Of a stretch of 64,000 nt of DNA, positions 1 to 64,000 are shown one piece after another. Made by a program: the position numbers and the translations under genes. Within the stretch, counting starts at the first letter, position 1. Every line of letters begins with the position of its first letter. This stretch comes from Deltaproteobacteria bacterium RIFCSPHIGHO2_02_FULL_40_28. GTDB taxonomy: Bacteria > UBA10199 > 2-12-FULL-40-28. Where the stretch lies: NCBI GenBank assembly GCA_001798135.1, contig MGRJ01000027.1, positions 1-64,000 of the forward strand, given 5' to 3'. The notes below the pieces were generated by a model, which did no database searches, was not told the origin of the DNA, and worked only from the letters and a program-made list of their open reading frames with translations.

Positions 1-51
1 CTCAAACAACAATGGCAAGTGATTTACAGAAATAATAAGATTTTTAAATGA
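1..51 (+). CDS. C-terminal end of an unidentified protein (partial)
   Basis: The first frame of the plus strand is open from the window edge for 16 codons and stops with TGA at 49-51. The tail reads LKQQWQVIYRNNKIFK. The other plus frames close sooner. The ending resembles the C-termini of membrane glycosyltransferases, but 16 residues are too few to assign a family. The following hairpin at 86-124 and the convergent lipoprotein gene are consistent with a gene end here. Confidence 0.35.
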   Translation, partial: LKQQWQVIYRNNKIFK

Positions 52-85
52 TGCGGTGCGTTAGAGGGATAATGCTTAACGATTT

Positions 86-124
86 TTGCCCATACAGCCT
101 TAGAAACTAAGGTTGTATGGGCAA
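86..124. terminator. 18-bp stem-loop between convergent gene ends
   Basis: Arms at 86-103 and 107-124 pair over 18 bp with a single G/T mismatch around a 3-nt AAA loop. It lies 26 nt past the stop of the minus-strand lipoprotein gene and 35 nt past the partial plus-strand frame. Neither side is followed by a clean T tract (only five T precede the left arm), so it may be a bidirectional terminator or an mRNA-stabilising hairpin. Confidence 0.6.
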
Positions 125-149
125 GGTACAATGAAATTAAGAGTTAATC

Positions 150-671
150 TTAATTCTGCAAGAGTTTAGTGACGTTTTCATCCACAGCTATTTCACCCTC
201 AACACCCTTCACCAACGTGCTGTTTGCGCACACCTCAGCCACGTAAAAACCGTATTGGTCGCAGTAAAAATCTACGCTGGTGCAACCCGTGGAATAAACG
301 TTTTCAGTTGACCCTTCAATAAAGAGATACACAATGCCATGAATGCATTCCACATCAGCGATTGCGCCAGTTTCGCCTTCCAAATTGCAGCTGAAATAGT
401 TGTAGCCATTTTCGGTGGTTTTATCCCCACCGCAAGTGACATTGAGAGTGTCTTCATCCACAGAAACTTCGGGCATGTCTGTGGCATCGTTTTCGGTGTA
501 AATGCCCACGGTGAAATTGCCCTCCACGTTTTCTGAAGAGGAAACGCAATCTCCATTCTCGCAAATTTCCACGGAATTTGCTGGCTCATCATCTCCATCA
601 CTTCCCCCGCCACAAGCAAGTGTAAAAGGAACCAGAAGAACAAGAAGAGAACACAGTTTGAATATTTTCAT
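150..671 (-). CDS. predicted lipoprotein, unknown function
   Basis: The 173-residue product starts with MKIFKLCSLL, a hydrophobic stretch and a lipobox ending FTLAC at about residue 20, followed by GGGSDGDDE. It should therefore be lipidated on Cys20 and exported. The mature part is acidic and carries about ten cysteines, several in pairs (CENGDC, CGG, C-N-L, CIHG, CTSVDFYC, CAN), which suggests a disulfide-stabilised extracytoplasmic domain. A GTGAGG ribosome site precedes the ATG. I do not recognise the family. It is a single gene with a hairpin downstream. Confidence 0.75.
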   Translation of the reverse strand: MKIFKLCSLLVLLVPFTLACGGGSDGDDEPANSVEICENGDCVSSSENVEGNFTVGIYTENDATDMPEVSVDEDTLNVTCGGDKTTENGYNYFSCNLEGETGAIADVECIHGIVYLFIEGSTENVYSTGCTSVDFYCDQYGFYVAEVCANSTLVKGVEGEIAVDENVTKLLQN

Positions 672-843
672 AAAACCTCACAAATTTTTTAATTGCACTT
701 AAGGCTCGCACCCGCGAAGCCAACTGGTTTTTCTATAAAGCAAAAGGCGTGCCAAATAAAAAATAGTGGAAAATCAATGGGTTGTTTTTTTTAAGAAGGG
801 GGAGGGTCCAAAAAAGAAATGGTGCAGGAACAAAAATCGGACG

Positions 844-2046
844 CTATCTCATAAGGCCTGTTTCCTTGACGATGATTTCACGCATGATTTCGCTAGCACC
901 GGCCCCAATAGTGAGAAGGCGTACATCCCGAAAAATACGCGATACATCATACTCAGCCATGTAGCCATAACCCCCATGGGCCTGAACACAATCGTAAGCC
1001 AGTTTGTTTACAAGCTCGGTTGTAATCAGTTTTGCCATGGTGATTTCTTTTACACAGGGAATTTTGCGATTGTATAAATCTACCGCACGATAGGTAAGCT
1101 CTTGCGCTGCCTCAATCTCAGCAGCCCATTGCGCAAAACGATGCTGCCATACCTGAAAATCTGCCAAGCGTCGCCCAAAGGCCTGGCGCTCGTTCAAATA
1201 AGCCACGGCGTCGTTCCACAGTTGTCTGCTAGAAGCCACACTCATCACGGCAGTAATAAGCCGCTCCCCCTGAAAATTTTGCATGATGTAATAAAAACCC
1301 TTGTTTTCTTCGCCCAACAAATATTTTGCAGGAACTTTACAATCCGAAAAAGAAAGCTCGGCGGTATCGGACGAATCATTACCCATTTTTAAAAGTTTGC
1401 GCCCCACACTAAAGCCAGGACGTGTTTTGCCGTCTTCGGTTTTAGTGGGAAATAAAATAAAACTTAAACCCTGGTAGGCATTTTTAAAAGTTTCCTTGTC
1501 GGTAATGCTTCCCCCTGTACGTACAGCCAGCACAATATAGTCGGCCCGCGAACCATTGGTAATAAAGGTTTTGGAGCCATTGATAACATATTCGTTTCCA
1601 ACTTTTTTAGCTGTGGTGCGAATGCGCGCAACATCCGACCCCCCACTTGGTTCTGTAACTCCAAGAGCTAAAATTTTTTCACCCTTGATGGCAGGTTCTA
1701 AAATTTCTTTCTTTTGTTCAGGGGTGCCTAGTTTTTCGATAACAGGGCTTGTAATATCGGTTTGAACAAAAACATCCATGGCAAAACCATTCATGCGAGC
1801 GTGTGTCATCTCTTCGGCAAAAACCACCTTGTACCACAAATCACAGCCGCTTCCGCCATATTCTGCGGGATAATTAATTCCTAAAAAACCTTGATCGCCC
1901 AGTTTTTTAAAAATTTCCTTGGGAACAAACTTTTTTTCTTCCCATTCTTTTTGATGAGGTAAAAGTTCTTTTTCCACAAAGGTGCGCACACTTTTACGGA
2001 AAATTTCGTGATCTTCGGTGAAGTAAGAACGGTTTTTGTGATGCAT
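844..2046 (-). CDS. acyl-CoA dehydrogenase
   Basis: This 400-residue flavoprotein has the standard three-part acyl-CoA dehydrogenase fold: an N-terminal helical region, a middle beta region with the TEPSGGSD signature (residues 131-138) and ITNG (162-165), and a C-terminal helical region with AHGGYGY. It oxidises an acyl-CoA to the 2-enoyl-CoA and passes electrons to ETF. The position used by the MCAD-type catalytic Glu is not acidic (IGAGASEIM). The alternative isovaleryl/long-chain-type position is occupied (Glu261 in QGERL), so the enzyme probably belongs to the IVD/LCAD-like group; the substrate is unknown. An AGGAGAA ribosome site precedes the ATG. The gene is divergent from the carboxyltransferase at 2319, and a highly structured element lies in its probable 5' leader. 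Confidence 0.93.
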   Translation of the reverse strand: MHHKNRSYFTEDHEIFRKSVRTFVEKELLPHQKEWEEKKFVPKEIFKKLGDQGFLGINYPAEYGGSGCDLWYKVVFAEEMTHARMNGFAMDVFVQTDITSPVIEKLGTPEQKKEILEPAIKGEKILALGVTEPSGGSDVARIRTTAKKVGNEYVINGSKTFITNGSRADYIVLAVRTGGSITDKETFKNAYQGLSFILFPTKTEDGKTRPGFSVGRKLLKMGNDSSDTAELSFSDCKVPAKYLLGEENKGFYYIMQNFQGERLITAVMSVASSRQLWNDAVAYLNERQAFGRRLADFQVWQHRFAQWAAEIEAAQELTYRAVDLYNRKIPCVKEITMAKLITTELVNKLAYDCVQAHGGYGYMAEYDVSRIFRDVRLLTIGAGASEIMREIIVKETGLMR

Positions 2047-2072
2047 AGTTCTCCTTTTATTCGTTTATGATT

Positions 2073-2222
2073 GCATCCGGGGGTTGGTGGCTTTAAGCAA
2101 AAGCGTCTCGCAGCTGATTTGTCCTTTCGAAAAAATAAAACAAATCGGCGAGAGCGAGCGGATTCAAACCTCGATGGTTTGAAAACCGCGTCTTTTGCGA
2201 AAGACATCCAACCCCCGGATGC
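2073..2222. other. 150-bp three-way-junction-like structured element
   Basis: The outer arms 2073-2087 and 2208-2222 are perfectly complementary over 15 bp. The stem continues imperfectly with CTTT 2091-2094/AAAG 2200-2203, GCAAAAG 2097-2103/CTTTTGC 2192-2198 and CG 2104-2105/CG 2189-2190. Inside are two further hairpins. One is 2106-2111/2148-2153 plus GATTTGT 2116-2122/ACAAATC 2140-2146. The other has arms TTCAAACC 2163-2170 and GGTTTGAA 2176-2183 with a 5-nt loop, flanked by GCGG 2158-2161/CCGC 2186-2189 (the CG of 2189 can pair in either stem). It ends 26 nt upstream of the acyl-CoA dehydrogenase ATG. It could be a 5'-leader RNA of that gene or a palindromic mobile element. Confidence 0.7.
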
Positions 2223-2251
2223 TTGCATGATCCAAATTAATTTTAAAGAAA

Positions 2252-2267
2252 AATCTCTATAGAGATT
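2252..2267. promoter_or_regulatory. 16-bp perfect palindrome, likely operator
   Basis: AATCTCTA followed immediately by TAGAGATT forms a perfect 16-bp palindrome with no spacer. It sits between the structured element and the carboxyltransferase start, in the divergent promoter region of two acyl-CoA metabolism genes. A homodimeric regulator of the TetR, GntR or MarR type is a plausible ligand; no such regulator is encoded next to it. Confidence 0.55.
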
Positions 2268-2306
2268 CATCATAATTTATTTACTAGCCATTTCTAAAGA
2301 GCCCCG

Positions 2307-2312
2307 TATAAT
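2307..2312 (+). promoter_or_regulatory. consensus -10 TATAAT, 6 nt before the carboxyltransferase ATG
   Basis: A perfect TATAAT at 2307-2312 is followed by six bases and then the ATG at 2319, and there is no Shine-Dalgarno sequence. This predicts transcription starting at or beside the A of the ATG (leaderless mRNA). The -35 match is poor. Confidence 0.5.
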
Positions 2313-2318
2313 TCGCCC

Positions 2319-3926
2319 ATGCCAAGCTTAAAAGAATTAAATCAAAAGTTTATCGAACGAAAAATCAAAACCCAAAAAATGGGGGGTGATATCGAGGTAG
2401 CCAAACAAAAAGCCCAAAAAAAACTAACCGTTCGTGAACGCATTCAAATTCTTTTCGATCCGCAAACCTTTGTAGAGCAAGGCATTCTAGCCGAACATAA
2501 TTCAAACGATCCCGATATGGCCGGTAAATCAACCCCTGCAGATGGCGTGGTTAGTGGGGTGGGACAAATTTTTGGGCGAAGCGTGGCCGTTATTGCCTAC
2601 GATTTTACCGTCATAGCCGGCACCATTGGTGAAGTAAACGAGCGCAAAGCCAAACGCATGCGTGCATGGGCCGCAACGATGCGCATTCCTTTGGTGTGGC
2701 TGCTTGATTCTGCGGGAGCGCGTATTCAAGAAATTGCTTCCTCGCGCTTTGCCATGACAGGCGAGCTTTTCTACGATCAAGTGGCTCTTTCGGGTGTTGT
2801 GCCACAGGTTGCTGCCATGATGGGCCCCTGTGCTGCAGGCACAGCCTACATTGCAGGCCTGGCAGATTTTGTTCCTATGGTGAAGGGTACATCTTCCATG
2901 GCGCTAGCTGGCCCGCCTCTTGTGAAAGCAGCCATTGGTGAAGATATTTCAGCAGAAAATTTGGGTGGTTCGCGCGTGCATTGCGATATCAGCGGGGTAG
3001 GGGATTTGGAAGTTAACGATGATAAAGCCTGTTTAGAGGTGGTGCGCAAGTATCTTTCGTTTTTTCCCTCTCATAGTGGTGAAAAACCACCACGGGCAAC
3101 AGTTAAAAAAACAAGTGAGGATGTTTCGTCGCGTTTGGCAAAAGCACTTTCGGGTCAAAACCCCAATGATGAAACTTTGGATGATTCTATTTTAGAAATT
3201 TTGCCTGATAATCCGCGTAAGCACTACGATATGCGATCCATTCTTACCAAAGTGGTTGATGGAGGAGATTTATTGGAATTAAAACCCAACTTTGGAAAAG
3301 GTTTAATTACGGCTTTAGCTCGTATAGGCGGGAATGCCTTGGGAATAGTGGCCAGCCAGCCTTCTTATATGGGTGGGGTGATTAACATCGACGAATCTGA
3401 TAAGGCCGCACGTTTTATTAATTTGTGTGATGCTTTTAATATTCCCCTCGTATTTTTTCAGGATGTTCCCGGATTTATGGTGGGATCCAAGGTAGAACAC
3501 GCGGGCATTATTCGTCATGGAGCTAAAATGCTTTATGCAGTAAGCCGTGCTTCGGTTCCTAAAATCACGGTTGTGATTCGCAAAGCCTATGGAGCGGGTT
3601 ACTATGTGATGTGTGGGCGAGCCTTTGGTGCCGATAAAATTGTAGCCTGGCCCAGTGCCGAAATTAGTTTAATGGGTGCCGAAGGAGCCGTGAATATTAT
3701 TTTTAGAAAAGACATTGCAAAAGCAGCAGATCCTGAAAAACGCAGGCAAGAATTGGTAGCCGAGTACGGACAAAAAATTTCACTCGATGTAGCGGCGCAA
3801 GGGGCCTACATTGATGATGTGATTGATCCCCGAGATACCCGTAAAATTATTCTCGAAACCCTTCATTTAACTTCTCAAAAACAAATTCCTCTTCCTCAAA
3901 GGAAGCATGGCGTTATGCCGGTTTAA
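2319..3926 (+). CDS. pccB: acyl-CoA carboxylase carboxyltransferase (beta) subunit, propionyl-CoA carboxylase type
   Basis: This 535-residue protein has both carboxyltransferase halves. The N-terminal half contains KLTVRERIQILFD (about residues 46-58) and DSAGARIQE; the C-terminal half contains VFFQDVPGFMVG and the KAYGAGYYVMCGR loop. Such subunits transfer CO2 from carboxybiotin to an acyl-CoA. Length and the linker LPDNPRKHYDMR favour propionyl-CoA carboxylase, although methylcrotonyl- or geranyl-CoA carboxylase cannot be excluded by reading. The biotin carboxylase partner is not in the window. Together with the EMC genes downstream, a role in converting propionyl-CoA to methylmalonyl-CoA is the simplest reading. 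The stop overlaps the convergent hepT stop by 4 bp. Confidence 0.88.
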   Translation: MPSLKELNQKFIERKIKTQKMGGDIEVAKQKAQKKLTVRERIQILFDPQTFVEQGILAEHNSNDPDMAGKSTPADGVVSGVGQIFGRSVAVIAYDFTVIAGTIGEVNERKAKRMRAWAATMRIPLVWLLDSAGARIQEIASSRFAMTGELFYDQVALSGVVPQVAAMMGPCAAGTAYIAGLADFVPMVKGTSSMALAGPPLVKAAIGEDISAENLGGSRVHCDISGVGDLEVNDDKACLEVVRKYLSFFPSHSGEKPPRATVKKTSEDVSSRLAKALSGQNPNDETLDDSILEILPDNPRKHYDMRSILTKVVDGGDLLELKPNFGKGLITALARIGGNALGIVASQPSYMGGVINIDESDKAARFINLCDAFNIPLVFFQDVPGFMVGSKVEHAGIIRHGAKMLYAVSRASVPKITVVIRKAYGAGYYVMCGRAFGADKIVAWPSAEISLMGAEGAVNIIFRKDIAKAADPEKRRQELVAEYGQKISLDVAAQGAYIDDVIDPRDTRKIILETLHLTSQKQIPLPQRKHGVMPV

Positions 3927-4291
3927 CTTGACCAATTTGTTTTTTCTGTTTGTGAAAGAAATTTTTTGGCAAGTTCCAGATATTCTTTTTCACTAATACC
4001 AAAATAATCGTGAACTGAACTGTTTCTGGCTTCAAGAGAATTTAACCAAACTTCGGGGTCAGAAATAAAACCCAACCGAGCTGCTTCTTTAATGGCCATT
4101 TTAGGGGATGGCGCTTCAAGGCCTTCTTTTTCCACCATTTGTTTTAATTCACGCCAACCATATTCCACTAAAATCTCAAAAGCCTTTACCACGGTTAAAA
4201 AATTTAAGTCCGATTGATTTTTAGAATACTGTGCCAAAGCTTGTTTTAAGCTATGAATGGCTTTATGCTGCTTTTTCTTTTTTGATTCCAT
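3923..4291 (-). CDS. hepT: HEPN-domain toxin, HepT / HI0074 family
   Basis: This 122-residue helical protein carries R89-N-S-S-V-H94-D-Y96, an exact match to the RX4HXY active-site motif of HepT RNase toxins. In the characterised HepT/MntA systems the Tyr of this motif is AMPylated by the partner MntA, which silences the RNase. Its start overlaps the end of the mntA-like gene by 29 bp, and a GAGGA ribosome site lies just ahead of the ATG, so the two are translationally coupled. The family is also known as nucleotidyltransferase substrate-binding protein. The lysine-rich N-terminus (ESKKKKQHK) is unusual. Confidence 0.85.
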   Translation of the reverse strand: MESKKKKQHKAIHSLKQALAQYSKNQSDLNFLTVVKAFEILVEYGWRELKQMVEKEGLEAPSPKMAIKEAARLGFISDPEVWLNSLEARNSSVHDYFGISEKEYLELAKKFLSQTEKTNWSS

Positions 4292-4847
4292 CTAATAGTC
4301 CTCGTAAATAAAAATAACTTTCTTTGTGCCCCTCTAAAAAAATAAGGTTTGAGGCTGTGCTTTCTAAAAACCAAGTAGGGGCCTGATTTAAATTAACAAG
4401 ATCAACCAAAAAAACCAGATTTTCGCTGGCATCACCCACTATTCTTTTGAGCTTTAAAAATTCCATTCCTGTAATTGGCTTAGGATAGCGAAAAACTCCC
4501 AAATCCCAATCGGAATATTTTTGAGCTTTTTTACTGACACGTGAACCAAAAAGAACAACGCATAAAAGAGGATCGTGATTTGTTAAACTTTGAACAACGG
4601 GCCAAATTTTTTCAAGATCATTGATGAAGGTTTCAATAGAAATTATGGGGGTAATGAGTTGAAGGGGATCAACTTGGAGGGCCTCTGCCAAGCGGTTAAA
4701 AGCATGAACAAACGCAGATTTTCCTTCGAGTAGTGATACCAAAGTATTGCGATGGATGCCCGACCGTAGAGCCAAATCAGATAAATTGCGATAACCCTTT
4801 TCAAAAAGGACTTTTTTGAATTGAGCTTTATTGAGCTGATAATGCAT
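4263..4847 (-). CDS. mntA: MntA-type nucleotidyltransferase antitoxin with fused N-terminal HTH
   Basis: The product of 194 residues begins MHYQLNKAQF. An N-terminal Cro/CI-like helix-turn-helix (about residues 8-55, with SDLALRSGIHRNTLVSLLEG) is joined to a minimal nucleotidyltransferase whose motif is G101-S-x10-D113-W-D115, exactly GSX10DXD as in MntA antitoxins. MntA enzymes AMPylate HepT. The HTH suggests the protein also represses its own promoter. I chose this ATG rather than one six codons upstream because a consensus promoter ends 6 nt before it, so the longer form would start inside the promoter. Classical MntA lacks the HTH, so this is a fusion variant. Confidence 0.85.
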   Translation of the reverse strand: MHYQLNKAQFKKVLFEKGYRNLSDLALRSGIHRNTLVSLLEGKSAFVHAFNRLAEALQVDPLQLITPIISIETFINDLEKIWPVVQSLTNHDPLLCVVLFGSRVSKKAQKYSDWDLGVFRYPKPITGMEFLKLKRIVGDASENLVFLVDLVNLNQAPTWFLESTASNLIFLEGHKESYFYLRGLLDGIKKEKAA

Positions 4848-4853
4848 ACCACA

Positions 4854-4882
4854 AGAATAAACCAAACCCAGATTAAAGTCAA
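4854..4882 (-). promoter_or_regulatory. promoter of HTH-mntA/hepT, leaderless geometry
   Basis: On the minus strand TTGACT (4877-4882) and TATTCT (4854-4859) are separated by 17 bp. Six bases (4848-4853) then separate the -10 from the ATG at 4847. No ribosome site is present. Upstream AT-rich sequence (4885-4920) has TATACA/ATACA repeats that could bind the HTH domain. Confidence 0.65.
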
Positions 4883-5039
4883 TTATATGTATAAATTAAC
4901 TATATTTTTGTATATTTAATCCCCGGTAATCCCAGGTAATTGCTTGATCAAAGATAGGCAACTTCCCCAATTCCATGCCGATACTGGCCTAATATACCAT
5001 GGCCAATGAACTAACAATTAATCAAGGCTTGGTGGGCAA

Positions 5040-5132
5040 ATGGTTTTTAGTTTTGCAGTTCCAACTCCCAGTGAGGACGATCCTTTCTCATTTGTTTTTC
5101 AACCAGTGTGGCTCAATCCCTCGGTAACCTGA
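5040..5132 (+). pseudogene. possible detached N-terminal fragment of the following gene
   Basis: An ATG at 5040 opens a 30-codon frame reading MVFSFAVPTP-SEDDPFSFVF-QPVWLNPSVT and ends at a TGA 14 bp before the next gene, in a different frame. The reading looks protein-like. It may be a frameshifted piece of the methyltransferase-like gene that follows, or a chance frame. A competing frame from 4999 to 5127 exists. Confidence 0.3.
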
Positions 5133-5145
5133 GGATAATTTTGTT

Positions 5146-5934
5146 TTGCCTGTGGACCTTGATTTTACGGAATCTCCCCTCCCCAATCAGAAATTTGACC
5201 TCATCGATTGTAACTATGTGCTGCGTTATTTACTTAGGAAATGGGGGGATGCCACCTTAGCTCGCGCATTTTTAATGCAACTTTTTAAGTCTCTCAATGT
5301 TGGTGGAGCCTTGGTGGTTAATAATGACGACAACAATTTTGAGCTTCCTTTCTCCGATGAGGAACTTACTCAATTGGGCATTCAATGCCAAACAGTGGAA
5401 CATGCCGAAGTTGGCAATGTGTGGGGCTTGGATAGGCCTGTGCCACCCAGGATTATCAACTACCAAATTTTTACAAAAGTTTCTGAAACCCCCTTGCTTA
5501 AAGAAATAAATCGAGAAATTAAGCTGGCCTATCCTCAGAGGCAACCAGTTCCTGTTCGTGTTAGTTCCTTCAAACCAAATGTGGTAGGGGCAACCCTGCC
5601 CCCTACGCCAGAGCAGCACTGGCTGCGGCAGCCGAGTGCGGTTGCTCACCATACCCCTACTCAAAGCCCCACGCATTTTGCGGCTCTTTTAGAAAATGCT
5701 GGTTTGAATGTGGATGAATATGCCGATATTTTAGAGCCTGATGCTTTCGAAATGCTTAAAAGTGAAGGGCAACTTGAAGGCCTTGTAGCAAGCCTTAGAG
5801 AAGGTGATGAAGCTGCTTTTAATACTCAAATGGCTGAGATTGAAAATACAGTTTATGAAACACCCAGACGCTTAAATTATAGCGTTCCTTCTGGAATGCA
5901 ACGTACTGCCTTAGCCCCACTCGCACGCTTGTAA
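5146..5934 (+). CDS. truncated methyltransferase-like protein, likely decaying
   Basis: The 262-residue frame starts with a TTG codon. Residues about 16-58 (KFDLIDCNYVLRYL, then LFKSLNVGGALVVNND) resemble the late part of a class I SAM-dependent methyltransferase of the CheR type: the motif with FDLI-C-N-VL-YF, then a GG-LVV strand. The SAM-binding glycine motif that should precede is missing. The middle contains a 23-bp GTAGGGGC repeat (5584-5606) translated in frame. The C-terminal half is low in similarity to anything I know. The whole looks like a gene remnant; expression is uncertain. Confidence 0.45.
   Translation: MPVDLDFTESPLPNQKFDLIDCNYVLRYLLRKWGDATLARAFLMQLFKSLNVGGALVVNNDDNNFELPFSDEELTQLGIQCQTVEHAEVGNVWGLDRPVPPRIINYQIFTKVSETPLLKEINREIKLAYPQRQPVPVRVSSFKPNVVGATLPPTPEQHWLRQPSAVAHHTPTQSPTHFAALLENAGLNVDEYADILEPDAFEMLKSEGQLEGLVASLREGDEAAFNTQMAEIENTVYETPRRLNYSVPSGMQRTALAPLARL
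5584..5606. repeat. GTAGGGGC-type palindromic repeat, short copy inside a coding frame
   Basis: GTAGGGGC at the left and GCCCCCTAC at the right form an imperfect inverted repeat. The same terminal sequences bound the elements at 5955, 10333 and 10463. This copy lacks the second inner hairpin and lies inside the methyltransferase-like frame. Confidence 0.55.
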
Positions 5935-5954
5935 AATTCGATGGCAGAGATTCT

Positions 5955-6005
5955 GTAGGGGCGATCCTTGTGATCGCCCAGGGTGAACACAAGGTTCACC
6001 CCTAC
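5955..6005. repeat. GTAGGGGC/CCCCTAC palindromic repeat with two inner hairpins
   Basis: The outer GTAGGGGC and CCCCTAC ends enclose two tandem perfect hairpins, GGGCGATC-(5 nt)-GATCGCCC and GGGTGAAC-(5 nt)-GTTCACCC. A further hairpin CGGGCTTTAGCCCG follows at about 6023-6036. Together they fill much of the 213-bp gap after the methyltransferase remnant. Confidence 0.7.
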
Positions 6006-6147
6006 CAGATGACCAGGGGGCCCCGGGCTTTAGCCCGTGGAGATCACAAAAAAACAAAAAGTGGCAACCTTTTTCAGAAAGTGCCGATAATTATAATTGC
6101 TTTGGGCAAGGCTGGATTGCCCTCATCTAAAAAGAAAGAGGTAGAAA

Positions 6148-6474
6148 ATGAGAATAAGACCAACAATAGAAGCAGTTAATCAGTTAGAAAATATTATGGC
6201 GGGTAATCCTCTACTCTTGAGTTGTTATTTATCGGAGCAACCTAGAGAAGATATAGCAATAAGCATAGAAGCAGAGAGAGTAGATCGAATCGAAGAATTT
6301 AAAAAAGCAGATGATACGATTCCCGATCGTGTCATCGATCGGGTTTGCCGTAAATACCAAAAAGCATTAGCTCAGATAGAAGCAAAGGGTAACCCACATT
6401 ATTTTGGCATCAATCACCTTGAAGCTGCTAGGGAAGCCGTGAGACCCCTTAAATTCAGATATGGTTTAGAATAA
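6148..6474 (+). CDS. small hypothetical protein
   Basis: This is a 108-residue charged, mostly helical protein with an AGAGG ribosome site 7 nt before the ATG. It reads as real coding sequence (EAERVDRIEEFKKADDTIPD, NPHYFGINHLEAAREAVRPL) but matches no family I can name. There is no signal peptide or membrane segment. It stands alone between a repeat and the HEAT protein gene. Confidence 0.5.
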   Translation: MRIRPTIEAVNQLENIMAGNPLLLSCYLSEQPREDIAISIEAERVDRIEEFKKADDTIPDRVIDRVCRKYQKALAQIEAKGNPHYFGINHLEAAREAVRPLKFRYGLE

Positions 6475-6522
6475 TCCATTTAGATTAAATTGATTGACGA
6501 GTTAAATTGAGCATTGTAAGGC

Positions 6523-6547
6523 CCTCCTCGACGTTGAAACGAGGAGG
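6523..6547 (+). promoter_or_regulatory. hairpin that buries the Shine-Dalgarno of the HEAT-repeat gene
   Basis: CCTCCTCG (6523-6530) pairs perfectly with CGAGGAGG (6540-6547) across a 9-nt loop. The right arm contains the whole ribosome-binding sequence GAGGAGG, ending 6 nt before the ATG at 6554. In the mRNA the ribosome site would be fully base-paired, which points to translational control or to coupling with a melting signal. Confidence 0.6.
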
Positions 6548-6553
6548 TGCCCT

Positions 6554-8440
6554 ATGTCCGCTTTCCCCATTGGTGATAAAAATCTTGCTGAACAAGTTAT
6601 CCATTTTGTAGCCGACCTCGAAGGCTTAACTTCAGAAGAATGCAAAAAACTCAATATCAAAGGCAAGGCTGCTGATACTCTCTTAACCGTTATCGGTGAT
6701 GGAAAAGAAGCTGCAATCACGGATGATGAAAAAAAGACCCTAGCTAATTATTTCACTGATGAATTTATTCAAGAACTTGCTGGGGATCAGGGGAAAAAAG
6801 CCTTAGAAGCCAGGGTGAAGTGGTTAACAGCTACCTGCCTTAATCCATTAACCATCAATGACGAAAAAAGTCATAGAATCATTATAAGGGAATCAGAACG
6901 GATTGGAATAAACTCCCCAGAAATGATTGATCACTTAGTTCAAACCCTAGAAGAATCAAAAGATTTTGAATTACAAATGCAAGCTGCATCTTTTTTGATT
7001 ACAAATCTTTTGATGACAGAAAGCGACGATGAACAAGTTATCCTTGCCTTGATAAAATATGCAGCGAGTACAGATTTCACTGGACACGGTGATTTTAAGA
7101 GCTACGTAGAAATGGTGTTATCTCTGCTATCTCGAAGAGGAGTAGCTATTTATCCAGCTCTTGAACAGGCCTTAGAAGATCCAAACCTTGCTGTACGTGA
7201 GTTTGGTGTAGTGATTTTGCGAACACTTAACATCCCGCCAGAAGAAAAATTGATCTATCTGAAAAAAGCACTTCATCATCAAAGTGCCAGAGTGCGTATC
7301 GGGGCTTTACTTGAGTTGCATGATTCATTTCGAGGTGAGGAAACTTTAATGAACGATTTTCTTGCTGAGTATGAAAGCACACAATCAATGGAGGGAGAAA
7401 CTGAAGAGGATATCGGTTCATTTCAACATCTTGCAAGTAGATCAATTGCTGAAAGAATAACAGAAATTGATCAGATCGAACCCATTGCAAATAATTCTGA
7501 TCCCGATATTCGCATTGGTGTTGATGGGCTTCTAGAAAATGATCACTTTGCAGCTAACGAAATTCGACCTTTTATCCTTAAGGCACTTAATGATGGAGAT
7601 CCCTATGTCTCTTCATATATACTTTGGTATATTCGTTATTTGTCGCATCGTAGTGACATTATAACTACCCCTGAATGCTTGCCCACTCTTATCAAATTAC
7701 TTGAAGATGATAATATGGCAATCTGTATGAATACGGTATTCTTTTTAGGGGAACTAGGTCCTGCCGCGCAAGAGGCTCTTCCCAAACTCAATGCAATGCT
7801 CACAAGTAACGCTTCTCAGCCTAAAAAGGAAATTTACGAGGCTATCTTAAAAATTGATCCTAAACTTGCAGACAGACAAAAACGATATGAGCAGCCCCTT
7901 CAATTTAACAAAAGAATATCCACCGGAATAGCACTTGCACCTACCATTGCTGGATTAACTACTAATCCTCAAGCATCCCCACCTCCAGTTTATTTGGATG
8001 TTATGTTGAGTGTGTTTGCTACCAAACCTCCATTTGCCTTAGAAGATGAAGGGAGCCATTTTGCGTTGTATGTTAAACCAGCAGCAGTGGTTGGTAACAA
8101 AGATCAATCCTCATTTGGAGTGGCTACTGGACTCATTACAGGAGGTGACTTAGAAACATCTCGTTTCAGAGTTGGAAAACATACTGTAACTCCTTCGTAT
8201 GAGGTTTCTGGTGGTGTTGATCCTATTGCAATAGGTTCAGCTCTTACCAAGGGGAATGCAAATTCTCCCTTTGGAATGTGGGAAGGCTCACTCTTATTTG
8301 GAGCTTCAGTGGATCATCAATGGCAAGTTCAGGTGGGTGTTAATCCTTTTGAACAATCAGTTACCTTCGAAGAAGGTGACGCTACTGCAGATTTTGTTAC
8401 GTCGATAAATCCAACCGTGCGAGCGGGTTATCGCTTCTGA
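6554..8440 (+). CDS. HEAT-repeat protein with C-terminal beta-rich domain
   Basis: The 628-residue product has no signal peptide. Residues about 130-440 consist of HEAT-like helical pairs (for example PNLAVREFGVVILRTLNIPP, SARVRIGALLEL, DPYVSSYILWYI, NMAICMNTVFFLGELGPAAQEALPKL), which usually form protein-interaction solenoids. The last 170 residues are rich in glycine and beta strands and end in TVRAGYRF, similar to the final strand of an outer-membrane beta-barrel. That combination without a visible export signal is odd. A hairpin hides its ribosome site. Function unknown. Confidence 0.7.
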   Translation: MSAFPIGDKNLAEQVIHFVADLEGLTSEECKKLNIKGKAADTLLTVIGDGKEAAITDDEKKTLANYFTDEFIQELAGDQGKKALEARVKWLTATCLNPLTINDEKSHRIIIRESERIGINSPEMIDHLVQTLEESKDFELQMQAASFLITNLLMTESDDEQVILALIKYAASTDFTGHGDFKSYVEMVLSLLSRRGVAIYPALEQALEDPNLAVREFGVVILRTLNIPPEEKLIYLKKALHHQSARVRIGALLELHDSFRGEETLMNDFLAEYESTQSMEGETEEDIGSFQHLASRSIAERITEIDQIEPIANNSDPDIRIGVDGLLENDHFAANEIRPFILKALNDGDPYVSSYILWYIRYLSHRSDIITTPECLPTLIKLLEDDNMAICMNTVFFLGELGPAAQEALPKLNAMLTSNASQPKKEIYEAILKIDPKLADRQKRYEQPLQFNKRISTGIALAPTIAGLTTNPQASPPPVYLDVMLSVFATKPPFALEDEGSHFALYVKPAAVVGNKDQSSFGVATGLITGGDLETSRFRVGKHTVTPSYEVSGGVDPIAIGSALTKGNANSPFGMWEGSLLFGASVDHQWQVQVGVNPFEQSVTFEEGDATADFVTSINPTVRAGYRF

Positions 8441-8448
8441 GGTGTTCG

Positions 8449-9300
8449 ATGAGTTTAAAAGACAAAGTAATCATTACTGTAGCCCCCACAGGCCTTGTTG
8501 CTAATCGCAATCAATGTCCGGCTATTCCCTACACTCCCGATGAAATAGCTAGTGAGGCTTATCGTAGCTATCAAGAAGGAGCCTCTGTTGTGCACATTCA
8601 TGCCAGAGAAAATGATGGAACACCCACTCAACGAGAAGAAGTGTATAAAGCCATCAAAGATAAAATTATTTCTAAATGCGATATGATTATTAATTTTTCT
8701 ACAGGAACTGTAGGGGTTCCTAAAGAAGAACGCATTAAACACATTACCAATTTAAAACCAGACTTAGGGGCTTTAAATATGGGCTCGATGAATTACGCCA
8801 AGTATTCTGCTAAGAAAAAAGGTTTTGTTTTTGATTTTGTGTTTGAAAATCCATTTTCTACCATCGAGTTTTTTTTGCGTCATATGTTGGAAGCAGGAGT
8901 TAAACCTGAGTTGGAATGTTTTGACACGGGGCATGTTAATAATGCCATGCCCTTTATTGATATGGGCTTACTTAAACCACCCATTCAATATTCTTTTATC
9001 ATGGGAGTACTGGGTGGAATTGCAGCAACCAAGGAAAATTTAACGCATCAAGCGCGTCAAATTGATGCACGTTCTACCTGGGAAGTTATTGGAATTAGTT
9101 TAGAGCAATGGTCCATGGTGCGCGCTGCCTTAGAGCTGGGTGGTAATATTCGTGTGGGATTGGAAGATAATTTCTATTTAGAAGAAAATGTCATGGCCAA
9201 ATCCAATGGAGATTTGGTAAAAAAAGCAGTTCAAATGACACGTGAATGTGGAAGAAACGTTGCTACTGTAGCCGAAGCTAAAAAAATGTTGGGATTATAG
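8449..9300 (+). CDS. BKACE family (beta-keto acid cleavage enzyme, DUF849)
   Basis: This 283-residue TIM-barrel protein matches the family founded by 3-keto-5-aminohexanoate cleavage enzyme (Kce). Features are KVIITVAPTG at the first strand, VVHIHAREN (the H-x-H pair that binds Zn2+), INFSTGT, and ELECFDTGHV. These enzymes condense a beta-keto acid with acetyl-CoA to give an acyl-CoA plus acetoacetate. The substrate differs widely between members and cannot be read here. The start lies 8 nt after the HEAT gene stop, so they may be co-transcribed. An acyl-CoA or acetoacetate product would feed the acetyl-CoA/EMC network of this window (inference). Confidence 0.85.
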   Translation: MSLKDKVIITVAPTGLVANRNQCPAIPYTPDEIASEAYRSYQEGASVVHIHARENDGTPTQREEVYKAIKDKIISKCDMIINFSTGTVGVPKEERIKHITNLKPDLGALNMGSMNYAKYSAKKKGFVFDFVFENPFSTIEFFLRHMLEAGVKPELECFDTGHVNNAMPFIDMGLLKPPIQYSFIMGVLGGIAATKENLTHQARQIDARSTWEVIGISLEQWSMVRAALELGGNIRVGLEDNFYLEENVMAKSNGDLVKKAVQMTRECGRNVATVAEAKKMLGL

Positions 9301-9312
9301 AGGGGCCTACTA

Positions 9313-10284
9313 TTATGGGCCGCTTGGAACGGCTCCTGCAAGGCCAGCGTCAGTTGAGGGTCCACTACCACTAGAACCACCAGATAATCCCAAGGCGGCA
9401 CCTACTCCTGCCCCTACTACAACAACACCAATCAGTCCCCACAAAAGACCTTTAGACATTTTCTTTTTGCCAGCAGAAGCTACTTTGGTGTTATGAGTTT
9501 GAGGTTTGTTAATCAAAGAAGGTTCTAAGTGAGCAAGAGAACGAACTACATTTTGGGCCACACTCGGAATATTTGTTTTAAGATGAATGCCTTCAAATTG
9601 ATGCATGAATTTTGTTTTTGTTTTCACATCAATAACCGTTAAAGTAAGATTAGCTAGAGGATTGTCTTGATTTAATTCTGTAAACACAATTTGGCTGATA
9701 CCTGATTTTTCTCCCACAGAAGTCATGTTGGTTATAAATTTTTGACGATCAAATTGTGTTTTTGTATCGGATGTTTTTGCATAAATATTTTGATACCAGG
9801 CACAAAATTTGGGAGGATAAAAAGCTTCATTTAATTTTTCTTGTCCAGGATAAAAAGCAATGGCTTCTCTGATTGAATTTTCTGCATCTCTTAAACGTCC
9901 CATTTCTTTTTGAATTTGGGCTTTTAAAAGATGACTTTTAAAAAGTTGTTCATGAGCTTCTGGATTTCCCCAAAAAGCTAATGCGGTTTCATCCGCTGCT
10001 TTTAATGCAGCATTTAAATTGTATTCTAAAAAAAAATCTTCAGTTTGTGTAAATAAAAGATTTCCATCCTGATATTTTTTTTGAAATTCTTTGAAGTCCA
10101 TCGAATCAATTTTTGCTTTTTTTAAAGCTGATTTTAATTTTTGGTGAAGGAAAATGGATTCTTTGGTTGGATTTTTTTCAAGAGGTACCAAAACCATTGT
10201 GTTTGATGCAGCAAAAACAGGATGGCTTATCATGATGAGACACAAAAAAATAATCCAAACTTGAGTGGCTATGTTTCTAACCAT
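9313..10284 (-). CDS. secreted/periplasmic protein with TPR-like middle and C-terminal membrane segment
   Basis: The 323-residue product has a signal peptide (MVRNIATQVWIIFLCLIM, cleavage after about VFA-A). A helical middle (about 80-160) contains LKAQIQKEMGRLRDAENSIREAIAFYPG, like a tetratricopeptide unit. Near the C-terminus KKKMSKGLLWGLIGVVVVGAGVGAALGL forms one membrane helix, followed by a glycine/serine/proline tail. The layout resembles cell-envelope proteins of deltaproteobacteria with a TPR module. No name can be given. It converges on the BKACE gene with a 12-bp gap. Confidence 0.7.
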   Translation of the reverse strand: MVRNIATQVWIIFLCLIMISHPVFAASNTMVLVPLEKNPTKESIFLHQKLKSALKKAKIDSMDFKEFQKKYQDGNLLFTQTEDFFLEYNLNAALKAADETALAFWGNPEAHEQLFKSHLLKAQIQKEMGRLRDAENSIREAIAFYPGQEKLNEAFYPPKFCAWYQNIYAKTSDTKTQFDRQKFITNMTSVGEKSGISQIVFTELNQDNPLANLTLTVIDVKTKTKFMHQFEGIHLKTNIPSVAQNVVRSLAHLEPSLINKPQTHNTKVASAGKKKMSKGLLWGLIGVVVVGAGVGAALGLSGGSSGSGPSTDAGLAGAVPSGP

Positions 10285-10332
10285 AAATCCTCCTACGCAC
10301 TTTTGCTTTTTGAAAGCAAGAGTGAATTGCGT

Positions 10333-10378
10333 GTAGGGGCATGATTCATCAGCCAGATGTAATCTATGACGCTCCTAC
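10333..10378. repeat. degenerate GTAGGGGC palindromic repeat
   Basis: GTAGGGGC and GCTCCTAC bound a 46-bp segment whose inner hairpins have decayed. It is in the 297-bp gap between two divergent genes, 85 bp from a better preserved copy. Confidence 0.5.
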
Positions 10379-10462
10379 AAGAAATGGTGAAATTCGAACC
10401 CTCGCGGTATCAAAAACGCACCCTTATTTTTTGAAAGTAGGGGTTGCTCAGAATCTCAAATC

Positions 10463-10520
10463 GTAGGGGTGGCCCCCTGTGGCCACCCATGAGAAGGGCA
10501 ACCACGGGGGGTGCCCCTAC
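10463..10520. repeat. GTAGGGG/CCCCTAC palindromic repeat with two inner hairpins
   Basis: The ends GTAGGGGT and GCCCCTAC enclose the hairpins GGTGGCC-(6 nt)-GGCCACC and GGGCA-(11 nt)-TGCCC. This is the same architecture as the copy at 5955-6005. It lies upstream of the gene at 10582. Confidence 0.7.
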
Positions 10521-10581
10521 ACAAATCATTTTTTTTTAGTTTGGTATGCTATTTGCTTATCCCATGTCTTAAGGAGGATTT

Positions 10582-11046
10582 ATGAATTTAACATTAAACA
10601 CTCAAAAAAATGAAATGTCGGTTTCTCAAGGATTAGAATCCGATCAATCCATGACTCATCAAAAATATTTGAATGAGCTCTCTCATATTGTTTTAACAGG
10701 TTTCGAACAAAATCAATCCCTTGATTTTGTTACCGAAGAAATAACGAGACTATCTGGCCTTGATCCAAATACTGCAGCTGAATTGGGTCTGCATGAAGAT
10801 CCACAATCTATTCGGAGTCAGATTGTGGAACCTGCCTGGAAGCATTTGAAAAGTTTCGTTAAAGATTCGAGTAAGTGCCTTGCAGATAAAAGGATTCCTC
10901 TAGCAAAAGCAGGTGTTGATTGTGGAGCGGCAGTGGCAGAAAAAGTCCTTTTTAAACAAAGCCCACTTCCTATTATAGGAAAATGTGCTCCTGTGGTTAA
11001 CTATGTTGTGCAATGCGCTCTGGAGGCCATGGAACCAAAGAGGTAA
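10582..11046 (+). CDS. hypothetical protein
   Basis: This 154-residue protein has a very good ribosome site (AAGGAGGA, 6 nt before ATG). It is helical and soluble in appearance, with five cysteines, four of them in the last 60 residues (CLADKR, DCGAAV, KCAPVV, QCALEA). No known motif is visible. It is a single-gene unit upstream of the ispE promoter. Confidence 0.6.
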   Translation: MNLTLNTQKNEMSVSQGLESDQSMTHQKYLNELSHIVLTGFEQNQSLDFVTEEITRLSGLDPNTAAELGLHEDPQSIRSQIVEPAWKHLKSFVKDSSKCLADKRIPLAKAGVDCGAAVAEKVLFKQSPLPIIGKCAPVVNYVVQCALEAMEPKR

Positions 11047-11091
11047 AAAGACACTTCTATCTTATTGATTTTAATCATAAAAAATGGCGTA

Positions 11092-11120
11092 TTGACTTTT
11101 TCCCCTGGTGTTAATATAAC
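11092..11120 (+). promoter_or_regulatory. sigma-70 type promoter of the ispE-prs-rplY-pth-rpsF run
   Basis: TTGACT (11092-11097), a 17-bp spacer and TATAAC (11115-11120) make a near-consensus promoter. The leader of about 35 nt contains the hairpin GGCCCT-AAAGT-AGGGCC (11126-11142) nested between GACG and CGTC. This contrasts with the leaderless promoters elsewhere in the window. Confidence 0.7.
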
Positions 11121-11162
11121 GACGCGGCCCTAAAGTAGGGCCAAACGTCGGGGGATAACCTC

Positions 11163-12017
11163 ATGAAAACACTGAAATTAAGAACGCCTGGAAAAATCAA
11201 TTTGCGATTAGATGTTTATCAAAAGAGGCCAGATGGCTTTCATGATATTCGCATGCTTAATAGCAATGTGTCTATCTATGATGAGCTTGAAGTGGATTTA
11301 ACCGAAAGAGGAATTCAGGTAGAATGTGAAAACGATCCTACGGTTCCTTCAGGTGAAGGCAATATTGTTTTTGCAGCTTGCAAAGAAATTATGGCTTACT
11401 CCAATAAAAATGTGGGGGTGAGTGTAAAAATCAAAAAAAATATTCCTGCAGCAGCCGGTATGGGTGGAGGTGCTAGTAATGCAGCTGCTATTTTATTGGG
11501 CTTAAACCAGCTTTTAAAAATTCATTTACCTAAAGACAAATTAATTAATATTGGGCTTCGTTTTGGAGCTGACATCCCTTTCTTTTTATATGGTTCCCCT
11601 GCTATTGCTACTGGGATTGGTGAGCACTTGATGAAAATAAAAAAGCTGCCAAAAATGCACATGGTTATTGTAGCACCACATATTGGGGTTTCTACCAAAA
11701 GTGTTTATGAAAAATATAACCCCTTTGATAGTAATAAAAATAATACTGTTGATTTGCCTTTAGAATTTACAACAAAAAAAGTAGTTGTTAAATACTTAAA
11801 CAATGATTTGGAAACCGTAACTGCTAAACAATATCCCATCATTGTGGAGATCAAAGAATTACTCATGAAGCAAGGGGCCCTGGCCTCCCAAATGACTGGT
11901 TCTGGTCCCTGTGTGTTTGGTATTTTTGATACCAAGGAAAAAGCAGATAAGGCCCAGAAAAAACTTTTGGCAAAAGGTGATTCGAAGTGGCGTGTGTTTG
12001 TAGCTGAGAATATTTAG
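11163..12017 (+). CDS. ispE: 4-diphosphocytidyl-2-C-methyl-D-erythritol kinase
   Basis: This 284-residue GHMP kinase performs the ATP-dependent phosphorylation step of the MEP isoprenoid pathway. The N-terminus has TPGKINLRLDVYQKRPDGFHDI. The ATP loop is IPAAAGMGGGASNAAA (about 95-110), and the C-terminal GHMP motif is MTGSGPCVFGIF. The length is normal. It is the first gene after the promoter at 11092 and is followed by tRNA-Gln and prs, an order common in bacteria. Confidence 0.95.
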   Translation: MKTLKLRTPGKINLRLDVYQKRPDGFHDIRMLNSNVSIYDELEVDLTERGIQVECENDPTVPSGEGNIVFAACKEIMAYSNKNVGVSVKIKKNIPAAAGMGGGASNAAAILLGLNQLLKIHLPKDKLINIGLRFGADIPFFLYGSPAIATGIGEHLMKIKKLPKMHMVIVAPHIGVSTKSVYEKYNPFDSNKNNTVDLPLEFTTKKVVVKYLNNDLETVTAKQYPIIVEIKELLMKQGALASQMTGSGPCVFGIFDTKEKADKAQKKLLAKGDSKWRVFVAENI

Positions 12018-12020
12018 GAT

Positions 12021-12045
12021 GGATTCCCGCCTGCGCGGGGATGAC
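12021..12045. repeat. fragment of a GGATTCCCGC...GGGGATGAC dispersed repeat
   Basis: The sequence between ispE and tRNA-Gln carries GGATTCCCGCCTGCGCGGGG ending GATGAC, the half-element of the palindromic repeat seen complete at 27627-27695. Confidence 0.5.
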
Positions 12046-12058
12046 AGGTCGGGATGAC

Positions 12059-12130
12059 TGGGGCGTAGACAAGCGGTAAGTCACCGGATTTTGATTCCGG
12101 CATTCCCAGGTTCGAATCCTGGCGCCCCAA
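12059..12130 (+). tRNA. tRNA-Gln (anticodon TTG)
   Basis: The acceptor arms TGGGGCG (12059-12065) and CGCCCCA (12123-12129) pair fully. The anticodon stem CCGGA/TCCGG holds the loop TTTTGAT with anticodon TTG, and the T-arm carries GGTTCGAATCC. The CCA end is not encoded. The gene lies in the ispE-prs gap, 8 nt before the prs ATG. Confidence 0.95.
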
Positions 12131-12137
12131 CAAAACT

Positions 12138-13085
12138 ATGACAAAATTTAGAGACATTCGATTATTTACGGGCAATGCCAATAAACCATTGGCAGAAGAA
12201 ATTGCTACTTACCTGGGCCTTCCCCTAAGTAAAGCCACAGTGAAACGCTTTAGCGATGGTGAAGTGTGGGTTGAAATTCATGAAAACGTGCGCATGATGG
12301 ATGCCTATGTGATTCAACCAACATGCAGACCCGCTAATGAAAACTTGATGGAATTACTCATTATGATTGATGCTCTTAAACGAGCCTCGGTAGATACCAT
12401 CACAGCTGTTGTTCCTTACTATGGTTACGCCAGACAAGATCGGAAAGTTCAACCCCGAACCCCCATTACTTCAAAACTTGTTGCCGATGTCTTAACTACA
12501 GCAGGGGCCGATCGTGTTGTATCGATTGATCTCCATGCAGGACAAATTCAGGGTTTTTTTAATATTCCTTTCGATCACCTTTTTGGTCTTACAGTTTTCA
12601 TGGATCACTTTAGTGCTCATCCACTTGATAATTTGGTTGTGGTTTCACCCGATACAGGAGGCACAGAGCGTGCTAGGGCCTATGCAAAACGCTTAGGAGG
12701 CTCTCTTGCTTTAATTGATAAACGCAGACCCGCCCCCAATGTATCGCAAGTAATGCATGTGATAGGTGATGTGGATGGTAAAAATGCCGTGTTGGTGGAT
12801 GATATTGTTGATACAGGAGGAACCCTTGTACAAGCTGCCGAAGCCTTAATTGAGCGGGGTGTAAAAAAGGTTTATGCCTGTTGTACCCATGCTGTTCTTT
12901 CTGGACCAGCCATTCATCGTATCCAAGAATCCCAAATCGAAAAATTATGGATTACAAATACCATCCCACTTTCTACAGAAGGTACAAAATGTTCCAAGAT
13001 CGAGCAGATCTCGATTGCGGGGTTATTAGGTGAGGCGATTTCACGAATTGCCAATGGCGATTCGGTTTCGTCCCTTTTTGTATAA
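12138..13085 (+). CDS. prs: ribose-phosphate pyrophosphokinase
   Basis: This 315-residue protein makes PRPP from ribose 5-phosphate and ATP for nucleotide, histidine and tryptophan synthesis. It has the family start (LFTGNANKPLAEEIATYLG), the ATP/Mg region PYYGYARQDRK, and the PRPP loop VLVDDIVDTGGTL (about 218-230). The length is exactly typical. No ribosome site is seen after the tRNA, so translation may depend on processing of the tRNA-containing transcript. Confidence 0.96.
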   Translation: MTKFRDIRLFTGNANKPLAEEIATYLGLPLSKATVKRFSDGEVWVEIHENVRMMDAYVIQPTCRPANENLMELLIMIDALKRASVDTITAVVPYYGYARQDRKVQPRTPITSKLVADVLTTAGADRVVSIDLHAGQIQGFFNIPFDHLFGLTVFMDHFSAHPLDNLVVVSPDTGGTERARAYAKRLGGSLALIDKRRPAPNVSQVMHVIGDVDGKNAVLVDDIVDTGGTLVQAAEALIERGVKKVYACCTHAVLSGPAIHRIQESQIEKLWITNTIPLSTEGTKCSKIEQISIAGLLGEAISRIANGDSVSSLFV

Positions 13086-13108
13086 TTTTTTTTATAAAGG
13101 AGTGCATC

Positions 13109-13834
13109 ATGCAAGAAGTTGAGTTGAAAGCAGAGCTCAGAGAAGGTTTTGGTAAAGGCCCTTCCTATAGGCTGCGCCAAAAAGGTTTTATCCCTGCTGT
13201 TTACTACGGACATGGAGAAAAAAATCTTCATTTAACCGTTGCTGAACGTGATCTTGAAAAAGCTGTATCGGGCATGCGAGGTTTAAACCAATTGCTCAAG
13301 TTAACCATTCAAGGCAAAGGTTCTTTTGATGTGCTTTTAAAAGCCTATCAAGCTCACCCTATTAAAAGAAATTTTACCCATGCTGATTTTATCCATGTTG
13401 ATCTTCATCAAAAAATCCATGTTAAGGTTCCCATTAAAATTGTTGGTAAGGCTGTTGGTATTAAAGAAGGGGGTATTTTAGAACATATAACCCGCGAACT
13501 TGATGTATTTTGCTTTCCTAATAAAATTCCCAATTGCATCGATGTAGATGTAAGTGAATTGGCTATTGGTCAAAATTTACACTTAAACGATATTAAATTA
13601 CCTGATGGAGTTGAACCTACCAATAAACTTAATGTGGTGATCGCTGCTGTGATTGTCCAGAAAGAAGAAGAAATTGTAGTAGCCCCTGCTGCGATGGCAG
13701 AACCAGAAGTGCTTACCGCTAAAAAGCCAGAGGGTGAAGAAGAAGGGGCTGCAGGCAAAGCAGAAGGTAAGACTGAAGGGAAGGCTGAAGCTAAGGCCGA
13801 ACCTAAAAAGGAAGGTAAAAAGGAGGGGAAGTAA
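13109..13834 (+). CDS. rplY: 50S ribosomal protein L25 (CTC family), with charged tail
   Basis: The protein has 241 residues: the L25 5S-rRNA-binding domain (1 to about 95, VELKAELREGFGKGPSYRLRQKG), the CTC/TL5 beta domain (about 96-185), and a C-terminal tail of about 35 residues built of Gly, Glu, Lys and Ala. The tail is common in CTC-type L25. A good AAAGGAG ribosome site precedes the ATG. The antisense long frame over the tail is an artefact of its composition. Confidence 0.94.
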   Translation: MQEVELKAELREGFGKGPSYRLRQKGFIPAVYYGHGEKNLHLTVAERDLEKAVSGMRGLNQLLKLTIQGKGSFDVLLKAYQAHPIKRNFTHADFIHVDLHQKIHVKVPIKIVGKAVGIKEGGILEHITRELDVFCFPNKIPNCIDVDVSELAIGQNLHLNDIKLPDGVEPTNKLNVVIAAVIVQKEEEIVVAPAAMAEPEVLTAKKPEGEEEGAAGKAEGKTEGKAEAKAEPKKEGKKEGK

Positions 13835-13854
13835 TCCACTCTTAGGGAGGGTTT

Positions 13855-14481
13855 TTGAAGGTTATTGTTGGTTTGGGAAACCCTGGTCGCGAGTATGAAA
13901 AAACCCGACACAATCTTGGTTTTCGGGTTGTGGAAGAATGGGCAGTGGCAAATCACATTACCATTTCCTTTCAAAAATCCCGGTTTGAAGCTTTGGTTGC
14001 TGAAGTAAGTCGGGATGGTAGGGAAGAAAAAGTTTTGTTGGTGAAGCCAACAACTTTTATGAATTTGTCGGGCAAGTCAGTGGGAGCCCTTGTTCGGTTT
14101 TATAAAATTGCGATTTCAGATGTGCTTGTTGTGTACGATGATTGTGATTACCCTCTAGGAAAAGTACGCTTTGCAGCTTCTGGTTCTTCGGGTGGGCATA
14201 AAGGAGTGGCCTCCATTATTGAAAATTTGGGGTCGGAGGATTTTCCAAGATTAAGGCTTGGAATTGGAAGATCTGAAAAAGAAGACACAAGCAGCTATGT
14301 GCTAAAACCGTTTTTATCCTCAGAAGAAAAAACGGTAAAAGAAGTGGTAGTAAAGGCAGTTTTTGCCCTTACCACTTGGTTGGATGAAGGTTTAGACAAA
14401 GCCATGAATCAATTCAACCGTAATGAAACCTTACTCCCGGAAAATAATCTGGGGGTTAAAACCCATAAGGAGAAAAAATGA
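13855..14481 (+). CDS. pth: peptidyl-tRNA hydrolase
   Basis: This enzyme recycles peptidyl-tRNA released by stalled ribosomes. Its 208 residues begin with KVIVGLGNPGREYEKTRHNLGF, containing the substrate-binding Asn and the catalytic His of GLGNPG-x-YxxTRHNxG. KPTTFMNLSGKSVG and VYDDCDYPLGKVR follow, with the catalytic Asp. The start codon is TTG, with AGGGAGG 5 nt upstream. It ends in a 4-bp overlap with rpsF. Confidence 0.96.
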   Translation: MKVIVGLGNPGREYEKTRHNLGFRVVEEWAVANHITISFQKSRFEALVAEVSRDGREEKVLLVKPTTFMNLSGKSVGALVRFYKIAISDVLVVYDDCDYPLGKVRFAASGSSGGHKGVASIIENLGSEDFPRLRLGIGRSEKEDTSSYVLKPFLSSEEKTVKEVVVKAVFALTTWLDEGLDKAMNQFNRNETLLPENNLGVKTHKEKK

Positions 14482-14927
14482 AAGAATACGAAACCGTTTA
14501 TATTTTAAAACCCGATCTGGGAGCCGATCGTTGGAAAAAAGTTTCTGATCGAATCGAAAAAATTTTTTCGGATACCAAGTCTGAAATAATTGAAAAAAAG
14601 GATTGGGGAAAAAAGAAATTAGCCTACCGTATTGGGTCGGATACCTTTGGCCATTATTTTTACGTTAATTTTCAAACTGAAAGTAATCCCATTCCAGAGT
14701 TAGAAAGAACACTTCGCTATGAAGAAGAAGTGATTCGTTTTTTAACAGTACGTTTGGAAGCCCATGGTTCCAAAGACGGGAAGCCCAAGAAAATGACTCA
14801 TGTAGAAGAGTTAAATGTGAGAGTAGAAGATCCTCATCCTTTCCGATCGATGGATAGGGTAAGGCATCCTAAATTTGATAGAGACGAAACAAACCAAGGA
14901 GGATCCCATGCCGAGGAAAGGGAATAA
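14478..14927 (+). CDS. rpsF: 30S ribosomal protein S6
   Basis: This 149-residue protein begins KEYETVYILKPDL, continues with KKDWGKKKLAYRI and HYFYVNFQT, and ends in an extended acidic/basic tail of about 45 residues beyond the core S6 fold. The start overlaps the pth stop and the end overlaps rpsR by 20 bp, giving tight translational coupling in the usual rpsF-rpsR operon. Confidence 0.95.
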   Translation: MKEYETVYILKPDLGADRWKKVSDRIEKIFSDTKSEIIEKKDWGKKKLAYRIGSDTFGHYFYVNFQTESNPIPELERTLRYEEEVIRFLTVRLEAHGSKDGKPKKMTHVEELNVRVEDPHPFRSMDRVRHPKFDRDETNQGGSHAEERE

Positions 14928-15198
14928 AGATTTTAACGATACCCAGAAAAAAGATCGTAAAAAATTGCCCATGCGCAAAAAAGCCTGCCGCTTTTGCGTC
15001 GATAAAGACATGTTTATCGATTATAAAAACGCCAAACTTTTAGGAAGTTTTCTTTCAGAAAGAGGAAAACTTGTTCCACGTCGCATGACAGGTAATTGTG
15101 CTTGCCATCAAAGAAAAATTGTCGAAGCTGTAAAAAGAGCTCGTATTTTAGCGTTTATCCCTTTTACGGTAACACATTCGTCTGTGCTTCACGGGTAA
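14908..15198 (+). CDS. rpsR: 30S ribosomal protein S18
   Basis: This 96-residue protein carries the S18 core KACRFCVDKDMFIDYKNAKLL, then LVPRRMTGNCACHQRKIVEAVKRARILAFIPF. The ATG at 14908 is chosen because AAGGAGGA lies 5-7 nt ahead of it; the frame is open further upstream within rpsF. Four cysteines (CRFC, CAC) suggest the Zn-binding form. Confidence 0.95.
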   Translation: MPRKGNKDFNDTQKKDRKKLPMRKKACRFCVDKDMFIDYKNAKLLGSFLSERGKLVPRRMTGNCACHQRKIVEAVKRARILAFIPFTVTHSSVLHG

Positions 15199-15207
15199 AA
15201 TTTGGTT

Positions 15208-16275
15208 ATGGAAAGTAATCATGATGCTCCTGTTAAGCATGGAGGGAATTTTATTCCCTCCATTGCAGTGGCTATTGCCCTCTATTTAAGCGGCTTTTTT
15301 GTCATTTTAACGCCGCTTCCTTTTTTGTATCAATTTTTAAGAAACTTCAAGCAAGGCTTTGTGACAGTAGTGCTGCCTAGCTTTATGATTTTAATTTTCT
15401 TGTACAGCATAGGGCTTATGCCCCTTTATCAATTCTACCAAGCCTATCCTCAATGGTCCTGGATTTTACCTATCCCCGGCATGGGCTTTTTACAGTTTTT
15501 GAATCCTACATGGGTTTTTATTTTTGGCTTAAGCTATTTTTCATTTTATATTTTGTCTGCTTGGGTGATGAGTTCAGTGATTGTGGGGCATTATAATCCA
15601 GCTAAACATTTTTTAGGAGCGAGCTTTTTATTAGCTCTTTTAGTTATTGTGTATGTTTTAGGAGTTTTTATTTTTCTTAAAATTAATCCACAACCTGTTT
15701 TGATTGATTATTTTCAAGGATCAGTAAATGAATTTATTTTGATCCAGAAACAAAAAGGATTGCCTCTTGAACAGCTCGATTTTTTAAAACAAAATGCCGC
15801 TCTTGTTGTTAAATATTCTATCATGGTATCACCGGCAGCAATTGTTTGTGGTACTTTTTTTGTTCTGGTTTTAAATCTTGTAATCGGGAAAAAACTTTTT
15901 GGTCTTTTCCCTGCTGCTCAAAAAAGAACTCAAATTACTTCTTGGGCTATTCCCTTTGCTGGAGTTTGGGTTTTAATTGTTTCAATTTTAGGGCTTTTTT
16001 TTGGAAACGAGCTTCCTTATTCTTCTCTTGTTATTGCCATCAGTGCCAATGTTACTTTAATTTTAGCCTTTCTTTATTACTTGCAGGGTGTAGCCATTAT
16101 TGCTTTTTTTCTAGACCAATGGGGAGTAAGGTCTTTTATTAAGCTTTTAATTTATATTATTCTTCTTCTCTTTTTTCAGTCTGTGGGTGTTTTAGTTGTT
16201 CTCCTTGGTTTTTTTGATTCTTGGCTAGAACTTCGAAAGAAAGCCCTTAAACTAAAGACCCCAAATGGAGATTGA
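15208..16275 (+). CDS. DUF2232 (YybS-like) membrane protein
   Basis: This protein of about 355 residues has eight or so hydrophobic helices, starting with FIPSIAVAIALYLSGFFVIL. It occupies the exact place, between rpsR and rplI, where deltaproteobacteria carry a DUF2232 gene. The family resembles the membrane parts of ECF-type or YybS proteins; its role is not established. A TTG two codons earlier is an alternative start; neither has a ribosome site. The protein ends with a short basic tail. Confidence 0.8.
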   Translation: MESNHDAPVKHGGNFIPSIAVAIALYLSGFFVILTPLPFLYQFLRNFKQGFVTVVLPSFMILIFLYSIGLMPLYQFYQAYPQWSWILPIPGMGFLQFLNPTWVFIFGLSYFSFYILSAWVMSSVIVGHYNPAKHFLGASFLLALLVIVYVLGVFIFLKINPQPVLIDYFQGSVNEFILIQKQKGLPLEQLDFLKQNAALVVKYSIMVSPAAIVCGTFFVLVLNLVIGKKLFGLFPAAQKRTQITSWAIPFAGVWVLIVSILGLFFGNELPYSSLVIAISANVTLILAFLYYLQGVAIIAFFLDQWGVRSFIKLLIYIILLLFFQSVGVLVVLLGFFDSWLELRKKALKLKTPNGD

Positions 16276-16325
16276 TTTTGATTACAAATAGCGTTAGGAG
16301 CGACAGGGGATAAAAGGAGTTAAGT

Positions 16326-16880
16326 ATGACAGTTAAAGTAATTCTTCAAAAAACAGTTCCAAGTCTTGGGATGGTTGGTGATGTTGTGAATGTAGCCCCA
16401 GGCTATTTTCGTAACTTTCTCTATCCCAAGGGTTTTGCATCTCTTGCTAGCGAAAAAAATGTGGGGCAATGGGAACATCAAAAAAAGGTGATTGCCTTTA
16501 AAAAGGATAAACAAAAAGGGGAGGCCGAAAATCTTCAAAAACAATTAGAATCCCAGGTTTTTTCTCTTGAACATTTAGCAGGTCAGCATGATAGACTTTT
16601 TGGGTCCATTACAAGTCAGGAGATTGCCTCAAAATTAAAAGAAGCGGGTTTTACTATTGATCGGAGGCAAATTAACCAAGACGAACCCATTAAAACAGCA
16701 GGGGTTCATACGGTTAAGATAAAGCTTCATCCTGAGGTAGTAGCTGGTGTGAAATTAGAAGTTAAAGCAAAACATAAAGAAGAAGAAGACAAAGAACCCA
16801 AACAAGCTAAAGAAAAAATAAAGAAAGAAATAAAAGAAGAAACAAAGGAAATTGAAACTAAAGAATCTGCAGAAAATTAA
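16326..16880 (+). CDS. rplI: 50S ribosomal protein L9 with charged C-terminal extension
   Basis: The first 148 or so residues are canonical L9: MTVKVILQKTVPSLGMVGDVVNVAPGYFRNFLYPKG for the N-terminal rRNA-binding domain, then a long helix, then GSITSQEIASKLKEAG and HPEVVAGVKLEVKA. About 35 extra residues made almost only of Lys and Glu follow. A KAAGGAG-like site (AAAAGGAG) lies upstream. Together with L25, two ribosomal proteins in the region have low-complexity tails. Confidence 0.95.
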   Translation: MTVKVILQKTVPSLGMVGDVVNVAPGYFRNFLYPKGFASLASEKNVGQWEHQKKVIAFKKDKQKGEAENLQKQLESQVFSLEHLAGQHDRLFGSITSQEIASKLKEAGFTIDRRQINQDEPIKTAGVHTVKIKLHPEVVAGVKLEVKAKHKEEEDKEPKQAKEKIKKEIKEETKEIETKESAEN

Positions 16881-16899
16881 CGTTCAAATAAAGTAGGTT

Positions 16900-18285
16900 A
16901 TGGTGGCTAAGCTTGCTGTTCAAGAGATTCCATCCTCCCTCAAAATGCCTCCTCATAATCATGAGGCCGAATGTGCTGTGTTGGGTGCTGTGCTTATCGA
17001 TAATGATTCGATCAATAAAGTTTTAGAAATTTTAAGCCCTGAAGATTTTTATCGTGAGGCTCATTCTCATATTTTTAGAGCCATGATTTCTCTTTCAGAA
17101 AAAAATGAGCCTACTGATTTTGTTACCGTTACCAATACGTTAACTTCAGCTCATTTGCTTGATATGGTGGGTGGGGCTTCTTATCTTTCAAGTTTGGCTG
17201 ATTCTATTCCCTCTTCGGCCAATGTTGTAGCTTATGCTAAAATTATCCGCGAAAAATCCATTCTCAGACGATTAATTGAAGCAGCCAGCACGATTGCCAC
17301 TTCGGGATATGAAGGAGCAGAAGAAGCTGAATCACTTTTAGATCATGCTGAAAGGATGATTTTTGATATTTCTGAAAATCGGGCACGGGCTAGTTTTTAT
17401 GCAGCTAAAGATATTGTTAAAGATAGTTTTAAAAAAATCGAGGAACTTTTTGAAAATAAAAAAGAAGTAACAGGCTTGGCAACGGGGCTAACAGATTTTG
17501 ATCGTATTACCTGTGGATTACAAGGGGGTGATCTCATCATCATTGCAGCCAGACCCTCCATGGGAAAAACAGCCCTGGCCATTAATATGGCTGAACATAT
17601 TTCCTTAAATGAACATAAAACAGTTGCCATTTTTTCACTCGAAATGTCCAAGGAACAAATTGTAACTCGTATGTTGTGTTCGCAATCAAGAATCGATTCT
17701 TCCAAACTTCGTAAGGGAGAACTTTCAGATAGAGATTGGCCAGCTTTAACGCGTGCTGCAGGAGAACTTTCAGAGGTAAACTTGTTTGTTGATGATTCCC
17801 CATCCCCTACAGTTTTAGAAATGCGAGCTAAAGCGAGACGCCTTAAAAAAGAAAAGGGTTTGGATCTTCTGATTGTAGATTATTTGCAGTTGGTGCGTGG
17901 AAGTGGATTTAACAATAATCGTGAACAAGAAATTTCTGAAATTTCAAGATCGTTAAAGGCTTTGGCTAAAGAACTTCATGTTCCTGTTGTTGCCCTTTCC
18001 CAGTTAAATCGTGCTGTGGAAAACCGCAATAACAGAAGACCTCAACTAGCCGATTTGCGCGAATCAGGTGCGATTGAACAAGATGCCGACCTCATTACTT
18101 TTATTTATCGAGATGAAGTTTACGATCCTAATTCCCCAGACCGTGGTGTTGCTGAACTTATTGTTGGGAAACAACGCAATGGTCCAACTGGAATGTGTCG
18201 CATGGCCTTTCTTAATCAGTATACTCGGTTTGAAAATTTAGCTTACAATGCAGAACAAAATTACGATGCATCAGTTGAAACTTAA
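16900..18285 (+). CDS. dnaB: replicative DNA helicase DnaB
   Basis: The 461 residues include the N-terminal DnaG-binding domain (PHNHEAECAVLGAVLIDND), a linker, and the RecA-like helicase domain with Walker A ARPSMGKTA (about 211-219), Walker B LLIVDYLQL (about 325), and the arginine-finger region AVENRNNRRPQLADLRESGAIEQDAD. It unwinds DNA at the replication fork. The rpsF-rpsR-DUF2232-rplI-dnaB order is conserved. Its end overlaps the next gene by 20 bp. Confidence 0.97.
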   Translation: MVAKLAVQEIPSSLKMPPHNHEAECAVLGAVLIDNDSINKVLEILSPEDFYREAHSHIFRAMISLSEKNEPTDFVTVTNTLTSAHLLDMVGGASYLSSLADSIPSSANVVAYAKIIREKSILRRLIEAASTIATSGYEGAEEAESLLDHAERMIFDISENRARASFYAAKDIVKDSFKKIEELFENKKEVTGLATGLTDFDRITCGLQGGDLIIIAARPSMGKTALAINMAEHISLNEHKTVAIFSLEMSKEQIVTRMLCSQSRIDSSKLRKGELSDRDWPALTRAAGELSEVNLFVDDSPSPTVLEMRAKARRLKKEKGLDLLIVDYLQLVRGSGFNNNREQEISEISRSLKALAKELHVPVVALSQLNRAVENRNNRRPQLADLRESGAIEQDADLITFIYRDEVYDPNSPDRGVAELIVGKQRNGPTGMCRMAFLNQYTRFENLAYNAEQNYDASVET

Positions 18286-18877
18286 ATCCTTGATCATTGC
18301 TACCCTCAACAAGGGTAAACTTAAAGAAATTACAAATCTTTTTTCCTCCCTTCCTTTCGAAATTAAATCACTGTCTGATTATTCCCAAATTGGGTCTATT
18401 TCTGAAACCGGAAAAACATTTTTAGAGAATGCACGAATTAAAGCACAAACTGTTCATGAAAAACTGAGTGGATATGTTTTAGCTGATGATAGTGGCCTTT
18501 CATGTGATGATTTAGAAGGGGCTCCGGGGGTTGATTCAGCTTATTTTGCAGGCCCAAAAGCAACCGATGATGAAAATAATCAAATGCTTTTAAAAAAAAT
18601 GTCTGAAATTCATGACCCTTCTAGAAGAGCACGCTATGTGTGTGTTTTAGTTTTAATCACTCCCGATGGCCAAAAACATGTTGTAGAAGAAACCTGTGAA
18701 GGGATGATCACCTTTACCCCTTCGGGATCTCATGGTTTTGGATATGATCCTTATTTTTTTCTTCCTGAAAAAAATTGCACCATGGCCGATCTTTCATTGA
18801 AAGTAAAAAACACCCTGTCCCATCGAGGCAAAGCCTTAAAAAAAATGGCGGAAATCCTCAATAAACTTATGTCATAA
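18266..18877 (+). CDS. rdgB: non-canonical purine NTP pyrophosphatase (RdgB/HAM1)
   Basis: This protein of about 203 residues removes ITP, dITP and XTP from the nucleotide pool. The motifs are IIATLNKGKLKEI near the start, TFLENARIKAQT, the catalytic ADDSGLSCDDLEGAPGVDSAYFAG region and SHGFGYDPYFFLPE, ending in SHRGKALKKM. The ATG at 18266 is preferred because the family starts close to the IIAT strand; an ATG at 18248 in the same frame would add six residues. No ribosome site is seen, so coupling to dnaB is likely. Confidence 0.93.
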   Translation: MHQLKLKSLIIATLNKGKLKEITNLFSSLPFEIKSLSDYSQIGSISETGKTFLENARIKAQTVHEKLSGYVLADDSGLSCDDLEGAPGVDSAYFAGPKATDDENNQMLLKKMSEIHDPSRRARYVCVLVLITPDGQKHVVEETCEGMITFTPSGSHGFGYDPYFFLPEKNCTMADLSLKVKNTLSHRGKALKKMAEILNKLMS

Positions 18878-18884
18878 CTCCCCC

Positions 18885-18934
18885 AACCCCCTCTTATCCT
18901 TCGACTTCGCTCAGGACATGCCTTAAGAGGGGTT
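18885..18934. repeat. inverted repeat with CTTCGAC..CTCAGGAC core, possible terminator
   Basis: AACCCCCTCTTA (18885-18896) and TAAGAGGGGTT (18924-18934) pair with one bulged C and enclose CCTTCGACTTCGCTCAGGAC, a core often found in dispersed bacterial repeats. It immediately follows the rdgB stop and so may end the long housekeeping transcript. Confidence 0.55.
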
Positions 18935-18940
18935 AACATA

Positions 18941-18982
18941 TGTCATCAAAACATTGACATTTGTCATCATTTTTATTACAAT
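18941..18982 (+). promoter_or_regulatory. promoter with embedded TGTCATCA operator for the wHTH/nucleotidyltransferase pair
   Basis: TTGACA (18954-18959) and TACAAT (18977-18982) are separated by exactly 17 bp. TGTCATCA occurs at 18941-18948 and again at 18962-18969, 21 bp apart (two helical turns), one copy upstream of the -35 and one inside the spacer. TGACA-TT-TGTCA (18955-18966) also forms an inverted repeat across the -35. Six bases separate the -10 from the ATG at 18989, with no ribosome site, so the mRNA is probably leaderless. Confidence 0.75.
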
Positions 18983-18988
18983 TAAAGT

Positions 18989-19423
18989 ATGGATCTTAGT
19001 TTTCTCATACCTTCTAAAACACGTAGGACTGTGTTGGCGTATTTTGTAGCAAACCCCAAGGCTACAGGAGGGGTTCGGGAATTAGCTCGTGAGATGGGCA
19101 TTGCCCCGCAGTTGGCTTATCGTGAATTAGTAAACTTGGAGGGATGGGGATTTTTATTTTCTTCCAAAAGGGGAAACCAAAGAGCTTTTCGGTTGAATGA
19201 AAGATTTCCACTTTATCCTGGAGTTAAAGAAATATTTCTCTCATTTCAAAAAGAGAATAATCGCACCATTGAAATTGTAAAAACCTATGATTGGAAAAAA
19301 CTATCTGCTCATTACAAAAAAATTCCAATACCTGAAGAATTAATAAAAGGACTCACTAGTAAAAGAACAAAGCCCAGAGCTTATGATGAGGAAAAACTTC
19401 TTAAAAAGAAAGGTTTTTTATGA
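18989..19423 (+). CDS. winged-helix regulator / antitoxin-like partner of a nucleotidyltransferase
   Basis: The 144-residue product has a winged helix-turn-helix over residues about 8-70 (KTRRTVLAYFVANP, then VRELAREMGIAPQLAYRELVNLEGWGFL and a wing with RGNQRAFRLN). It resembles the DNA-binding partners of AbiE-type and similar nucleotidyltransferase pairs. It overlaps the next gene by 4 bp (ATGA). A strong promoter with repeated TGTCATCA boxes precedes it, as expected for autorepression. The exact family is not certain. Confidence 0.75.
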   Translation: MDLSFLIPSKTRRTVLAYFVANPKATGGVRELAREMGIAPQLAYRELVNLEGWGFLFSSKRGNQRAFRLNERFPLYPGVKEIFLSFQKENNRTIEIVKTYDWKKLSAHYKKIPIPEELIKGLTSKRTKPRAYDEEKLLKKKGFL

Positions 19424-19986
19424 ATCATTTTAAAAAGGAATTAGAGCACATTTCAAAACTTCCTTTAACCAGTCAACAAATAGCTCTGGCAGCTCTTTTG
19501 ACTACTTGTTTTAAGGAAGAGAATGTTGAGCTTGTTGTTGTTGGAGGGGCGGCTGTTCAATATTATTCGGAAGCCGAATATGTTACAAAAGATCTTGATG
19601 CTATTCTTTTTGGTGATACCAAAGATATTATTGATCATGTGATGCACAAATTAGGTTTTAAACGTACAAGCACTTATCGTCATTTTGAACATCCTTTTTT
19701 CCCTTTTGTTGTGGAGTTTCCTCCTTGCCCAGTAGAAGTGGGAAATCGTCATCTGGGAAAATTTAATCTTCTTACAATGAATCAATATAGGGTTCAAATT
19801 ATTCGTATCGAAGACATCATTATGGATCGAATTATTGGTGGAGTAGAATGGAAACAAGAACATCTTTTAAACCAAGCCAAACTTCTTTGGATCAAAAACA
19901 AAACAATCATCGATAAAAAATATCTTACCCAATTTGCCAAAGAAGAAGGGTATCTTAAGAATCTGAATAAAATCATTAAGTTATAA
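19420..19986 (+). CDS. nucleotidyltransferase-fold protein (AbiEii/DUF6036-like)
   Basis: The 188-residue product has the short nucleotidyltransferase signature VVVGGAAVQYYS followed by TKDLDAIL (the D-x-D metal ligands), then IRIEDIIMDRIIG, the helix typical of AbiEii and related proteins. Such proteins act as toxins or as tRNA/protein nucleotidyltransferases in two-gene modules with a winged-helix partner. That is the arrangement here, with a 4-bp overlap. Substrate and toxicity are not readable. Confidence 0.75.
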   Translation: MNHFKKELEHISKLPLTSQQIALAALLTTCFKEENVELVVVGGAAVQYYSEAEYVTKDLDAILFGDTKDIIDHVMHKLGFKRTSTYRHFEHPFFPFVVEFPPCPVEVGNRHLGKFNLLTMNQYRVQIIRIEDIIMDRIIGGVEWKQEHLLNQAKLLWIKNKTIIDKKYLTQFAKEEGYLKNLNKIIKL

Positions 19987-20028
19987 TTGTAAAAGAGAGC
20001 AACTTTTCTGTATTAGGGCCGATAATCT

Positions 20029-21003
20029 GTGTTAGAGACCACTATGGTTGATTTTTCAAAATTAGCAGGCGACTTGGTTCAATTTTATCAAAGTGATGGA
20101 GAAATCCAGGCGAGAGAAATTGTTGTCCTAGAAGAAACACATGATTTAGATAGTGATGGTTTTTTCGCTGGTTGTTCTAGTGGAACCAAAACAGACAAAA
20201 TGCAGCAACTAGCTAAGGCTGTAAATAGTGGTGGTGTTGTTGATACAAGTGATGATCTTTCTCTTTTTATCCCTGCTGAACAAAAAACTCTTCGTGATTT
20301 AATTGGTGAAAAACCCTTTGTAGCCAGGGCTGCTATTGTGATGAGGAGATTACAGGTTGTTAATACCCATCAAGAAGCAGATGAAGTGATGGCGGAATGG
20401 TTTGCATTAACGCTAAACCGTGGCCTTCCCATGTGGGATGGTTTTGCAGAAGATATTGGAAAAGGTTTAAAACATTACTTAGAATTTCCTACACATGGTT
20501 TTGAGCAAGTAGAAGCGGCCCTTGATTTGCTTTCTCTCTATGATCGCAAGCGGTATGTAGAGGCCTTTGAGATGTATGCCCCTCAAGTAACCACCCCTGC
20601 TCAATTTAGGGAAAAGGTGATCAACTCTCCTTTACCCGTTGTCTTGTTGGATATTGCAGAAGTGCATCCAAGGGGAGCTTTTTATTTGGGTAGGATTTAT
20701 TCAGGAAAAGTGAGATTTGTGGCAGTTGATCGTGTACAATTTCCTTCAGATGCCGATGTTAATATTTATAATTATTTTTCAACCCAACCTCGTAGGGGGA
20801 TGGTTAAAGATGATATGTCTGGTAAAAGTACCGAGGAAGTGATTAGCATGGAATGGGTTTTGATTAAAGATGGCCGGGTGGTTAAAAGAATTGTCGATAA
20901 AAATGTTAATGATGCTTTTGATCCAACTAACGGTGACGCTGATCCCATTAAAGCATATTTTGGAATTGAGACCCCTGACATCGTGAACATGCATTGCAAT
21001 TGA
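20029..21003 (+). CDS. hypothetical protein, 324 residues
   Basis: The protein looks soluble and cytoplasmic. It has no motif I recognise. Notable stretches are VVLEETHDLDSDGFFAG near the start, a helical middle and a C-terminal beta-rich part with YNYFSTQPRRGMVKDDMSGKSTEEVISMEW. The frame starts with GTG at 20029; an ATG at 20044 is an alternative, and neither has a ribosome site. It follows the nucleotidyltransferase by 42 bp and precedes queG by 15 bp, with no clear functional link. Confidence 0.6.
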   Translation: MLETTMVDFSKLAGDLVQFYQSDGEIQAREIVVLEETHDLDSDGFFAGCSSGTKTDKMQQLAKAVNSGGVVDTSDDLSLFIPAEQKTLRDLIGEKPFVARAAIVMRRLQVVNTHQEADEVMAEWFALTLNRGLPMWDGFAEDIGKGLKHYLEFPTHGFEQVEAALDLLSLYDRKRYVEAFEMYAPQVTTPAQFREKVINSPLPVVLLDIAEVHPRGAFYLGRIYSGKVRFVAVDRVQFPSDADVNIYNYFSTQPRRGMVKDDMSGKSTEEVISMEWVLIKDGRVVKRIVDKNVNDAFDPTNGDADPIKAYFGIETPDIVNMHCN

Positions 21004-21018
21004 TAGTTTCAACTCCCT

Positions 21019-21954
21019 ATGATTTTTTCCTTAAGTCAAATCATTAAAAACGAGGCCGTGCGATTGGGTTTTAATTTAGTGGGGATTACTTCTGCCAAGC
21101 CCCACCCAGACCGATTGTGTTTTTTTGAATGGTTGGATCAAGGCATGGCTGCCACCATGGATTGGATGTATCGCTCGCGTGAAAAAAGAGGTGAGCCCAC
21201 CCTTGTACTTCCTGGTGTTCAATCCATTATTTGTGTGGGCCTGCTTTATAAAACGGATTATCCGCAATCTCTTGAATGCCAAGACAAAGAAAGGGGATGG
21301 ATTTCAAATTATGCATGGGGAGATGATTATCACGAGGTGTTTCTTTCAAAATTAAAACTCTTGGAGCAATTCATTCATGAAAAAAATTTAGATGTTCAAA
21401 CAAAATCTTATGTAGATACAGGGCCTCTTTTAGAACGAAGTTATGCAGCAAGCAGCGGCCTTGGCTGGATTGGAAAAAACACCTGCCTTATTCACCCTCA
21501 CTTGGGGTCTTTCTTTTTTTTAGGAGAGATTTTAACAAATTTAAAATTGGAGTTTGATGCTTCCATGATGGATCATTGTGGTAAGTGCACTCGTTGTATC
21601 GATGCTTGCCCCACCCAGGCCCTAACTCCCCACAAACTAGATGCCAATAAATGCATTTCTTATCTCACCATTGAACATCGAGGCAGAATTGATGAAAAAC
21701 TAGTTGCGCAAGTAGGACATCATATTGTTGGTTGTGATATTTGTCAGGATGTTTGTCCCTGGAATGACAAAGCTCCTTGTACAAAAGAAAAAAGTTTTGA
21801 ACCTGGGCCGGGATTATTTAATCCCGATTTGGATAGCTTAGAAAAAATAGGAGAAAATTTTTCAGAAATTTTCAAAAAAAGCCCTATTAAAAGATTAAAA
21901 AAAGAGGGATGGGAAAGAAATTTAAAAATTGTAAGAAAAAATAAAGTGGTCTGA
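21019..21954 (+). CDS. queG: epoxyqueuosine reductase
   Basis: This 311-residue protein catalyses the last step of queuosine formation in tRNA wobble position 34, using cobalamin and two [4Fe-4S] clusters. The cluster ligands are visible: C187-x2-C190-x2-C193-x3-C197-P and C239-x2-C242-x3-C246-P. The likely catalytic Asp133 is in YVDTGPLLER, followed by GWIGKNTCLIHP. It lacks the C-terminal HEAT-like extension of longer QueG proteins. Cobalamin use is shared with the ecm product nearby. Confidence 0.94.
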   Translation: MIFSLSQIIKNEAVRLGFNLVGITSAKPHPDRLCFFEWLDQGMAATMDWMYRSREKRGEPTLVLPGVQSIICVGLLYKTDYPQSLECQDKERGWISNYAWGDDYHEVFLSKLKLLEQFIHEKNLDVQTKSYVDTGPLLERSYAASSGLGWIGKNTCLIHPHLGSFFFLGEILTNLKLEFDASMMDHCGKCTRCIDACPTQALTPHKLDANKCISYLTIEHRGRIDEKLVAQVGHHIVGCDICQDVCPWNDKAPCTKEKSFEPGPGLFNPDLDSLEKIGENFSEIFKKSPIKRLKKEGWERNLKIVRKNKVV

Positions 21955-22042
21955 CAAAGAGAAGAGTGAATGATTGACAAAAATTTTTCTCCTTGCCATG
22001 AAGTGGTCCCTTTGGGATAAGGAGGGGCTAGGGGAGGTAAAT

Positions 22043-22654
22043 ATGGCAGATACCCAACAAAATATTCCAGAAAAGAAAAAATTACCTGGATGGGCAAAGC
22101 TTCTCATTATTTTTGCTGTGATTGCAGTGGTGGGGCTTACTGTTCTTTCCATAGGTGTTGGACTGGTAGGATATTTCTTTACTTCTAAAACTGCTGGCAA
22201 GTTGGTTGAAACAGGTATTGAAAAAGTGATTGAGATGCAAGCTGAAAAAGAAGGAAAAAAGGCTGATATCGATTTTTCAGTAGATTCCAAGGAAGGTGGT
22301 TTTGAAATTAAAGACAAAGAATCAGGACAAAAATTTTCTTTAAGTGCCGGCAAGGAGCTACCATCTGATTTTCCCAAGGATGTGCCCGTTATACCAGATG
22401 CTAAAATTGTTTCATCCATGGTGATGGGGCCTATTGTCATGGTGGCTTTTGAAACAGATAAAAATCTTGCTGAAGTCATCACAAACTATACAGCAGAAAT
22501 TATTGGAAAAGGATGGAGCCAAAATAACGAAGCCAATATGGGCAATATGATGATGAAAGCTTTTGGCAAGGATAATAGAAGCATCTCACTTCAAGGAGAA
22601 GAAAAAGACGGCAAATCAACTGTAAATTTATCGATTATGAACGAGGGGCAGTAA
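22043..22654 (+). CDS. single-pass membrane protein, unknown
   Basis: The ATG at 22043 has GGGGAGG 6 nt upstream and gives 203 residues; an in-frame TTG at 21974 lies further upstream. One membrane helix (LLIIFAVIAVVGLTVLSIGVGLVGYFF, about 21-47) follows a short basic N-terminus. The rest is exterior, with FPKDVPVIPDAKIVSS and FETDKNLAEVITNYTAEIIGKGW. This pattern is found in uncharacterised exported proteins. The stop is directly adjacent to the convergent ccr stop, with no spacer. Confidence 0.7.
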   Translation: MADTQQNIPEKKKLPGWAKLLIIFAVIAVVGLTVLSIGVGLVGYFFTSKTAGKLVETGIEKVIEMQAEKEGKKADIDFSVDSKEGGFEIKDKESGQKFSLSAGKELPSDFPKDVPVIPDAKIVSSMVMGPIVMVAFETDKNLAEVITNYTAEIIGKGWSQNNEANMGNMMMKAFGKDNRSISLQGEEKDGKSTVNLSIMNEGQ

Positions 22655-23917
22655 TTACTCGTGCAAATTTTTTAATCCTGTTTTTTTTGCATTGACCAAA
22701 ATAGCCATGTTTCCACTAGGGTGTTTATTCTGATGCATCAATGCATGACACGAACCTGTTTCATCAAACTGAAAAGTTTTTGAAAGACAGGGATCAACTT
22801 TTCCTGCCAAAACCAGCTCATTGATTCCCTTGGCTTGATCGTCATTAGCAAAATGAGAACCTTGAAAACGTTTTTGTCTCATCCAGTGATAACGTAAATC
22901 AAGTGTGGCATTGTATCCCGTAGTTCCAGCACAAATAACAACCATTCCACCTGTGTCACACACAAAACCAGAGGTAGGAACAGTGTCTTCGCCGGGATGT
23001 TCAAATACAATGCGGGGACTTTTTCTTTCGCCTAAAACTTCCCAAATTGCTTTTCCAAAAGCTCTAGCCCCGCCCAGCCATTTATCGTAACCAACTTGAT
23101 CTTTCCAGTGAGGAAGTATTCCCCAGTGGTTAAAGTTTTTGCGGTTGATCACTCCCTTGGCTCCTAATTTTTTACAATATTCAGCTTTGTCATCACTGCT
23201 TACAACGGCAATGGCAACCCCATCCACAGCTTTCACAATTTGAATGGCCTGGCATCCGAGCCCACCAGTACCTCCCCAAATAAGAACTACATCATTTTTT
23301 TGAACATGATGTGGTGTCCAAGCCATCAGCATACGATAGGCTGTAGCCCCCACCAACATGTAGGCTGCCGATTCTTCCCAAGTTAAATGTTTTGGTTTTG
23401 GCAAACATTGATGAGCTTGTACGCGTGTAAATTGAGCAAAACTTCCATAATTGGTTTCGTATCCCCAAATGCGAAAGCTAGGTCCATACATGGGATCTTG
23501 TCCTGTTTTTACAACAGGATCATTTTTGTCCCACATGCCGCAATGAATAACTACTTCATCGCCTATTTTTATATTTTTAACATCGCTTCCTACTTTCCAT
23601 ACAATTCCGGATGCATCTGAACCACCAATATGAAAACCGGTGGTATCTGGAAAATAAGGATCTTTGGGTCTGGATTTTGTAACATCAATGGGAATACCAA
23701 GAGCTGCCCACACATTGTTGTAGTTAACTCCTGCAGCCATCACATAAACAAGCACTTCATCAGGACGAATACTAGGTATCGCCACGGTTTCTTTTTGAAA
23801 AGCCTGAGTGGGTTCGCCAAAGCGATCGGGCCTTACCACTTGAGCAATCATTTTTTGAGGCACTTCTCCCAGGGGAGGAAGTTCGCCGATTTCATAAATT
23901 TCCTTAGCCATACTCAT
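22655..23917 (-). CDS. ccr: crotonyl-CoA carboxylase/reductase
   Basis: This 420-residue medium-chain reductase catalyses the signature step of the ethylmalonyl-CoA pathway: reductive carboxylation of crotonyl-CoA to (2S)-ethylmalonyl-CoA with NADPH and CO2. Family traits are [14 protein letters not shown] (with the Asn that contacts CO2), [29 protein letters not shown] (the Glu of GYET), the nucleotide loop [14 protein letters not shown], and [12 protein letters not shown]. An AAGGAG ribosome site precedes the ATG; an internal ATG two codons later is possible. It follows ecm by 42 bp on the same strand. Confidence 0.95.
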
Positions 23918-23959
23918 TCTCCTTTTTAGATAATTTTGTCATCCTGAACGACAAAAAAA

Positions 23960-25927
23960 TTATGAATATCTTTTCAAACAAGTGTCTACAATCTCCGACA
24001 TAATTTGATTAAGATCGTAGTCTTTTGGTGTGTATACACGAGCTACGCCTTGTTTCAAAAGATTTTTTTTGTCTGATTCGGGAATAATGCCACCTGCAAT
24101 GACCGGGATATTTTCAATTTTTTTCTCACGCATCAATCGTAGGATTTCTGGAATAATTTCCAAGTGAGAACCCGAAAGAATAGAGAGACCAATCACATGC
24201 ACCCCTTCTTCAAGAGCTGAATCTACAATTTGAATGGGAGTGAGCCTGATGCCTTGATAAATTACTTCCATTCCCACATCCCTGGCTCGTACGGCAATTT
24301 GTTCGGCTCCATTGCTGTGTCCATCAAGCCCTGGTTTGCCAACTAAAATACGTAAAACCTCGCCTGTTTGTTTTTTAAAACCAGCCACCTTTTTACGAAT
24401 GGCTTCAATGGTTTCACTGTGAGCTTTTGTGAGACCACTAGCTATTCCTGTGGGGCCACGGTATTCCCCAAAAATTTCTCGCAAACAATTGGCCCATTCC
24501 CCGGTTGTTACCCCTGCTTTTGCCGCGGCAATAGAGGCTGGCATAATATTGCCTCCATTTTTAGCAGCATCTTTTAAATTTTGAAGGATTCCATTAATTT
24601 CTTTTGCATTTCTCTTTTTGCGAAAAGCAGCCAAAGATTTAATTTGGTCTTTTACATGGTCGGGATTAATTTTTAAAATACCCTGGTCGCAACTGGTAGT
24701 CAAAGGAGAGCTTTCGGTTTCTGTGTAACAATTAACACCCACGACTTTGGTTGTTTTTTCTTCGATTTGCCTTACTCTTTTTGTGTTGGCTGCCACCAAT
24801 TGTTGTTTCATGTAATCAATAGCAACAGCTGCGCCCCCCATATCGAGCACTTTTTTCAGTTCTGCCCTGGCTTCTTTGATGAGTTGATTTGTTTTTGTTT
24901 CAATCACTTTGGAGCCATCGAAAATATCTTCGTATTCTAAAAGATCGGTCTCTAAGGCAAGAACTTGTTGAATGCGAAGGGACCATTGTTGATCCCAAGG
25001 GCGTGGAAGCCCCAGGGCTTCATTCCAGCAAGGGAGTTGAATGGCACGGGCCCGTGCATTTTTAGAAAGGGTAACTCCCAGCATTTCCAAAATAATTCTC
25101 TGCACATTGTTTTCGGGTTGACGTTCGGTTAAGCCAAGTGAATTAACCTGAACCCCATAACGAAATCTGCGGTAAGAAGCATTAGAAACAACATAACGGT
25201 CTTTGGTTATTTCTTCCCAAAGTTTTACAAAGGCTCGCACCTTGCAAATTTCTTCAACAAAATGAATGTTCGAATCCATAAAAAAAGAAATGCGTCCCAC
25301 ACTACGTTCAAAATCATCTTTCGACAGGTTCCCTGTTTTTTGGACGGAATCCAGAAAACAAATGGCGTTAGCTAAACCGTAAGCAAGCTCTTGTACAGGT
25401 GTGGCTCCAGCTTCTTGCAGATGGTAGGGGCATACATTCACAGGATTCCATTTGGGGAGATGTTCTACTGTGTAGGTAATGATATCTGTGGTTAAGCGAA
25501 TTGAGTGTTCTGGTGGAAAAATGTAAGTTCCGCGTGAAAGGTATTCTTTTAAAATATCATTTTGGGTTGTTCCAGAAAGTAATTTGATATTGGCCCCTTG
25601 GCTTTCTGCAGCAGCAATATAAAGGGATAGAAGCCAGGGCGCTGTGGCGTTGATGGTCATGGAGGTGTTGGTTTGCTCTAAAGGAATTCCATCAAAAAGA
25701 GTGCGCATGTTTTCAATATGTGAAATGGGAACACCCACTTTGCCAACTTCAGCAATGGCTAGAGGATGATCCGAATCGTAACCTGTTTGGGTAGGCAAAT
25801 CAAAAGCAACCGATAAGCCTGTTTGCCCCTTGGTTAAATTTTTTCGATAAAGCTCATTAGAGGCCTTGGCCGTGGAATGCCCCGAGTAGGTTCGCATCAG
25901 CCACACTTCTGGTTTCTTTTCAGCCAT
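23960..25927 (-). CDS. ecm: ethylmalonyl-CoA mutase (MeaA type)
   Basis: This 655-residue coenzyme B12 enzyme converts ethylmalonyl-CoA to methylsuccinyl-CoA. The N-terminal TIM barrel holds the acyl-CoA mutase motifs (MRTYSGHSTAKASNELYRKN, SVAFDLPTQTGYDSDHP). The C-terminal cobalamin domain has D535-G-H537-S-N-G540, then GLSILSGSH and IAGGIIPE. The single-chain form with SGHSTAKASN near the start marks Ecm/MeaA rather than the two-subunit methylmalonyl-CoA mutase. It directly precedes ccr. Its promoter ends 6 nt before the ATG, with no ribosome site. Confidence 0.95.
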   Translation of the reverse strand: MAEKKPEVWLMRTYSGHSTAKASNELYRKNLTKGQTGLSVAFDLPTQTGYDSDHPLAIAEVGKVGVPISHIENMRTLFDGIPLEQTNTSMTINATAPWLLSLYIAAAESQGANIKLLSGTTQNDILKEYLSRGTYIFPPEHSIRLTTDIITYTVEHLPKWNPVNVCPYHLQEAGATPVQELAYGLANAICFLDSVQKTGNLSKDDFERSVGRISFFMDSNIHFVEEICKVRAFVKLWEEITKDRYVVSNASYRRFRYGVQVNSLGLTERQPENNVQRIILEMLGVTLSKNARARAIQLPCWNEALGLPRPWDQQWSLRIQQVLALETDLLEYEDIFDGSKVIETKTNQLIKEARAELKKVLDMGGAAVAIDYMKQQLVAANTKRVRQIEEKTTKVVGVNCYTETESSPLTTSCDQGILKINPDHVKDQIKSLAAFRKKRNAKEINGILQNLKDAAKNGGNIMPASIAAAKAGVTTGEWANCLREIFGEYRGPTGIASGLTKAHSETIEAIRKKVAGFKKQTGEVLRILVGKPGLDGHSNGAEQIAVRARDVGMEVIYQGIRLTPIQIVDSALEEGVHVIGLSILSGSHLEIIPEILRLMREKKIENIPVIAGGIIPESDKKNLLKQGVARVYTPKDYDLNQIMSEIVDTCLKRYS

Positions 25928-25933
25928 GGGAAA

Positions 25934-25962
25934 GTACTAGAGGATTTTTAAGGGTGGGTCAA
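25934..25962 (-). promoter_or_regulatory. promoter of ecm-ccr, leaderless geometry
   Basis: On the minus strand TTGACC (25957-25962) and TAGTAC (25934-25939) are 17 bp apart, and TTTCCC (6 nt) separates the -10 from the ATG at 25927. No Shine-Dalgarno sequence is present. Confidence 0.55.
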
Positions 25963-26010
25963 ATTGGATTTTGTTGTTTTTTAAGCAAATTCAAGTGGTT
26001 TAAACCATCC

Positions 26011-26039
26011 TTGTAATTATATATGATATCATATATAGT
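26011..26039 (+). promoter_or_regulatory. promoter with 20-bp perfect palindrome for the third nucleotidyltransferase module
   Basis: TTGTAA (26011-26016) and TATAGT (26034-26039) are 17 bp apart. The spacer and -10 are covered by a perfect palindrome, 26018-26037, centred on GATATC with arms TATATATGAT/ATCATATATA. Six bases then lead to the ATG at 26046, with no ribosome site. This fits an autorepressed leaderless operon. Confidence 0.7.
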
Positions 26040-26045
26040 TATCAT

Positions 26046-26648
26046 ATGAATGATCTTATTGAAGAGATTAAAAAAGATTGTAAACATCAAGGATGGGGAC
26101 GAAAAAAATGGTGGGCTAACCAACTAGGAATTCCTCCTTTAACTCTTTCGCATTGGTTTGCAGGGAGGCAATTTCCTAACGGGATGCATGCACTTCAAAT
26201 ATGGGAAATATTCCATCGTTTTGAGAATGACGAACAAACTGGTACATGGGAGGAGGTGCTTTGGAAATCATATTATGATCAAAAACGTTTTCCAGTTTAT
26301 TTTTTGCCCAATATTATTTTAACAATTTTATCGAGAACAGAACTTAATTCCCGACTCTTGGCCTTGCTTAGTTTAATTATTCAGAAAGTTCCGCTTCATT
26401 TTTCTATTCCTTCTAATCTTAAACTCCGGAATAGATTGGGTTGGTTATTAGAAATTTCAGGTAAAACGGCATCCTTTTCACCTGCTGTTTCTACACAGAA
26501 TTTATTGGAGAATACCTCACGCTCTGAAGGTATGAAAAAATATTTCAGAAATTTTCAAACTTCCGAGGGTAAGAAGTGGAAAATTTATGATTGCCCCTTG
26601 AATCAACTTAAGGAGTCTCTCCCATGGCCGCAGAATTGGAACGAATAA
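26046..26648 (+). CDS. HTH protein, partner of a nucleotidyltransferase
   Basis: The 200-residue product begins with a helix-turn-helix-like region, about residues 18-50: GRKKWWANQLGIPPLTLSHWFAGRQFPN, typical of XRE-like DNA recognition. The remaining 150 residues are helical and basic, with no known motif. Overlap of 25 bp with the next gene and the palindromic promoter indicate a two-gene module in which this is the regulatory, antitoxin-like partner. Confidence 0.7.
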   Translation: MNDLIEEIKKDCKHQGWGRKKWWANQLGIPPLTLSHWFAGRQFPNGMHALQIWEIFHRFENDEQTGTWEEVLWKSYYDQKRFPVYFLPNIILTILSRTELNSRLLALLSLIIQKVPLHFSIPSNLKLRNRLGWLLEISGKTASFSPAVSTQNLLENTSRSEGMKKYFRNFQTSEGKKWKIYDCPLNQLKESLPWPQNWNE

Positions 26649-27181
26649 AATCTTTTCTCAAAGATTTAGATTCGAAATTGAATTTCAAAGCCCCTGTCTT
26701 GCTTTATTTGATAGGTGGTGGAGCTATTACCTTAGCCTATGACCATCAAAACCGAACAGCAGATCTAGATTTCATTGATCCTCCAGAAAAGCTTGTGAAT
26801 CTGGGAGGGCAAGGGACATTGCTAGCTCAACAATATGGAATTTATATTTCCAATGTATTTGAAATTAATTTTTCAGTACCTCAAGACTGGAAGAATCATT
26901 CCAAGGAAATTAGTCTTGGGTTGGAAAATTTAAAAATCTTCATCGCTTCTGTAGAAGATCTTGTTTTAGGTAAGCTAGCAAGATTAGAACCAAAGGATTT
27001 CGAGGATATTTTTTCTCTTTATGATTTAAAATTTTTAAATTCTAAAAAAATACTTTCCCGTCTTAATGAAAATAGCCATGAGTTAAAAAACACGGAATAC
27101 CGAAATAATGTTAAGTTGTTTTTTTCTGAAGTTTTTAAAAAGAAAGTGATTTTTAAGAATGGAAGAGCAAGTTTTAATTAG
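26624..27181 (+). CDS. nucleotidyltransferase-fold protein (DUF6036-like)
   Basis: The 185-residue product contains LYLIGGGAITLAYDHQNRTADLDFI: a glycine-rich start of the nucleotidyltransferase fold followed by the D-x-D pair. It then has VEDLVLGKLARLEPKDFEDIF, characteristic of the DUF6036/AbiEii-like group. The partner HTH gene overlaps it. The module sits inside the minus-strand EMC gene region in the opposite orientation, which suggests insertion. It ends 8 bp into the convergent gene at 27174. Confidence 0.75.
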   Translation: MAAELERIKSFLKDLDSKLNFKAPVLLYLIGGGAITLAYDHQNRTADLDFIDPPEKLVNLGGQGTLLAQQYGIYISNVFEINFSVPQDWKNHSKEISLGLENLKIFIASVEDLVLGKLARLEPKDFEDIFSLYDLKFLNSKKILSRLNENSHELKNTEYRNNVKLFFSEVFKKKVIFKNGRASFN

Positions 27182-27572
27182 AATTTTGGTGTTTCGAAAA
27201 AATATTTCCTAAAACAATGCTTAAAATAGTACTCGTAACCAAAAAAGTGGCTCCACCAGCAAGTGTGCCATTGGCTAGTTTAGCAACATTTGGGTCGTCT
27301 TCTCCTTCGGTTACGGAAGCTACACCATAGCCCACTCCAATTCCTAGAGCGGTACCGATTGCTGTACCAATTAAGAAGCCTTTTAATTTAGGGTGACCTT
27401 GTTTTTCTTTTAGAGGTTCAGATTTCTGAGCTTTGTTTAAATTTTCTGTTCTTTCTTGTGAAGAAGTAGGTCTTTGATATTTTGTTTTGGCCTCTGCAAA
27501 AGGGAAGTGAGAGAAATAAATCAAAACTGTTAAGGATAAAATCTGAGAAGAAAAAAGATAAACTTTTTTCAT
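27174..27572 (-). CDS. exported hypothetical protein with glycine-zipper-like helices
   Basis: The ATG at 27572 is preceded by GGAGGT and gives 132 residues. A signal peptide (MKKVYLFSSQILSLTVLIYF, ending about AEA) is followed by a charged linker and two hydrophobic glycine-rich segments (GFLIGTAIGTALGIGVGYGVA and NGTLAGGATFLVTSTILSIVLGNIF). It may be inserted in the envelope. The glycine-rich C-terminus recalls the protein at 9313. No family is recognised. Confidence 0.6.
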   Translation of the reverse strand: MKKVYLFSSQILSLTVLIYFSHFPFAEAKTKYQRPTSSQERTENLNKAQKSEPLKEKQGHPKLKGFLIGTAIGTALGIGVGYGVASVTEGEDDPNVAKLANGTLAGGATFLVTSTILSIVLGNIFSKHQNSN

Positions 27573-27593
27573 TCTTACCTCCATTTTAATTTA

Positions 27594-27721
27594 GGCACCT
27601 CTATTTACTTAAATTTTTTTCTATTTGTCATTCCCGCGAAGGTGGGAATCCAGTCTTTTCAAGAGTTTCTGGATCCCTGCCTTCGCAGGGATGACACGAA
27701 ACCGTAGTTTTTAGAGGTGCC
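27594..27721. repeat. 128-bp element: GGCACCTCTA terminal inverted repeats around a GTCATTCCCGC palindrome
   Basis: Perfect 10-bp inverted ends GGCACCTCTA (27594-27603) and TAGAGGTGCC (27712-27721) bound a second palindrome, 27627-27695, of the type GTCATTCCCGCGAAGG...CCTTCGCAGGGATGAC. The inner unit is a common dispersed repeat. The element ends 4 bp before the mch stop and could act as its terminator. Confidence 0.65.
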
Positions 27722-27724
27722 CAT

Positions 27725-28885
27725 TTAAATAGGCATTTTTTTAATCAACAACCGTCGTTCAATTTCAAAAATTTTTTCTGGGATTTTTTCTTTGCCCAGG
27801 TCTTTTTTGTTGTTTTCTTTGATGAATAAATCGGCCCCATATTTTTCGAGGGCTGTCTTGGGGCGGATGTTTTTAAGGCCAATGAGTTGGAAGGTAATAA
27901 GGTCGGCATGAAAATTTTTGGGTCCGTCTTCCTTGGCTAAAACACGAGAGATTGCATAAACTGTATCTCCACTTACTGCTGGTTGAGTATGGTAGCCTTC
28001 GGTGTAACCTAAATCAGCCAATGAATTTTCAGAAACATCCCGGCTGGCTAATCCAGCTAGCCATGCAAACACTAAACCCCCATATACAATGGGTTCGCCG
28101 CTCATAGCCCCCGTACGTGCTGTGGAATACAAGCGATCGTAATGAAGGGGATGAGTGTTCATCACACGATAAGTCCAAGCAAAATGTTCATCGGTGATGG
28201 TGCGCCCATTGGCATGAACAATGATATCGCCAACATTAAAATTTTCAAAATAACTGCGAATGCCTGTTAAATTTTTAGGATAGCTGGATTTTGCTTCAGG
28301 TAATTCTACTGTGGGATTTTGTTGATCAGGGAATGGTTCTCCCGAAATCGTAGAGGGAGGGGTTTTTCCCCCAACCGCTGCTACCATAATTTTGCGATCG
28401 TATTGCAAAACCAGTTCATTTTTTTGATTAAGGGCAATGGTACGAATGGTGGCAATGCCGGGCTTTCCTTCCTTTACCTTTTTATCTAAAACTTTTGTAA
28501 GGGCACGGAGAGTATCACCAGGATACACGGGTTTTACAAAGCACACATTGTAGTAACCCAGATTAGCAATGGCTTTTTCTGAATCGTTTTGTACTCCCAA
28601 CGAGAGGGCAATATTCATCACCATCAATGGAGACACAACTAAATCACGAAACCCGTGAGCCTTGGCGTATTCGCGGTTAAGGTAAAGGGGGTTGGCTTCC
28701 ATGAAATTGGTGGCAAATTCTATGGCAAAAGCTTCTGTAATGGTAATGCCGCGAGGATGACAAAAGACGAGACCCTGCTCTAAATCTTCCAACACACGAC
28801 CATATTCGGGATAAAAAGTTTTTGAAATATCAGCAGAAAGGGCATGGGCTTTTTCTTCGAATTTTGGGTAGGGAATATTTGTCAT
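27725..28885 (-). CDS. mch: mesaconyl-CoA hydratase (double MaoC-domain)
   Basis: This 386-residue protein contains two hotdog-fold MaoC-like domains: about 15-160 with [22 protein letters not shown], and about 205-340 with [24 protein letters not shown]. It hydrates mesaconyl-CoA to beta-methylmalyl-CoA in the EMC pathway. Both domains keep an acidic/His segment near the catalytic helix. The start overlaps the stop of the upstream mcd gene by 4 bp. Position between mcd and the other EMC genes makes the assignment firm; on sequence alone a generic MaoC dehydratase would be possible. Confidence 0.9.
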
Positions 28886-30504
28886 TTTTTCACACTTTCT
28901 TCTATTAAACTTTTTGCGATAACACGAAGGGCTAGTACATCTTCTGCTCCTTCAAAGATGCTAAACACACGAGCATCAACATAAAAGCGGCTTACAGCAT
29001 ATTCTTCGGCATATCCCATACCACCATGTAACTGCATGGCTTCGCGGGTAACCCACTCGGCTACTTTACTTGAATAAAATTTTATAAGCGAAGCTTCCAT
29101 AATGCCTTGGTTTTGATCCATCAATCTGGCTGCATGGTAAGTAAGTTGGCGCGTGGCATGAATAATGGCTGCCATGCGTGCAATTTTAAAACGAGTGATT
29201 TGATAATTGGCAATGGGTTTTCCAAAAACATGACGCTCATTGGAATAAGAAATAGCTTTTTCAAAAGCAGCTTGCATTACTCCATTAGCTCTTGCAGCTG
29301 TTTGAAGCCTGCCACCTGCAAAACCTGCCATTTGAAGATAAAAACCTTTTCCAAGCCCGGCATTGCCACCAATTAAGTTTTCATCAGGAACAAAATAATC
29401 CTGGAAAGAAACTTCATAGCTATGCATTCCTCGATAACCAATGGTCCCAATGGATTTACCCTCAATTTTGCCACCTTGAGGCTGGGTATGCGAGAAAGAA
29501 TGACCATCAGTAGATGGTTTTTCGGCAATTAAAATGGAAAGTCCTTTGTGCCCTTTTTTAGGATCGGGATCAGTTCTGGCCAGAACCAACACAAGATGAG
29601 CAAAACCTGCAAAAGTACACCAAGTTTTCACTCCATTTAATTTCCAGCCACCATCTACCTTAGTGGCGGCAACCTTCATAGAAGCCACATCAGAACCATA
29701 ATCAGGTTCGGTTACCGCAACGGCGCACATTTTTTCACCTGTAGCAAGGACAGGGAGGAATTTTTGTTTTTGTTCTTCGGTGCCACCTTTTAAAAGAGCT
29801 TTAGATAAAATTTCGGGGCGTGTAATTAAACTTCCAGCAAAACCTAGAGAACCACGGCTTAGCTCTTCGGTAACAATAATCATCCCCATGTTATCATCTT
29901 TTTGATCATCCTGAAAACCACCATAGCGCACGGGAATAGAAAGCCCAAAACATCCCATTTCTTTTAAGCCATTCATAATCTCTTGGGGCACTAAGAGATC
30001 GTGACGATGTACTTTTTCAGCCAAGGGCCAAACTAGATCTTCTGCAAATTTTTTAAAAGTTTCACGAATGAGGTTTTGATCTTCGGTTAATCCATAAGAA
30101 CCCCCACTTCCTTTTTGCAAAAGAGTTTGAGCCAGAGGTTCATAAAAAGCAGGAGCTAAAACAGTTTGAATATGGCTCATTACTTCAGGGGACCAAATCG
30201 ACGAGCTTAATTGTTCGTGAGTAAGCCCCACCTTACTGAGATGAGGGACGATTCTTGTCGAAATATCCTGGAAAACATCTCCCAAAAAGAAGGAAGATAA
30301 TTTTTGATCGGTTTCATTTCCTTTTTGAAAAGAATATTCGATGACGTGTTTTGCAGAAACCAAAAGACTTTTAATCCAGGCAATATCCCAGGCTAAAATT
30401 TGATTTTGATCAAGTTCGTTTGATTTCAAAAAAGAGATAAGGTGATTTAGAACACTGTCAGCTTTATCAACAAGATTCGATAAATTTTTTTTATCAAGTG
30501 ACAT
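28882..30504 (-). CDS. mcd: methylsuccinyl-CoA dehydrogenase
   Basis: The product of 540 residues is an acyl-CoA dehydrogenase with a long N-terminal extension (about 140 residues before [22 protein letters not shown]), the hallmark of Mcd. It oxidises (2S)-methylsuccinyl-CoA to mesaconyl-CoA. Core motifs are [25 protein letters not shown], the [13 protein letters not shown] region and [23 protein letters not shown], ending in [14 protein letters not shown], where the Glu of FEG sits at the MCAD-type catalytic position. I prefer the ATG at 30504 ([10 protein letters not shown]); the frame is open to 30552. Confidence 0.93.
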
Positions 30505-30539
30505 AAAGTTTTTTGTTTTTACGATCTCCTGCCAGCTGA

Positions 30540-30570
30540 CCCAAAACAGCACATTTAGTGCTCTTTTGGG
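30540..30570 (-). promoter_or_regulatory. intercistronic hairpin between mcl and mcd
   Basis: CCCAAAA-x-AGCAC (30540-30552) pairs with GTGCT-x-TTTTGGG (30558-30570): 13 bp with one mismatch around a 5-nt loop. It lies in the mcl-mcd gap and is not followed by a T run. A processing or stability element, or a partial attenuator, is more likely than a full terminator. Confidence 0.5.
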
Positions 30571-30581
30571 TACCCCAGCTG

Positions 30582-31571
30582 CTATCCAAAAAAAGTTTTT
30601 TCGGCATCCGGAGGGAGTTTAATTCCCCCAAGATGCGCCCGTTGAACTAATTCCCAGTAATAGCGATAAGTAGCTCTATCGTGGAGATCACCTGCAAATT
30701 GAATAGGCCCCCAATTACTTTTTTGGGCCGCTAGCAAAATCTCGCTTCCTTTTTGAATGAGAGAATAATCGGGCGCCATGGCACTAACAATGGCATCAAT
30801 TTGCGTGGGATAAATAGACCACATGCGTAAAAATCCAAATTCACTTCTGGCCCTTTGGGCATCGGCTTTGGTTTTTTCTTGATCCTTCAAATCCAGGGTT
30901 ACGTTATGAGCTGGAATAACCCCATTTGCAAGGGCTGCTGCTACCATATTAGCCTTGGCTCTAGCAATTAAATGGTGTTCAAATTGACCTGGAGATTTCA
31001 TGTATTGTTCTGGAATAGCTCCGTGATGGGCCGAGACAAAATCCATCAAACCAAAATCTAAAACCTGCATCCAAGGGAGAGCAGCAATTTGCTCCACATC
31101 ACGAAGGGCACCATGTGTTTCAATGAGAACATGGATTGGGATTTCTTTTTTGATGGAGGCTTTTTTAGCTGTATCTTGAATGTAAGTAATGATTTCCTTT
31201 ACTTGGCTTACAGATGTTGGTTTTGGAATGGTGATATAGGCCATACACTCACCAATGGCAGGAACAATCATGTCGACATCTTGTTTCCAATAATGGTTTG
31301 AATAATCATGGATGCGAACGCCACTCATTTTATGTTTATTCAGAGCTGATTTTTGAATGTCGCAAATCATCTGGGCATGTTCTTTTTCACGGCCTTCAGG
31401 GGCCCCATCTTCACAATCCATCGTAATATCAAAAACACCACCTTTTGTATTTTGTAGTTCTAAGGCTTTATTAATGAGTTTTTCTGAGCCTGCAAAGTGT
31501 TCGCAAGAAGGAATGATTGGAAAGGGTTTTTCACCTTTAAAAAGAGCTTCTTTGGGATGAATGCTTTGCAT
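30582..31571 (-). CDS. mcl: L-malyl-CoA / beta-methylmalyl-CoA lyase
   Basis: This 329-residue HpcH/HpaI (CitE-like) TIM-barrel enzyme splits beta-methylmalyl-CoA to glyoxylate and propionyl-CoA, and usually also handles malyl-CoA. Diagnostic stretches are FDITMDCEDGAPEGREKEHA (Mg-binding Glu/Asp), IPKPTSVSQVKEI, VLIETHGALRDVEQIAALPWMQVLDFGLMDFVSAHHGAIP and MWSIYPTQIDAIV. Length matches Mcl1. An AAGGAGAA ribosome site precedes the ATG. It heads the mcl-mcd-mch run on the minus strand. Confidence 0.93.
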   Translation of the reverse strand: MQSIHPKEALFKGEKPFPIIPSCEHFAGSEKLINKALELQNTKGGVFDITMDCEDGAPEGREKEHAQMICDIQKSALNKHKMSGVRIHDYSNHYWKQDVDMIVPAIGECMAYITIPKPTSVSQVKEIITYIQDTAKKASIKKEIPIHVLIETHGALRDVEQIAALPWMQVLDFGLMDFVSAHHGAIPEQYMKSPGQFEHHLIARAKANMVAAALANGVIPAHNVTLDLKDQEKTKADAQRARSEFGFLRMWSIYPTQIDAIVSAMAPDYSLIQKGSEILLAAQKSNWGPIQFAGDLHDRATYRYYWELVQRAHLGGIKLPPDAEKTFFG

Positions 31572-31573
31572 TA

Positions 31574-31768
31574 TTATTTCTCCTTGTTGGTTGGTTGAGG
31601 ATCTTGGCCTTTTATCCCAGTAAGGCCTACTTTCGCAACTGAAAATGCAAGGTATTTTTTACCACTTGGTGGAGACAAAATGTTACCTTTGATGACCCAA
31701 ATGATGATTTTAACCAAGTAAAATTGATTTTTTGCTTGATACCCCAACAAATACGATACCCCTTGCAT
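31574..31768 (-). other. possible 64-codon leader ORF before mcl
   Basis: This minus-strand frame ends 2 bp before the mcl ATG and overlaps the mcl ribosome site. Its C-terminal half (GKKYLAFSVAKVGLTGIKG) looks mildly protein-like, but there is no ribosome site and no family. It may be a translated leader, a gene remnant or chance. The 263-bp gap it occupies otherwise shows only the GATACCCC pair. Confidence 0.25.
31738..31762. promoter_or_regulatory. GATACCCC direct repeat in the divergent mcl / surface-protein region
   Basis: GATACCCC occurs at 31738-31745 and 31755-31762, start-to-start 17 bp apart, in the region between two divergent genes. It could bind a tandem regulator. The second copy directly precedes TTGCAT (31763), a candidate -35 for the plus-strand gene. 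Confidence 0.35.
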
Positions 31769-31834
31769 TTTTAAAAAGCTGGTATAGCGTTTGCACTACC
31801 CAGCAACAGGACAGGAACAAGGACAGAGAAAAAC

Positions 31835-34021
31835 ATGAAGTTTTTTTTATTTATGTTTGTTTTGGCTTTTTTTTCAACCCAGGCCCTGGGGGCCCCAACT
31901 GTTGTCAATCGTCCCCCCACGGCTTCTGCACAGAATGTAGTGACCAACGAGGATACAAGCTTGGCTATTGCTCTTTCTGGTAGCGATCCAGAAGGGGCAG
32001 CTCTAACCTATGCCATTGTAGCCTCTCCCGGCAAGGGCTCGCTTTCCTGCTTGGGTAATCTTTGCAATTACGTACCAGTAACCAATATCAATGGTTATGA
32101 TTTTTTTACCTTCAATGTGAGTGATGGATCTTTAACCTCTCGTAACGCCCGCGTTGGCATTACCATCACTGTCATCAATGATTCCCCCACAGTTGAATCC
32201 ACTGTCCTCAAGTTGAGCGGGACTGGCAGTACAACCCTTGTTGGAAGTGATGTAGAGGGTTCTGATCTCACCTTTCGCATTGTGGAAGAACCAACCTCCG
32301 GCGAAGCCAAAATTATTGGAAATCGCTTGGTCTATCAAACTGACGATCTTTTTTCTGGCGAAGATTTCATTTCTTTTGTTGCAAGTGATGGACAGGATGA
32401 GTCTGCCCCGGGAAGTGTAGATGTGACAGCCGTGGGCTCTGATGTTGTTGTATCCCTGGACGCAAATTATTTAGAATCGATTCCCGAAGTAACGACAAGC
32501 GTGTTGGATGACAAAACAGTGGTGACCATGGCATCCCATGATTGTTATGCGCTGATGAGCTCCCCCCTCATTGTGCCCCTTCAAAATGGAGATGAGGTTG
32601 TTGTGGGAACCCTTCACTCTCTTTGCCAAGGCGATGTTGATGTAGAAAACTATACCTTCTTCATCAATACCAGCAATGGGCAGGCTTATCGCCCGATCTC
32701 CGAGCGTGAACAAGATCTTCAACCCGATGCCCAAGGATTATTAAGGTATGTGGCCCCCTTAGGCATGTTGGTTGAGCCTCTGATGGCTACTAACATTGCA
32801 GCAGAGGATGAAGACGCCCCCACCGGCGGGTTGATGGTGTATCAAGATGGAGTGGCACGCTACATCAATCCCTTCAAAGGGCGGCTGGTACCTGAGGTTT
32901 TGGTGGTGGATGGGATGATCCTCGCCTCAACAGAAAATAATGATCAGCCCACCTGTCAGAATGGTGCAAAGATTGATGCCGAAAATTGTGGTGTATGGGG
33001 CATGATTGACCCCAATATGGGGGAGATGATTGATAGTTCCATTGGCAACACACTCTATGAAACCTCTTATACCGCGGCCCAAACTCAGTTGGTTGTTACC
33101 GATAGCGATGGTGACAACCAAAAAAGTCTCCTCGTATGGGGAACTGGTCTCGGAGGAAATAATTGGGACACTACTTCGGATGTTGGTGGGGCCTGTTCTG
33201 TCTTCGCCATGAACAAAAAGGGTTTTATGGAGGCTGCCTACAACCAAGACCTTATCAATTTCGATTTTTTTGCCGATGATTTTAGCCTGGGGGGTAAAAC
33301 CTTTGACCCTGGCGATGCAGGCTGTGTGGCTAGCAGCACCACAGATAAAGATGCCTTTTTAGGGGAGATGACAATTGGTTTTAATCCTGAAACCGGTCAC
33401 CCAACGTTTTGGGGCAAGATGACCGAACCCGATGTTGATGGGAGTGCTGCTACCAAAATCATTCAATTCGACGAGAGTCTGGATGTTGTATGTGAAGCAG
33501 AAATCAGTGCGGGGTCTGAACGTAACCCCTTTAATACAAACGCAGGGGTTGTGGTTGCCTCTGATGGAACTGTTTATGTGAGTGCTACCTATCGTGATGC
33601 CAGTGGCGTTGAACGTACGAGCCTTCTGGCCATTGATTTAACGGATTGTGCGGTGACTCCCTTGCTAGAACTAAATGCCGCAGCCATTGGTGGCTCTTTT
33701 GGTGATGTGACCTTAGCCATGAATGGCAATGAAGAAACCCTGCTTTTAGCCTCTGTTGCTGGTTCTCTTTATGTTTACAACGCAACTACTGGTGAATATA
33801 CAACTCATACCTTGGGCTCACCAAGTTCTGACCCTGTGATTGCCGCCCCCGTTCTTGATAGTTTGGGTCATGTGATTGTTATGAGCACCAACAACGTTAT
33901 GACTATTTTTGGTGACTTAGGAGAGATTGCCCTGGGAGACCTGTCTTATGGCAGTCATTTCTGGCCACGCCCTGGCAAAGACAATTTTGGTTCGGCAACC
34001 ATAACCATGGTTGGTAATTAG
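31835..34021 (+). CDS. secreted surface protein with cadherin-like tandem domains
   Basis: The 728-residue product has a clear signal peptide (MKFFLFMFVLAFFSTQALGA). A domain of the bacterial cadherin-like tandem type follows (about 27-115: NRPPTASAQNVVTNEDTSLAIALSGSDPEGAALTYAI, then GYDFFTFNVSDG), with a second related domain (about 120-205: GSDVEGSDLTFRIV, GEDFISFVASDGQD). The last 500 residues are beta-rich, with repeated LVVTDSDGDNQKSLLVWGTG and VVASDGTVYVSATY units suggestive of a beta-propeller. Function is probably adhesion or ligand binding at the cell surface. Its stop overlaps the convergent epimerase stop by 4 bp. Confidence 0.8.
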   Translation: MKFFLFMFVLAFFSTQALGAPTVVNRPPTASAQNVVTNEDTSLAIALSGSDPEGAALTYAIVASPGKGSLSCLGNLCNYVPVTNINGYDFFTFNVSDGSLTSRNARVGITITVINDSPTVESTVLKLSGTGSTTLVGSDVEGSDLTFRIVEEPTSGEAKIIGNRLVYQTDDLFSGEDFISFVASDGQDESAPGSVDVTAVGSDVVVSLDANYLESIPEVTTSVLDDKTVVTMASHDCYALMSSPLIVPLQNGDEVVVGTLHSLCQGDVDVENYTFFINTSNGQAYRPISEREQDLQPDAQGLLRYVAPLGMLVEPLMATNIAAEDEDAPTGGLMVYQDGVARYINPFKGRLVPEVLVVDGMILASTENNDQPTCQNGAKIDAENCGVWGMIDPNMGEMIDSSIGNTLYETSYTAAQTQLVVTDSDGDNQKSLLVWGTGLGGNNWDTTSDVGGACSVFAMNKKGFMEAAYNQDLINFDFFADDFSLGGKTFDPGDAGCVASSTTDKDAFLGEMTIGFNPETGHPTFWGKMTEPDVDGSAATKIIQFDESLDVVCEAEISAGSERNPFNTNAGVVVASDGTVYVSATYRDASGVERTSLLAIDLTDCAVTPLLELNAAAIGGSFGDVTLAMNGNEETLLLASVAGSLYVYNATTGEYTTHTLGSPSSDPVIAAPVLDSLGHVIVMSTNNVMTIFGDLGEIALGDLSYGSHFWPRPGKDNFGSATITMVGN

Positions 34022-34431
34022 GCGTCGGCTGTTTCTGAAAGTTCGATTAAGACCCCACCCGTGGATTGAGGATGAATAAAGGCAATACGCTTACCATGCG
34101 CGCCAATTCTAGGTTTCTCGTCAATGAGGCTTACCCCTTGTTGCTTTAATAATTCTAAGTGCTTATCAAGATTTGCAACTGAGAGACAAAGATGGTGCAA
34201 CCCTCCCTTGGGATTTTTTTCCAAAAATTTGGCAATGGGACTGTCGGGAGATGTGGGAAAAAGAAGCTCGAGATTGGTGTCTCCCACGCCAAAAAAAGCA
34301 GCACGTACTTTTTGATCGGCCACGGTTTCGATGTGTTCTGGGTCTTTGCCAAGCAAGGTTTTATACAACTGAATTCCTTCGTCTAAGTTGGAAACCGCAA
34401 TGGCTACATGATCTACCTTTTTAAAAGTCAT
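34018..34431 (-). CDS. mce: methylmalonyl-CoA epimerase
   Basis: This 137-residue vicinal-oxygen-chelate protein starts MTFKKVDHVAIAVSNLDEGIQLY. His9 of DHVAIAV, the Glu in NLELLFP, His85-like in GGLHHLCLSV and the final VLIELSE supply the metal ligands. It interconverts (R)- and (S)-methylmalonyl-CoA, or ethylmalonyl-CoA epimers in the EMC pathway. I chose the ATG at 34431 because the frame upstream runs into the tRNA-Pro gene. Proximity to mcl-mcd-mch supports the role. Confidence 0.93.
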   Translation of the reverse strand: MTFKKVDHVAIAVSNLDEGIQLYKTLLGKDPEHIETVADQKVRAAFFGVGDTNLELLFPTSPDSPIAKFLEKNPKGGLHHLCLSVANLDKHLELLKQQGVSLIDEKPRIGAHGKRIAFIHPQSTGGVLIELSETADA

Positions 34432-34444
34432 ATTTTTCCTTATG

Positions 34445-34519
34445 TCGGGGCGACAGGATTCGAACCTGCGACTTCCTGCTCCCAAAGCAGGCGCTCTAGC
34501 CGGGCTGAGCTACGCCCCG
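34445..34519 (-). tRNA. tRNA-Pro (anticodon TGG)
   Basis: On the minus strand the acceptor CGGGGCG pairs with CGCCCCG. The anticodon stem CTGC/GCAG holds the loop TTTGGGA with anticodon TGG, and the T-arm contains GGTTCGAATCC. The CCA is not encoded. It lies 13 bp upstream of the epimerase start on the same strand, so both may share a transcript. Confidence 0.95.
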
Positions 34520-34545
34520 AGTTTTTTATGCTATTTGCTTGAGGT

Positions 34546-37500
34546 TTATTTGTAAAGAAGTTCCCGCCACAGTTGGGTGGGTTTGAAGCGAACCTTTTTT
34601 TCGTATTTTTCAACAAGGTAGTAAAGCCAATCCAAATCGTTTGCTAGGCCTAGTTCAACAGCCTTTTGTTCTAATTCATCCTCGGTGTGAGGTGCAGAAA
34701 AATAATAAGTAAGCCATACACTGCGTCCTTCATGCACAAATCCGGCTCCCTGTGCATAGCGGGGTTCATCTTTAATAAGTGAAGCTGATAACATCATGAG
34801 AACTATTTTTTGCACAGCTGTGAGTTGATTGGGGATGCGATTCATGGCCACCACAGTACTGGCTATTTCTGGTGCAGCAAAGCTAGTCCCCGCAGTACCA
34901 GCAAAAAGGCCTCCAGTGGTAGAAAGAGTTGGTTTAAAATAATGGGAGCCTCGTGAAGAATAGTCTGCAGTAGAATTGGGAAGAGTTTTACGAATTTCTC
35001 TCGTTGCCCCTACAATACAGAGAGGTGGCGAATAAGCACTTAAAATATTTAATTGATTAAGAGCCGAAGCTGACATTTTACCTCCTTCATTACCGGCAGA
35101 AACTATAACAACCACTCCTTGTTGATTGAGGTTTTCTAGAAGTTCTTGAAGGTGTGGGTTTATATTTTGTTTTACATTTTTTGGGGAAGTAAGGCGGGTA
35201 CTATAAGCAGCTAAAGAGATGCTCACTGTTTTTATTTTTGAAAAATCCAAACTAGAAAGTGTGGAATACATTGCATCTTCAAAATCAAAACCCGCACTTA
35301 ATTGTACAAATGTAGATTCTACATTATTTTTTTCATAAACAGCTTCCATCAGGGAAACATGATTTAAGCCATCGGGTTTTTCTTGTTCAATATAATACAC
35401 CTCTGGAGAAGAAGATGCTTTTTCATAAAATCGTGTAGGAAGGCCTGTTGCACTTTCAAGCCAGATAAACTCTTTGCCAACAGGCCACCCCTCTTCTATT
35501 ATTATTTTGCGATCGAAGACATTGAGTGCAGAATTATTTTGATAAAATTGATCACGTGTTTCTAAAGCAAATTGAAGATCGGTTGTAGGGTCCATTTGCC
35601 AACGCAGAGCTAACAGAGAAGTTTTTATGTAGCTTGAGGTGGTATTTTGAATACAGCTATCAATAAAGGCTAATAATTTATCTTTTTTGGCTTGTTCTTC
35701 TTCTGGGCTTTGGGGATCCATCACAATGGCAAGGGCATCAGAGAGGGCGTTAAAAAAATTATATTTAATTTTTTGCATCCCCCTTTTAAAATAATTTTCG
35801 TAATCATTACCTAACATGAGTGCATAGGCGGGGGTAGAACCTTCCTTGAAAAAAGAATCGAGTTGCCTAAATAAGCTATCAAGATTTTCAAAATTGACAA
35901 ATACACTTGATAATTTTGATCGAATGATACTTTGAGAGTCAGAATTTAAGGAAAGGCTATTCAGGTAAGTATTTATTTTATTTTCCCCTATGAGACCGCA
36001 TAATCTGGCTACTGCTCCTGGAGAACTTTCATTGCTAACTTCGGGAGCAGTTTTTTCTAAAATGGTTCCAAATTTTGCTCTTGTTGAGGAATCGTAAGTT
36101 TCTAATTTGTAGGTAGCTAATAAAACAAGATCAAAATTATATGCGGGGATGCGCATGTTTTGATTAAGGGCTACAAGGAGTTCATCAGTTGGAATAGTGG
36201 CCAATATTTGATCGATAACAGGTTTGATGGATTCAATTTGATAAGTGGCATCGTGATAAATATTTGCCTGCATCGTTAAATGAAGTGTTGTAGCAACAAT
36301 CTCAAGTATTTCATTGAAACTGGTTCCAATTTTTTCATGGTATTTTACTGCAAAGGGTAAAAGCTTCATTTGGGCTTCCCAAGAGGCTTCTGGGAGTGTG
36401 CCGCTTTTGTGTTTTATTAAATCTGAAAAACTAATTTGAGTGCTGTTTTGAAGCAGATTGGCCATGGCCTCGGCTGCCCAAGAAATATCTAGGTGTTCTG
36501 AAAATTGGAGGAGAAAACTCATGCTTTGTTCTTTTGGAAGATCACCCATTACTTTCATAATTCTGTCAAAGCCCTCTGGTTTTTCTGGAGGAAACAATAA
36601 AAAGAAAGTGTGAAATATTTTTTCGTTTAAAAACGGATCTGCTAAAATAGCGCGCAAATTTTCTTCACTCTCTGACGTCATTCCCCATCCGGCAAGGGTC
36701 ATGATATCTTGATCAAGTGGTGAGAAGGCTTGAAGAAAAGATATCATTTCTTCTTGGGTAACCTCCATTTGGGGAAGGGCACTTCCAACCATAAATAAAC
36801 TTTGTGAACGCTGGGGATCATCTACATGTTTTAAAAGGAGGACTTTTATTTTTTCTAATTTTTTGGAATCGTTTTGTTTGGAATCCAGTATTTTTTGAAT
36901 ACGAATTTGAACCCCAAGCTCGCTATTACTTAAATACAGTTTTACTCCCAAAGGATATTTATGAAGCAGGGCTTGGGCTGGATCTCGAGTTATATCCATG
37001 TTGTATCTTGGATTAAAAAGTTGGATGAGCCCTTGAAAAGGGTAATCATCAGCCAAATCATCCAAGCTACTGCCCAGGTAAGCATTGCGATAGGCTATTT
37101 TTGTTAAACTTCTTGGCATGCCATCAGCTGAAATCATGGGTATAAAAGGGTTTTGTTTTAAAAATTTTCTGAATCGGGGAGCAATTTGAAGATGATGTTT
37201 TTGCATCACCCTTTCGTAAATAGTTTTTTCAGAGGCCTCCATTTCCATTTCAAACAGTTCTGTAAAACTCAGTTCACCATTTTGATTAGTATCGGCTAAA
37301 ACAAATTTTTCCCATGAGAGACCCATTTTTTGAGCTTCCTTTTCAAACCAGGCAAGGGGAATCCCTTTACTTTCTTTAACTGATGTTCTTGGTGTATGTT
37401 CTCTTGTTTTTGTTATGGCAGCTTCACTTATTTCATAATAAAATTCGGGATGAGAGTAGAATTCACTTTCAGACAAAATAAATTCACAGCTTTCTAAAAA

Positions 37501-39318
37501 AGATTGTTCTGCTTGATAAGGTTCAAAACTAATTTCATCATCTGATAATTTTTTAGGAGGTTTTACTCCCGCCTGTTGGGCAAACAAAAGATAACGTTCC
37601 AGTTGGGTTTGTCTATTGACTCGATTAATTTTTTCTTCATCAAAAATAAAACTTAATGTGGCTAAAACTTCATTTGAAAACATATCTTTTTCAATAGAAG
37701 TTCTTGTTATGATAGTACCTTGTGCTTGTACAATCAGTGCATCATCGCTAGTGGCGTTTGTTTGCAGATGTGGGATATTTAATTTTTCTAAAATGGATAA
37801 AATGGCATCTTGTAAGCTTTGAAACTTTTGGAGCGGTCCAAAAAGGAGGCTGTACAGGTAAATAAATATTTGAGCAGGATGATCAGATTGAGCAATGGCA
37901 TCTATAATGGCTTGTTCTGCATTGTACCCCCCGGTAATGGCCTCTGGTGTGCTACTTAAGGCTGATGTAATTTGAAGGGTTTCTGTAAATTGATCAAAAG
38001 TTTTTTTGTCCATGGATAATCCAGGACCAAAAACTTCTGTTAATAATTTTTTCCCTTCATCAGTTTTTTTAAGGGGCGAAAGAAATTTTTCATCAAACCC
38101 GATAATATCAAGTACAAAAGGCAAGTCTGTAATTTGAGGATAGTAATCAACGTTTAATGCCTGGTTTTCTGTAAGAGTGATAGACTCTTTGGGATAGTAT
38201 GCAATGATTGTGTAGCTAGCCAGCTTTTGACTAGGTGAGGCTACTCCACGATAGGTATGCACTGTTTTTTCTTTTCCTAAGATATAAAGGTTCTTATTGG
38301 CTTTGAAGTAGTTTTTTAATTCAATAATTTTATAACCCCCGGCTTCTATCAGCAGATTTACTTTTTCTCTCACTTGACCGAAGTGGGTAGAGGAGTTTTG
38401 AGGATCGTAACTAAACAGAGCGCTGACTAAACTTGCTGAAAGCCCTTTTTTGTATAATTGAGGAGTCCATTTTGCTTGGAGGCCAGATAGCCCTTCCTCA
38501 ACATGAGAGTGTACTGTAGTTAAATCAATGTAAAAATTAAAAAGGGTGTCTTCAATGAGAGAGGGACTTGGATTTTCTGGCCAGTCGCTAGCCCAATCTG
38601 GAAGCAATACTCCTTCTGTTGAAGGATTAAAATGATCTCTTGTTTCTTTTTCTCCAGCAGTTTTTAGATTGTCAATGATTTGAATGAGTGGGCTAAAATC
38701 AATTTCTTTTTTTTGTTTATCATACAATAAAATGTCATGGAAATAATTTGTTTCTGATTTTTCCACTTCATTTAATACGCGGATTACTTGAAGAAGCATT
38801 TCCTGTGGAGAATAATTCATTAAGTTTCCATAGTAGGCAACAAGGGGGTAGAGCGTTCGATAAGAGGTGGAGATGAAAAATCGGGCTTGCTTTGGTTGAT
38901 CTATATCCGAAGAAAATATTTCAGATTTATAGGCATTACCTTGTTGAAGTTGTTCCAGGGCATATTGCAACTCGTTTCCTAAATCAGCAAAAATATTTCC
39001 TGTTATTTCAGCATGAGGCAGAAAATCACGTTTAACCACGGTTTCAAAAACATCAGGTGGCATTAATGTTTCAGCATATTCCCAAAGTGAGGCATAAATG
39101 GCATTGTGGTTTGCTGGATATTTTTTATAGAACATCGCTAATTCATCAGAATCGAGAACCAGGTTTGCTGGAATGTTTTTGAAGTAAATATCTTCCTTTG
39201 TGTATCCAACCTCTCCTGTATTGATAGTTGTTAAAAAACTCTGAAATTCCTCGTTTTCTCTTAAATCGGGACGAAGATGATAGAATTGTTCCAAATAGAT
39301 CAGGGGTTTATTGGCCAT
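34546..39318 (-). CDS. giant protein with EF-hand and degenerate C-terminal subtilisin-like (S8) domain
   Basis: The product has 1590 residues and no signal peptide or membrane helix. A calcium-type EF-hand loop lies at 676-687 (D-T-N-Q-N-G-E-L-S-F-T-E). The C-terminal 300 residues match peptidase S8: SAGNEGG with the oxyanion Asn1410, and GTSFAAPEIAS with the nucleophile Ser1479. The His motif is reduced to DGLNHVSLM (His1320), and the expected DTG is not found; a possible equivalent is WLESATG about 40 residues upstream, with Glu for Asp. The N-terminal 1250 residues are mostly helical and unrecognised. It may be a large intracellular protease or a pseudo-protease. Confidence 0.75.
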   Translation of the reverse strand: MANKPLIYLEQFYHLRPDLRENEEFQSFLTTINTGEVGYTKEDIYFKNIPANLVLDSDELAMFYKKYPANHNAIYASLWEYAETLMPPDVFETVVKRDFLPHAEITGNIFADLGNELQYALEQLQQGNAYKSEIFSSDIDQPKQARFFISTSYRTLYPLVAYYGNLMNYSPQEMLLQVIRVLNEVEKSETNYFHDILLYDKQKKEIDFSPLIQIIDNLKTAGEKETRDHFNPSTEGVLLPDWASDWPENPSPSLIEDTLFNFYIDLTTVHSHVEEGLSGLQAKWTPQLYKKGLSASLVSALFSYDPQNSSTHFGQVREKVNLLIEAGGYKIIELKNYFKANKNLYILGKEKTVHTYRGVASPSQKLASYTIIAYYPKESITLTENQALNVDYYPQITDLPFVLDIIGFDEKFLSPLKKTDEGKKLLTEVFGPGLSMDKKTFDQFTETLQITSALSSTPEAITGGYNAEQAIIDAIAQSDHPAQIFIYLYSLLFGPLQKFQSLQDAILSILEKLNIPHLQTNATSDDALIVQAQGTIITRTSIEKDMFSNEVLATLSFIFDEEKINRVNRQTQLERYLLFAQQAGVKPPKKLSDDEISFEPYQAEQSFLESCEFILSESEFYSHPEFYYEISEAAITKTREHTPRTSVKESKGIPLAWFEKEAQKMGLSWEKFVLADTNQNGELSFTELFEMEMEASEKTIYERVMQKHHLQIAPRFRKFLKQNPFIPMISADGMPRSLTKIAYRNAYLGSSLDDLADDYPFQGLIQLFNPRYNMDITRDPAQALLHKYPLGVKLYLSNSELGVQIRIQKILDSKQNDSKKLEKIKVLLLKHVDDPQRSQSLFMVGSALPQMEVTQEEMISFLQAFSPLDQDIMTLAGWGMTSESEENLRAILADPFLNEKIFHTFFLLFPPEKPEGFDRIMKVMGDLPKEQSMSFLLQFSEHLDISWAAEAMANLLQNSTQISFSDLIKHKSGTLPEASWEAQMKLLPFAVKYHEKIGTSFNEILEIVATTLHLTMQANIYHDATYQIESIKPVIDQILATIPTDELLVALNQNMRIPAYNFDLVLLATYKLETYDSSTRAKFGTILEKTAPEVSNESSPGAVARLCGLIGENKINTYLNSLSLNSDSQSIIRSKLSSVFVNFENLDSLFRQLDSFFKEGSTPAYALMLGNDYENYFKRGMQKIKYNFFNALSDALAIVMDPQSPEEEQAKKDKLLAFIDSCIQNTTSSYIKTSLLALRWQMDPTTDLQFALETRDQFYQNNSALNVFDRKIIIEEGWPVGKEFIWLESATGLPTRFYEKASSSPEVYYIEQEKPDGLNHVSLMEAVYEKNNVESTFVQLSAGFDFEDAMYSTLSSLDFSKIKTVSISLAAYSTRLTSPKNVKQNINPHLQELLENLNQQGVVVIVSAGNEGGKMSASALNQLNILSAYSPPLCIVGATREIRKTLPNSTADYSSRGSHYFKPTLSTTGGLFAGTAGTSFAAPEIASTVVAMNRIPNQLTAVQKIVLMMLSASLIKDEPRYAQGAGFVHEGRSVWLTYYFSAPHTEDELEQKAVELGLANDLDWLYYLVEKYEKKVRFKPTQLWRELLYK

Positions 39319-39411
39319 CTCTTTTGGAAATGTAGCAAAATTAATGCCACTTTTTTTTCTCGGGTATTTTTGGTAAGATTCTGATATTATTTGTTTTTAT
39401 AAAAGGAGCAA

Positions 39412-40668
39412 ATGGGAGATTTTAACAAAAAATTGGCGCTTGTGCTTTCTGGTGGTGGTGCCAGGGGGGCCTATGAGGCTGGGGTTATTCATTATATTCG
39501 CACCAAATTAAAACCTGAGATTTCCAGAAAAAGAAATTTTGATATTGTTTGTGGTTCTTCAGTTGGCGCTATTAATACCTGTTTTGTTGCAGCAACCAGC
39601 CATGATTTGGATTATCAAGGGAAAAAAGCCTACGAACTTTGGAAAAACATGAAACAAGAATATGTTTATCAAAGGGGTATGATTGGTTTAACTAAACTAG
39701 CAGGCCGTACTGTTGCTGGAGTACTTGGAAATTTTTTTAGCAAAACAGAAAATGATGGCAAAAAAAGAAAGTATCATTTCGTAGGTTTTTTGGATCCTTC
39801 TCCACTTCCATCTTTTTTGAAGGAAGTAATTCCCTGGAAACAAATTGCTCTTAATATTCAGCATGGATTAACCAAGGCCATTAGTTTAACGGCCACCAAT
39901 ATCCACACAGGACGCATGGAGCTTTTTATCGATAAACATCCCTCGCTGATTTATAGCGGGCGCCATCGTGCTCACTTTGTTAACATCGAGGTTGCTCATG
40001 CCATGGCCTCTGCTGCCATTCCTATTTTGTTTCCCACTGTTTGTATTGGAAAAGATCATTATTGTGATGGAGGGGTACGATCCAATACCCCTATTTCACC
40101 TGCCATTCATTTGGGGACTGATAAGGCTCTTGTGATCGGGCTTCATCAAAATACGTTTTCAGCACCGGATGTGCCTGGTATGGTAACACGGTATGATACA
40201 CCTCCTACCATGGGTGAAATTATTGGTAATGTGCTTAAAATTATTTTTTTAGATCGACTTGATTATGATGTGGCCCAATTGCAAAGAATCAATGAAGTTA
40301 TTTATTGGGGCAAAAAAGTTTATGGTGATGACTTTTTAGACCGTATGAATCAACAAATGACAGCTCAAGGTGGAACCCGCGATATTGCAGCCAGGGGTTT
40401 AAAGCAGATTGAAATTTTTAATATTTATCCTAGTCGCGATATCCGTTCGATTTTTGCTGAATGTGTAACCCGTACCCAGTATTTGAAAAAGCAGCTTTCT
40501 GTTTTTGAAAAAACACTGCTTAAAATTTTGGATGTTGATTTGAGTAATGGTTTGGATTTTTTGACTTTTATTCTTTTCGTTCCAGAATTTTTACAACAAT
40601 TATTAGAACTGGGATTTGAAGATGCCAGGTCTAGTCATGCCGAGTTAGAAAGATTCTTCCTTGAATAA
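39412..40668 (+). CDS. patatin-like phospholipase
   Basis: The 418-residue product has all patatin elements: the oxyanion loop SGGGARGAYEAG (13-24), the nucleophile elbow G48-S-S50-V-G52, and D219-G-G completing the Ser/Asp dyad. Such enzymes hydrolyse phospholipids or other lipid esters. In the C-terminal half a hydrophobic amphipathic tail (FLTFILFVPEFLQQLLELGF) may bind membranes. An AAAGGAG ribosome site precedes the ATG. It is divergent from the 1590-residue protein and convergent with the response regulator gene, with a 24-bp overlap. Confidence 0.9.
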   Translation: MGDFNKKLALVLSGGGARGAYEAGVIHYIRTKLKPEISRKRNFDIVCGSSVGAINTCFVAATSHDLDYQGKKAYELWKNMKQEYVYQRGMIGLTKLAGRTVAGVLGNFFSKTENDGKKRKYHFVGFLDPSPLPSFLKEVIPWKQIALNIQHGLTKAISLTATNIHTGRMELFIDKHPSLIYSGRHRAHFVNIEVAHAMASAAIPILFPTVCIGKDHYCDGGVRSNTPISPAIHLGTDKALVIGLHQNTFSAPDVPGMVTRYDTPPTMGEIIGNVLKIIFLDRLDYDVAQLQRINEVIYWGKKVYGDDFLDRMNQQMTAQGGTRDIAARGLKQIEIFNIYPSRDIRSIFAECVTRTQYLKKQLSVFEKTLLKILDVDLSNGLDFLTFILFVPEFLQQLLELGFEDARSSHAELERFFLE

Positions 40669-41571
40669 AAGGGGTTCTCTGGCTTCTTTTTCTGCATGAG
40701 TAAGTCTTTTAAAAATAATTTCCAAAAGAGTTTCCACTTTTTCAATATTTTGAACCAGTGGCATAATAGCGCCATTTAAACGAATAAAGACGTTTTCGTT
40801 TTTAACCATGAAGGCAGTTTTAGCTGTTTCTTGGCTAATGCGTTTCCATACCACTTCGGCCTGCAGCACATCGGTATGGGGGAGTAAAAGCATAAAGTGA
40901 TCGGATCTAATGCGTGCCAAGAGATCACTAGGACGAATATCTTTTATTAAAACCTCCGCGAGGCTAGTTAACACACGATCTCCTGCTTCAATTCCATAAC
41001 GTTCATTAATATGATGAAAACCATCCACGTTAAAAAAAGCCAAAGTAATGGGAAAGTGATATCGTTGACTTCTTTTAATTTCTTCTTTCATTCTCATTTC
41101 CAGATAACATTGGTTATAAGTTCCAGTGAGAGGGTCTTTCAAAAAAGTGGATTGACTTGCTGCCTGTGTTGAAAGTGAATCATAAACCATTTGCCACCTC
41201 TGTTGTTCTAATGTGCGTTTAACTGCCATCGTAATGATGGAAGGAATGATTTCATCAAGAGATAAATAATCAGCAGCCCCGTCTTTCATTGCTGTAACAG
41301 CTTGTTTTTCTTCTCCAGTTTTAATCATTAAAATGACGGGGATTTTGCGTTGGCTTTTAAGCTTAATTTCTCTCATGAGGATTAAGCCATTTCCCTTGGG
41401 CAGTTGATGATTAATAAGAACCACAGCAAAAGAATCTTTGGTGAGAAGGTCCACAGCAGTACTTCCATCGCCATCAAAGAGTACCTCAAATTCATATAGT
41501 GCTTCATTGAAAATAGGCCAATCTTTTGGGGATGAGCCCACAATCAAAATTTTTTCTTTGCCAAGGGACAT
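40645..41571 (-). CDS. degenerate receiver plus degenerate GGDEF protein
   Basis: The 308 residues comprise an N-terminal receiver domain (about 5-122) and a C-terminal diguanylate-cyclase-like domain (about 144-295, starting DPLTGTYNQCYLE). The phospho-acceptor Asp is replaced: LINHQLPKGNG has Asn54 where LxD is expected. The GGDEF signature is RSDHF (222-226), so neither phosphorylation nor c-di-GMP synthesis is likely; Asp183 in NVDGFHHIN is kept. The protein may bind nucleotides or partners as a sensor. AT-rich DNA upstream (41580-41743) holds its promoter and a TGTCA-(6 nt)-TGACA inverted repeat. Confidence 0.85.
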   Translation of the reverse strand: MSLGKEKILIVGSSPKDWPIFNEALYEFEVLFDGDGSTAVDLLTKDSFAVVLINHQLPKGNGLILMREIKLKSQRKIPVILMIKTGEEKQAVTAMKDGAADYLSLDEIIPSIITMAVKRTLEQQRWQMVYDSLSTQAASQSTFLKDPLTGTYNQCYLEMRMKEEIKRSQRYHFPITLAFFNVDGFHHINERYGIEAGDRVLTSLAEVLIKDIRPSDLLARIRSDHFMLLLPHTDVLQAEVVWKRISQETAKTAFMVKNENVFIRLNGAIMPLVQNIEKVETLLEIIFKRLTHAEKEAREPLLFKEESF

Positions 41572-41743
41572 TTAAACTAGTGTAACATAAAATGTCATAA
41601 TTTTGACAATATAAAAGTCGATTTTCATGAAAAAAGTGATGACCATTTGCGTCATTTTATTCAAGTTCAATATATTGAATTTATTATATTTTATTGATTT
41701 TTTAGATGAGTTCAAAATGACCAAATAGTCAAAAAATTGACAT

Positions 41744-42085
41744 CTAACCTGGGGGCCAGGTCATAGGACGGCCGCCAAGGATGTGGATATGGAGGTGATC
41801 TACTGTTTGGCCACCATCAGTTTTGGTATTAATAACCAGGCGATATCCCTTTTCTGAAAGGCCTAAGGTTTTTGCAATTTGAGTGGCTTTAATTAAAAGT
41901 GATCCTAAAAGTTTAGCATCTTGGGGGGTAGTTTCAGACAGTGATGTAATTTCTTTTTTAGGAATAAGAAGAACATGGGTTGGAGCCTGGGGATTAATAT
42001 CACGAAAAGCTAAGCACTCCTTATCTTCATAAACAATTTGTGCTGGGATTTCGCGGTTGATAATTTTTGTAAAAAGAGTGGTCAT
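41744..42085 (-). CDS. HIT family hydrolase (HinT-like)
   Basis: The ATG at 42085 has GGAGGT upstream and gives 113 residues beginning MTTLFTKIINREIPAQIVYEDKEC. The catalytic H-x-H-x-H appears as HLHIHILGGRPM near the C-terminus. HinT-type enzymes hydrolyse adenosine phosphoramidates such as those left on lysyl-tRNA synthetase side products. The length is typical. It is downstream of leuS on the same strand, separated by a palindromic repeat. Confidence 0.93.
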   Translation of the reverse strand: MTTLFTKIINREIPAQIVYEDKECLAFRDINPQAPTHVLLIPKKEITSLSETTPQDAKLLGSLLIKATQIAKTLGLSEKGYRLVINTKTDGGQTVDHLHIHILGGRPMTWPPG

Positions 42086-42123
42086 AAAACCTCCTTTAAA
42101 AAAACAGGGGGTCACCAAAAAAT

Positions 42124-42216
42124 TCCCCTCTCCCCTTGGGGGAGAGGGTGCAGGGTGAGGGGTAATTCAAAATTTTCACCCTCTCCCTAACCCTCCCCCC
42201 TCAAGGGGGAGGGGAC
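42124..42216. repeat. CCCTCTCCC-type palindromic repeat between leuS and the HIT gene
   Basis: A CCCCTCTCCCCTTGGGGGAG unit with GGGTGAGGGG is mirrored by CACCCTCTCCC and CTCAAGGGGGAGGGG across an AT-rich centre (AATTCAAAATTTT). This is a well-known class of dispersed inverted repeat. It fills the leuS-HIT gap and can fold into a long hairpin that would terminate or stabilise the leuS transcript. Confidence 0.65.
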
Positions 42217-42244
42217 AAGACAGCGTCACCCATGTTGATTTTTT

Positions 42245-44749
42245 TTAGATAACTATATTTACGAGCCGATTTTTCACCACAATAATTTTCTTTGGTTTGC
42301 TACCTTCCAAGTAGGTTACAACCTTGGGGAGGTTTAAAACCAACTTTTCAACTTCAGCTTGTTCTAAATCGCGTGCAATTTCAATTTCATCTTTTCTTTT
42401 GCCATTAAGTTGGATCACAATTTTTATTGTTTGATCTATACATAAGTTTGCATCAAAGATTGGCCAACCTTCAAGAGACAATAAATTTTTGTGTTGCAGT
42501 ACACTCCATAACTCTTCTGCCACATGGGGAGCATAGGGGCATAAAATTTTGAGAAAATTTTCTAAAATTTCTTGCGGAAGCTTTGGGGCAGCCATGGCAT
42601 TATTTACAAAAGTCATCATGTGAGAGATGGCCGTATTAAATTTAAGATGGGTTGTATCTTCGGTTACCTTTTTAATGGTGCGGTGGAGTTGTTTCCATAA
42701 TTCGGGTGTGCTTATTCCTTTTTCTTTTTTAATTTTGGTGGATAGATTTCCAGTTTTTTCATCAACAATGAGACGAAAAACGCGACCTAAAAAGCGATGT
42801 ACCCCTTCTACTCCTTCCATTTGCCAAGGTTTAGTTTGCTCCAGTGGGCCCATAAATAATTCATAAAGACGCATGGCATCGGCCCCATATTGATTAATTA
42901 CCTCATCAGGGTTAACCACATTCATTTTTGATTTAGACATTTTTTCAATCTGGGTTTCTACCGGGGCATGATTTGTTTTTGAAAACCATTTTCCATTTTT
43001 TTCATAAACCTCGTGAGGATGATAATACTTTCCTTGGGCATCACGATAACTGTAAGCCAAAATCATGCCCTGATTAAAAAGTTTTTGAAAAGGTTCCTTG
43101 GTTGAAACCAATCCACAATCGTAGAGCACCTTATGCCAAAAACGGGAATATAAAAGATGAAGCACAGCGTGTTCGACCCCGCCAACATACAAATCAACTG
43201 GCATCCAATAATTTTCAAGTTCTTTATTGATTAATTCCTTCGAATTTTTGGGATCAATATAGCGAAGATAATACCAGCAAGATCCAGCCCATTGAGGCAT
43301 GGTGTTGGTTTCTCGTAACACTTTCTCGAAGTTGGGAAGTTCTACCTCGAGCCAGTCTTTATCAGCCCTTGCTAAAGGAGGATCGCCACTGGAAGTTGGT
43401 TTATATTCATCAACCTCTGGAAGAGTAATAGGAAGATCAGCTTCCGCAAGTGGAATAATTTTTCCATTTTTTGAATGAACAACGGGAATAGGTTCTCCCC
43501 AGTAGCGTTGACGAGAAAAAAGCCAATCTCTTAAACGATATTGAATTTTCCCTTTCCCACATTTATTTTTTTCTAACCATTCAGTTATTTTCTTTTGAGC
43601 TTTTTCCACACTTAAGCCAGTTATAAAACCAGACTTGATAAGCACTGCATTGTCATCAATCACTTGAATGATGGGGAGATTAAATTTTTGAGCAAAGGCG
43701 TGATCTCTTTCGTCATGAGCAGGAACCGACATAATGGCTCCAGTGCCGTAACTTAAAAGAACATAATCAGCAATCCAGATAGGGATTTCCTGTTGATTGA
43801 CTGGATTAATGGCATGCGTCCCTGTAAACACGCCCGTTTTTTCTTTGGCTAAATCGGTTCTGGCCAAATCAGATTTACTTTTGGATTCTTGAATATAGGT
43901 TTCTACTTTTGGTTTTTGTTCAGGAGTGGTAATTTTTAAAGCAAGAGGATGCTCGGGAGCTAAAACACAGTAAGTGGCTCCAAAAAGAGTGTCAGGACGA
44001 GTGGTATACACTACAAAGGAATGAGAGGTGTTTTTTACGGAGAATGTAATTTCAGCGCCATAGGATTTGCCAATCCAATTGCGTTGCATTTCTTTAACTC
44101 CCTCTGGCCAATCAAGTTCATCCAAATCTTGAAGCAAACGCTCGGCATAGGCCGTAATTTTAAGCATCCACTGCCGCATATTGCGACGTTCAACAGGATC
44201 GCCGGTTTCTACATACTTTCCATCTTTTACTTCTTCGTTAGCAAGAACAGTTCCAAGAGCAGGACACCAGTTAACAGGTACCTCTGCCATGTAAGCCAAA
44301 CCTTTTTCATAGAGCTTTAAAAAAATCCATTGTGTCCATTTGTAGTAAGTGGCATCCGAAGTGGCAATTTCGCGATCCCAATCGTAACTAAACCCAAGAC
44401 GTTTGATTTGATTTCGAAAATTATCAATATTGCGTTTTGTAATTTGAGAGGGATGAATATTTTCGCGAAGGGCTGCGCGTTCTGCTGGAAGGCCAAAAGA
44501 GTCCCATCCCATGGGGTGTAATACTTGGTGCCCCTTCATGCGCATCATGCGGGCTACTACATCAGTTGCCGTGTAACCCTCGGGATGGCCCACATGAAGC
44601 CCAGCCCCAGAAGGATAAGGGAACATGTCTAGGATGTAAAACTTGGGTTTGTTTTTTAGTTCCGAAATTTTTTCAGGAGTTTTAAAGACCTTTTTTTCTT
44701 CCCAAATTTTTTGCCACTTGGGTTCTATGATTTTGGGATCATATTGCAT
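42245..44749 (-). CDS. leuS: leucyl-tRNA synthetase
   Basis: This 834-residue class Ia synthetase charges tRNA-Leu. The HIGH motif is HVGH in [15 protein letters not shown] (about 46-56), the editing domain contains [11 protein letters not shown] and [15 protein letters not shown], and the KMSKS loop is [15 protein letters not shown]. An anticodon-binding domain and a short C-terminal domain complete the chain. The length is slightly short of the E. coli enzyme but normal for the family. Confidence 0.97.
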
Positions 44750-44778
44750 GGTATTTTTCTAAATTTGTTTTTTTGTAG

Positions 44779-44937
44779 CTATTTTTGGTTCCCAAGATTG
44801 AAGGTTTCAGATATTTTTTGGTCGATGGTTTTTTCATCAGCAAATAAAACTTCAGCCTTTTGATCAATAAAGCGAACGACGAGCCAGCTGGCTGCTAGTT
44901 CTATAAGGCTTGCGTTTGATTTGGTGATCCATTTCAT
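44779..44937 (-). pseudogene. 52-residue remnant resembling the ChrB C-terminal domain
   Basis: A minus-strand frame from ATG 44937 to TAG 44779 reads MKWITKSNASLIELAASWLV followed by VRFIDQKAEVLF. This follows the start of the chromate-resistance ChrB domain (MKW-x-TR...RIACPWLI-x-RFID-x-x-AEF). The Cys-Pro of that motif is changed to Ala-Ser, and the rest of the about 150-residue domain is missing. It is probably a decayed fragment, though a small functional protein is not excluded. No ribosome site beyond a weak CTCCTAC context is seen. Confidence 0.45.
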
Positions 44938-44979
44938 GAGTAGGAGTTACACTGGGGTTTTTAAAAAGTCACGATGATT

Positions 44980-45183
44980 TTAAGGCCAGAAAAGAAGGCC
45001 TGTTAACAGAGCCCCAGTGCCCAACTCTAGCCAGATATTAGAAATAAAATAAGTATAAATCATGAGAATAATGCCCAGGATCATATGCCTTGCACTTTGA
45101 TTTTGTTTGCCATATTTGAAAGCATAGATTCCAATGATGCTGGTTGCTAAAGAAAGCAAAATGGAACTCATTGAAAAATCCAT
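44980..45183 (-). CDS. small two-to-three-helix membrane protein
   Basis: The 67 residues consist of hydrophobic segments SSILLSLATSIIGIYAFKYG, MILGIILMIYTYFI and GTGALLTGLLFWP. This is similar in build to small conserved membrane proteins annotated as amino acid transport proteins in other bacteria; that name has no functional support. The start is close to, and partly overlaps, the divergent DUF218 gene. Confidence 0.5.
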   Translation of the reverse strand: MDFSMSSILLSLATSIIGIYAFKYGKQNQSARHMILGIILMIYTYFISNIWLELGTGALLTGLLFWP

Positions 45184-45967
45184 ATTTCAAATGCTATTTA
45201 ATTTTTATTTTTTAATCAAAACTTTTTTGATGCCTGGGCCTTTTTCTGTCTTGCTTTTGATTTCAGGTTTTATTTTTTTCTTTTTTTTAAAATTCAAAAA
45301 AACGGGGAAATTTTTTCTTATCTTGGGACCTTTGCTCATTTATGTGGCTAGTATTTATCCTGTTTCCTATTTCTTGGTTTTTTCTCTCGAACGTCAATAC
45401 CCATTTTTGACAGAAGAGCGTTTGCATTTGGAAGATTTTTCTCAAGTAGCTTATGTGGTGGTTTTAGGTAACGGTAGTTTTTATCAAAAACATCTTCCCA
45501 TGGTTAGCCAGCACACCAATGTCCAGCTGATGCGTTTAATGGAAGGATATCGGATTTATCATGCTTTGCCTCATACCCAAATGATTTTGTCTGGGGGTGG
45601 TTCTGGTCCTGTGGCAGAAGGTGAAATGATGAAGACTCTTTTAGTTTCTCTTGGAGCCAACCCCCAAGCGCTTTTGGTAGAAGGGAAGTCTGGCAATACT
45701 TGGGAAGAAGCTGTCAATATCAAGGATATGGTGGGGCTTAAAAAGATTATTTTAGTAACCTCTGCTGTTCATATGCCACGGGCTATGATGCTTTTTCGTA
45801 AAGCTGGATTTGACCCTATTCCAGCTCCTGCTGATATTCGGTTCCACAATTTTTCTGACAGAAGTTTTTGGCCCAGTGGGCGATATTTGCAATCCACAGA
45901 GGCTGCTTGGTATGAATACTTGGGGCTTATCAAAGAAAAAATTAAATTTTTAATGCCGGTAAAGTAA
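45161..45967 (+). CDS. YdcF/ElyC-like DUF218 membrane protein
   Basis: The protein of about 268 residues has two N-terminal membrane helices (SVLLLISGFIFFFFL and FFLILGPLLIYVASIYPVSYFLVF) and a periplasmic DUF218 domain. That domain shows VVVLGNGSF, RLMEGYRIYHALPHTQMILSGGG, EGEMMKTLLVSLG, NTWEEAVN and LVTSAVHMPRAMMLFRKAG. ElyC relatives act in envelope polysaccharide metabolism. The start is uncertain: ATGs at 45134, 45161 and 45191 are in frame, and the last would avoid overlap with the divergent small gene. Confidence 0.87.
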   Translation: MELIEKSIFQMLFNFYFLIKTFLMPGPFSVLLLISGFIFFFFLKFKKTGKFFLILGPLLIYVASIYPVSYFLVFSLERQYPFLTEERLHLEDFSQVAYVVVLGNGSFYQKHLPMVSQHTNVQLMRLMEGYRIYHALPHTQMILSGGGSGPVAEGEMMKTLLVSLGANPQALLVEGKSGNTWEEAVNIKDMVGLKKIILVTSAVHMPRAMMLFRKAGFDPIPAPADIRFHNFSDRSFWPSGRYLQSTEAAWYEYLGLIKEKIKFLMPVK

Positions 45968-46840
45968 GAAGGTAAAATTATCTTTTACAGATTTGTTTTT
46001 ATCATTTGTTAGGCCTGTTTTCATGGCCCCATCAATGGCTTTTTCTAGTCCATCTGCTATGGCATTTAAAGCACCCAGGGAATCAAAAGCAAATAATTGT
46101 TGATGAGTTAAATTAGTGTGAGCTCCATCAGTGGTGAGTAAAATTAAATCATTTTTTTTAAGGGAGAGGGTGTCAATGATGGGAGTTCCTATAGGAAGAA
46201 GAGTAAGGTGATTATCCACTTCAAATTCATAGTCAAAATCTGGTGACCCTAAAGCATTTAAAATAATATTTCTAAACTGACCTTCTTGTAAATCACGTGA
46301 ATCTTCTAAACCCATTTTAAATCTGGATTTAAAAAGTTCAGGGGCCGATTGATCTTTGGTTTCATATATTATTTTTCCTTCTCTCACAATATATGCTCTG
46401 GAATCTCCTATGTTGGCAATAGTTGCCGTATTGTTTTGAATGCTAACAGAAACAAAGGTTGTAGCTCCTGTATCTTGTGAGGTATCGAGAAAAGAAGGGA
46501 TTTGCCCCTTTACTGTAAAGGGAGCTTTTTCAGCCAGGCTTTTATGAAAAGCAAAACAAATTTCTGAAAAACTATTTGCATTGGGAAATTTTTTAGGAAT
46601 TTCAGTAACAGCCTGATAGGCTGCTCGTTCTGAAAATTGATAACAACCAAGGCCATCGGCTACAGAAAGAATTAATTTTTTTTGTTCGTTTTTACACCAA
46701 GAATAAACACTTAAAGCATCTTGGTTTTTAGCTCGGCCTTGTCCAATGCTGGTTATCCCAAGAGCATGAAAGCCATGCAAATCCCGTGGTGCAAGCTTTG
46801 CATAGTTTATATTTTTTCCGATGGCATTACCTTTAATCAT
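45950..46840 (-). CDS. PP2C-family serine/threonine phosphatase
   Basis: The 296-residue product has the PP2C metal-binding motifs: RAKNQDAL (about 34-41), LSVADGLGCYQFSERAA, ATIANIGDSRAYIVREGKI, LLTTDGAHTNL and, at the end, DNFTFLLY. The Asp residues for both Mn ions are present. Such stand-alone phosphatases reverse Hanks-type kinase signals; no kinase is seen in the window. It overlaps the DUF218 gene by 18 bp at the 3' ends. Confidence 0.9.
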   Translation of the reverse strand: MIKGNAIGKNINYAKLAPRDLHGFHALGITSIGQGRAKNQDALSVYSWCKNEQKKLILSVADGLGCYQFSERAAYQAVTEIPKKFPNANSFSEICFAFHKSLAEKAPFTVKGQIPSFLDTSQDTGATTFVSVSIQNNTATIANIGDSRAYIVREGKIIYETKDQSAPELFKSRFKMGLEDSRDLQEGQFRNIILNALGSPDFDYEFEVDNHLTLLPIGTPIIDTLSLKKNDLILLTTDGAHTNLTHQQLFAFDSLGALNAIADGLEKAIDGAMKTGLTNDKNKSVKDNFTFLLYRH

Positions 46841-46900
46841 AATGATGTTTTTACTTGAAGGTTAGAAATGAAACAAGCTATATCGGGAACACTTTCAATT

Positions 46901-46975
46901 GCTCCCATCGTCTAACGGTTAGGACGCGGCCCTCTCAAGGCCGTAGTACGGGTTCGATTCCCGTTGGGAGCGCCA
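46901..46975 (+). tRNA. tRNA-Glu (anticodon CTC)
   Basis: The acceptor GCTCCCA pairs with TGGGAGC. The anticodon stem CGGCC/GGCCG holds CTCTCAA with anticodon CTC, and the T-arm has GGGTTCGATTCCC. Unlike the other two tRNA genes, the CCA end is encoded (46973-46975). It lies upstream of the RelE-like module. Confidence 0.95.
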
Positions 46976-47075
46976 TTTATCTAAAATTTATAAAAAAAAT
47001 CACTCTAAACTAGCAACTTTCACCTCCCAATTCATCGATAATAGAAAATGTTTGAAGTACAAAAAGTAACACCTC

Positions 47076-47104
47076 TTGACTATATACCATAATTGGTATA
47101 AAAT
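47076..47104 (+). promoter_or_regulatory. promoter with palindromic operator for the RelE/HTH pair
   Basis: TTGACT (47076-47081), a 17-bp spacer and TAAAAT (47099-47104) form the promoter. The spacer contains the inverted repeat TATACCA-TAAT-TGGTATA (47083-47100). The ATG at 47109 follows four bases later with no ribosome site, so a leaderless or nearly leaderless mRNA and autorepression are expected. Confidence 0.65.
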
Positions 47105-47108
47105 TTAT

Positions 47109-47387
47109 ATGACATGGATTGTAGTTTTTAAAAATCCTAAAAGAATAGAAAAAGCGGTTCTCAAGTTAAGGATAGCTACCAAAGTGGCTTTTAAAAAAGC
47201 TATTGAAGATTTGAGAGTAGAAGGGCCAAGACCTCAAGACTGGCATATTAAAGTGCTTAGAGGAAACTATGCTGGTTTGATGAGTTTAAGGCTCGATTAT
47301 CGACATCGAATGATTTACGAGGTTGTCCATGACCGGTTAATCATTACCGTCATTGAAGTGAGTACCCGAGAGGAAGCTTACTCATAA
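47109..47387 (+). CDS. RelE/ParE-superfamily toxin
   Basis: The 92-residue product starts MTWIVVFKNPKRIEKAVLKL and continues to RPQDWHIKVLRGNYAGLMSLRLDYRHRMIYEVVHDRLIITVIEVSTREEAY. This is the beta-sheet core of RelE-type mRNA interferases or ParE-type gyrase poisons, with the basic LRLDYRHRMIYEV strand typical of HigB/YoeB-like members. The start is set by the promoter position. The HTH antitoxin follows 9 bp later, preceded by a GGAGGA ribosome site. The toxin-first order is like higBA. Confidence 0.85.
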   Translation: MTWIVVFKNPKRIEKAVLKLRIATKVAFKKAIEDLRVEGPRPQDWHIKVLRGNYAGLMSLRLDYRHRMIYEVVHDRLIITVIEVSTREEAYS

Positions 47388-47396
47388 GGAGGATTT

Positions 47397-47753
47397 ATGA
47401 CTTTAACCATTGATACAACTTTGGGAGTCATTAAAGTAGTTTCACAATTTAAGATATCTAGAAGGCTTAAGAAAAAGATCGAAGAGAGTCTTAAGTTGGC
47501 TGTAGATGAAACTAAAGCTGTGGATGAACTTTTGGAAAAAATCGGAAAGGATATTCCTTGGGCAGATACTCCTAGAGGAAGCTTGGTTGCCTATATGACT
47601 GGCCAAAGTTTTACCCAAAAAAAGATGAGCGAAATGAGTGGAATCCCCCAAGGACATATTTCCCAAATGGTGAATGGAAAGCGTTCTATCGGTCCGGCTG
47701 TTGCCAAGAAGCTTGGTAGGGCCTTTAGAGTTGATTATCACAAATTTCTTTAA
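47397..47753 (+). CDS. XRE-family antitoxin, HigA-like
   Basis: The 118-residue protein has a C-terminal helix-turn-helix (about residues 65-112): YMTGQSFTQKKMSEMSGIPQGHISQMVNGKRSIGPAVAKKLGRAF. The N-terminal half (LKKKIEESLKLAVDETKAVDELLEK) is helical and would wrap the toxin. AAGGAGGA precedes its ATG, so unlike the toxin it is translated from a standard ribosome site, favouring excess antitoxin. The palindrome at 47083-47100 is its likely binding site. Confidence 0.85.
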   Translation: MTLTIDTTLGVIKVVSQFKISRRLKKKIEESLKLAVDETKAVDELLEKIGKDIPWADTPRGSLVAYMTGQSFTQKKMSEMSGIPQGHISQMVNGKRSIGPAVAKKLGRAFRVDYHKFL

Positions 47754-47862
47754 GAAAAATTACTTTAAATTGTCGCCTTTTAATTCTCTTTAAAGGATCT
47801 CATTAAAATTTGATTTTTTGGTCGGAGTGTGAGGAGGGCATAAGGATATACTTGATGTCCCG

Positions 47863-48513
47863 CTAAATCTTTCTATCCACAGCTCTAGGGCGAGTGAACA
47901 TCGTGTTTAAAAGTTTTTTGTCAGTTTTTAATTTTCCTTGGAAGTAGAGATCAATTTGGCCTAACCTGTCGTGCCCCCAAAAAAGTTCATCATCCACCAT
48001 AAAAGTAGGAACACCAAAAGCACCCTTCCCTATGGCTTCCTCGGTATTTAATTTAATTTTTTCTTTAATTTGGGGATCATTTATTTTTTGAATGAGTTCT
48101 TTTCCATTTAATCCTACTTCGTTTGCTAATGTAATTAAAACATCCATTTGTGAAATGTCTTTTCCTTCTTCCCAACAAGCATTTGCTAAACGCTGGGCTA
48201 ATTTAATTTTTTGTTTTGAATCACAAGCCTCACACAAGCGTAGCGAGGGAAGGGGATTAAAAGGATGGGTTGGTGGCCCTTTTAAAGTGTAGCCCTCAAG
48301 ATGAGCTAAGCGAATGGTATCGCTCCAAACAAAATGGAGTTTAGAAGGAATTTCTGCAGGCCCTTTTTGGCCAGAAGCCCCTAGAAGCCCTGCAAATAAA
48401 ACAGGAACGGCATTGAGCTCTAGTTTGTGTTTATCTAAAAGTTCTGGAATTTTTTTCCAAGCCAGCCACACATAGGGGCTTAAAAAATCAAAATAGAAAG
48501 TAATTTTTTTCAT
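47863..48513 (-). CDS. 2-hydroxychromene-2-carboxylate isomerase / DsbA-family oxidoreductase
   Basis: The 216-residue product has the kappa-class GST-like thioredoxin fold. It starts KITFYFDFLSPYVWLAWKKI, with the Ser-Pro that replaces the CXXC of DsbA, and then GAFGVPTFMVDDELFWGHDRL, with the cis-Pro loop. Members use glutathione for isomerisation of aromatic catabolic intermediates or have unknown substrates. No aromatic pathway genes are nearby. It is 18 bp downstream of the glycosylase on the same strand. Confidence 0.9.
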   Translation of the reverse strand: MKKITFYFDFLSPYVWLAWKKIPELLDKHKLELNAVPVLFAGLLGASGQKGPAEIPSKLHFVWSDTIRLAHLEGYTLKGPPTHPFNPLPSLRLCEACDSKQKIKLAQRLANACWEEGKDISQMDVLITLANEVGLNGKELIQKINDPQIKEKIKLNTEEAIGKGAFGVPTFMVDDELFWGHDRLGQIDLYFQGKLKTDKKLLNTMFTRPRAVDRKI

Positions 48514-48531
48514 AAAAATGAATATATATTA

Positions 48532-49113
48532 TTATTTTTTAGAGATAAAAGGATTTTCTTTGAAGTAAAAGCGATAGGGGAGGTGGGCTCCATTTTTAAT
48601 TCCAATACGTGTCGTGGAAACAATAGGGGATTTTAAATTTGTTTTCGAACTCCTTTCTAAGCGAAGAGAACCTCCCTGAAGACAAATTCCATTTTGTTTT
48701 TTTTCAATTCCCATGGCTAAAACTAATTTAGCAGGGCCATTGCACAGATGTTCGTTTTTTTTAATTTTTGGACGACGTGTTTTCATCAGTTCTAAACCAA
48801 CAATGGGTTCTAGAGCGCGGATTAAAACAGCTTCACCAATTCCTTCTTTGCCTGTAACCACATTAAAGCAAAAATACATTCCATAGATAAAATAAATATA
48901 AGCATGCCCTGGAGGGCCAAACATCACTTGATTGCGAGAGGTTTTGCCTCTAGCAGCATGACAAGCGGGATCATTGGAAAGGTAAGCCTCGGTTTCTACA
49001 ATACGCCCAATGGTGGTGCCTTGTGGTGAATCATGAATAAGGGTTGCGCCCAAAAGATTTTTGGCTATCTGTAGCGTGGATTGTTTAAAAAATTTTTCTT
49101 TTAACTTCTGCAT
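48532..49113 (-). CDS. mpg: 3-methyladenine DNA glycosylase (AAG/MPG family)
   Basis: This 193-residue base-excision-repair enzyme removes alkylated purines. Visible motifs are [42 protein letters not shown] (the catalytic Glu in VETEAY), [28 protein letters not shown], and [14 protein letters not shown]. The length is standard. It has its own promoter with a palindrome over the -35. Confidence 0.94.
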
Positions 49114-49154
49114 GACGAAAGCAAGTGGGTTCGTTTTATAAGGCCTGAGTTCAT

Positions 49155-49192
49155 TTTATAAAATTTATAAATTATATAGTCAATTAATTGAC
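49155..49192 (-). promoter_or_regulatory. mpg promoter with GTCAATTAATTGAC palindrome
   Basis: On the minus strand TTGACT (49178-49183) and TATAAA (49155-49160) are 17 bp apart. A 14-bp perfect palindrome, 49179-49192, overlaps the -35 and could be a repressor site. The leader to the ATG at 49113 is about 35 nt. Confidence 0.6.
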
Positions 49193-49211
49193 AGAATTCT
49201 CATTTTGAAAC

Positions 49212-50495
49212 TTATGATGATTTTAAAAGAGGAAGGCCTTTGGCTAAAACAGAGCGTAACCACACCCCGGCAAATTGTGAAGTAAGGATGGCTGTTAAGA
49301 CCAAAGTTGTGTAGCAAGCTCCACTAATAATGCCTACATCATAGGCAACGCTTGCTAAAACAATTCCAGGGCCTCCTCTGGCATTAGAAGTAATAGCAAG
49401 ATTTGCTATATCTAATTTTTTAAAGCCCGCAAAGTAGGCCCCTAGTCCAACAGAAAATAATTTAAGCAGAGAAGAACCAATCAAAAAAACAATAAAAAAG
49501 CTAAACGAAAATTCTCTCCCAAAAATTAGTTTATAACCCACCATGGCAAAATAAATGGGAATAAAAATTCCAAAGGCTACTTTGTTGATGGAGTTTAACG
49601 AATCTTCAAAACGATTTTTTTCTGATTTTTCAAAACCACCAATCACTCCAAAGCCGGCCAGAAAAGAAGCAAAAATAAGATTAACATCCAGTGCAGAAGC
49701 AAGGGCTGCATAAAGAAACAAAATAAAGAAAAGATATCCAACAGGAGAAGACCTTAAGAGAAGGTTCCAGCGGGTGGCATTGATTTTTCTTAAAAGACTG
49801 GGAGCAACAAGTAGTCCAAAACCAATGTAGGCCATGGTGGTTCCTACATGAGTAAAAATTTCATGATAAAAACCATTTGTAGTTTGGCTTACAATGCTTG
49901 TGGCTACAGATAAAATACCCCAAAGAATAATATCTTCGATAACAGCTGTGCCCAGAATAATACTGGCAAAACGAGTGTGGAGAATTTTAAGATCATAAAA
50001 AATTCTTGAAATAACTGGGATAGAAGTGACTGCAACAGCAATAGAAATTACTAAAAGAGCTGGAATTTTTTGATTTGCCTCTCCTATAATTCCATCCAAA
50101 GGAATCCAAGAGTAAAGACCAAGGGCCAGTACACAAAGAAAAGGAAAAGAAATCCCCATTCCTAAAAGCCAGGCCGTTATTCTTCTGTTTTCTTTAGCCA
50201 TCAGGCGACGGGTTTCACTTCCAGAAATAAACATTAAAAGTAAAAGACCAATCCAGTAAATAAAATAAAGAATAGTGGATGTTTTTTCTTGATAGGAGGG
50301 GGTTAAACTTAAAAAACGATCAAAAAGAGTTGGAGAAATTTTTCCTAAAACAAAGGGGCCAACCAAAATACCAGCAAGGATTTCGCCTACTAACTTGGGT
50401 TGTTTGAGTCTTTCAAAAAGATAACCAACACATTGGCTAGCCGCTAAAATAATGGCCAAAGTAAAAATAATAGAGCCAATTTCACTGGCAGACAT
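49212..50495 (-). CDS. cation:proton antiporter, CPA2/KefB-like
   Basis: The 427-residue protein has about 12 membrane helices in the Na+/H+ exchanger fold. Conserved pieces are GYLFERLKQPKLVGEILAGILVGPFVLG near the start and IILGTAVIEDIILWGILSVAT, where the helix-breaking ED pair corresponds to the ion-binding acidic residue. There is no C-terminal RCK/TrkA domain, so it is a short CPA2 member. It lies downstream of mrp on the same strand. Confidence 0.87.
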   Translation of the reverse strand: MSASEIGSIIFTLAIILAASQCVGYLFERLKQPKLVGEILAGILVGPFVLGKISPTLFDRFLSLTPSYQEKTSTILYFIYWIGLLLLMFISGSETRRLMAKENRRITAWLLGMGISFPFLCVLALGLYSWIPLDGIIGEANQKIPALLVISIAVAVTSIPVISRIFYDLKILHTRFASIILGTAVIEDIILWGILSVATSIVSQTTNGFYHEIFTHVGTTMAYIGFGLLVAPSLLRKINATRWNLLLRSSPVGYLFFILFLYAALASALDVNLIFASFLAGFGVIGGFEKSEKNRFEDSLNSINKVAFGIFIPIYFAMVGYKLIFGREFSFSFFIVFLIGSSLLKLFSVGLGAYFAGFKKLDIANLAITSNARGGPGIVLASVAYDVGIISGACYTTLVLTAILTSQFAGVWLRSVLAKGLPLLKSS

Positions 50496-50534
50496 GGGTT
50501 TTAACTATTCGTTCTCATTCGTAACGTCAAGAAA

Positions 50535-51425
50535 TTACACTTCGAATTCGTTTGTGGGAGGCTTGGCAAAAGATGGAAGTGGAGGAGGAAGTGGTGGTGT
50601 GAGGGGTCTGGATTTTAAAAGAGTGGTAGCGCGATCATGAATTTTATCTGCCATTTCCAAAAAGATTTTAGCCTGAGGAGATTTGGGATCTTTTAAAACA
50701 ATGGGGGTTCCTTCATCACTGGCAATACGGGTTGCTTCTTCAAGAGGAAGAGCCCCTAAAAAAGGAACATCAAGACTTTCTGATTTTTTTTGTGCCCCAC
50801 CTCGTGAAAAAATAGCACTTTCATGGCCACAACTGGGGCAATGAAAAACACTCATGTTTTCAACCAGCCCAAGTACAGGAACATTTACTTTGCGAAACAT
50901 GTTCACTCCCTTTACAGCATCAGCCAAGGCTACATCTTGTGGCGTTGTTACAATCACAACCCCTGTGACCTGCAAGAGTTGAGAGAGCGAGAGCTGGATA
51001 TCTCCTGTGCCTGGAGGCATGTCTACAATCATGTAATCAAGCTCGGGCCATTTTACATCGTCTAAAAATTGCTGAAACATGCGCGCAATCATGGGGCCAC
51101 GCCATACAATAGCCTCGTCTCCATGGACAAAAAAACCAAAACTAATGGCATCAAGTCCATGTTTGTGGATGGGAATAATTTTTTTATCGGGATTAATAAC
51201 AGGATCTTGGTTGGTTAATCCCAACATAATATGCTGACTGGGGCCGTAAATATCGGCATCAATCAAGCCTACTTTATGTCCCTTTTGGGCAAGAGCACAG
51301 GCTAAATTAGCTGCCACAGTTGATTTTCCAACACCTCCTTTTCCGGAAGCTACAGCTACAATGGCTTTAACTTGAGTAAGTCTTTTAGCGGTGTTGTCAG
51401 AATGATGATCGTGAATATCGCTCAT
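50535..51425 (-). CDS. mrp: Mrp/NBP35-family Fe-S carrier ATPase
   Basis: The 296-residue P-loop protein has the deviant Walker A KGGVGKST (about 29-36), the strand GLIDADIYGPSQ, and the cluster-binding C-P-S-C in VFHCPSCGHESAIF. It carries [4Fe-4S] clusters to apoproteins. The N-terminal DUF59 domain present in many Mrp proteins is absent; a separate DUF59 gene (sufT) lies upstream in the cluster. It ends in a proline-rich tail of about 25 residues. It overlaps the upstream desulfurase by 4 bp. Confidence 0.93.
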   Translation of the reverse strand: MSDIHDHHSDNTAKRLTQVKAIVAVASGKGGVGKSTVAANLACALAQKGHKVGLIDADIYGPSQHIMLGLTNQDPVINPDKKIIPIHKHGLDAISFGFFVHGDEAIVWRGPMIARMFQQFLDDVKWPELDYMIVDMPPGTGDIQLSLSQLLQVTGVVIVTTPQDVALADAVKGVNMFRKVNVPVLGLVENMSVFHCPSCGHESAIFSRGGAQKKSESLDVPFLGALPLEEATRIASDEGTPIVLKDPKSPQAKIFLEMADKIHDRATTLLKSRPLTPPLPPPLPSFAKPPTNEFEV

Positions 51426-52606
51426 GGAATAAGTCCTTTCTTAAACATTTCATAATGAGGAGACGCTTGCCTTATCTGCGTAACAGCTTCTTTAAGCAAT
51501 TCGAAAGTAATTTCCAACTCTTCTTTTTGGGTGGGTCTTCCGAGTCCAATGCGAATGGCCCCCTCAATTTGGTCAGGGTTTTGGGTTATTGCCCCTAAAA
51601 CATAGGAAGGCTCCCCACTTTCTGAGGCACAAGCAGAGCCAGTTGCCAGAGCTAATGTAGGTAATTTTGCTAAAAGTTCCCCACTTTTAACAAAACGGAA
51701 ACTAAAATTAAGATTATTGGGAAGCCTTTGAAAAGGATGGCCATTTAATTGCGACATTTCGATTGTTGAAAGAACACGATTTTTAAATTCATCTCGAAGT
51801 GAAGTTAAACGTTTTTCTTCTTCGGGTTGTTTTCGAATACTAATCTCCAAAGCCTTGGCTAGTCCCACAATCCCGGGGACATTTAAGGTTCCCGATCTTA
51901 AACCCCGTTCGTGACCCCCTCCATCTAAAAGAGGGGCCAGGGTTTTTTCAATTTTGGGGTTGATATAAAGAACCCCCACTCCTTTGGGACCATAAATTTT
52001 GTGAGCTGAAAAACTTAAAAAATCAATGGGAATATTTTGAAGGTTTAAAGGAATTTGTCCTACAGCTTGGACAGCATCGGTATGAAAAAAAATTTTATGT
52101 GCAAAGCACAAAGAAGCAATTGCAGAAATAGGTTGAATGGTTCCAATTTCATTATTGGCCCACATCATGGAAACCAAACGTGTATTTTTTTTGAATGATT
52201 TTTTAATTTGATTGGGATCTATAAGCCCAAATTCATTTACCGGCAAAACAGTAACTTCATGCCCCATTTTTTTGATAAATTCACAGGCATTTAAAACACA
52301 TTTGTGTTCGGTGGCTTGCGTAATCACATGAATTTTTTCTTGAGTATTAAAAGCCAAGCCTTTGATTACCATGTTGTTTGATTCTGTAGCACCACTGGTA
52401 AAAATAATTGAATGGGGGGAAACTTCCAGATTTTTTGAAATACTATTTCTTGCTTGCTTAACAGCTTCAAGGGCTTCCCATCCATACACATGAGATGAAC
52501 TAGAAGCATTTCCAAAATGATCTGAAAAATAAGGGAGCATGGCAGACAACACCTCTGGATCTACAGGAGTGGTAGCTTGATAATCGAGATAAATTGGGTG
52601 TTTCAT
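51422..52606 (-). CDS. cysteine desulfurase, NifS/IscS group
   Basis: The 394-residue PLP enzyme has YLDYQATTPVDPEVLSAM at the start, the PLP lysine in SFSAHKIYGPKGVG, and the catalytic Cys in LATGSACASESGEPS. It supplies sulfur from cysteine for clusters or tRNA thiolation. It belongs to a different group from the SufS protein encoded 0.9 kb upstream. Coupling to mrp suggests a dedicated sulfur donor, or that it serves tRNA modification. Confidence 0.94.
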   Translation of the reverse strand: MKHPIYLDYQATTPVDPEVLSAMLPYFSDHFGNASSSSHVYGWEALEAVKQARNSISKNLEVSPHSIIFTSGATESNNMVIKGLAFNTQEKIHVITQATEHKCVLNACEFIKKMGHEVTVLPVNEFGLIDPNQIKKSFKKNTRLVSMMWANNEIGTIQPISAIASLCFAHKIFFHTDAVQAVGQIPLNLQNIPIDFLSFSAHKIYGPKGVGVLYINPKIEKTLAPLLDGGGHERGLRSGTLNVPGIVGLAKALEISIRKQPEEEKRLTSLRDEFKNRVLSTIEMSQLNGHPFQRLPNNLNFSFRFVKSGELLAKLPTLALATGSACASESGEPSYVLGAITQNPDQIEGAIRIGLGRPTQKEELEITFELLKEAVTQIRQASPHYEMFKKGLIP

Positions 52607-52621
52607 AAATTATTATCGTGC

Positions 52622-52728
52622 TGTCATCACGAGCCCCGAAGGGGCGTGGTGATCCAGGTTCAGTTCAGTTAAATTAAACCTGGATTGCTTCGTCCTGCCA
52701 CGCTTCGCTCGCAGTCCTCGCAATGACA
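52622..52728. repeat. TGTCAT...AATGACA palindromic dispersed repeat
   Basis: TGTCATCACGAGCCCCGAAG and the mirror parts GGATTGCTTCG and TCGCAATGACA with a central CCAGGTT/AACCTGG pair make a long imperfect hairpin, a known dispersed repeat type. It separates sufT from the second desulfurase gene and may split the cluster into two transcripts. Confidence 0.65.
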
Positions 52729-52762
52729 TTTTTTGTTTAACCTCTTCGTAATGACAAGACGC

Positions 52763-53077
52763 TTAAAACATATTAAGTTGCAACCTGGCTGCTGCACTCA
52801 TTTTATCAGGCCCCCAAGGAGGATCCCAAACAAGTTCTACCTTGCAATCAGTTATGCCAGGGAGTGATTTAACTTTATCTTCTACTTCAGTTGGCAGTGA
52901 ACCTACAGCAGGACAATTAGGGGAGGTTAAAGTCATTTTAATAACAACTTTATTTTCTTCATCCTGGTTGATTTCATAAATCATTCCTAACTCAAAAATA
53001 TTCACAGGAATTTCAGGATCAAATACTGTTTTTAAAGCTTCAATAATGGGTTGGTTTTTTTCTGTTGTTTCCATCAT
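52763..53077 (-). CDS. sufT: SUF-associated DUF59/MIP18 protein SufT
   Basis: The ATG at 53077 overlaps the sufU stop by one base and gives 104 residues (MMETTEKNQPIIEALKTVFD). The DUF59 signature is VFDPEIPVNIFELGMIYEI, then MTLTSPNCPAVGSLP with the conserved Cys, and VWDPPWGPDKMSAAAR. SufT proteins help in cluster maturation or delivery. It ends the suf operon before the dispersed repeat. Confidence 0.93.
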   Translation of the reverse strand: MMETTEKNQPIIEALKTVFDPEIPVNIFELGMIYEINQDEENKVVIKMTLTSPNCPAVGSLPTEVEDKVKSLPGITDCKVELVWDPPWGPDKMSAAARLQLNMF

Positions 53078-53523
53078 TACTCCGTTGAAACAATTTCTTC
53101 TTTTTTCTCCAAAGCTGCTTTTAATGTATGCCACGAGAGAGTGGCACATTTAACCCGCATGGGAAACTCTTTAACACCCTCCATCGATGCCAGTTTTCCT
53201 AAGTCGATATCCGTTTTTTTATCCGAACCAGTAACCAAAGAATGAAAGGCTTGAAAAATAGGATCTACCTCATTTATTTTTTTACCTTTCATTTCTTCAG
53301 TGAGCATAGAGGCAGCTGCTGTTGAAATAGCACAGCCTGAACCTTCAAATTTTACATCGTTAATTACTCCATCTTGAATTTTTATACTTAAATTAATCTT
53401 GTCGCCACAAAGAGGATTATAACCTTGTGCCTCACAAGTGGGTTTTTCTATATGCCCAAAATTACGAGGATGACGCGAATGATCCAAGATAAGTTCTTGG
53501 TACAAATCTTCTAAGTCGCTCAT
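53077..53523 (-). CDS. sufU: SufU-type scaffold / sulfurtransferase
   Basis: This 148-residue protein has the three conserved Cys of the IscU fold (NPLCGDK, GSGCAIS, KCATLSW) and the SufU-specific insertion before the last Cys (TGSDKKTDIDLGKLASMEGV). SufU binds zinc and accepts persulfide from SufS. Its start overlaps the sufS stop by 4 bp, consistent with the SufS-SufU partnership. Confidence 0.95.
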   Translation of the reverse strand: MSDLEDLYQELILDHSRHPRNFGHIEKPTCEAQGYNPLCGDKINLSIKIQDGVINDVKFEGSGCAISTAAASMLTEEMKGKKINEVDPIFQAFHSLVTGSDKKTDIDLGKLASMEGVKEFPMRVKCATLSWHTLKAALEKKEEIVSTE

Positions 53524-54746
53524 AGTTTAAATACCTCTAATACTTTTTTTATTCCAACAATAAAGGTCTGAATATCTTCGGGTGTGGTGTAAATTCCAAC
53601 CGAGGCTCTTACTGTTGCGGGAATTTTAAAAAAATCCATCAGGGGTTGGGCACAATGATGACCAGCCCTAATGGCAATTCCTTCACGATCTAAAATGGTT
53701 CCTATGTCATGAGGATGAATGGCATCAATGACAAAAGACACAACACCCATCCGCTGGGTAGGCATACCTATTAGTTTTACTTGGGGAAATTCAGCAAGCC
53801 CTTTCAAAATAAGATCTACCATATTTTTTTCATGAATTTTAATGCTTTCCCAATCCAGAGTTTTTAAAAAATCAATCACAGCTCCTAAACCGATGGCTCC
53901 AGCAATATTTGGAGTTCCTGCTTCAAATTTTTGAGGCACATGGGCATAAGTTGTTTTTTCAAAAGTGACAGATTCAATCATGTCACCACCACCCTGGTAA
54001 GGAGGAAGCTTTTCCCACAATTCTTTTTTTCCATACACAGCCCCAATGCCATTGGGGCCATAAAGTTTGTGACCTGAAAAAACATAAAAATCGCAATCAA
54101 GCTCACACACATTTGTAGGAGCATGGGCAAGTGCTTGAGCCCCATCCACTAAAATTTTAGCTCCTCTCTTATGAGCTAAATCGCTTAAAGTACGGATGGG
54201 ATTAACCGTACCCAAGGCATTAGACACATGGGTTACAGCTACCATGCGTGTTTTTTTCGTCAAAAGTTTTTGATAAGCTTCTAAATCCAAATCTCCATTT
54301 TGATTGATGGGAATAACTTTTAAGTGGGCGCCTCTTTCTTCTACCATCATTTGCCAGGGAACAATGTTAGAGTGATGTTCCAGGTGAGAAATTAAAATCT
54401 CATCACCCTCATGAACAAATGTTTTTCCAAAACAGGTAGCTACCAGGTTAATGCCTTCAGTGGCCCCACGTACAAAAACAATTTCTTTTGGATTTTGAGT
54501 TCCCAAATACTGGGCCACTTTATTTCTGGCTGCTTCATACATTTCGGTTGCTTCGAAGCTTAAGAGGTACACCCCGCGATGAATATTGGCATAATGATTT
54601 TCAAAAAAGCTTTTTAAAGATTCCAAAAGAATGCGGGGTTTTTGAGCTGAGGCTGCACTATCAAGATAAGTTAAGGGTTTGCCAAAGATCTTTCGATTAA
54701 AAATTGGAAATTCCCTGCGAAGGGCATGAGGATCAAACTTCTTCAT
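53520..54746 (-). CDS. sufS: cysteine desulfurase SufS
   Basis: The ATG at 54746 with GGAGGGG upstream gives 408 residues. PLP-enzyme motifs are YLDSAASAQKP, FVRGATEGINLVA, ISHLEHHSNIVPWQ, the Lys in VFSGHKLYGPNGIG, and the catalytic Cys in IRAGHHCAQPLM. It mobilises sulfur for the SufBCD complex together with SufU. It overlaps sufD by 14 bp. Confidence 0.95.
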   Translation of the reverse strand: MKKFDPHALRREFPIFNRKIFGKPLTYLDSAASAQKPRILLESLKSFFENHYANIHRGVYLLSFEATEMYEAARNKVAQYLGTQNPKEIVFVRGATEGINLVATCFGKTFVHEGDEILISHLEHHSNIVPWQMMVEERGAHLKVIPINQNGDLDLEAYQKLLTKKTRMVAVTHVSNALGTVNPIRTLSDLAHKRGAKILVDGAQALAHAPTNVCELDCDFYVFSGHKLYGPNGIGAVYGKKELWEKLPPYQGGGDMIESVTFEKTTYAHVPQKFEAGTPNIAGAIGLGAVIDFLKTLDWESIKIHEKNMVDLILKGLAEFPQVKLIGMPTQRMGVVSFVIDAIHPHDIGTILDREGIAIRAGHHCAQPLMDFFKIPATVRASVGIYTTPEDIQTFIVGIKKVLEVFKL

Positions 54747-56052
54747 AAGCCCCTCCAAATTTTAAGCCCGTTAATTTTTGGGTAAGAAAGCATTCAAAAT
54801 TATTTTTCATCCAATCAAAGGGAACTTGAAACTCATGAGCAAAACCATAAGTTAAAAGTTCTTGTGCCTTTTGCAAGGAGATACCACGGGAATTGAGATA
54901 AAAAAGAGCCATGGGATCAAGTGCACCAACAGTTGCACCATGGCTGCATTTCACATCATGAGCAAAAATTTCTAATTGGGGTTTGGGATCTATCTCGGCT
55001 TCGGGCGATAAAAGCAGATTATTACTTTTTTGCCAGGCATCAGTGTGCCAGGCATTTGGATGAACAATTACCTTTCCATTAAAAATTCCCTTGGCTTCAC
55101 CATCTACAATGCCTTTAAAAAGAGTGCTACTCGTCCCTTCAGGTTTTAAATGATCGATTCTTACATGATGATCCATTTGTTGGTTGTGACCAGCAATAAA
55201 TAAGCCTGAGAGATTGCATTGGGTTTTTTCGGCATCCATCATCACATGACATTGTTGTCTTGAGATGTGAGCCCCTGATGAAAAACTAGCAGAAGTATAA
55301 CGTGATTGATAAGATTGGCTTACATGAGTTAGTGAAAAATGATGACTATTTTTATTTTCATCTTGGATACGCAGATGATTAAGCTGGCTTGATTCACCTA
55401 AAACAATTTCGGTTACATTATTGGTAAGGTAGCTAGCCTCTGTTTGCCCCATAAAAAATTCAACAAGATCTAATTTGGATGATTTTCCCAGAGTGATTAA
55501 AGAGCGGGGGAGTACTAAGCTATTTTCTTGATGGGTTACAATGTGCCAAAGCACGATGGCTTTTTTTACAGCAGTTTTATCTGGAATAGAAAGAAAAAGA
55601 CCACAATCAAAAAAAGCTGTGTTCAGAAAAAGCAAAGAATTGCTATCTGCCACAGGATGGTTGATATTTTTTTTGAGATCAATGCGTGATCCCATGGCAT
55701 CACTTAAATTTGAAATTACCACTTCTTTTGGAAGTTCTTTTAGATTATGGGAAAGTTTTGCATCCCATTTTCCGTTGACGATGGTAATAATGATGGTGTC
55801 AGCTAGGCTAGGCCAGTCGGGCAAAGTTACTTTCTGAGTTGTTTTTCCTTCTCCAAAATCAGCTGCACTTAAAGGAGAAAGATTTAAATATTTCCATTCC
55901 TCATCTTTGCGAGTAGGCAATCCTGTTTTAGAAAATTGTTTGAAGGCGTCCCTTCGTTGTTCTAAGAACCAGGAGGGTTCTTTTTTTTCTAAAAGAGAGA
56001 GTCTTTCTTTAAAAGTTTCTTCTCTTTTTTTGATTGATGAAAGAATTCCCAT
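54733..56052 (-). CDS. sufD: Fe-S assembly scaffold subunit SufD
   Basis: The 439-residue protein has the right-handed beta-helix of SufB/SufD. The N-terminal part includes RRDAFKQFSKTGLPTRKDEEWKYLNLSPL, and the C-terminal motif is DVKCSHGATVGALDPMALFYLNSRGIS. It forms the SufBC2D complex with the neighbouring products. It directly abuts sufC with no gap. Confidence 0.94.
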   Translation of the reverse strand: MGILSSIKKREETFKERLSLLEKKEPSWFLEQRRDAFKQFSKTGLPTRKDEEWKYLNLSPLSAADFGEGKTTQKVTLPDWPSLADTIIITIVNGKWDAKLSHNLKELPKEVVISNLSDAMGSRIDLKKNINHPVADSNSLLFLNTAFFDCGLFLSIPDKTAVKKAIVLWHIVTHQENSLVLPRSLITLGKSSKLDLVEFFMGQTEASYLTNNVTEIVLGESSQLNHLRIQDENKNSHHFSLTHVSQSYQSRYTSASFSSGAHISRQQCHVMMDAEKTQCNLSGLFIAGHNQQMDHHVRIDHLKPEGTSSTLFKGIVDGEAKGIFNGKVIVHPNAWHTDAWQKSNNLLLSPEAEIDPKPQLEIFAHDVKCSHGATVGALDPMALFYLNSRGISLQKAQELLTYGFAHEFQVPFDWMKNNFECFLTQKLTGLKFGGAYEEV

Positions 56053-56811
56053 CTAAGCCCTCGCATTTTCTTTTTCCAAGGCCCAAGAATAACCTTCTTC
56101 CTCCAGTCTTAAGGCAAGAGTAGCATCACCCGATTTTATAATTTTTCCTTGAGCAAGCACATGAACGAAATCAGGTTTGATATAATCAAGCAGTCGTTGA
56201 TAATGAGTAACCAGGATGATGGCTTTTTTTTCATTGCGCAGGTGATTAACTCCACTTGCTACTGTTTTTAAGGCATCGATATCCAGCCCCGAATCGGTTT
56301 CATCTAAGATGGCAAGAGTGGGATCTAAAATGGCCATTTGAAAAATTTCGTTTCTCTTTTTTTCTCCCCCAGAAAAACCTTCATTAACATTTCGATTAAA
56401 AAAAGATTCGTTTAATTCAACCAATTTCATTTTTTCTTTGGCTAATTTTAAAAAATCCATGGCATCTAATGCTTTTTCTGCGCGATGCCTACGAATGGCA
56501 TTGTAGGCTTCTTTTAAAAAATACAAATTATTGACTCCTGAAATTTCTACTGGATATTGAAAAGCCAAAAAAATTCCTTCACAGGCTCTAAGTTCAGGTT
56601 CCATGGCAAGAAGATTTTTACCTTGGTAAATAATTTCGCCCCCAATTATTTCGTAGCCCGGCTTTCCTGCTAAAATATGTGCCAAGGTACTTTTGCCAGA
56701 ACCATTAGGTCCCATAATGGCATGAACCTCGCCTGCTTTAACGCTTAGGTTTAAGCCATTTAAGATTTGTTTATTATCAACAGAAACAGAGAGATTTTTA
56801 ATTTCTAACAT
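56053..56811 (-). CDS. sufC: Fe-S assembly ATPase SufC
   Basis: This 252-residue ABC-type ATPase has Walker A GPNGSGKST (35-43), the signature GFSGGEKKRNEI, Walker B LAILDETDSGLDIDAL and the His switch LVTHYQRLLDYI. It powers the SufBCD scaffold in the cytoplasm and has no membrane partner. It lies 6 bp after sufB. Confidence 0.97.
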   Translation of the reverse strand: MLEIKNLSVSVDNKQILNGLNLSVKAGEVHAIMGPNGSGKSTLAHILAGKPGYEIIGGEIIYQGKNLLAMEPELRACEGIFLAFQYPVEISGVNNLYFLKEAYNAIRRHRAEKALDAMDFLKLAKEKMKLVELNESFFNRNVNEGFSGGEKKRNEIFQMAILDPTLAILDETDSGLDIDALKTVASGVNHLRNEKKAIILVTHYQRLLDYIKPDFVHVLAQGKIIKSGDATLALRLEEEGYSWALEKENARA

Positions 56812-56817
56812 AATTTT

Positions 56818-58263
56818 TTACCCCACACTTCCTTCTAAGCTTACTCCCAAGAGTTTTTGCGCTTCTACTGCAAACTCCATGGGAAGTTGTTTTAAAACTT
56901 GTTTACAAAAACCATTTACAATAATGGAAACTGCATTTTCTGAACTGATTCCTCTTTGTCTCAAGTAAAAAAGCTGATCTTCACTAATTTTAGAGGTGGT
57001 AGCTTCATGCTCAATTTTAGCTGTTGGATTTTTTACCTCGATGTATGGAAAAGTATGTGCACCACATTGATTGCCTAAAAGAAGCGAATCACATTGAGTG
57101 TAATTTCTGGCTCCCGTTGCATTTTTCATGATTTTAATCAAACCACGATAGGCATTTTGTCCATGCCCTGCAGAAATGCCCTTGGAAATAACGGTGGAGC
57201 GGGTGTTTTCTCCCACATGAATCATTTTGGTGCCGGTATCGGCTTGTTGCCAATTATTGGTGATGGCTACAGAATAAAATTCGCCGATGGAGTTATCGCC
57301 GTAAAGAATACAGCTTGGATATTTCCAGGTAATGGCCGAGCCCGTTTCAACTTGAGTCCATGAAATCTTAGATGACACTCCCGCACATTTGCCACGTTTG
57401 GTAACAAAGTTATAAATACCGCCTTTGCCGTTTTTGTCACCAGGATACCAGTTTTGAACGGTGGAGTATTTAATGGTGGCATGATCAAGTGCCACTAGCT
57501 CTACAACCGCTGCATGGAGCTGGTTTTTATCTCGCATGGGGGCTGTGCATCCTTCCAGATAACTGACATAACTTTTATCTTCGGCAATAATTAAAGTGCG
57601 CTCAAACTGGCCTGTTTCAGAGGCATTCATGCGAAAATAAGTGGAGAGTTCCATGGGACAGCGGACTCCCTTCGGAATAAAACAAAATGATCCATCCGAG
57701 AAAACAGCAGAGTTAAGAGCTGCAAAATAATTATCGGTATAGGGGACAACACTGCCTAAATATTTTTTAACAAGTTCTGGATGATTTTTAACAGCTTCAG
57801 AAAAAGAACAGAAAATAATTCCAAGCTCACCTAATTTTTCTCTGAAGGTTGTTGCAACCGAAACGCTATCGAAAACAGCATCAACGGCAACACCCGAGAG
57901 TTTTTTTTGTTCATCAAGAGAAATTCCTAATTTTTCAAAGGTACTTCTAATTTCGGGATCAAGTTCATCTAAACTTTCTAATTTCTTTTTTTGTTTGGGG
58001 GCAGCGTAGTAAATGATGTCTTGATAATTTATTTCTGGAAAATTTACATTTTGCCATTTGGGCTGCTTCATGGTGAGCCAGTGGCGGTAGGCTTTAAGTC
58101 TAAACTCCAAAAGAAACTCAGGTTCATTTTTCTTGTTTGAAATGAGGCGCACAATGTTTTCGCTTAAACCTTTTGGTGCAATCTCCATTTCAACATCGGT
58201 TACAAAGCCGTACTTGTAATCCTGGTTTGTAATATCATGAATTGTTTGGGTATCGTTGCTCAT
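56818..58263 (-). CDS. sufB: Fe-S assembly scaffold subunit SufB
   Basis: The protein of 481 residues shows SufB hallmarks: [104 protein letters not shown], and [22 protein letters not shown] chose the ATG at 58263 because GAGGAA lies 5 nt ahead; the next ATG is one codon upstream. It starts 7 bp after the rrf2 stop. Confidence 0.95.
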
Positions 58264-58270
58264 CATTTCC

Positions 58271-58687
58271 TCACACTGGACAACCATAATTTACGAGAGT
58301 TGCAATGCTTGTATTGACAAGCCTTTCAACCAGAAGATGTTGTGTATCATTCCAAAAGTGTTTCATTTGGCACATCATCTCATGGTTACAAATCTCGGAA
58401 GTGTTTTGACAAAACATGGTTTGCACGGGCCCATCAACAGCTTCAATAACTTCGCGAATAGTAATTTGCGAAGCGGGTTTTGCTAACCTGATGCCACCAC
58501 CAACTCCTCGATGAGAGAGAATAATTCTGGCAATAGAAAGTTTACTTGCAATATTGGCTAAAAATCGAAGAGACAGTTTAAGCTCTGTTGTTGCTTTTTT
58601 GATGTTTGTTGTTTCACCTTCTTTGAGTTTGGAAAGATGAATGAGCAAAAGTAGGGCATAGTCACTCGCTCTTGATGTAAACTTCAT
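58271..58687 (-). CDS. Rrf2-family regulator of the suf operon
   Basis: The 138-residue protein has the Rrf2 winged helix ([20 protein letters not shown], then [32 protein letters not shown]) and three cysteines, C-x6-C-x5-C, in [20 protein letters not shown], the place where IscR-type proteins bind a cluster. It heads the suf operon and probably represses it when clusters are sufficient. A GGAGG ribosome site precedes the ATG. Confidence 0.93.
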
Positions 58688-58738
58688 AGAAGCCTCCAGA
58701 ACCCTATTTTATCATAAACCCTACAAATACCACAAGAT

Positions 58739-58790
58739 TAGTGATATTTATCACTATTTTTGTTTTATCGGGGTTTGGATGGATTGTCAA
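58739..58790 (-). promoter_or_regulatory. suf operon promoter and palindromic operator
   Basis: On the minus strand TTGACA (58785-58790), a 17-bp spacer and TAAAAC (58762-58767) form the promoter. Directly at the expected start point lies the perfect inverted repeat TAGTGAT-(4 nt)-ATCACTA (58739-58756), a good candidate site for the Rrf2 protein. A leader of about 68 nt follows. Confidence 0.65.
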
Positions 58791-58826
58791 GGGAGAATAG
58801 AAACCCATATCTATTTGAATTTATTG

Positions 58827-59744
58827 TTATTTTATAGAGTATACAAAGCCATCTTGAGTGATTGCTTTAAGCCTGATCAATCGATCCAAATGTTTTTGCA
58901 ACATCTGCCATTGAAAGTAGGCTTTGAGGGGATCAGAGAGGGCCCCTTTACGATAAATAATGCCCTCACTGGCTAGGTAGGCCAGTTCCTTTGGCCCTTC
59001 TTTTAAAAGCTCCAAAATTTTCTCATCCCTTTCTTGAAAGAAAGCATAAAAGCGTTCGATTTTTTTCTGGTATTCTTCGGGTGTGTAAATGCGCTCACCG
59101 TGGGACGTAACATAATGTTTGGCTTCAAATTTTCGCATGCGATCAACTGAGGCAATAAAGTCATCAATATTGCTGGCGACATTGGCATACCAAGGACCAT
59201 AGGGAGTAAGATCAATATCGGAAAGATAAAGACAATCTAAGTTTTTAAAATAAAGAGCCAAGTGTCCAGGAGTATGACCAGGAATGTGAATGAGTTCAAT
59301 TTGTGTGGTATCTGTTTCAATAGTTTCACCCCCCTTATACAGCTTTGAAACAGGACAATCCTGGATGTGATACTTTTCAAAAACTTGGTGACGCCATTGA
59401 CTATAAATGGAGTTGGGATCTGAGTCTGAATACTTTTCATAAACTTCGTAACTGCGAATGGCAGGGGCATCCAGCTCATGAGAGGCATAAATCACATCTT
59501 TAAAAAGAGCATTTAAACTTCTATGATCCCCATGATAGTGAGTATTAAAAACAATATTGACTGAATGAGAAAGCGCTAGCCCTTCAATGTAGGTAAAAGT
59601 AGCCGAAGGATCTACAATAATGGTGGGGTTGCCACGAATTAAAATAGAGTTAGCAAAAAGGAATTCCTTGGAATTTCTTGCCCAAATAAATTCTACGTCT
59701 CTAAGGCGGTTTCCATATTCGGTTTTAATCATTTCGTTTGTCAT
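58827..59744 (-). CDS. metallo-beta-lactamase-fold hydrolase
   Basis: The 305-residue product carries the metal-binding H69-Y-H71-G-D73-H74 in FNTHYHGDHRSLN, IHIPGHTPGHLALYF (third His), and CLYLSDIDLTPYGPWYAN (bridging Asp). The C-terminal part has a winged-helix-like segment seen in other members that act on thioesters or nucleic acid. The substrate is unknown. It overlaps the radical SAM gene by 4 bp, suggesting a joint transcript. Confidence 0.87.
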   Translation of the reverse strand: MTNEMIKTEYGNRLRDVEFIWARNSKEFLFANSILIRGNPTIIVDPSATFTYIEGLALSHSVNIVFNTHYHGDHRSLNALFKDVIYASHELDAPAIRSYEVYEKYSDSDPNSIYSQWRHQVFEKYHIQDCPVSKLYKGGETIETDTTQIELIHIPGHTPGHLALYFKNLDCLYLSDIDLTPYGPWYANVASNIDDFIASVDRMRKFEAKHYVTSHGERIYTPEEYQKKIERFYAFFQERDEKILELLKEGPKELAYLASEGIIYRKGALSDPLKAYFQWQMLQKHLDRLIRLKAITQDGFVYSIK

Positions 59745-60820
59745 CCAAACCTTTCATTAAGATGTTTTTCAATTTCCCCCTGAGTGGAGGTTCTTCCATA
59801 AATTCTTTCCCACACTTTATTTGTTTCCATGCACAAATAATTGGGCACTGTCGGAAAGTTTTTTTCTACCAAGTTTTTTACATAGGTATAAAGCTCCTCG
59901 CGGATTTCACGAAGGTATCTTATTTTACCATCCGGAGATTTAAAAAGTTCACCTAGAAAAAGTTCACTTTTTGGGAACCTTTCTCTAGCAATATTTTCTA
60001 AGCCAGACGTATACCTTAGGCTTCCCATGGAAATCCAGGCGATTTCTTCACTACAAAATTCATCAGCTAATTGAATTAAAAGTTCTTCGTAATTTTTTTT
60101 CCATCCCTCTAAATGCATCAGAGGATCTAAATGAAAAGCAATCCAGTATCCAGCATTAGCAGCCTTTCGTGCAGCAGCCAGACGTTCATCCAGATTTGCA
60201 GTTTTGTGTTCTTCTTTTTTAACATGCTCCTTTGGATTAAGAGACCAGGAAAGCACAGTTTTGTTGTGATGAGGTAATTTTAAAAGATGATCAACACAAT
60301 TACTTTTTGTTTTTAGTTCTAAAATCATATTTTGTTTTCTTGCTGCAAGGGCAATACACTCTCTCGAAAAATCAGTAATGGGATCTAAGGCCAAAGAATC
60401 AGCAAGCTCACCTGTTCCTACTCTCCAAATTTGCTGAGGGCGTTCATCTAAAAATTTTTCAACCTGAGCTAAAATTTCATGATGATTGGCATAAAAGGTC
60501 ATGATGGGATTATTTTTTAAATAATCTTGTAAAATGCAGTAGGAACATTCGAAATGACAATTAGAAATAAGACTTACCGTTAAATAATTACAACACACGT
60601 AATCACCAAAACCCTGGCAGGGTTTTACAACAGAACCATCAAACCGGGTGATGAGAAGCTTTTTTTTTGCTTCAGAATGGGGAATAGCTTGTTTTAAAAA
60701 ACTTAAATCATCCACAAAGTTGGGTTTTAAGTGGGGCCAGAGGGATAAAACCCGTTTTACCACAGGGAAATGGGCAACCCTGGTATCGATAAAAAGAGAT
60801 TGCGGCTTAAATTCTTCCAT
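59741..60820 (-). CDS. SplB-like (spore photoproduct lyase family) radical SAM protein
   Basis: The 359-residue protein has C88-x3-C92-x2-C95 (NCHFECSYC), the radical-SAM cluster motif, preceded by CQGFGDYVCCNYLTVSL as in spore photoproduct lyase relatives. It then has SLALDPITDFSRECIALAA, ELKTKSNCVDHLLKLPHHNKTVLSWSLNP, and FHLDPLMHLEGWKKNYEEL. True SPL repairs UV lesions of spores; this organism shows no spore genes, so the substrate may be another DNA or nucleotide lesion. Confidence 0.88.
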   Translation of the reverse strand: MEEFKPQSLFIDTRVAHFPVVKRVLSLWPHLKPNFVDDLSFLKQAIPHSEAKKKLLITRFDGSVVKPCQGFGDYVCCNYLTVSLISNCHFECSYCILQDYLKNNPIMTFYANHHEILAQVEKFLDERPQQIWRVGTGELADSLALDPITDFSRECIALAARKQNMILELKTKSNCVDHLLKLPHHNKTVLSWSLNPKEHVKKEEHKTANLDERLAAARKAANAGYWIAFHLDPLMHLEGWKKNYEELLIQLADEFCSEEIAWISMGSLRYTSGLENIARERFPKSELFLGELFKSPDGKIRYLREIREELYTYVKNLVEKNFPTVPNYLCMETNKVWERIYGRTSTQGEIEKHLNERFG

Positions 60821-60865
60821 GAAAGAGCTTTATGTGAATAGATTCCCTAGGTCAAGGAGTGCTCT

Positions 60866-61693
60866 ATGGACTTAAAAATAGAAATGATTGCTCCCCATGA
60901 GATTGGTGGGCCCCTCTACAAGATCAAAAAATCAGAATTAACTAAAAATCTTTTTCAATCCATTGAAACCTTGGGAATTTTAGTGCCCTTGATTGGTGTT
61001 AAAAAAGACGGGAAGATTTTTATTGTAGATGGTTATTGCCGTTTGCAGGCAGCTTTAAAACTTCAATTAAGTTTAGTTCCTCTTTTTTTTATTTCAGATA
61101 CAGAACAAGGGCTCCTTAAAAAATATTTGGAGCTTCATCATGCAGGAAAAAAATCTCATCCAATAGAAGTTTTAAACCTCATGCTTTTGATGAAAGAGAT
61201 GAGTTTAAGTTATAAGGAATGCAACGATTTTTTGGCTACCATGGGTGTTTTTGGAGTTGAGGCTCAAAATTATCTTCGTTTTTCTCAAGATGAAATTGAA
61301 AAGCTCATTGTTTTTTTAGATTCTCTTCATTTAAATCAAAACAAGGTTTTTGAAATTCTGGATTATCTCCATGATATTGGAAAAAGAGATCACATTTTTT
61401 TGGAAGATCTTATCAAAATCATTCCTGCCTACAGTGGGGAACAAAAAGGCGAAAGCGTTCGTCAGTTTCTAAAAGGAAAAAGATATCCCCAGTTTTTGCT
61501 TAAGGAAAAAGAGTTTTTAAAAAATCTTTCCTTGCTTCCTGCAAATAAAAATCTAACAATTCGCCTGCCCGATCATTTTGAAAGTGGAACCCTTGAGCTT
61601 AAAGCCCAGCTTTCTCACCCCGATGATCTTTTAAAACTAAAAGAGCTTTTGTCGCATTCTCAGTGGACTCATCTTTTTGAAATAGTTAAATAG
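60866..61693 (+). CDS. ParB-like N-terminal-domain protein
   Basis: The 275-residue product starts with a ParB/Srx-like fold: LTKNLFQSIETLGILVPLIGVKKDGKIFIVDGYCRLQAALKL (about 24-66), including the D-G-x-C/R-R nucleotide-binding box. The remainder is helical, with LSYKECNDFLATMG reminiscent of the ParB HTH. It may be a CTPase/DNA-binding protein, but there is no ParA beside it and it is not clearly a chromosome-partition ParB. An AAGGAG ribosome site precedes the ATG. It is divergent from the SplB-like gene. Confidence 0.75.
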   Translation: MDLKIEMIAPHEIGGPLYKIKKSELTKNLFQSIETLGILVPLIGVKKDGKIFIVDGYCRLQAALKLQLSLVPLFFISDTEQGLLKKYLELHHAGKKSHPIEVLNLMLLMKEMSLSYKECNDFLATMGVFGVEAQNYLRFSQDEIEKLIVFLDSLHLNQNKVFEILDYLHDIGKRDHIFLEDLIKIIPAYSGEQKGESVRQFLKGKRYPQFLLKEKEFLKNLSLLPANKNLTIRLPDHFESGTLELKAQLSHPDDLLKLKELLSHSQWTHLFEIVK

Positions 61694-61742
61694 TTGAAAT
61701 TATTAGAAGGTTTACGTATCATTTCAGTGAGGAGGGCCAGGC

Positions 61743-63278
61743 ATGAAGAACAAGAACAAGCTAAAGAAAAAGGGATTTGATGAACGATTTGATCAGGGGG
61801 AAGAAACAATTGATTTTTCTTCCGGCATTATCACTCATGGCTTAAGTAAGACAATCAAGCTGCCACCCATGGATGTTTCTGCCTCCCTGATATTGAAGGG
61901 TGATGAACGCATTAAAACCTATGCGGAAAGTTTTGTTTACACGGGGTCTTGTGATTTTGTTTTAATCCCAAGGGATTGGCAGGATGTTACCCAAGCCCTA
62001 AGGCAAGCCCATGCTTTAAAAACCCCCGTTACTTTTGCAGGATCCAGAACTGCTATGACGGGGGCTTCTATCCCAGATTCGGGAATGGTAATCTCGCTAG
62101 AAAAAATGAATCGGTTTTTAGATATGGGCGCAAGTCATGGGGAAATGGTAGCAAAAGCCGAACCAGGGATTCTTTTAGGTGATTTTAAAAATAAAATTTC
62201 AGATGAAAATTATTTTTATCCCCCAGATCCTACTAGTTTTCGTGAAGCCCAATTAGGAGGAACCCTGGCAACAAATGCCACAGGAGAAGATTCTTATTTT
62301 TTTGGATCCACAAGAAAATACGTACAAGAATTAAAATTAATTTTAGCTGATGGATCTGAAAAAACAATCACAAGAAAACAAATACCCATCATTTCTACAA
62401 AAAATAAGGCTGGATATTTTTTAGAAGGAGAAGAAATTGATCATCTTATTGGTTCCGAAGGAAGCCTGGCCTTAATCCGCGAAGCAACTCTTAAAATCCT
62501 GCCACAGGACCATGATTTTTTTTCAGCCCTTATTCCGTTTTCTTCTTTTGAATCTTGTTTGGATTTTGTTGTTCAAACTAAAACTCATGGGCCAAAACTG
62601 CGTGCCATGGAATTTTTAGGGCCTGGGGCTTATGAAATTTTTATATCTCAAAAAGGAATTCCTTCTTTTCCAAAAGGCACGGTTTGTCTTGTTTATCTTA
62701 AAAAAGATTTTGAAAATGAGAAAAATGAGATTGCTTGCACTGAAATTTTTACTTGGCTTCAAAATTTTTTTAAAACAGAACCAAGTTTTTTAGATTCTGT
62801 TTTTATAGCCCTGTCCCCAAAACAAAAAGAAAACATCAGACAATGGCGACATTTTGTCCCGGCTACTGTTAATGAAAATAATCGTAAAAGAATGGAAGCC
62901 GGTGGTGGAAAAATTTCAACAGATTGGTGGGTTCCAACTGAATTTATTATTCCTATGATGAGTTGGGTTTATAGTGAGAGTCAAAAAATGGGAGTTGATT
63001 TTCTGGTTTTTGCCCACATTGGTGATGGGCATCCCCATTGGAATTATTTAACCAAAAATCCAGATGAAAAAAAACGTGTAGAGAATTTTGTAGAAGTGAT
63101 GTGCCGTCGTGCTGTGGCCTATGGTGGAGGGGTTGCTGGTGAGCACGGGATTGGAAAAATTCATCACAATTATCTGGCTATTCAACATAGTGCCAAAACA
63201 ATTCAAAAAATGAGAGAACTTAAAACCAGGTGGGATCCACATTGGATTTTGGGCCGGAATAATTTATTTTCTTTTTGA
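61743..63278 (+). CDS. FAD-linked oxidase, GlcD/D-lactate dehydrogenase type
   Basis: The 511-residue flavoenzyme has the PCMH FAD domain (VLIPRDWQDVTQALRQAHALKTPVTFAGSRTAMTGASIPDSG, then YPPDPTSFREAQLGGTLATNATGEDSYFFGSTRKYVQEL and GSEGSLALIREATLKILP). The C-terminal substrate domain has FVFAHIGDGHPHWNYL and GVAGEHGIGKIHHNYL. It oxidises a 2-hydroxy acid such as glycolate or D-lactate. A glycolate-to-glyoxylate activity would connect with Mcl (inference). A GAGGAGG ribosome site precedes the ATG. Its end overlaps the convergent secretin gene by 15 bp. Confidence 0.9.
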   Translation: MKNKNKLKKKGFDERFDQGEETIDFSSGIITHGLSKTIKLPPMDVSASLILKGDERIKTYAESFVYTGSCDFVLIPRDWQDVTQALRQAHALKTPVTFAGSRTAMTGASIPDSGMVISLEKMNRFLDMGASHGEMVAKAEPGILLGDFKNKISDENYFYPPDPTSFREAQLGGTLATNATGEDSYFFGSTRKYVQELKLILADGSEKTITRKQIPIISTKNKAGYFLEGEEIDHLIGSEGSLALIREATLKILPQDHDFFSALIPFSSFESCLDFVVQTKTHGPKLRAMEFLGPGAYEIFISQKGIPSFPKGTVCLVYLKKDFENEKNEIACTEIFTWLQNFFKTEPSFLDSVFIALSPKQKENIRQWRHFVPATVNENNRKRMEAGGGKISTDWWVPTEFIIPMMSWVYSESQKMGVDFLVFAHIGDGHPHWNYLTKNPDEKKRVENFVEVMCRRAVAYGGGVAGEHGIGKIHHNYLAIQHSAKTIQKMRELKTRWDPHWILGRNNLFSF

Positions 63279-64000
63279 TTTTATTTTTCTTTTACTTTTT
63301 TTCGTGGCTTTTTTTGTATCAATAATATTTGGATAAGTTTTTTCACTAATAGCGGCCGCTTGTTCTGTAGGTGTTATGGTAACACTATCATAAATGGTTG
63401 GTGTGATAAAAATAAGAAGTTCGTTGTCGGCTTTGGTTTTTGTTTTACTTTTGAAAAGCCAACCTAAAAGAGGAATGCTTGAAATAATAGGTACACCGCT
63501 TGTACCACTTGTTTTTTTAATCTTAAGCATGCCTCCAATCACAGTAGTTTCTCCATTGCGTACCAGCACAGTTGTGGTTGCCTTATTATCAATAACAGCA
63601 GGAATATTATCTACAGCGCGTGAAAAATCAGCCTCGGATTCTTCGGCTTCAATTTTCATTTTAATCATATCACCCTTGGTAATTTGGGGAGTTACAGTCA
63701 GTTGAATCCCTGTATCAATTTCTTCTAAGCCAGAGTCTTCTGCTGTAGAAGTGGTTCCCGTGGAGCCTCCCACAGCAATAGTGGAAGATGTTTTAACATA
63801 AATTTTAAGACCACTTCGTATGACAGCTGGTGCATTGTTTACTGTAGTAATGGAAGGTTGCGATAAAATGTGGGCATCTCCTTTTGTTTCGGCAGCTGTA
63901 ATTTTGGCATCCAAATCCGCATCGTTTAAAACATTGCCAATTAAAAGTCCAAAGCCACTACTTGGGGCTGCTGCAGGTAAATCAATGTTCCAAGGATTGT
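63264..64000 (-). CDS. secretin (GspD/PilQ family), C-terminal part
   Basis: The frame is open from the right window edge to the stop at 63264, about 245 residues of the C-terminal half. It contains the secretin core: DAHILSQPSITTVNNAPAVIRSG, then EIDTGIQLTVTPQITKGDMIKMKIEAE, VLVRNGETTVIGGMLK, and GVPIISSIPLLGWLFKSKTKTKADNELLIFITPTI. This forms the outer-membrane channel of type IV pili or type II secretion. GVPI-x-SIPLLGWLFK fits both PilQ and GspD; an inserted Ser/Thr/Gly-rich loop lies before EEIDTG. A basic tail (KKSKRKIKSKRK) is unusual. The N-terminus lies outside the window. Confidence 0.92.
   Translation of the reverse strand, partial: NPWNIDLPAAAPSSGFGLLIGNVLNDADLDAKITAAETKGDAHILSQPSITTVNNAPAVIRSGLKIYVKTSSTIAVGGSTGTTSTAEDSGLEEIDTGIQLTVTPQITKGDMIKMKIEAEESEADFSRAVDNIPAVIDNKATTTVLVRNGETTVIGGMLKIKKTSGTSGVPIISSIPLLGWLFKSKTKTKADNELLIFITPTIYDSVTITPTEQAAAISEKTYPNIIDTKKATKKSKRKIKSKRK

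Follow-up and report, generated by a model that had tools for sequence, protein, structure and literature searches.

The element at positions 2073-2222 of the window (the whole stretch of DNA that was analysed, 64,000 nt) belongs to a dispersed repeat family, and in our judgement it is probably a non-autonomous DNA hairpin whose arms are completed by fold-back synthesis on the target strand. That it is a dispersed mobile repeat can by itself be said with much more assurance than that its arms are made by fold-back.

Perfect 15-bp outer arms, an imperfect inner continuation and two internal hairpins, arranged in the order of a three-way junction, were described in the initial annotation, and all of these features were confirmed. 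The outer arms, GCATCCGGGGGTTGG and CCAACCCCCGGATGC, pair perfectly over 15 bp; among inverted repeats spaced by up to 260 nt, they are the only ones in the 64-kb window to be perfect over more than 12 bp. The minimum free energy of the element is -76.2 kcal/mol on the plus strand (z -8.8) and -75.2 kcal/mol on the minus strand (z -9.3), against means near -40 for 200 shuffled sequences, none of which folded as well. The core consists of the two hairpins, closed by a short stem near AAAAG / CTTTT. The parts of the copy are as follows.

2073-2222, plus strand (the orientation of the core model): whole copy, arms and core; fold z-scores -8.8 and -9.3, core match at C27:2099-2196 (plus)
2073-2087, plus strand: 5' (left) outer arm, site-specific; perfect 15-bp complement of 2208-2222, present in no other copy
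2088-2098, plus strand: inner 5' end, imperfectly paired, TGGCTTTAAGC (family consensus approximately TCTTGAAGC); core edge in the 11-copy alignment
2099-2196, plus strand: conserved core, 98 nt; covariance model matches and core alignment
2104-2156, plus strand: hairpin 1 (inner stem 2113-2122 / 2140-2149); minimum free energy fold and covariation, helices 1 and 2
2158-2189, plus strand: hairpin 2, previously likened to a tRNA T-arm; minimum free energy fold and covariation, helices 3 and 4
2197-2207, plus strand: inner 3' end, GCGAAAGACAT; core edge in the 11-copy alignment
2208-2222, plus strand: 3' (right) outer arm, site-specific; perfect complement of 2073-2087

The element lies upstream of a minus-strand acyl-CoA dehydrogenase gene (844-2046), and the 26 nt previously counted between it and the ATG of that gene is correct. 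On the other side, a biotin-dependent-type carboxyltransferase gene (2319-3926, plus strand) starts 96 nt past the element. A weak promoter-like match on the minus strand (2269-2298) would direct transcription through the element towards the dehydrogenase. Within the core, a YCYCG motif precedes hairpin 1 (2106-2110, the TCTCG region) and a CGRRA motif is found in the hairpin 1 loop (2123-2139). The two look complementary in many copies, for example TCCCG/CGGGA in G042 and CCCGC/GCGGG in G009, and a pseudoknot or alternative pairing is possible.

A BLAST search with the element found 11 places in the 2.16-Mb host genome (G000; G-, C- and L-numbers denote genomes, contigs and loci), and a covariance model of the 98-nt core recovered the same 11 copies and none further. 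The earlier statement that the window holds no second copy was correct, the other ten being elsewhere in the same genome. With the model enlarged by relatives, the core was detected in 12 of 46 genomes of the class at 1-57 copies each: 57 in both G016 and G035, 21 in G020, 15 in G025, 14 in G019, 13 in G009, 11 in G000, 10 in G042, five in G002, two in G022 and one each in G003 and G004. The named relatives are metagenome-assembled genomes (MAGs) labelled Deltaproteobacteria, including RIFCSPHIGHO2_01_FULL_43_49, together with "Bdellovibrio sp." FI88_57_8, a lineage that we take to be of the kind GTDB calls UBA10199. Outside the class, the core was found in one of approximately 339 genomes (G223, two matches, L212 and L213); the flanks of one of these copies recur at several other places in G223, an indication that a more diverged core sits within a larger repeat there.

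The copies adjoin unrelated genes in varied orientations. In G009, a congener of G020, the element is missing from three sites that G020 has occupied, and for two sites of G035 the genes are tightly joined in other genera; the copies at these sites are therefore insertions. Multiple dispersed copies and element-free orthologous sites, the general marks of a mobile element, are thus both present, and one option raised in the initial annotation, an undescribed palindromic transposable element, gains support from the 11 dispersed copies, the many copies in relatives and the element-free sites there. A lack of covarying stems or of further genomic copies had been named beforehand as grounds for refutation; both were found, which fits a mobile element.

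Several features of individual copies were also observed. Cores in G016 and G035 are often paired in opposite orientation approximately 200 bp apart (e.g., L103, L112, L121, L133, L140), as if composite or nested. Several MAG contigs of G035 end inside or beside a copy (L126, L130, L134, L137), so copy numbers in draft genomes are probably underestimated. In G000, one copy (L016, positions 1979-2452, contig C6) interrupts the region for the N-terminus (signal peptide) in a cytochrome c-like gene, where an open reading frame continues in frame through the entire element. The linker region of mutL carries a copy at the same place and in the same orientation relative to the gene in the congeners G020 (L075, C92) and G009 (L093, C19), where the outer arm ends are common to both copies and the inner arms differ yet stay paired.

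Inverted arms of 24-35 nt flank every copy in G000, and each site has its own arm sequence. Pairing is perfect over 25-32 bp in eight of the 11 copies, and the remaining three pair at 19 of 20, 21 of 23 and 23 of 24 positions. Cores are on average 81% identical, whereas the arms are unrelated between loci. Core identity reached 0.8 or more in 37 copy pairs, and in only three of these were the arms more alike than the 95% level for shuffled arms, with approximately two expected by chance. The arms are mostly AT-rich, and inner arm positions on the 5' side are weakly A/purine-rich.

The origin of the arms could be followed at the C29 copy (L012), which has a paralogous site without the element in the same genome (L151, C23:55.7 kb). 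In the orientation of the element, this paralog reads CACAGCTGTGGATAAGTTTAATAAGTAAAAACAATGGTTTA, and the C29 site minus its core and 3' arm reads CACAGATGTGGATAAGTGAGTAGAAGAAAAAAACAATGGTTTA. With the left arm kept and the right arm taken as new, the reconstructed site matches the paralog for 80 nt, through the junction (score 75), whereas for the alternatives, right arm kept (45) and no arm kept (43), the alignment stops at the junction. The paralogous target runs through the 5' arm directly into the right flank, which shows that at C29 the sequence of the 5' arm corresponds to old target DNA and that of the 3' arm to a new inverted copy of it. C29 thus has both the exact inverted copy of adjacent DNA and the one-arm ancestor that characterize template-switch or fold-back events. 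The duplicated target region (approximately 80 bp), present at the two separate loci L151 and L012, has TTATCCACA-like boxes similar to DnaA boxes.

Arm origin is shown directly at this one locus, the other ten G000 copies being without a usable empty allele. A weak paralog of the C23a site at C9 gave best scores of 33 and 34 for opposite readings, and at C6 (cytochrome c signal peptide), C20 (end of a PAP2 gene) and C23b the frame is readable under several reconstructions. At C23b the 3' arm contains a possible ribosome site, which, if original, would speak against the 5'-arm rule there. At three G035 sites compared across genera the element is absent elsewhere, in spacers too diverged to count the original arms, and a nested copy in G035 (L135) says nothing on arm origin. 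By analogy with C29, where the 5' arm is ancestral, the arm at 2073-2087 of the window is predicted to be original target sequence, and that at 2208-2222 a new inverted copy of it. The predicted empty allele would read ...GCATCCGGGGGTTGG followed directly by TTGCATGATCC, with neither core nor 3' arm.

In the fold-back reading, a target strand would acquire the element at its 3' end, by joining or by copying and in many cases behind a stretch rich in A or purines. The element would come either as single-stranded hairpin DNA or through a template switch by the replication machinery at A-rich microhomology. The closing stem of the element (approximately CTTGAAGCAAAAG / CTTTTGCGAAAG) would then snap back, and a DNA polymerase would extend the 3' end on the target strand for some 15-30 nt, writing the inverted arm, before the strand is reconnected with the far side of the target. 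Later on, fold-back correction of this kind could keep both the arms and the core stems complementary. Template switching is known to create and maintain perfect stems (PMC8794818), and fold-back inverted duplications at breaks in yeast are mostly of 5-34 bp (PMC11724301).

Some observations speak against fold-back synthesis: G-T mispairs outnumber A-C mispairs in the arms, in counts that include many related copies; arms are common to several copies, hence inherited, in G016, G020 and parts of G025, G035 and G042; and at two G020 sites both arms seem to have come in as one. An alternative is an element resembling a miniature inverted-repeat transposable element (MITE), which would carry both arms with it, the arms diverging very fast and staying paired by hairpin-templated repair. 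Sub-families with shared arms in G016, G020, G025 and G035 favor this alternative, as do two G025 copies (L203 and L204) with 97% identical cores, whose 27-bp arms differ at five compensated sites and are nevertheless paired at 27 of 27 positions in both. This G025 pair also counts in favor of the fold-back reading. At two of the G020 sites (L071 and L077), G009 lacks the element and apparently both arms as well, so that both arms seem to have arrived together there, perhaps with the ends TAAGGACCCTCTGAAAAA; identity of approximately 70% leaves the exact junction loose. The G020 sub-family, with these conserved ends and empty sites, may itself be a MITE. As an account of the family as a whole we consider the MITE-like alternative rather unlikely: the unrelated arms of G000, set beside cores that average 81% identity, would need an arm rate far above that of the core loops, and the C29 paralog contradicts it at that site.

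Two further observations concern the flanks and arms. In G042, L049 and L099 have in common approximately 119 nt of left flank plus the left arm (88%) and differ on the right, a pattern that could come from transport of the left flank or from rebuilding of the right side. The gatB-mtnA spacer of G025 (L161, C59:5800-6600) holds a repeat of another family, TGTCATCCTGAAC...CAGAATGACA, whose flanking inverted arms (TAGAGCATATTTCACAAATGG / ...ATGAGATATGCTCTA) are imperfect and appear to be peculiar to the site, so that site-specific arms may extend to other hairpin repeats.

A known enzyme acting in trans could instead move the hairpin and write its arm, either a Y1/RAYT transposase or a reverse transcriptase working by target-primed synthesis with snap-back. 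A link to RAYTs is known for the hairpin repeats called REPINs (PMC3116915), and G000 has one Y1 gene. Against this, Y1 genes occur in 34 of the 46 class genomes irrespective of the element, none was found in G035 despite its 57 copies, and the G000 contig with the Y1 gene has no detected copy. The RVT_1 reverse transcriptase was not found in G000, G016, G025 or G009, although a reverse transcriptase may have been gained and then lost, or missed in MAG gaps. With Y1 and RVT_1 as the families looked for, no dedicated enzyme for the hairpin was identified, and we regard the involvement of a known trans-acting enzyme as improbable.

The core stems show strong covariation. Two-sided changes occur in 27 of the 29 core pairs, amounting to 212 such cells in 37 distinct copies; none of 500 shuffles reached 212, and sliding the partner abolished the signal. 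Selection on an RNA fold should favor G-U over A-C mispairs. In the core stems of 111 unique copies, we counted 2848 Watson-Crick, 60 G-T and 86 A-C cells. This absence of a G-T excess over A-C suggests that the core stays paired at the level of DNA, whether a DNA hairpin is selected for or the hairpin itself serves as template for correction. The outer arms differ from the core in having more G-T (119) than A-C (68) cells, in counts that include many related copies.

These data also bear on the idea that the element is a structured RNA, a 5' leader or small RNA that spread with its genes and tolerates any sequence in its outer stem. Its strong fold and strong covariation would suit such an RNA, as would the weak minus-strand promoter-like match at 2269-2298, reading towards the dehydrogenase. 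We nevertheless consider an RNA decidedly improbable: adjacent genes are unrelated and orientations varied, the core stems have no G-U preference over A-C, stability is equal on both strands, and a stepwise origin, in 11 copies, of unrelated arms with as many as 32 perfect pairs is not feasible unless something copies them. Given the unrelated neighbors, the varied orientations and the lack of a G-U preference, the earlier option of a structured 5' leader of the dehydrogenase is not supported either. No known RNA family was found at the element by Rfam at gathering or relaxed thresholds, or by ARAGORN. The previously reported resemblance of hairpin 2 to a T-arm (GGTTTGAATCC) is not kept in other copies, where compensated changes rewrite that stem, and the idea of a tRNA-derived element fails with it, ARAGORN and Rfam finding no tRNA.

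Insertion of a mobile core into the loops of pre-existing palindromes (terminators or other repeats) is hardly credible: some known elements prefer hairpins, and the G042 copy L039 lies directly after a terminator-like hairpin, but the window has no other perfect stem longer than 12 bp, the 25-32-bp arms of G000 are mostly AT-rich and a palindrome of this sort is lacking in the C29 paralog, so that such targets were rejected on the window scan and C29. A fold-back artefact of library preparation or assembly was also rejected; it would neither rejoin the proper right flank nor bring the same core to 11 sites.

Among known systems, the element resembles REPs and REPINs in being short, non-coding, hairpin-forming, mainly intergenic and non-autonomous, with two hairpins per unit (PMC3116915, PMC3733652). 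REPs are palindromes of 20-40 bp that bear a GTAG or CGTC tag, the CGTC type having an 8-9 bp stem and a 4-5 nt loop (PMC3733652), and REPINs are inverted REP pairs near RAYT genes, for which a "clover" fold has been discussed (PMC3116915, PMC3733652). The present element differs in its core of approximately 98 nt, its two unlike hairpins, the 17-nt loop of hairpin 1 and its site-specific outer stem, and Y1_Tnp is not associated with it over the 46 genomes. It is like a MITE in being a non-autonomous palindromic insertion, but the terminal inverted repeats that MITEs share are lacking in G000, where arms are unrelated between the 11 copies. By eye, no direct target duplication is evident in the outer flanks of the G000 copies, although one of 1-2 nt could escape notice. 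Rickettsia palindromic elements (RPEs) are likewise small hairpin-forming mobile DNA, sometimes inserted in genes in frame (compare L016 and the mutL copies); the accounts of them that were consulted describe no site-specific, target-derived arms. Template-switch mutations and fold-back inversions also give perfect inverted repeats from the neighboring strand, with stems rewritten in one event and of similar lengths, but those events are sporadic (PMC8794818, PMC11724301), whereas in the present case they go with every member of a dispersed family of repeats. Mitochondrial repetitive hairpin elements are dispersed hairpins without target duplications and with an unknown transfer mechanism; their stems are conserved and their loops vary (PMC2800124), whereas here the outer stem is site-specific. 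In its behavior the element is akin to REPs, MITEs and RPEs as non-autonomous palindromic elements, yet it lacks the REP/REPIN features tested and, in G000, the shared terminal repeats of MITEs. The open-access literature searched contained no insertion signature in the form of an inverted, target-derived arm.

The strong covariation described here carries a warning, in that DNA-level copying can yield such a signal in dispersed repeats without RNA function. The core model is a ready search tool for this lineage. Most bacterial insertion elements known to us leave a direct target duplication or none. We tentatively propose that parasitic DNA hairpins may spread without a transposase of their own, serving as template in replication or repair, with an inverted rather than direct duplication of the target flank as their signature. 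If the fold-back reading is true, it would explain the origin of long perfect stems with unrelated sequences, and a hairpin that leaves an inverted copy of its neighbor would suggest spread by fold-back DNA synthesis, possibly transposase-free.
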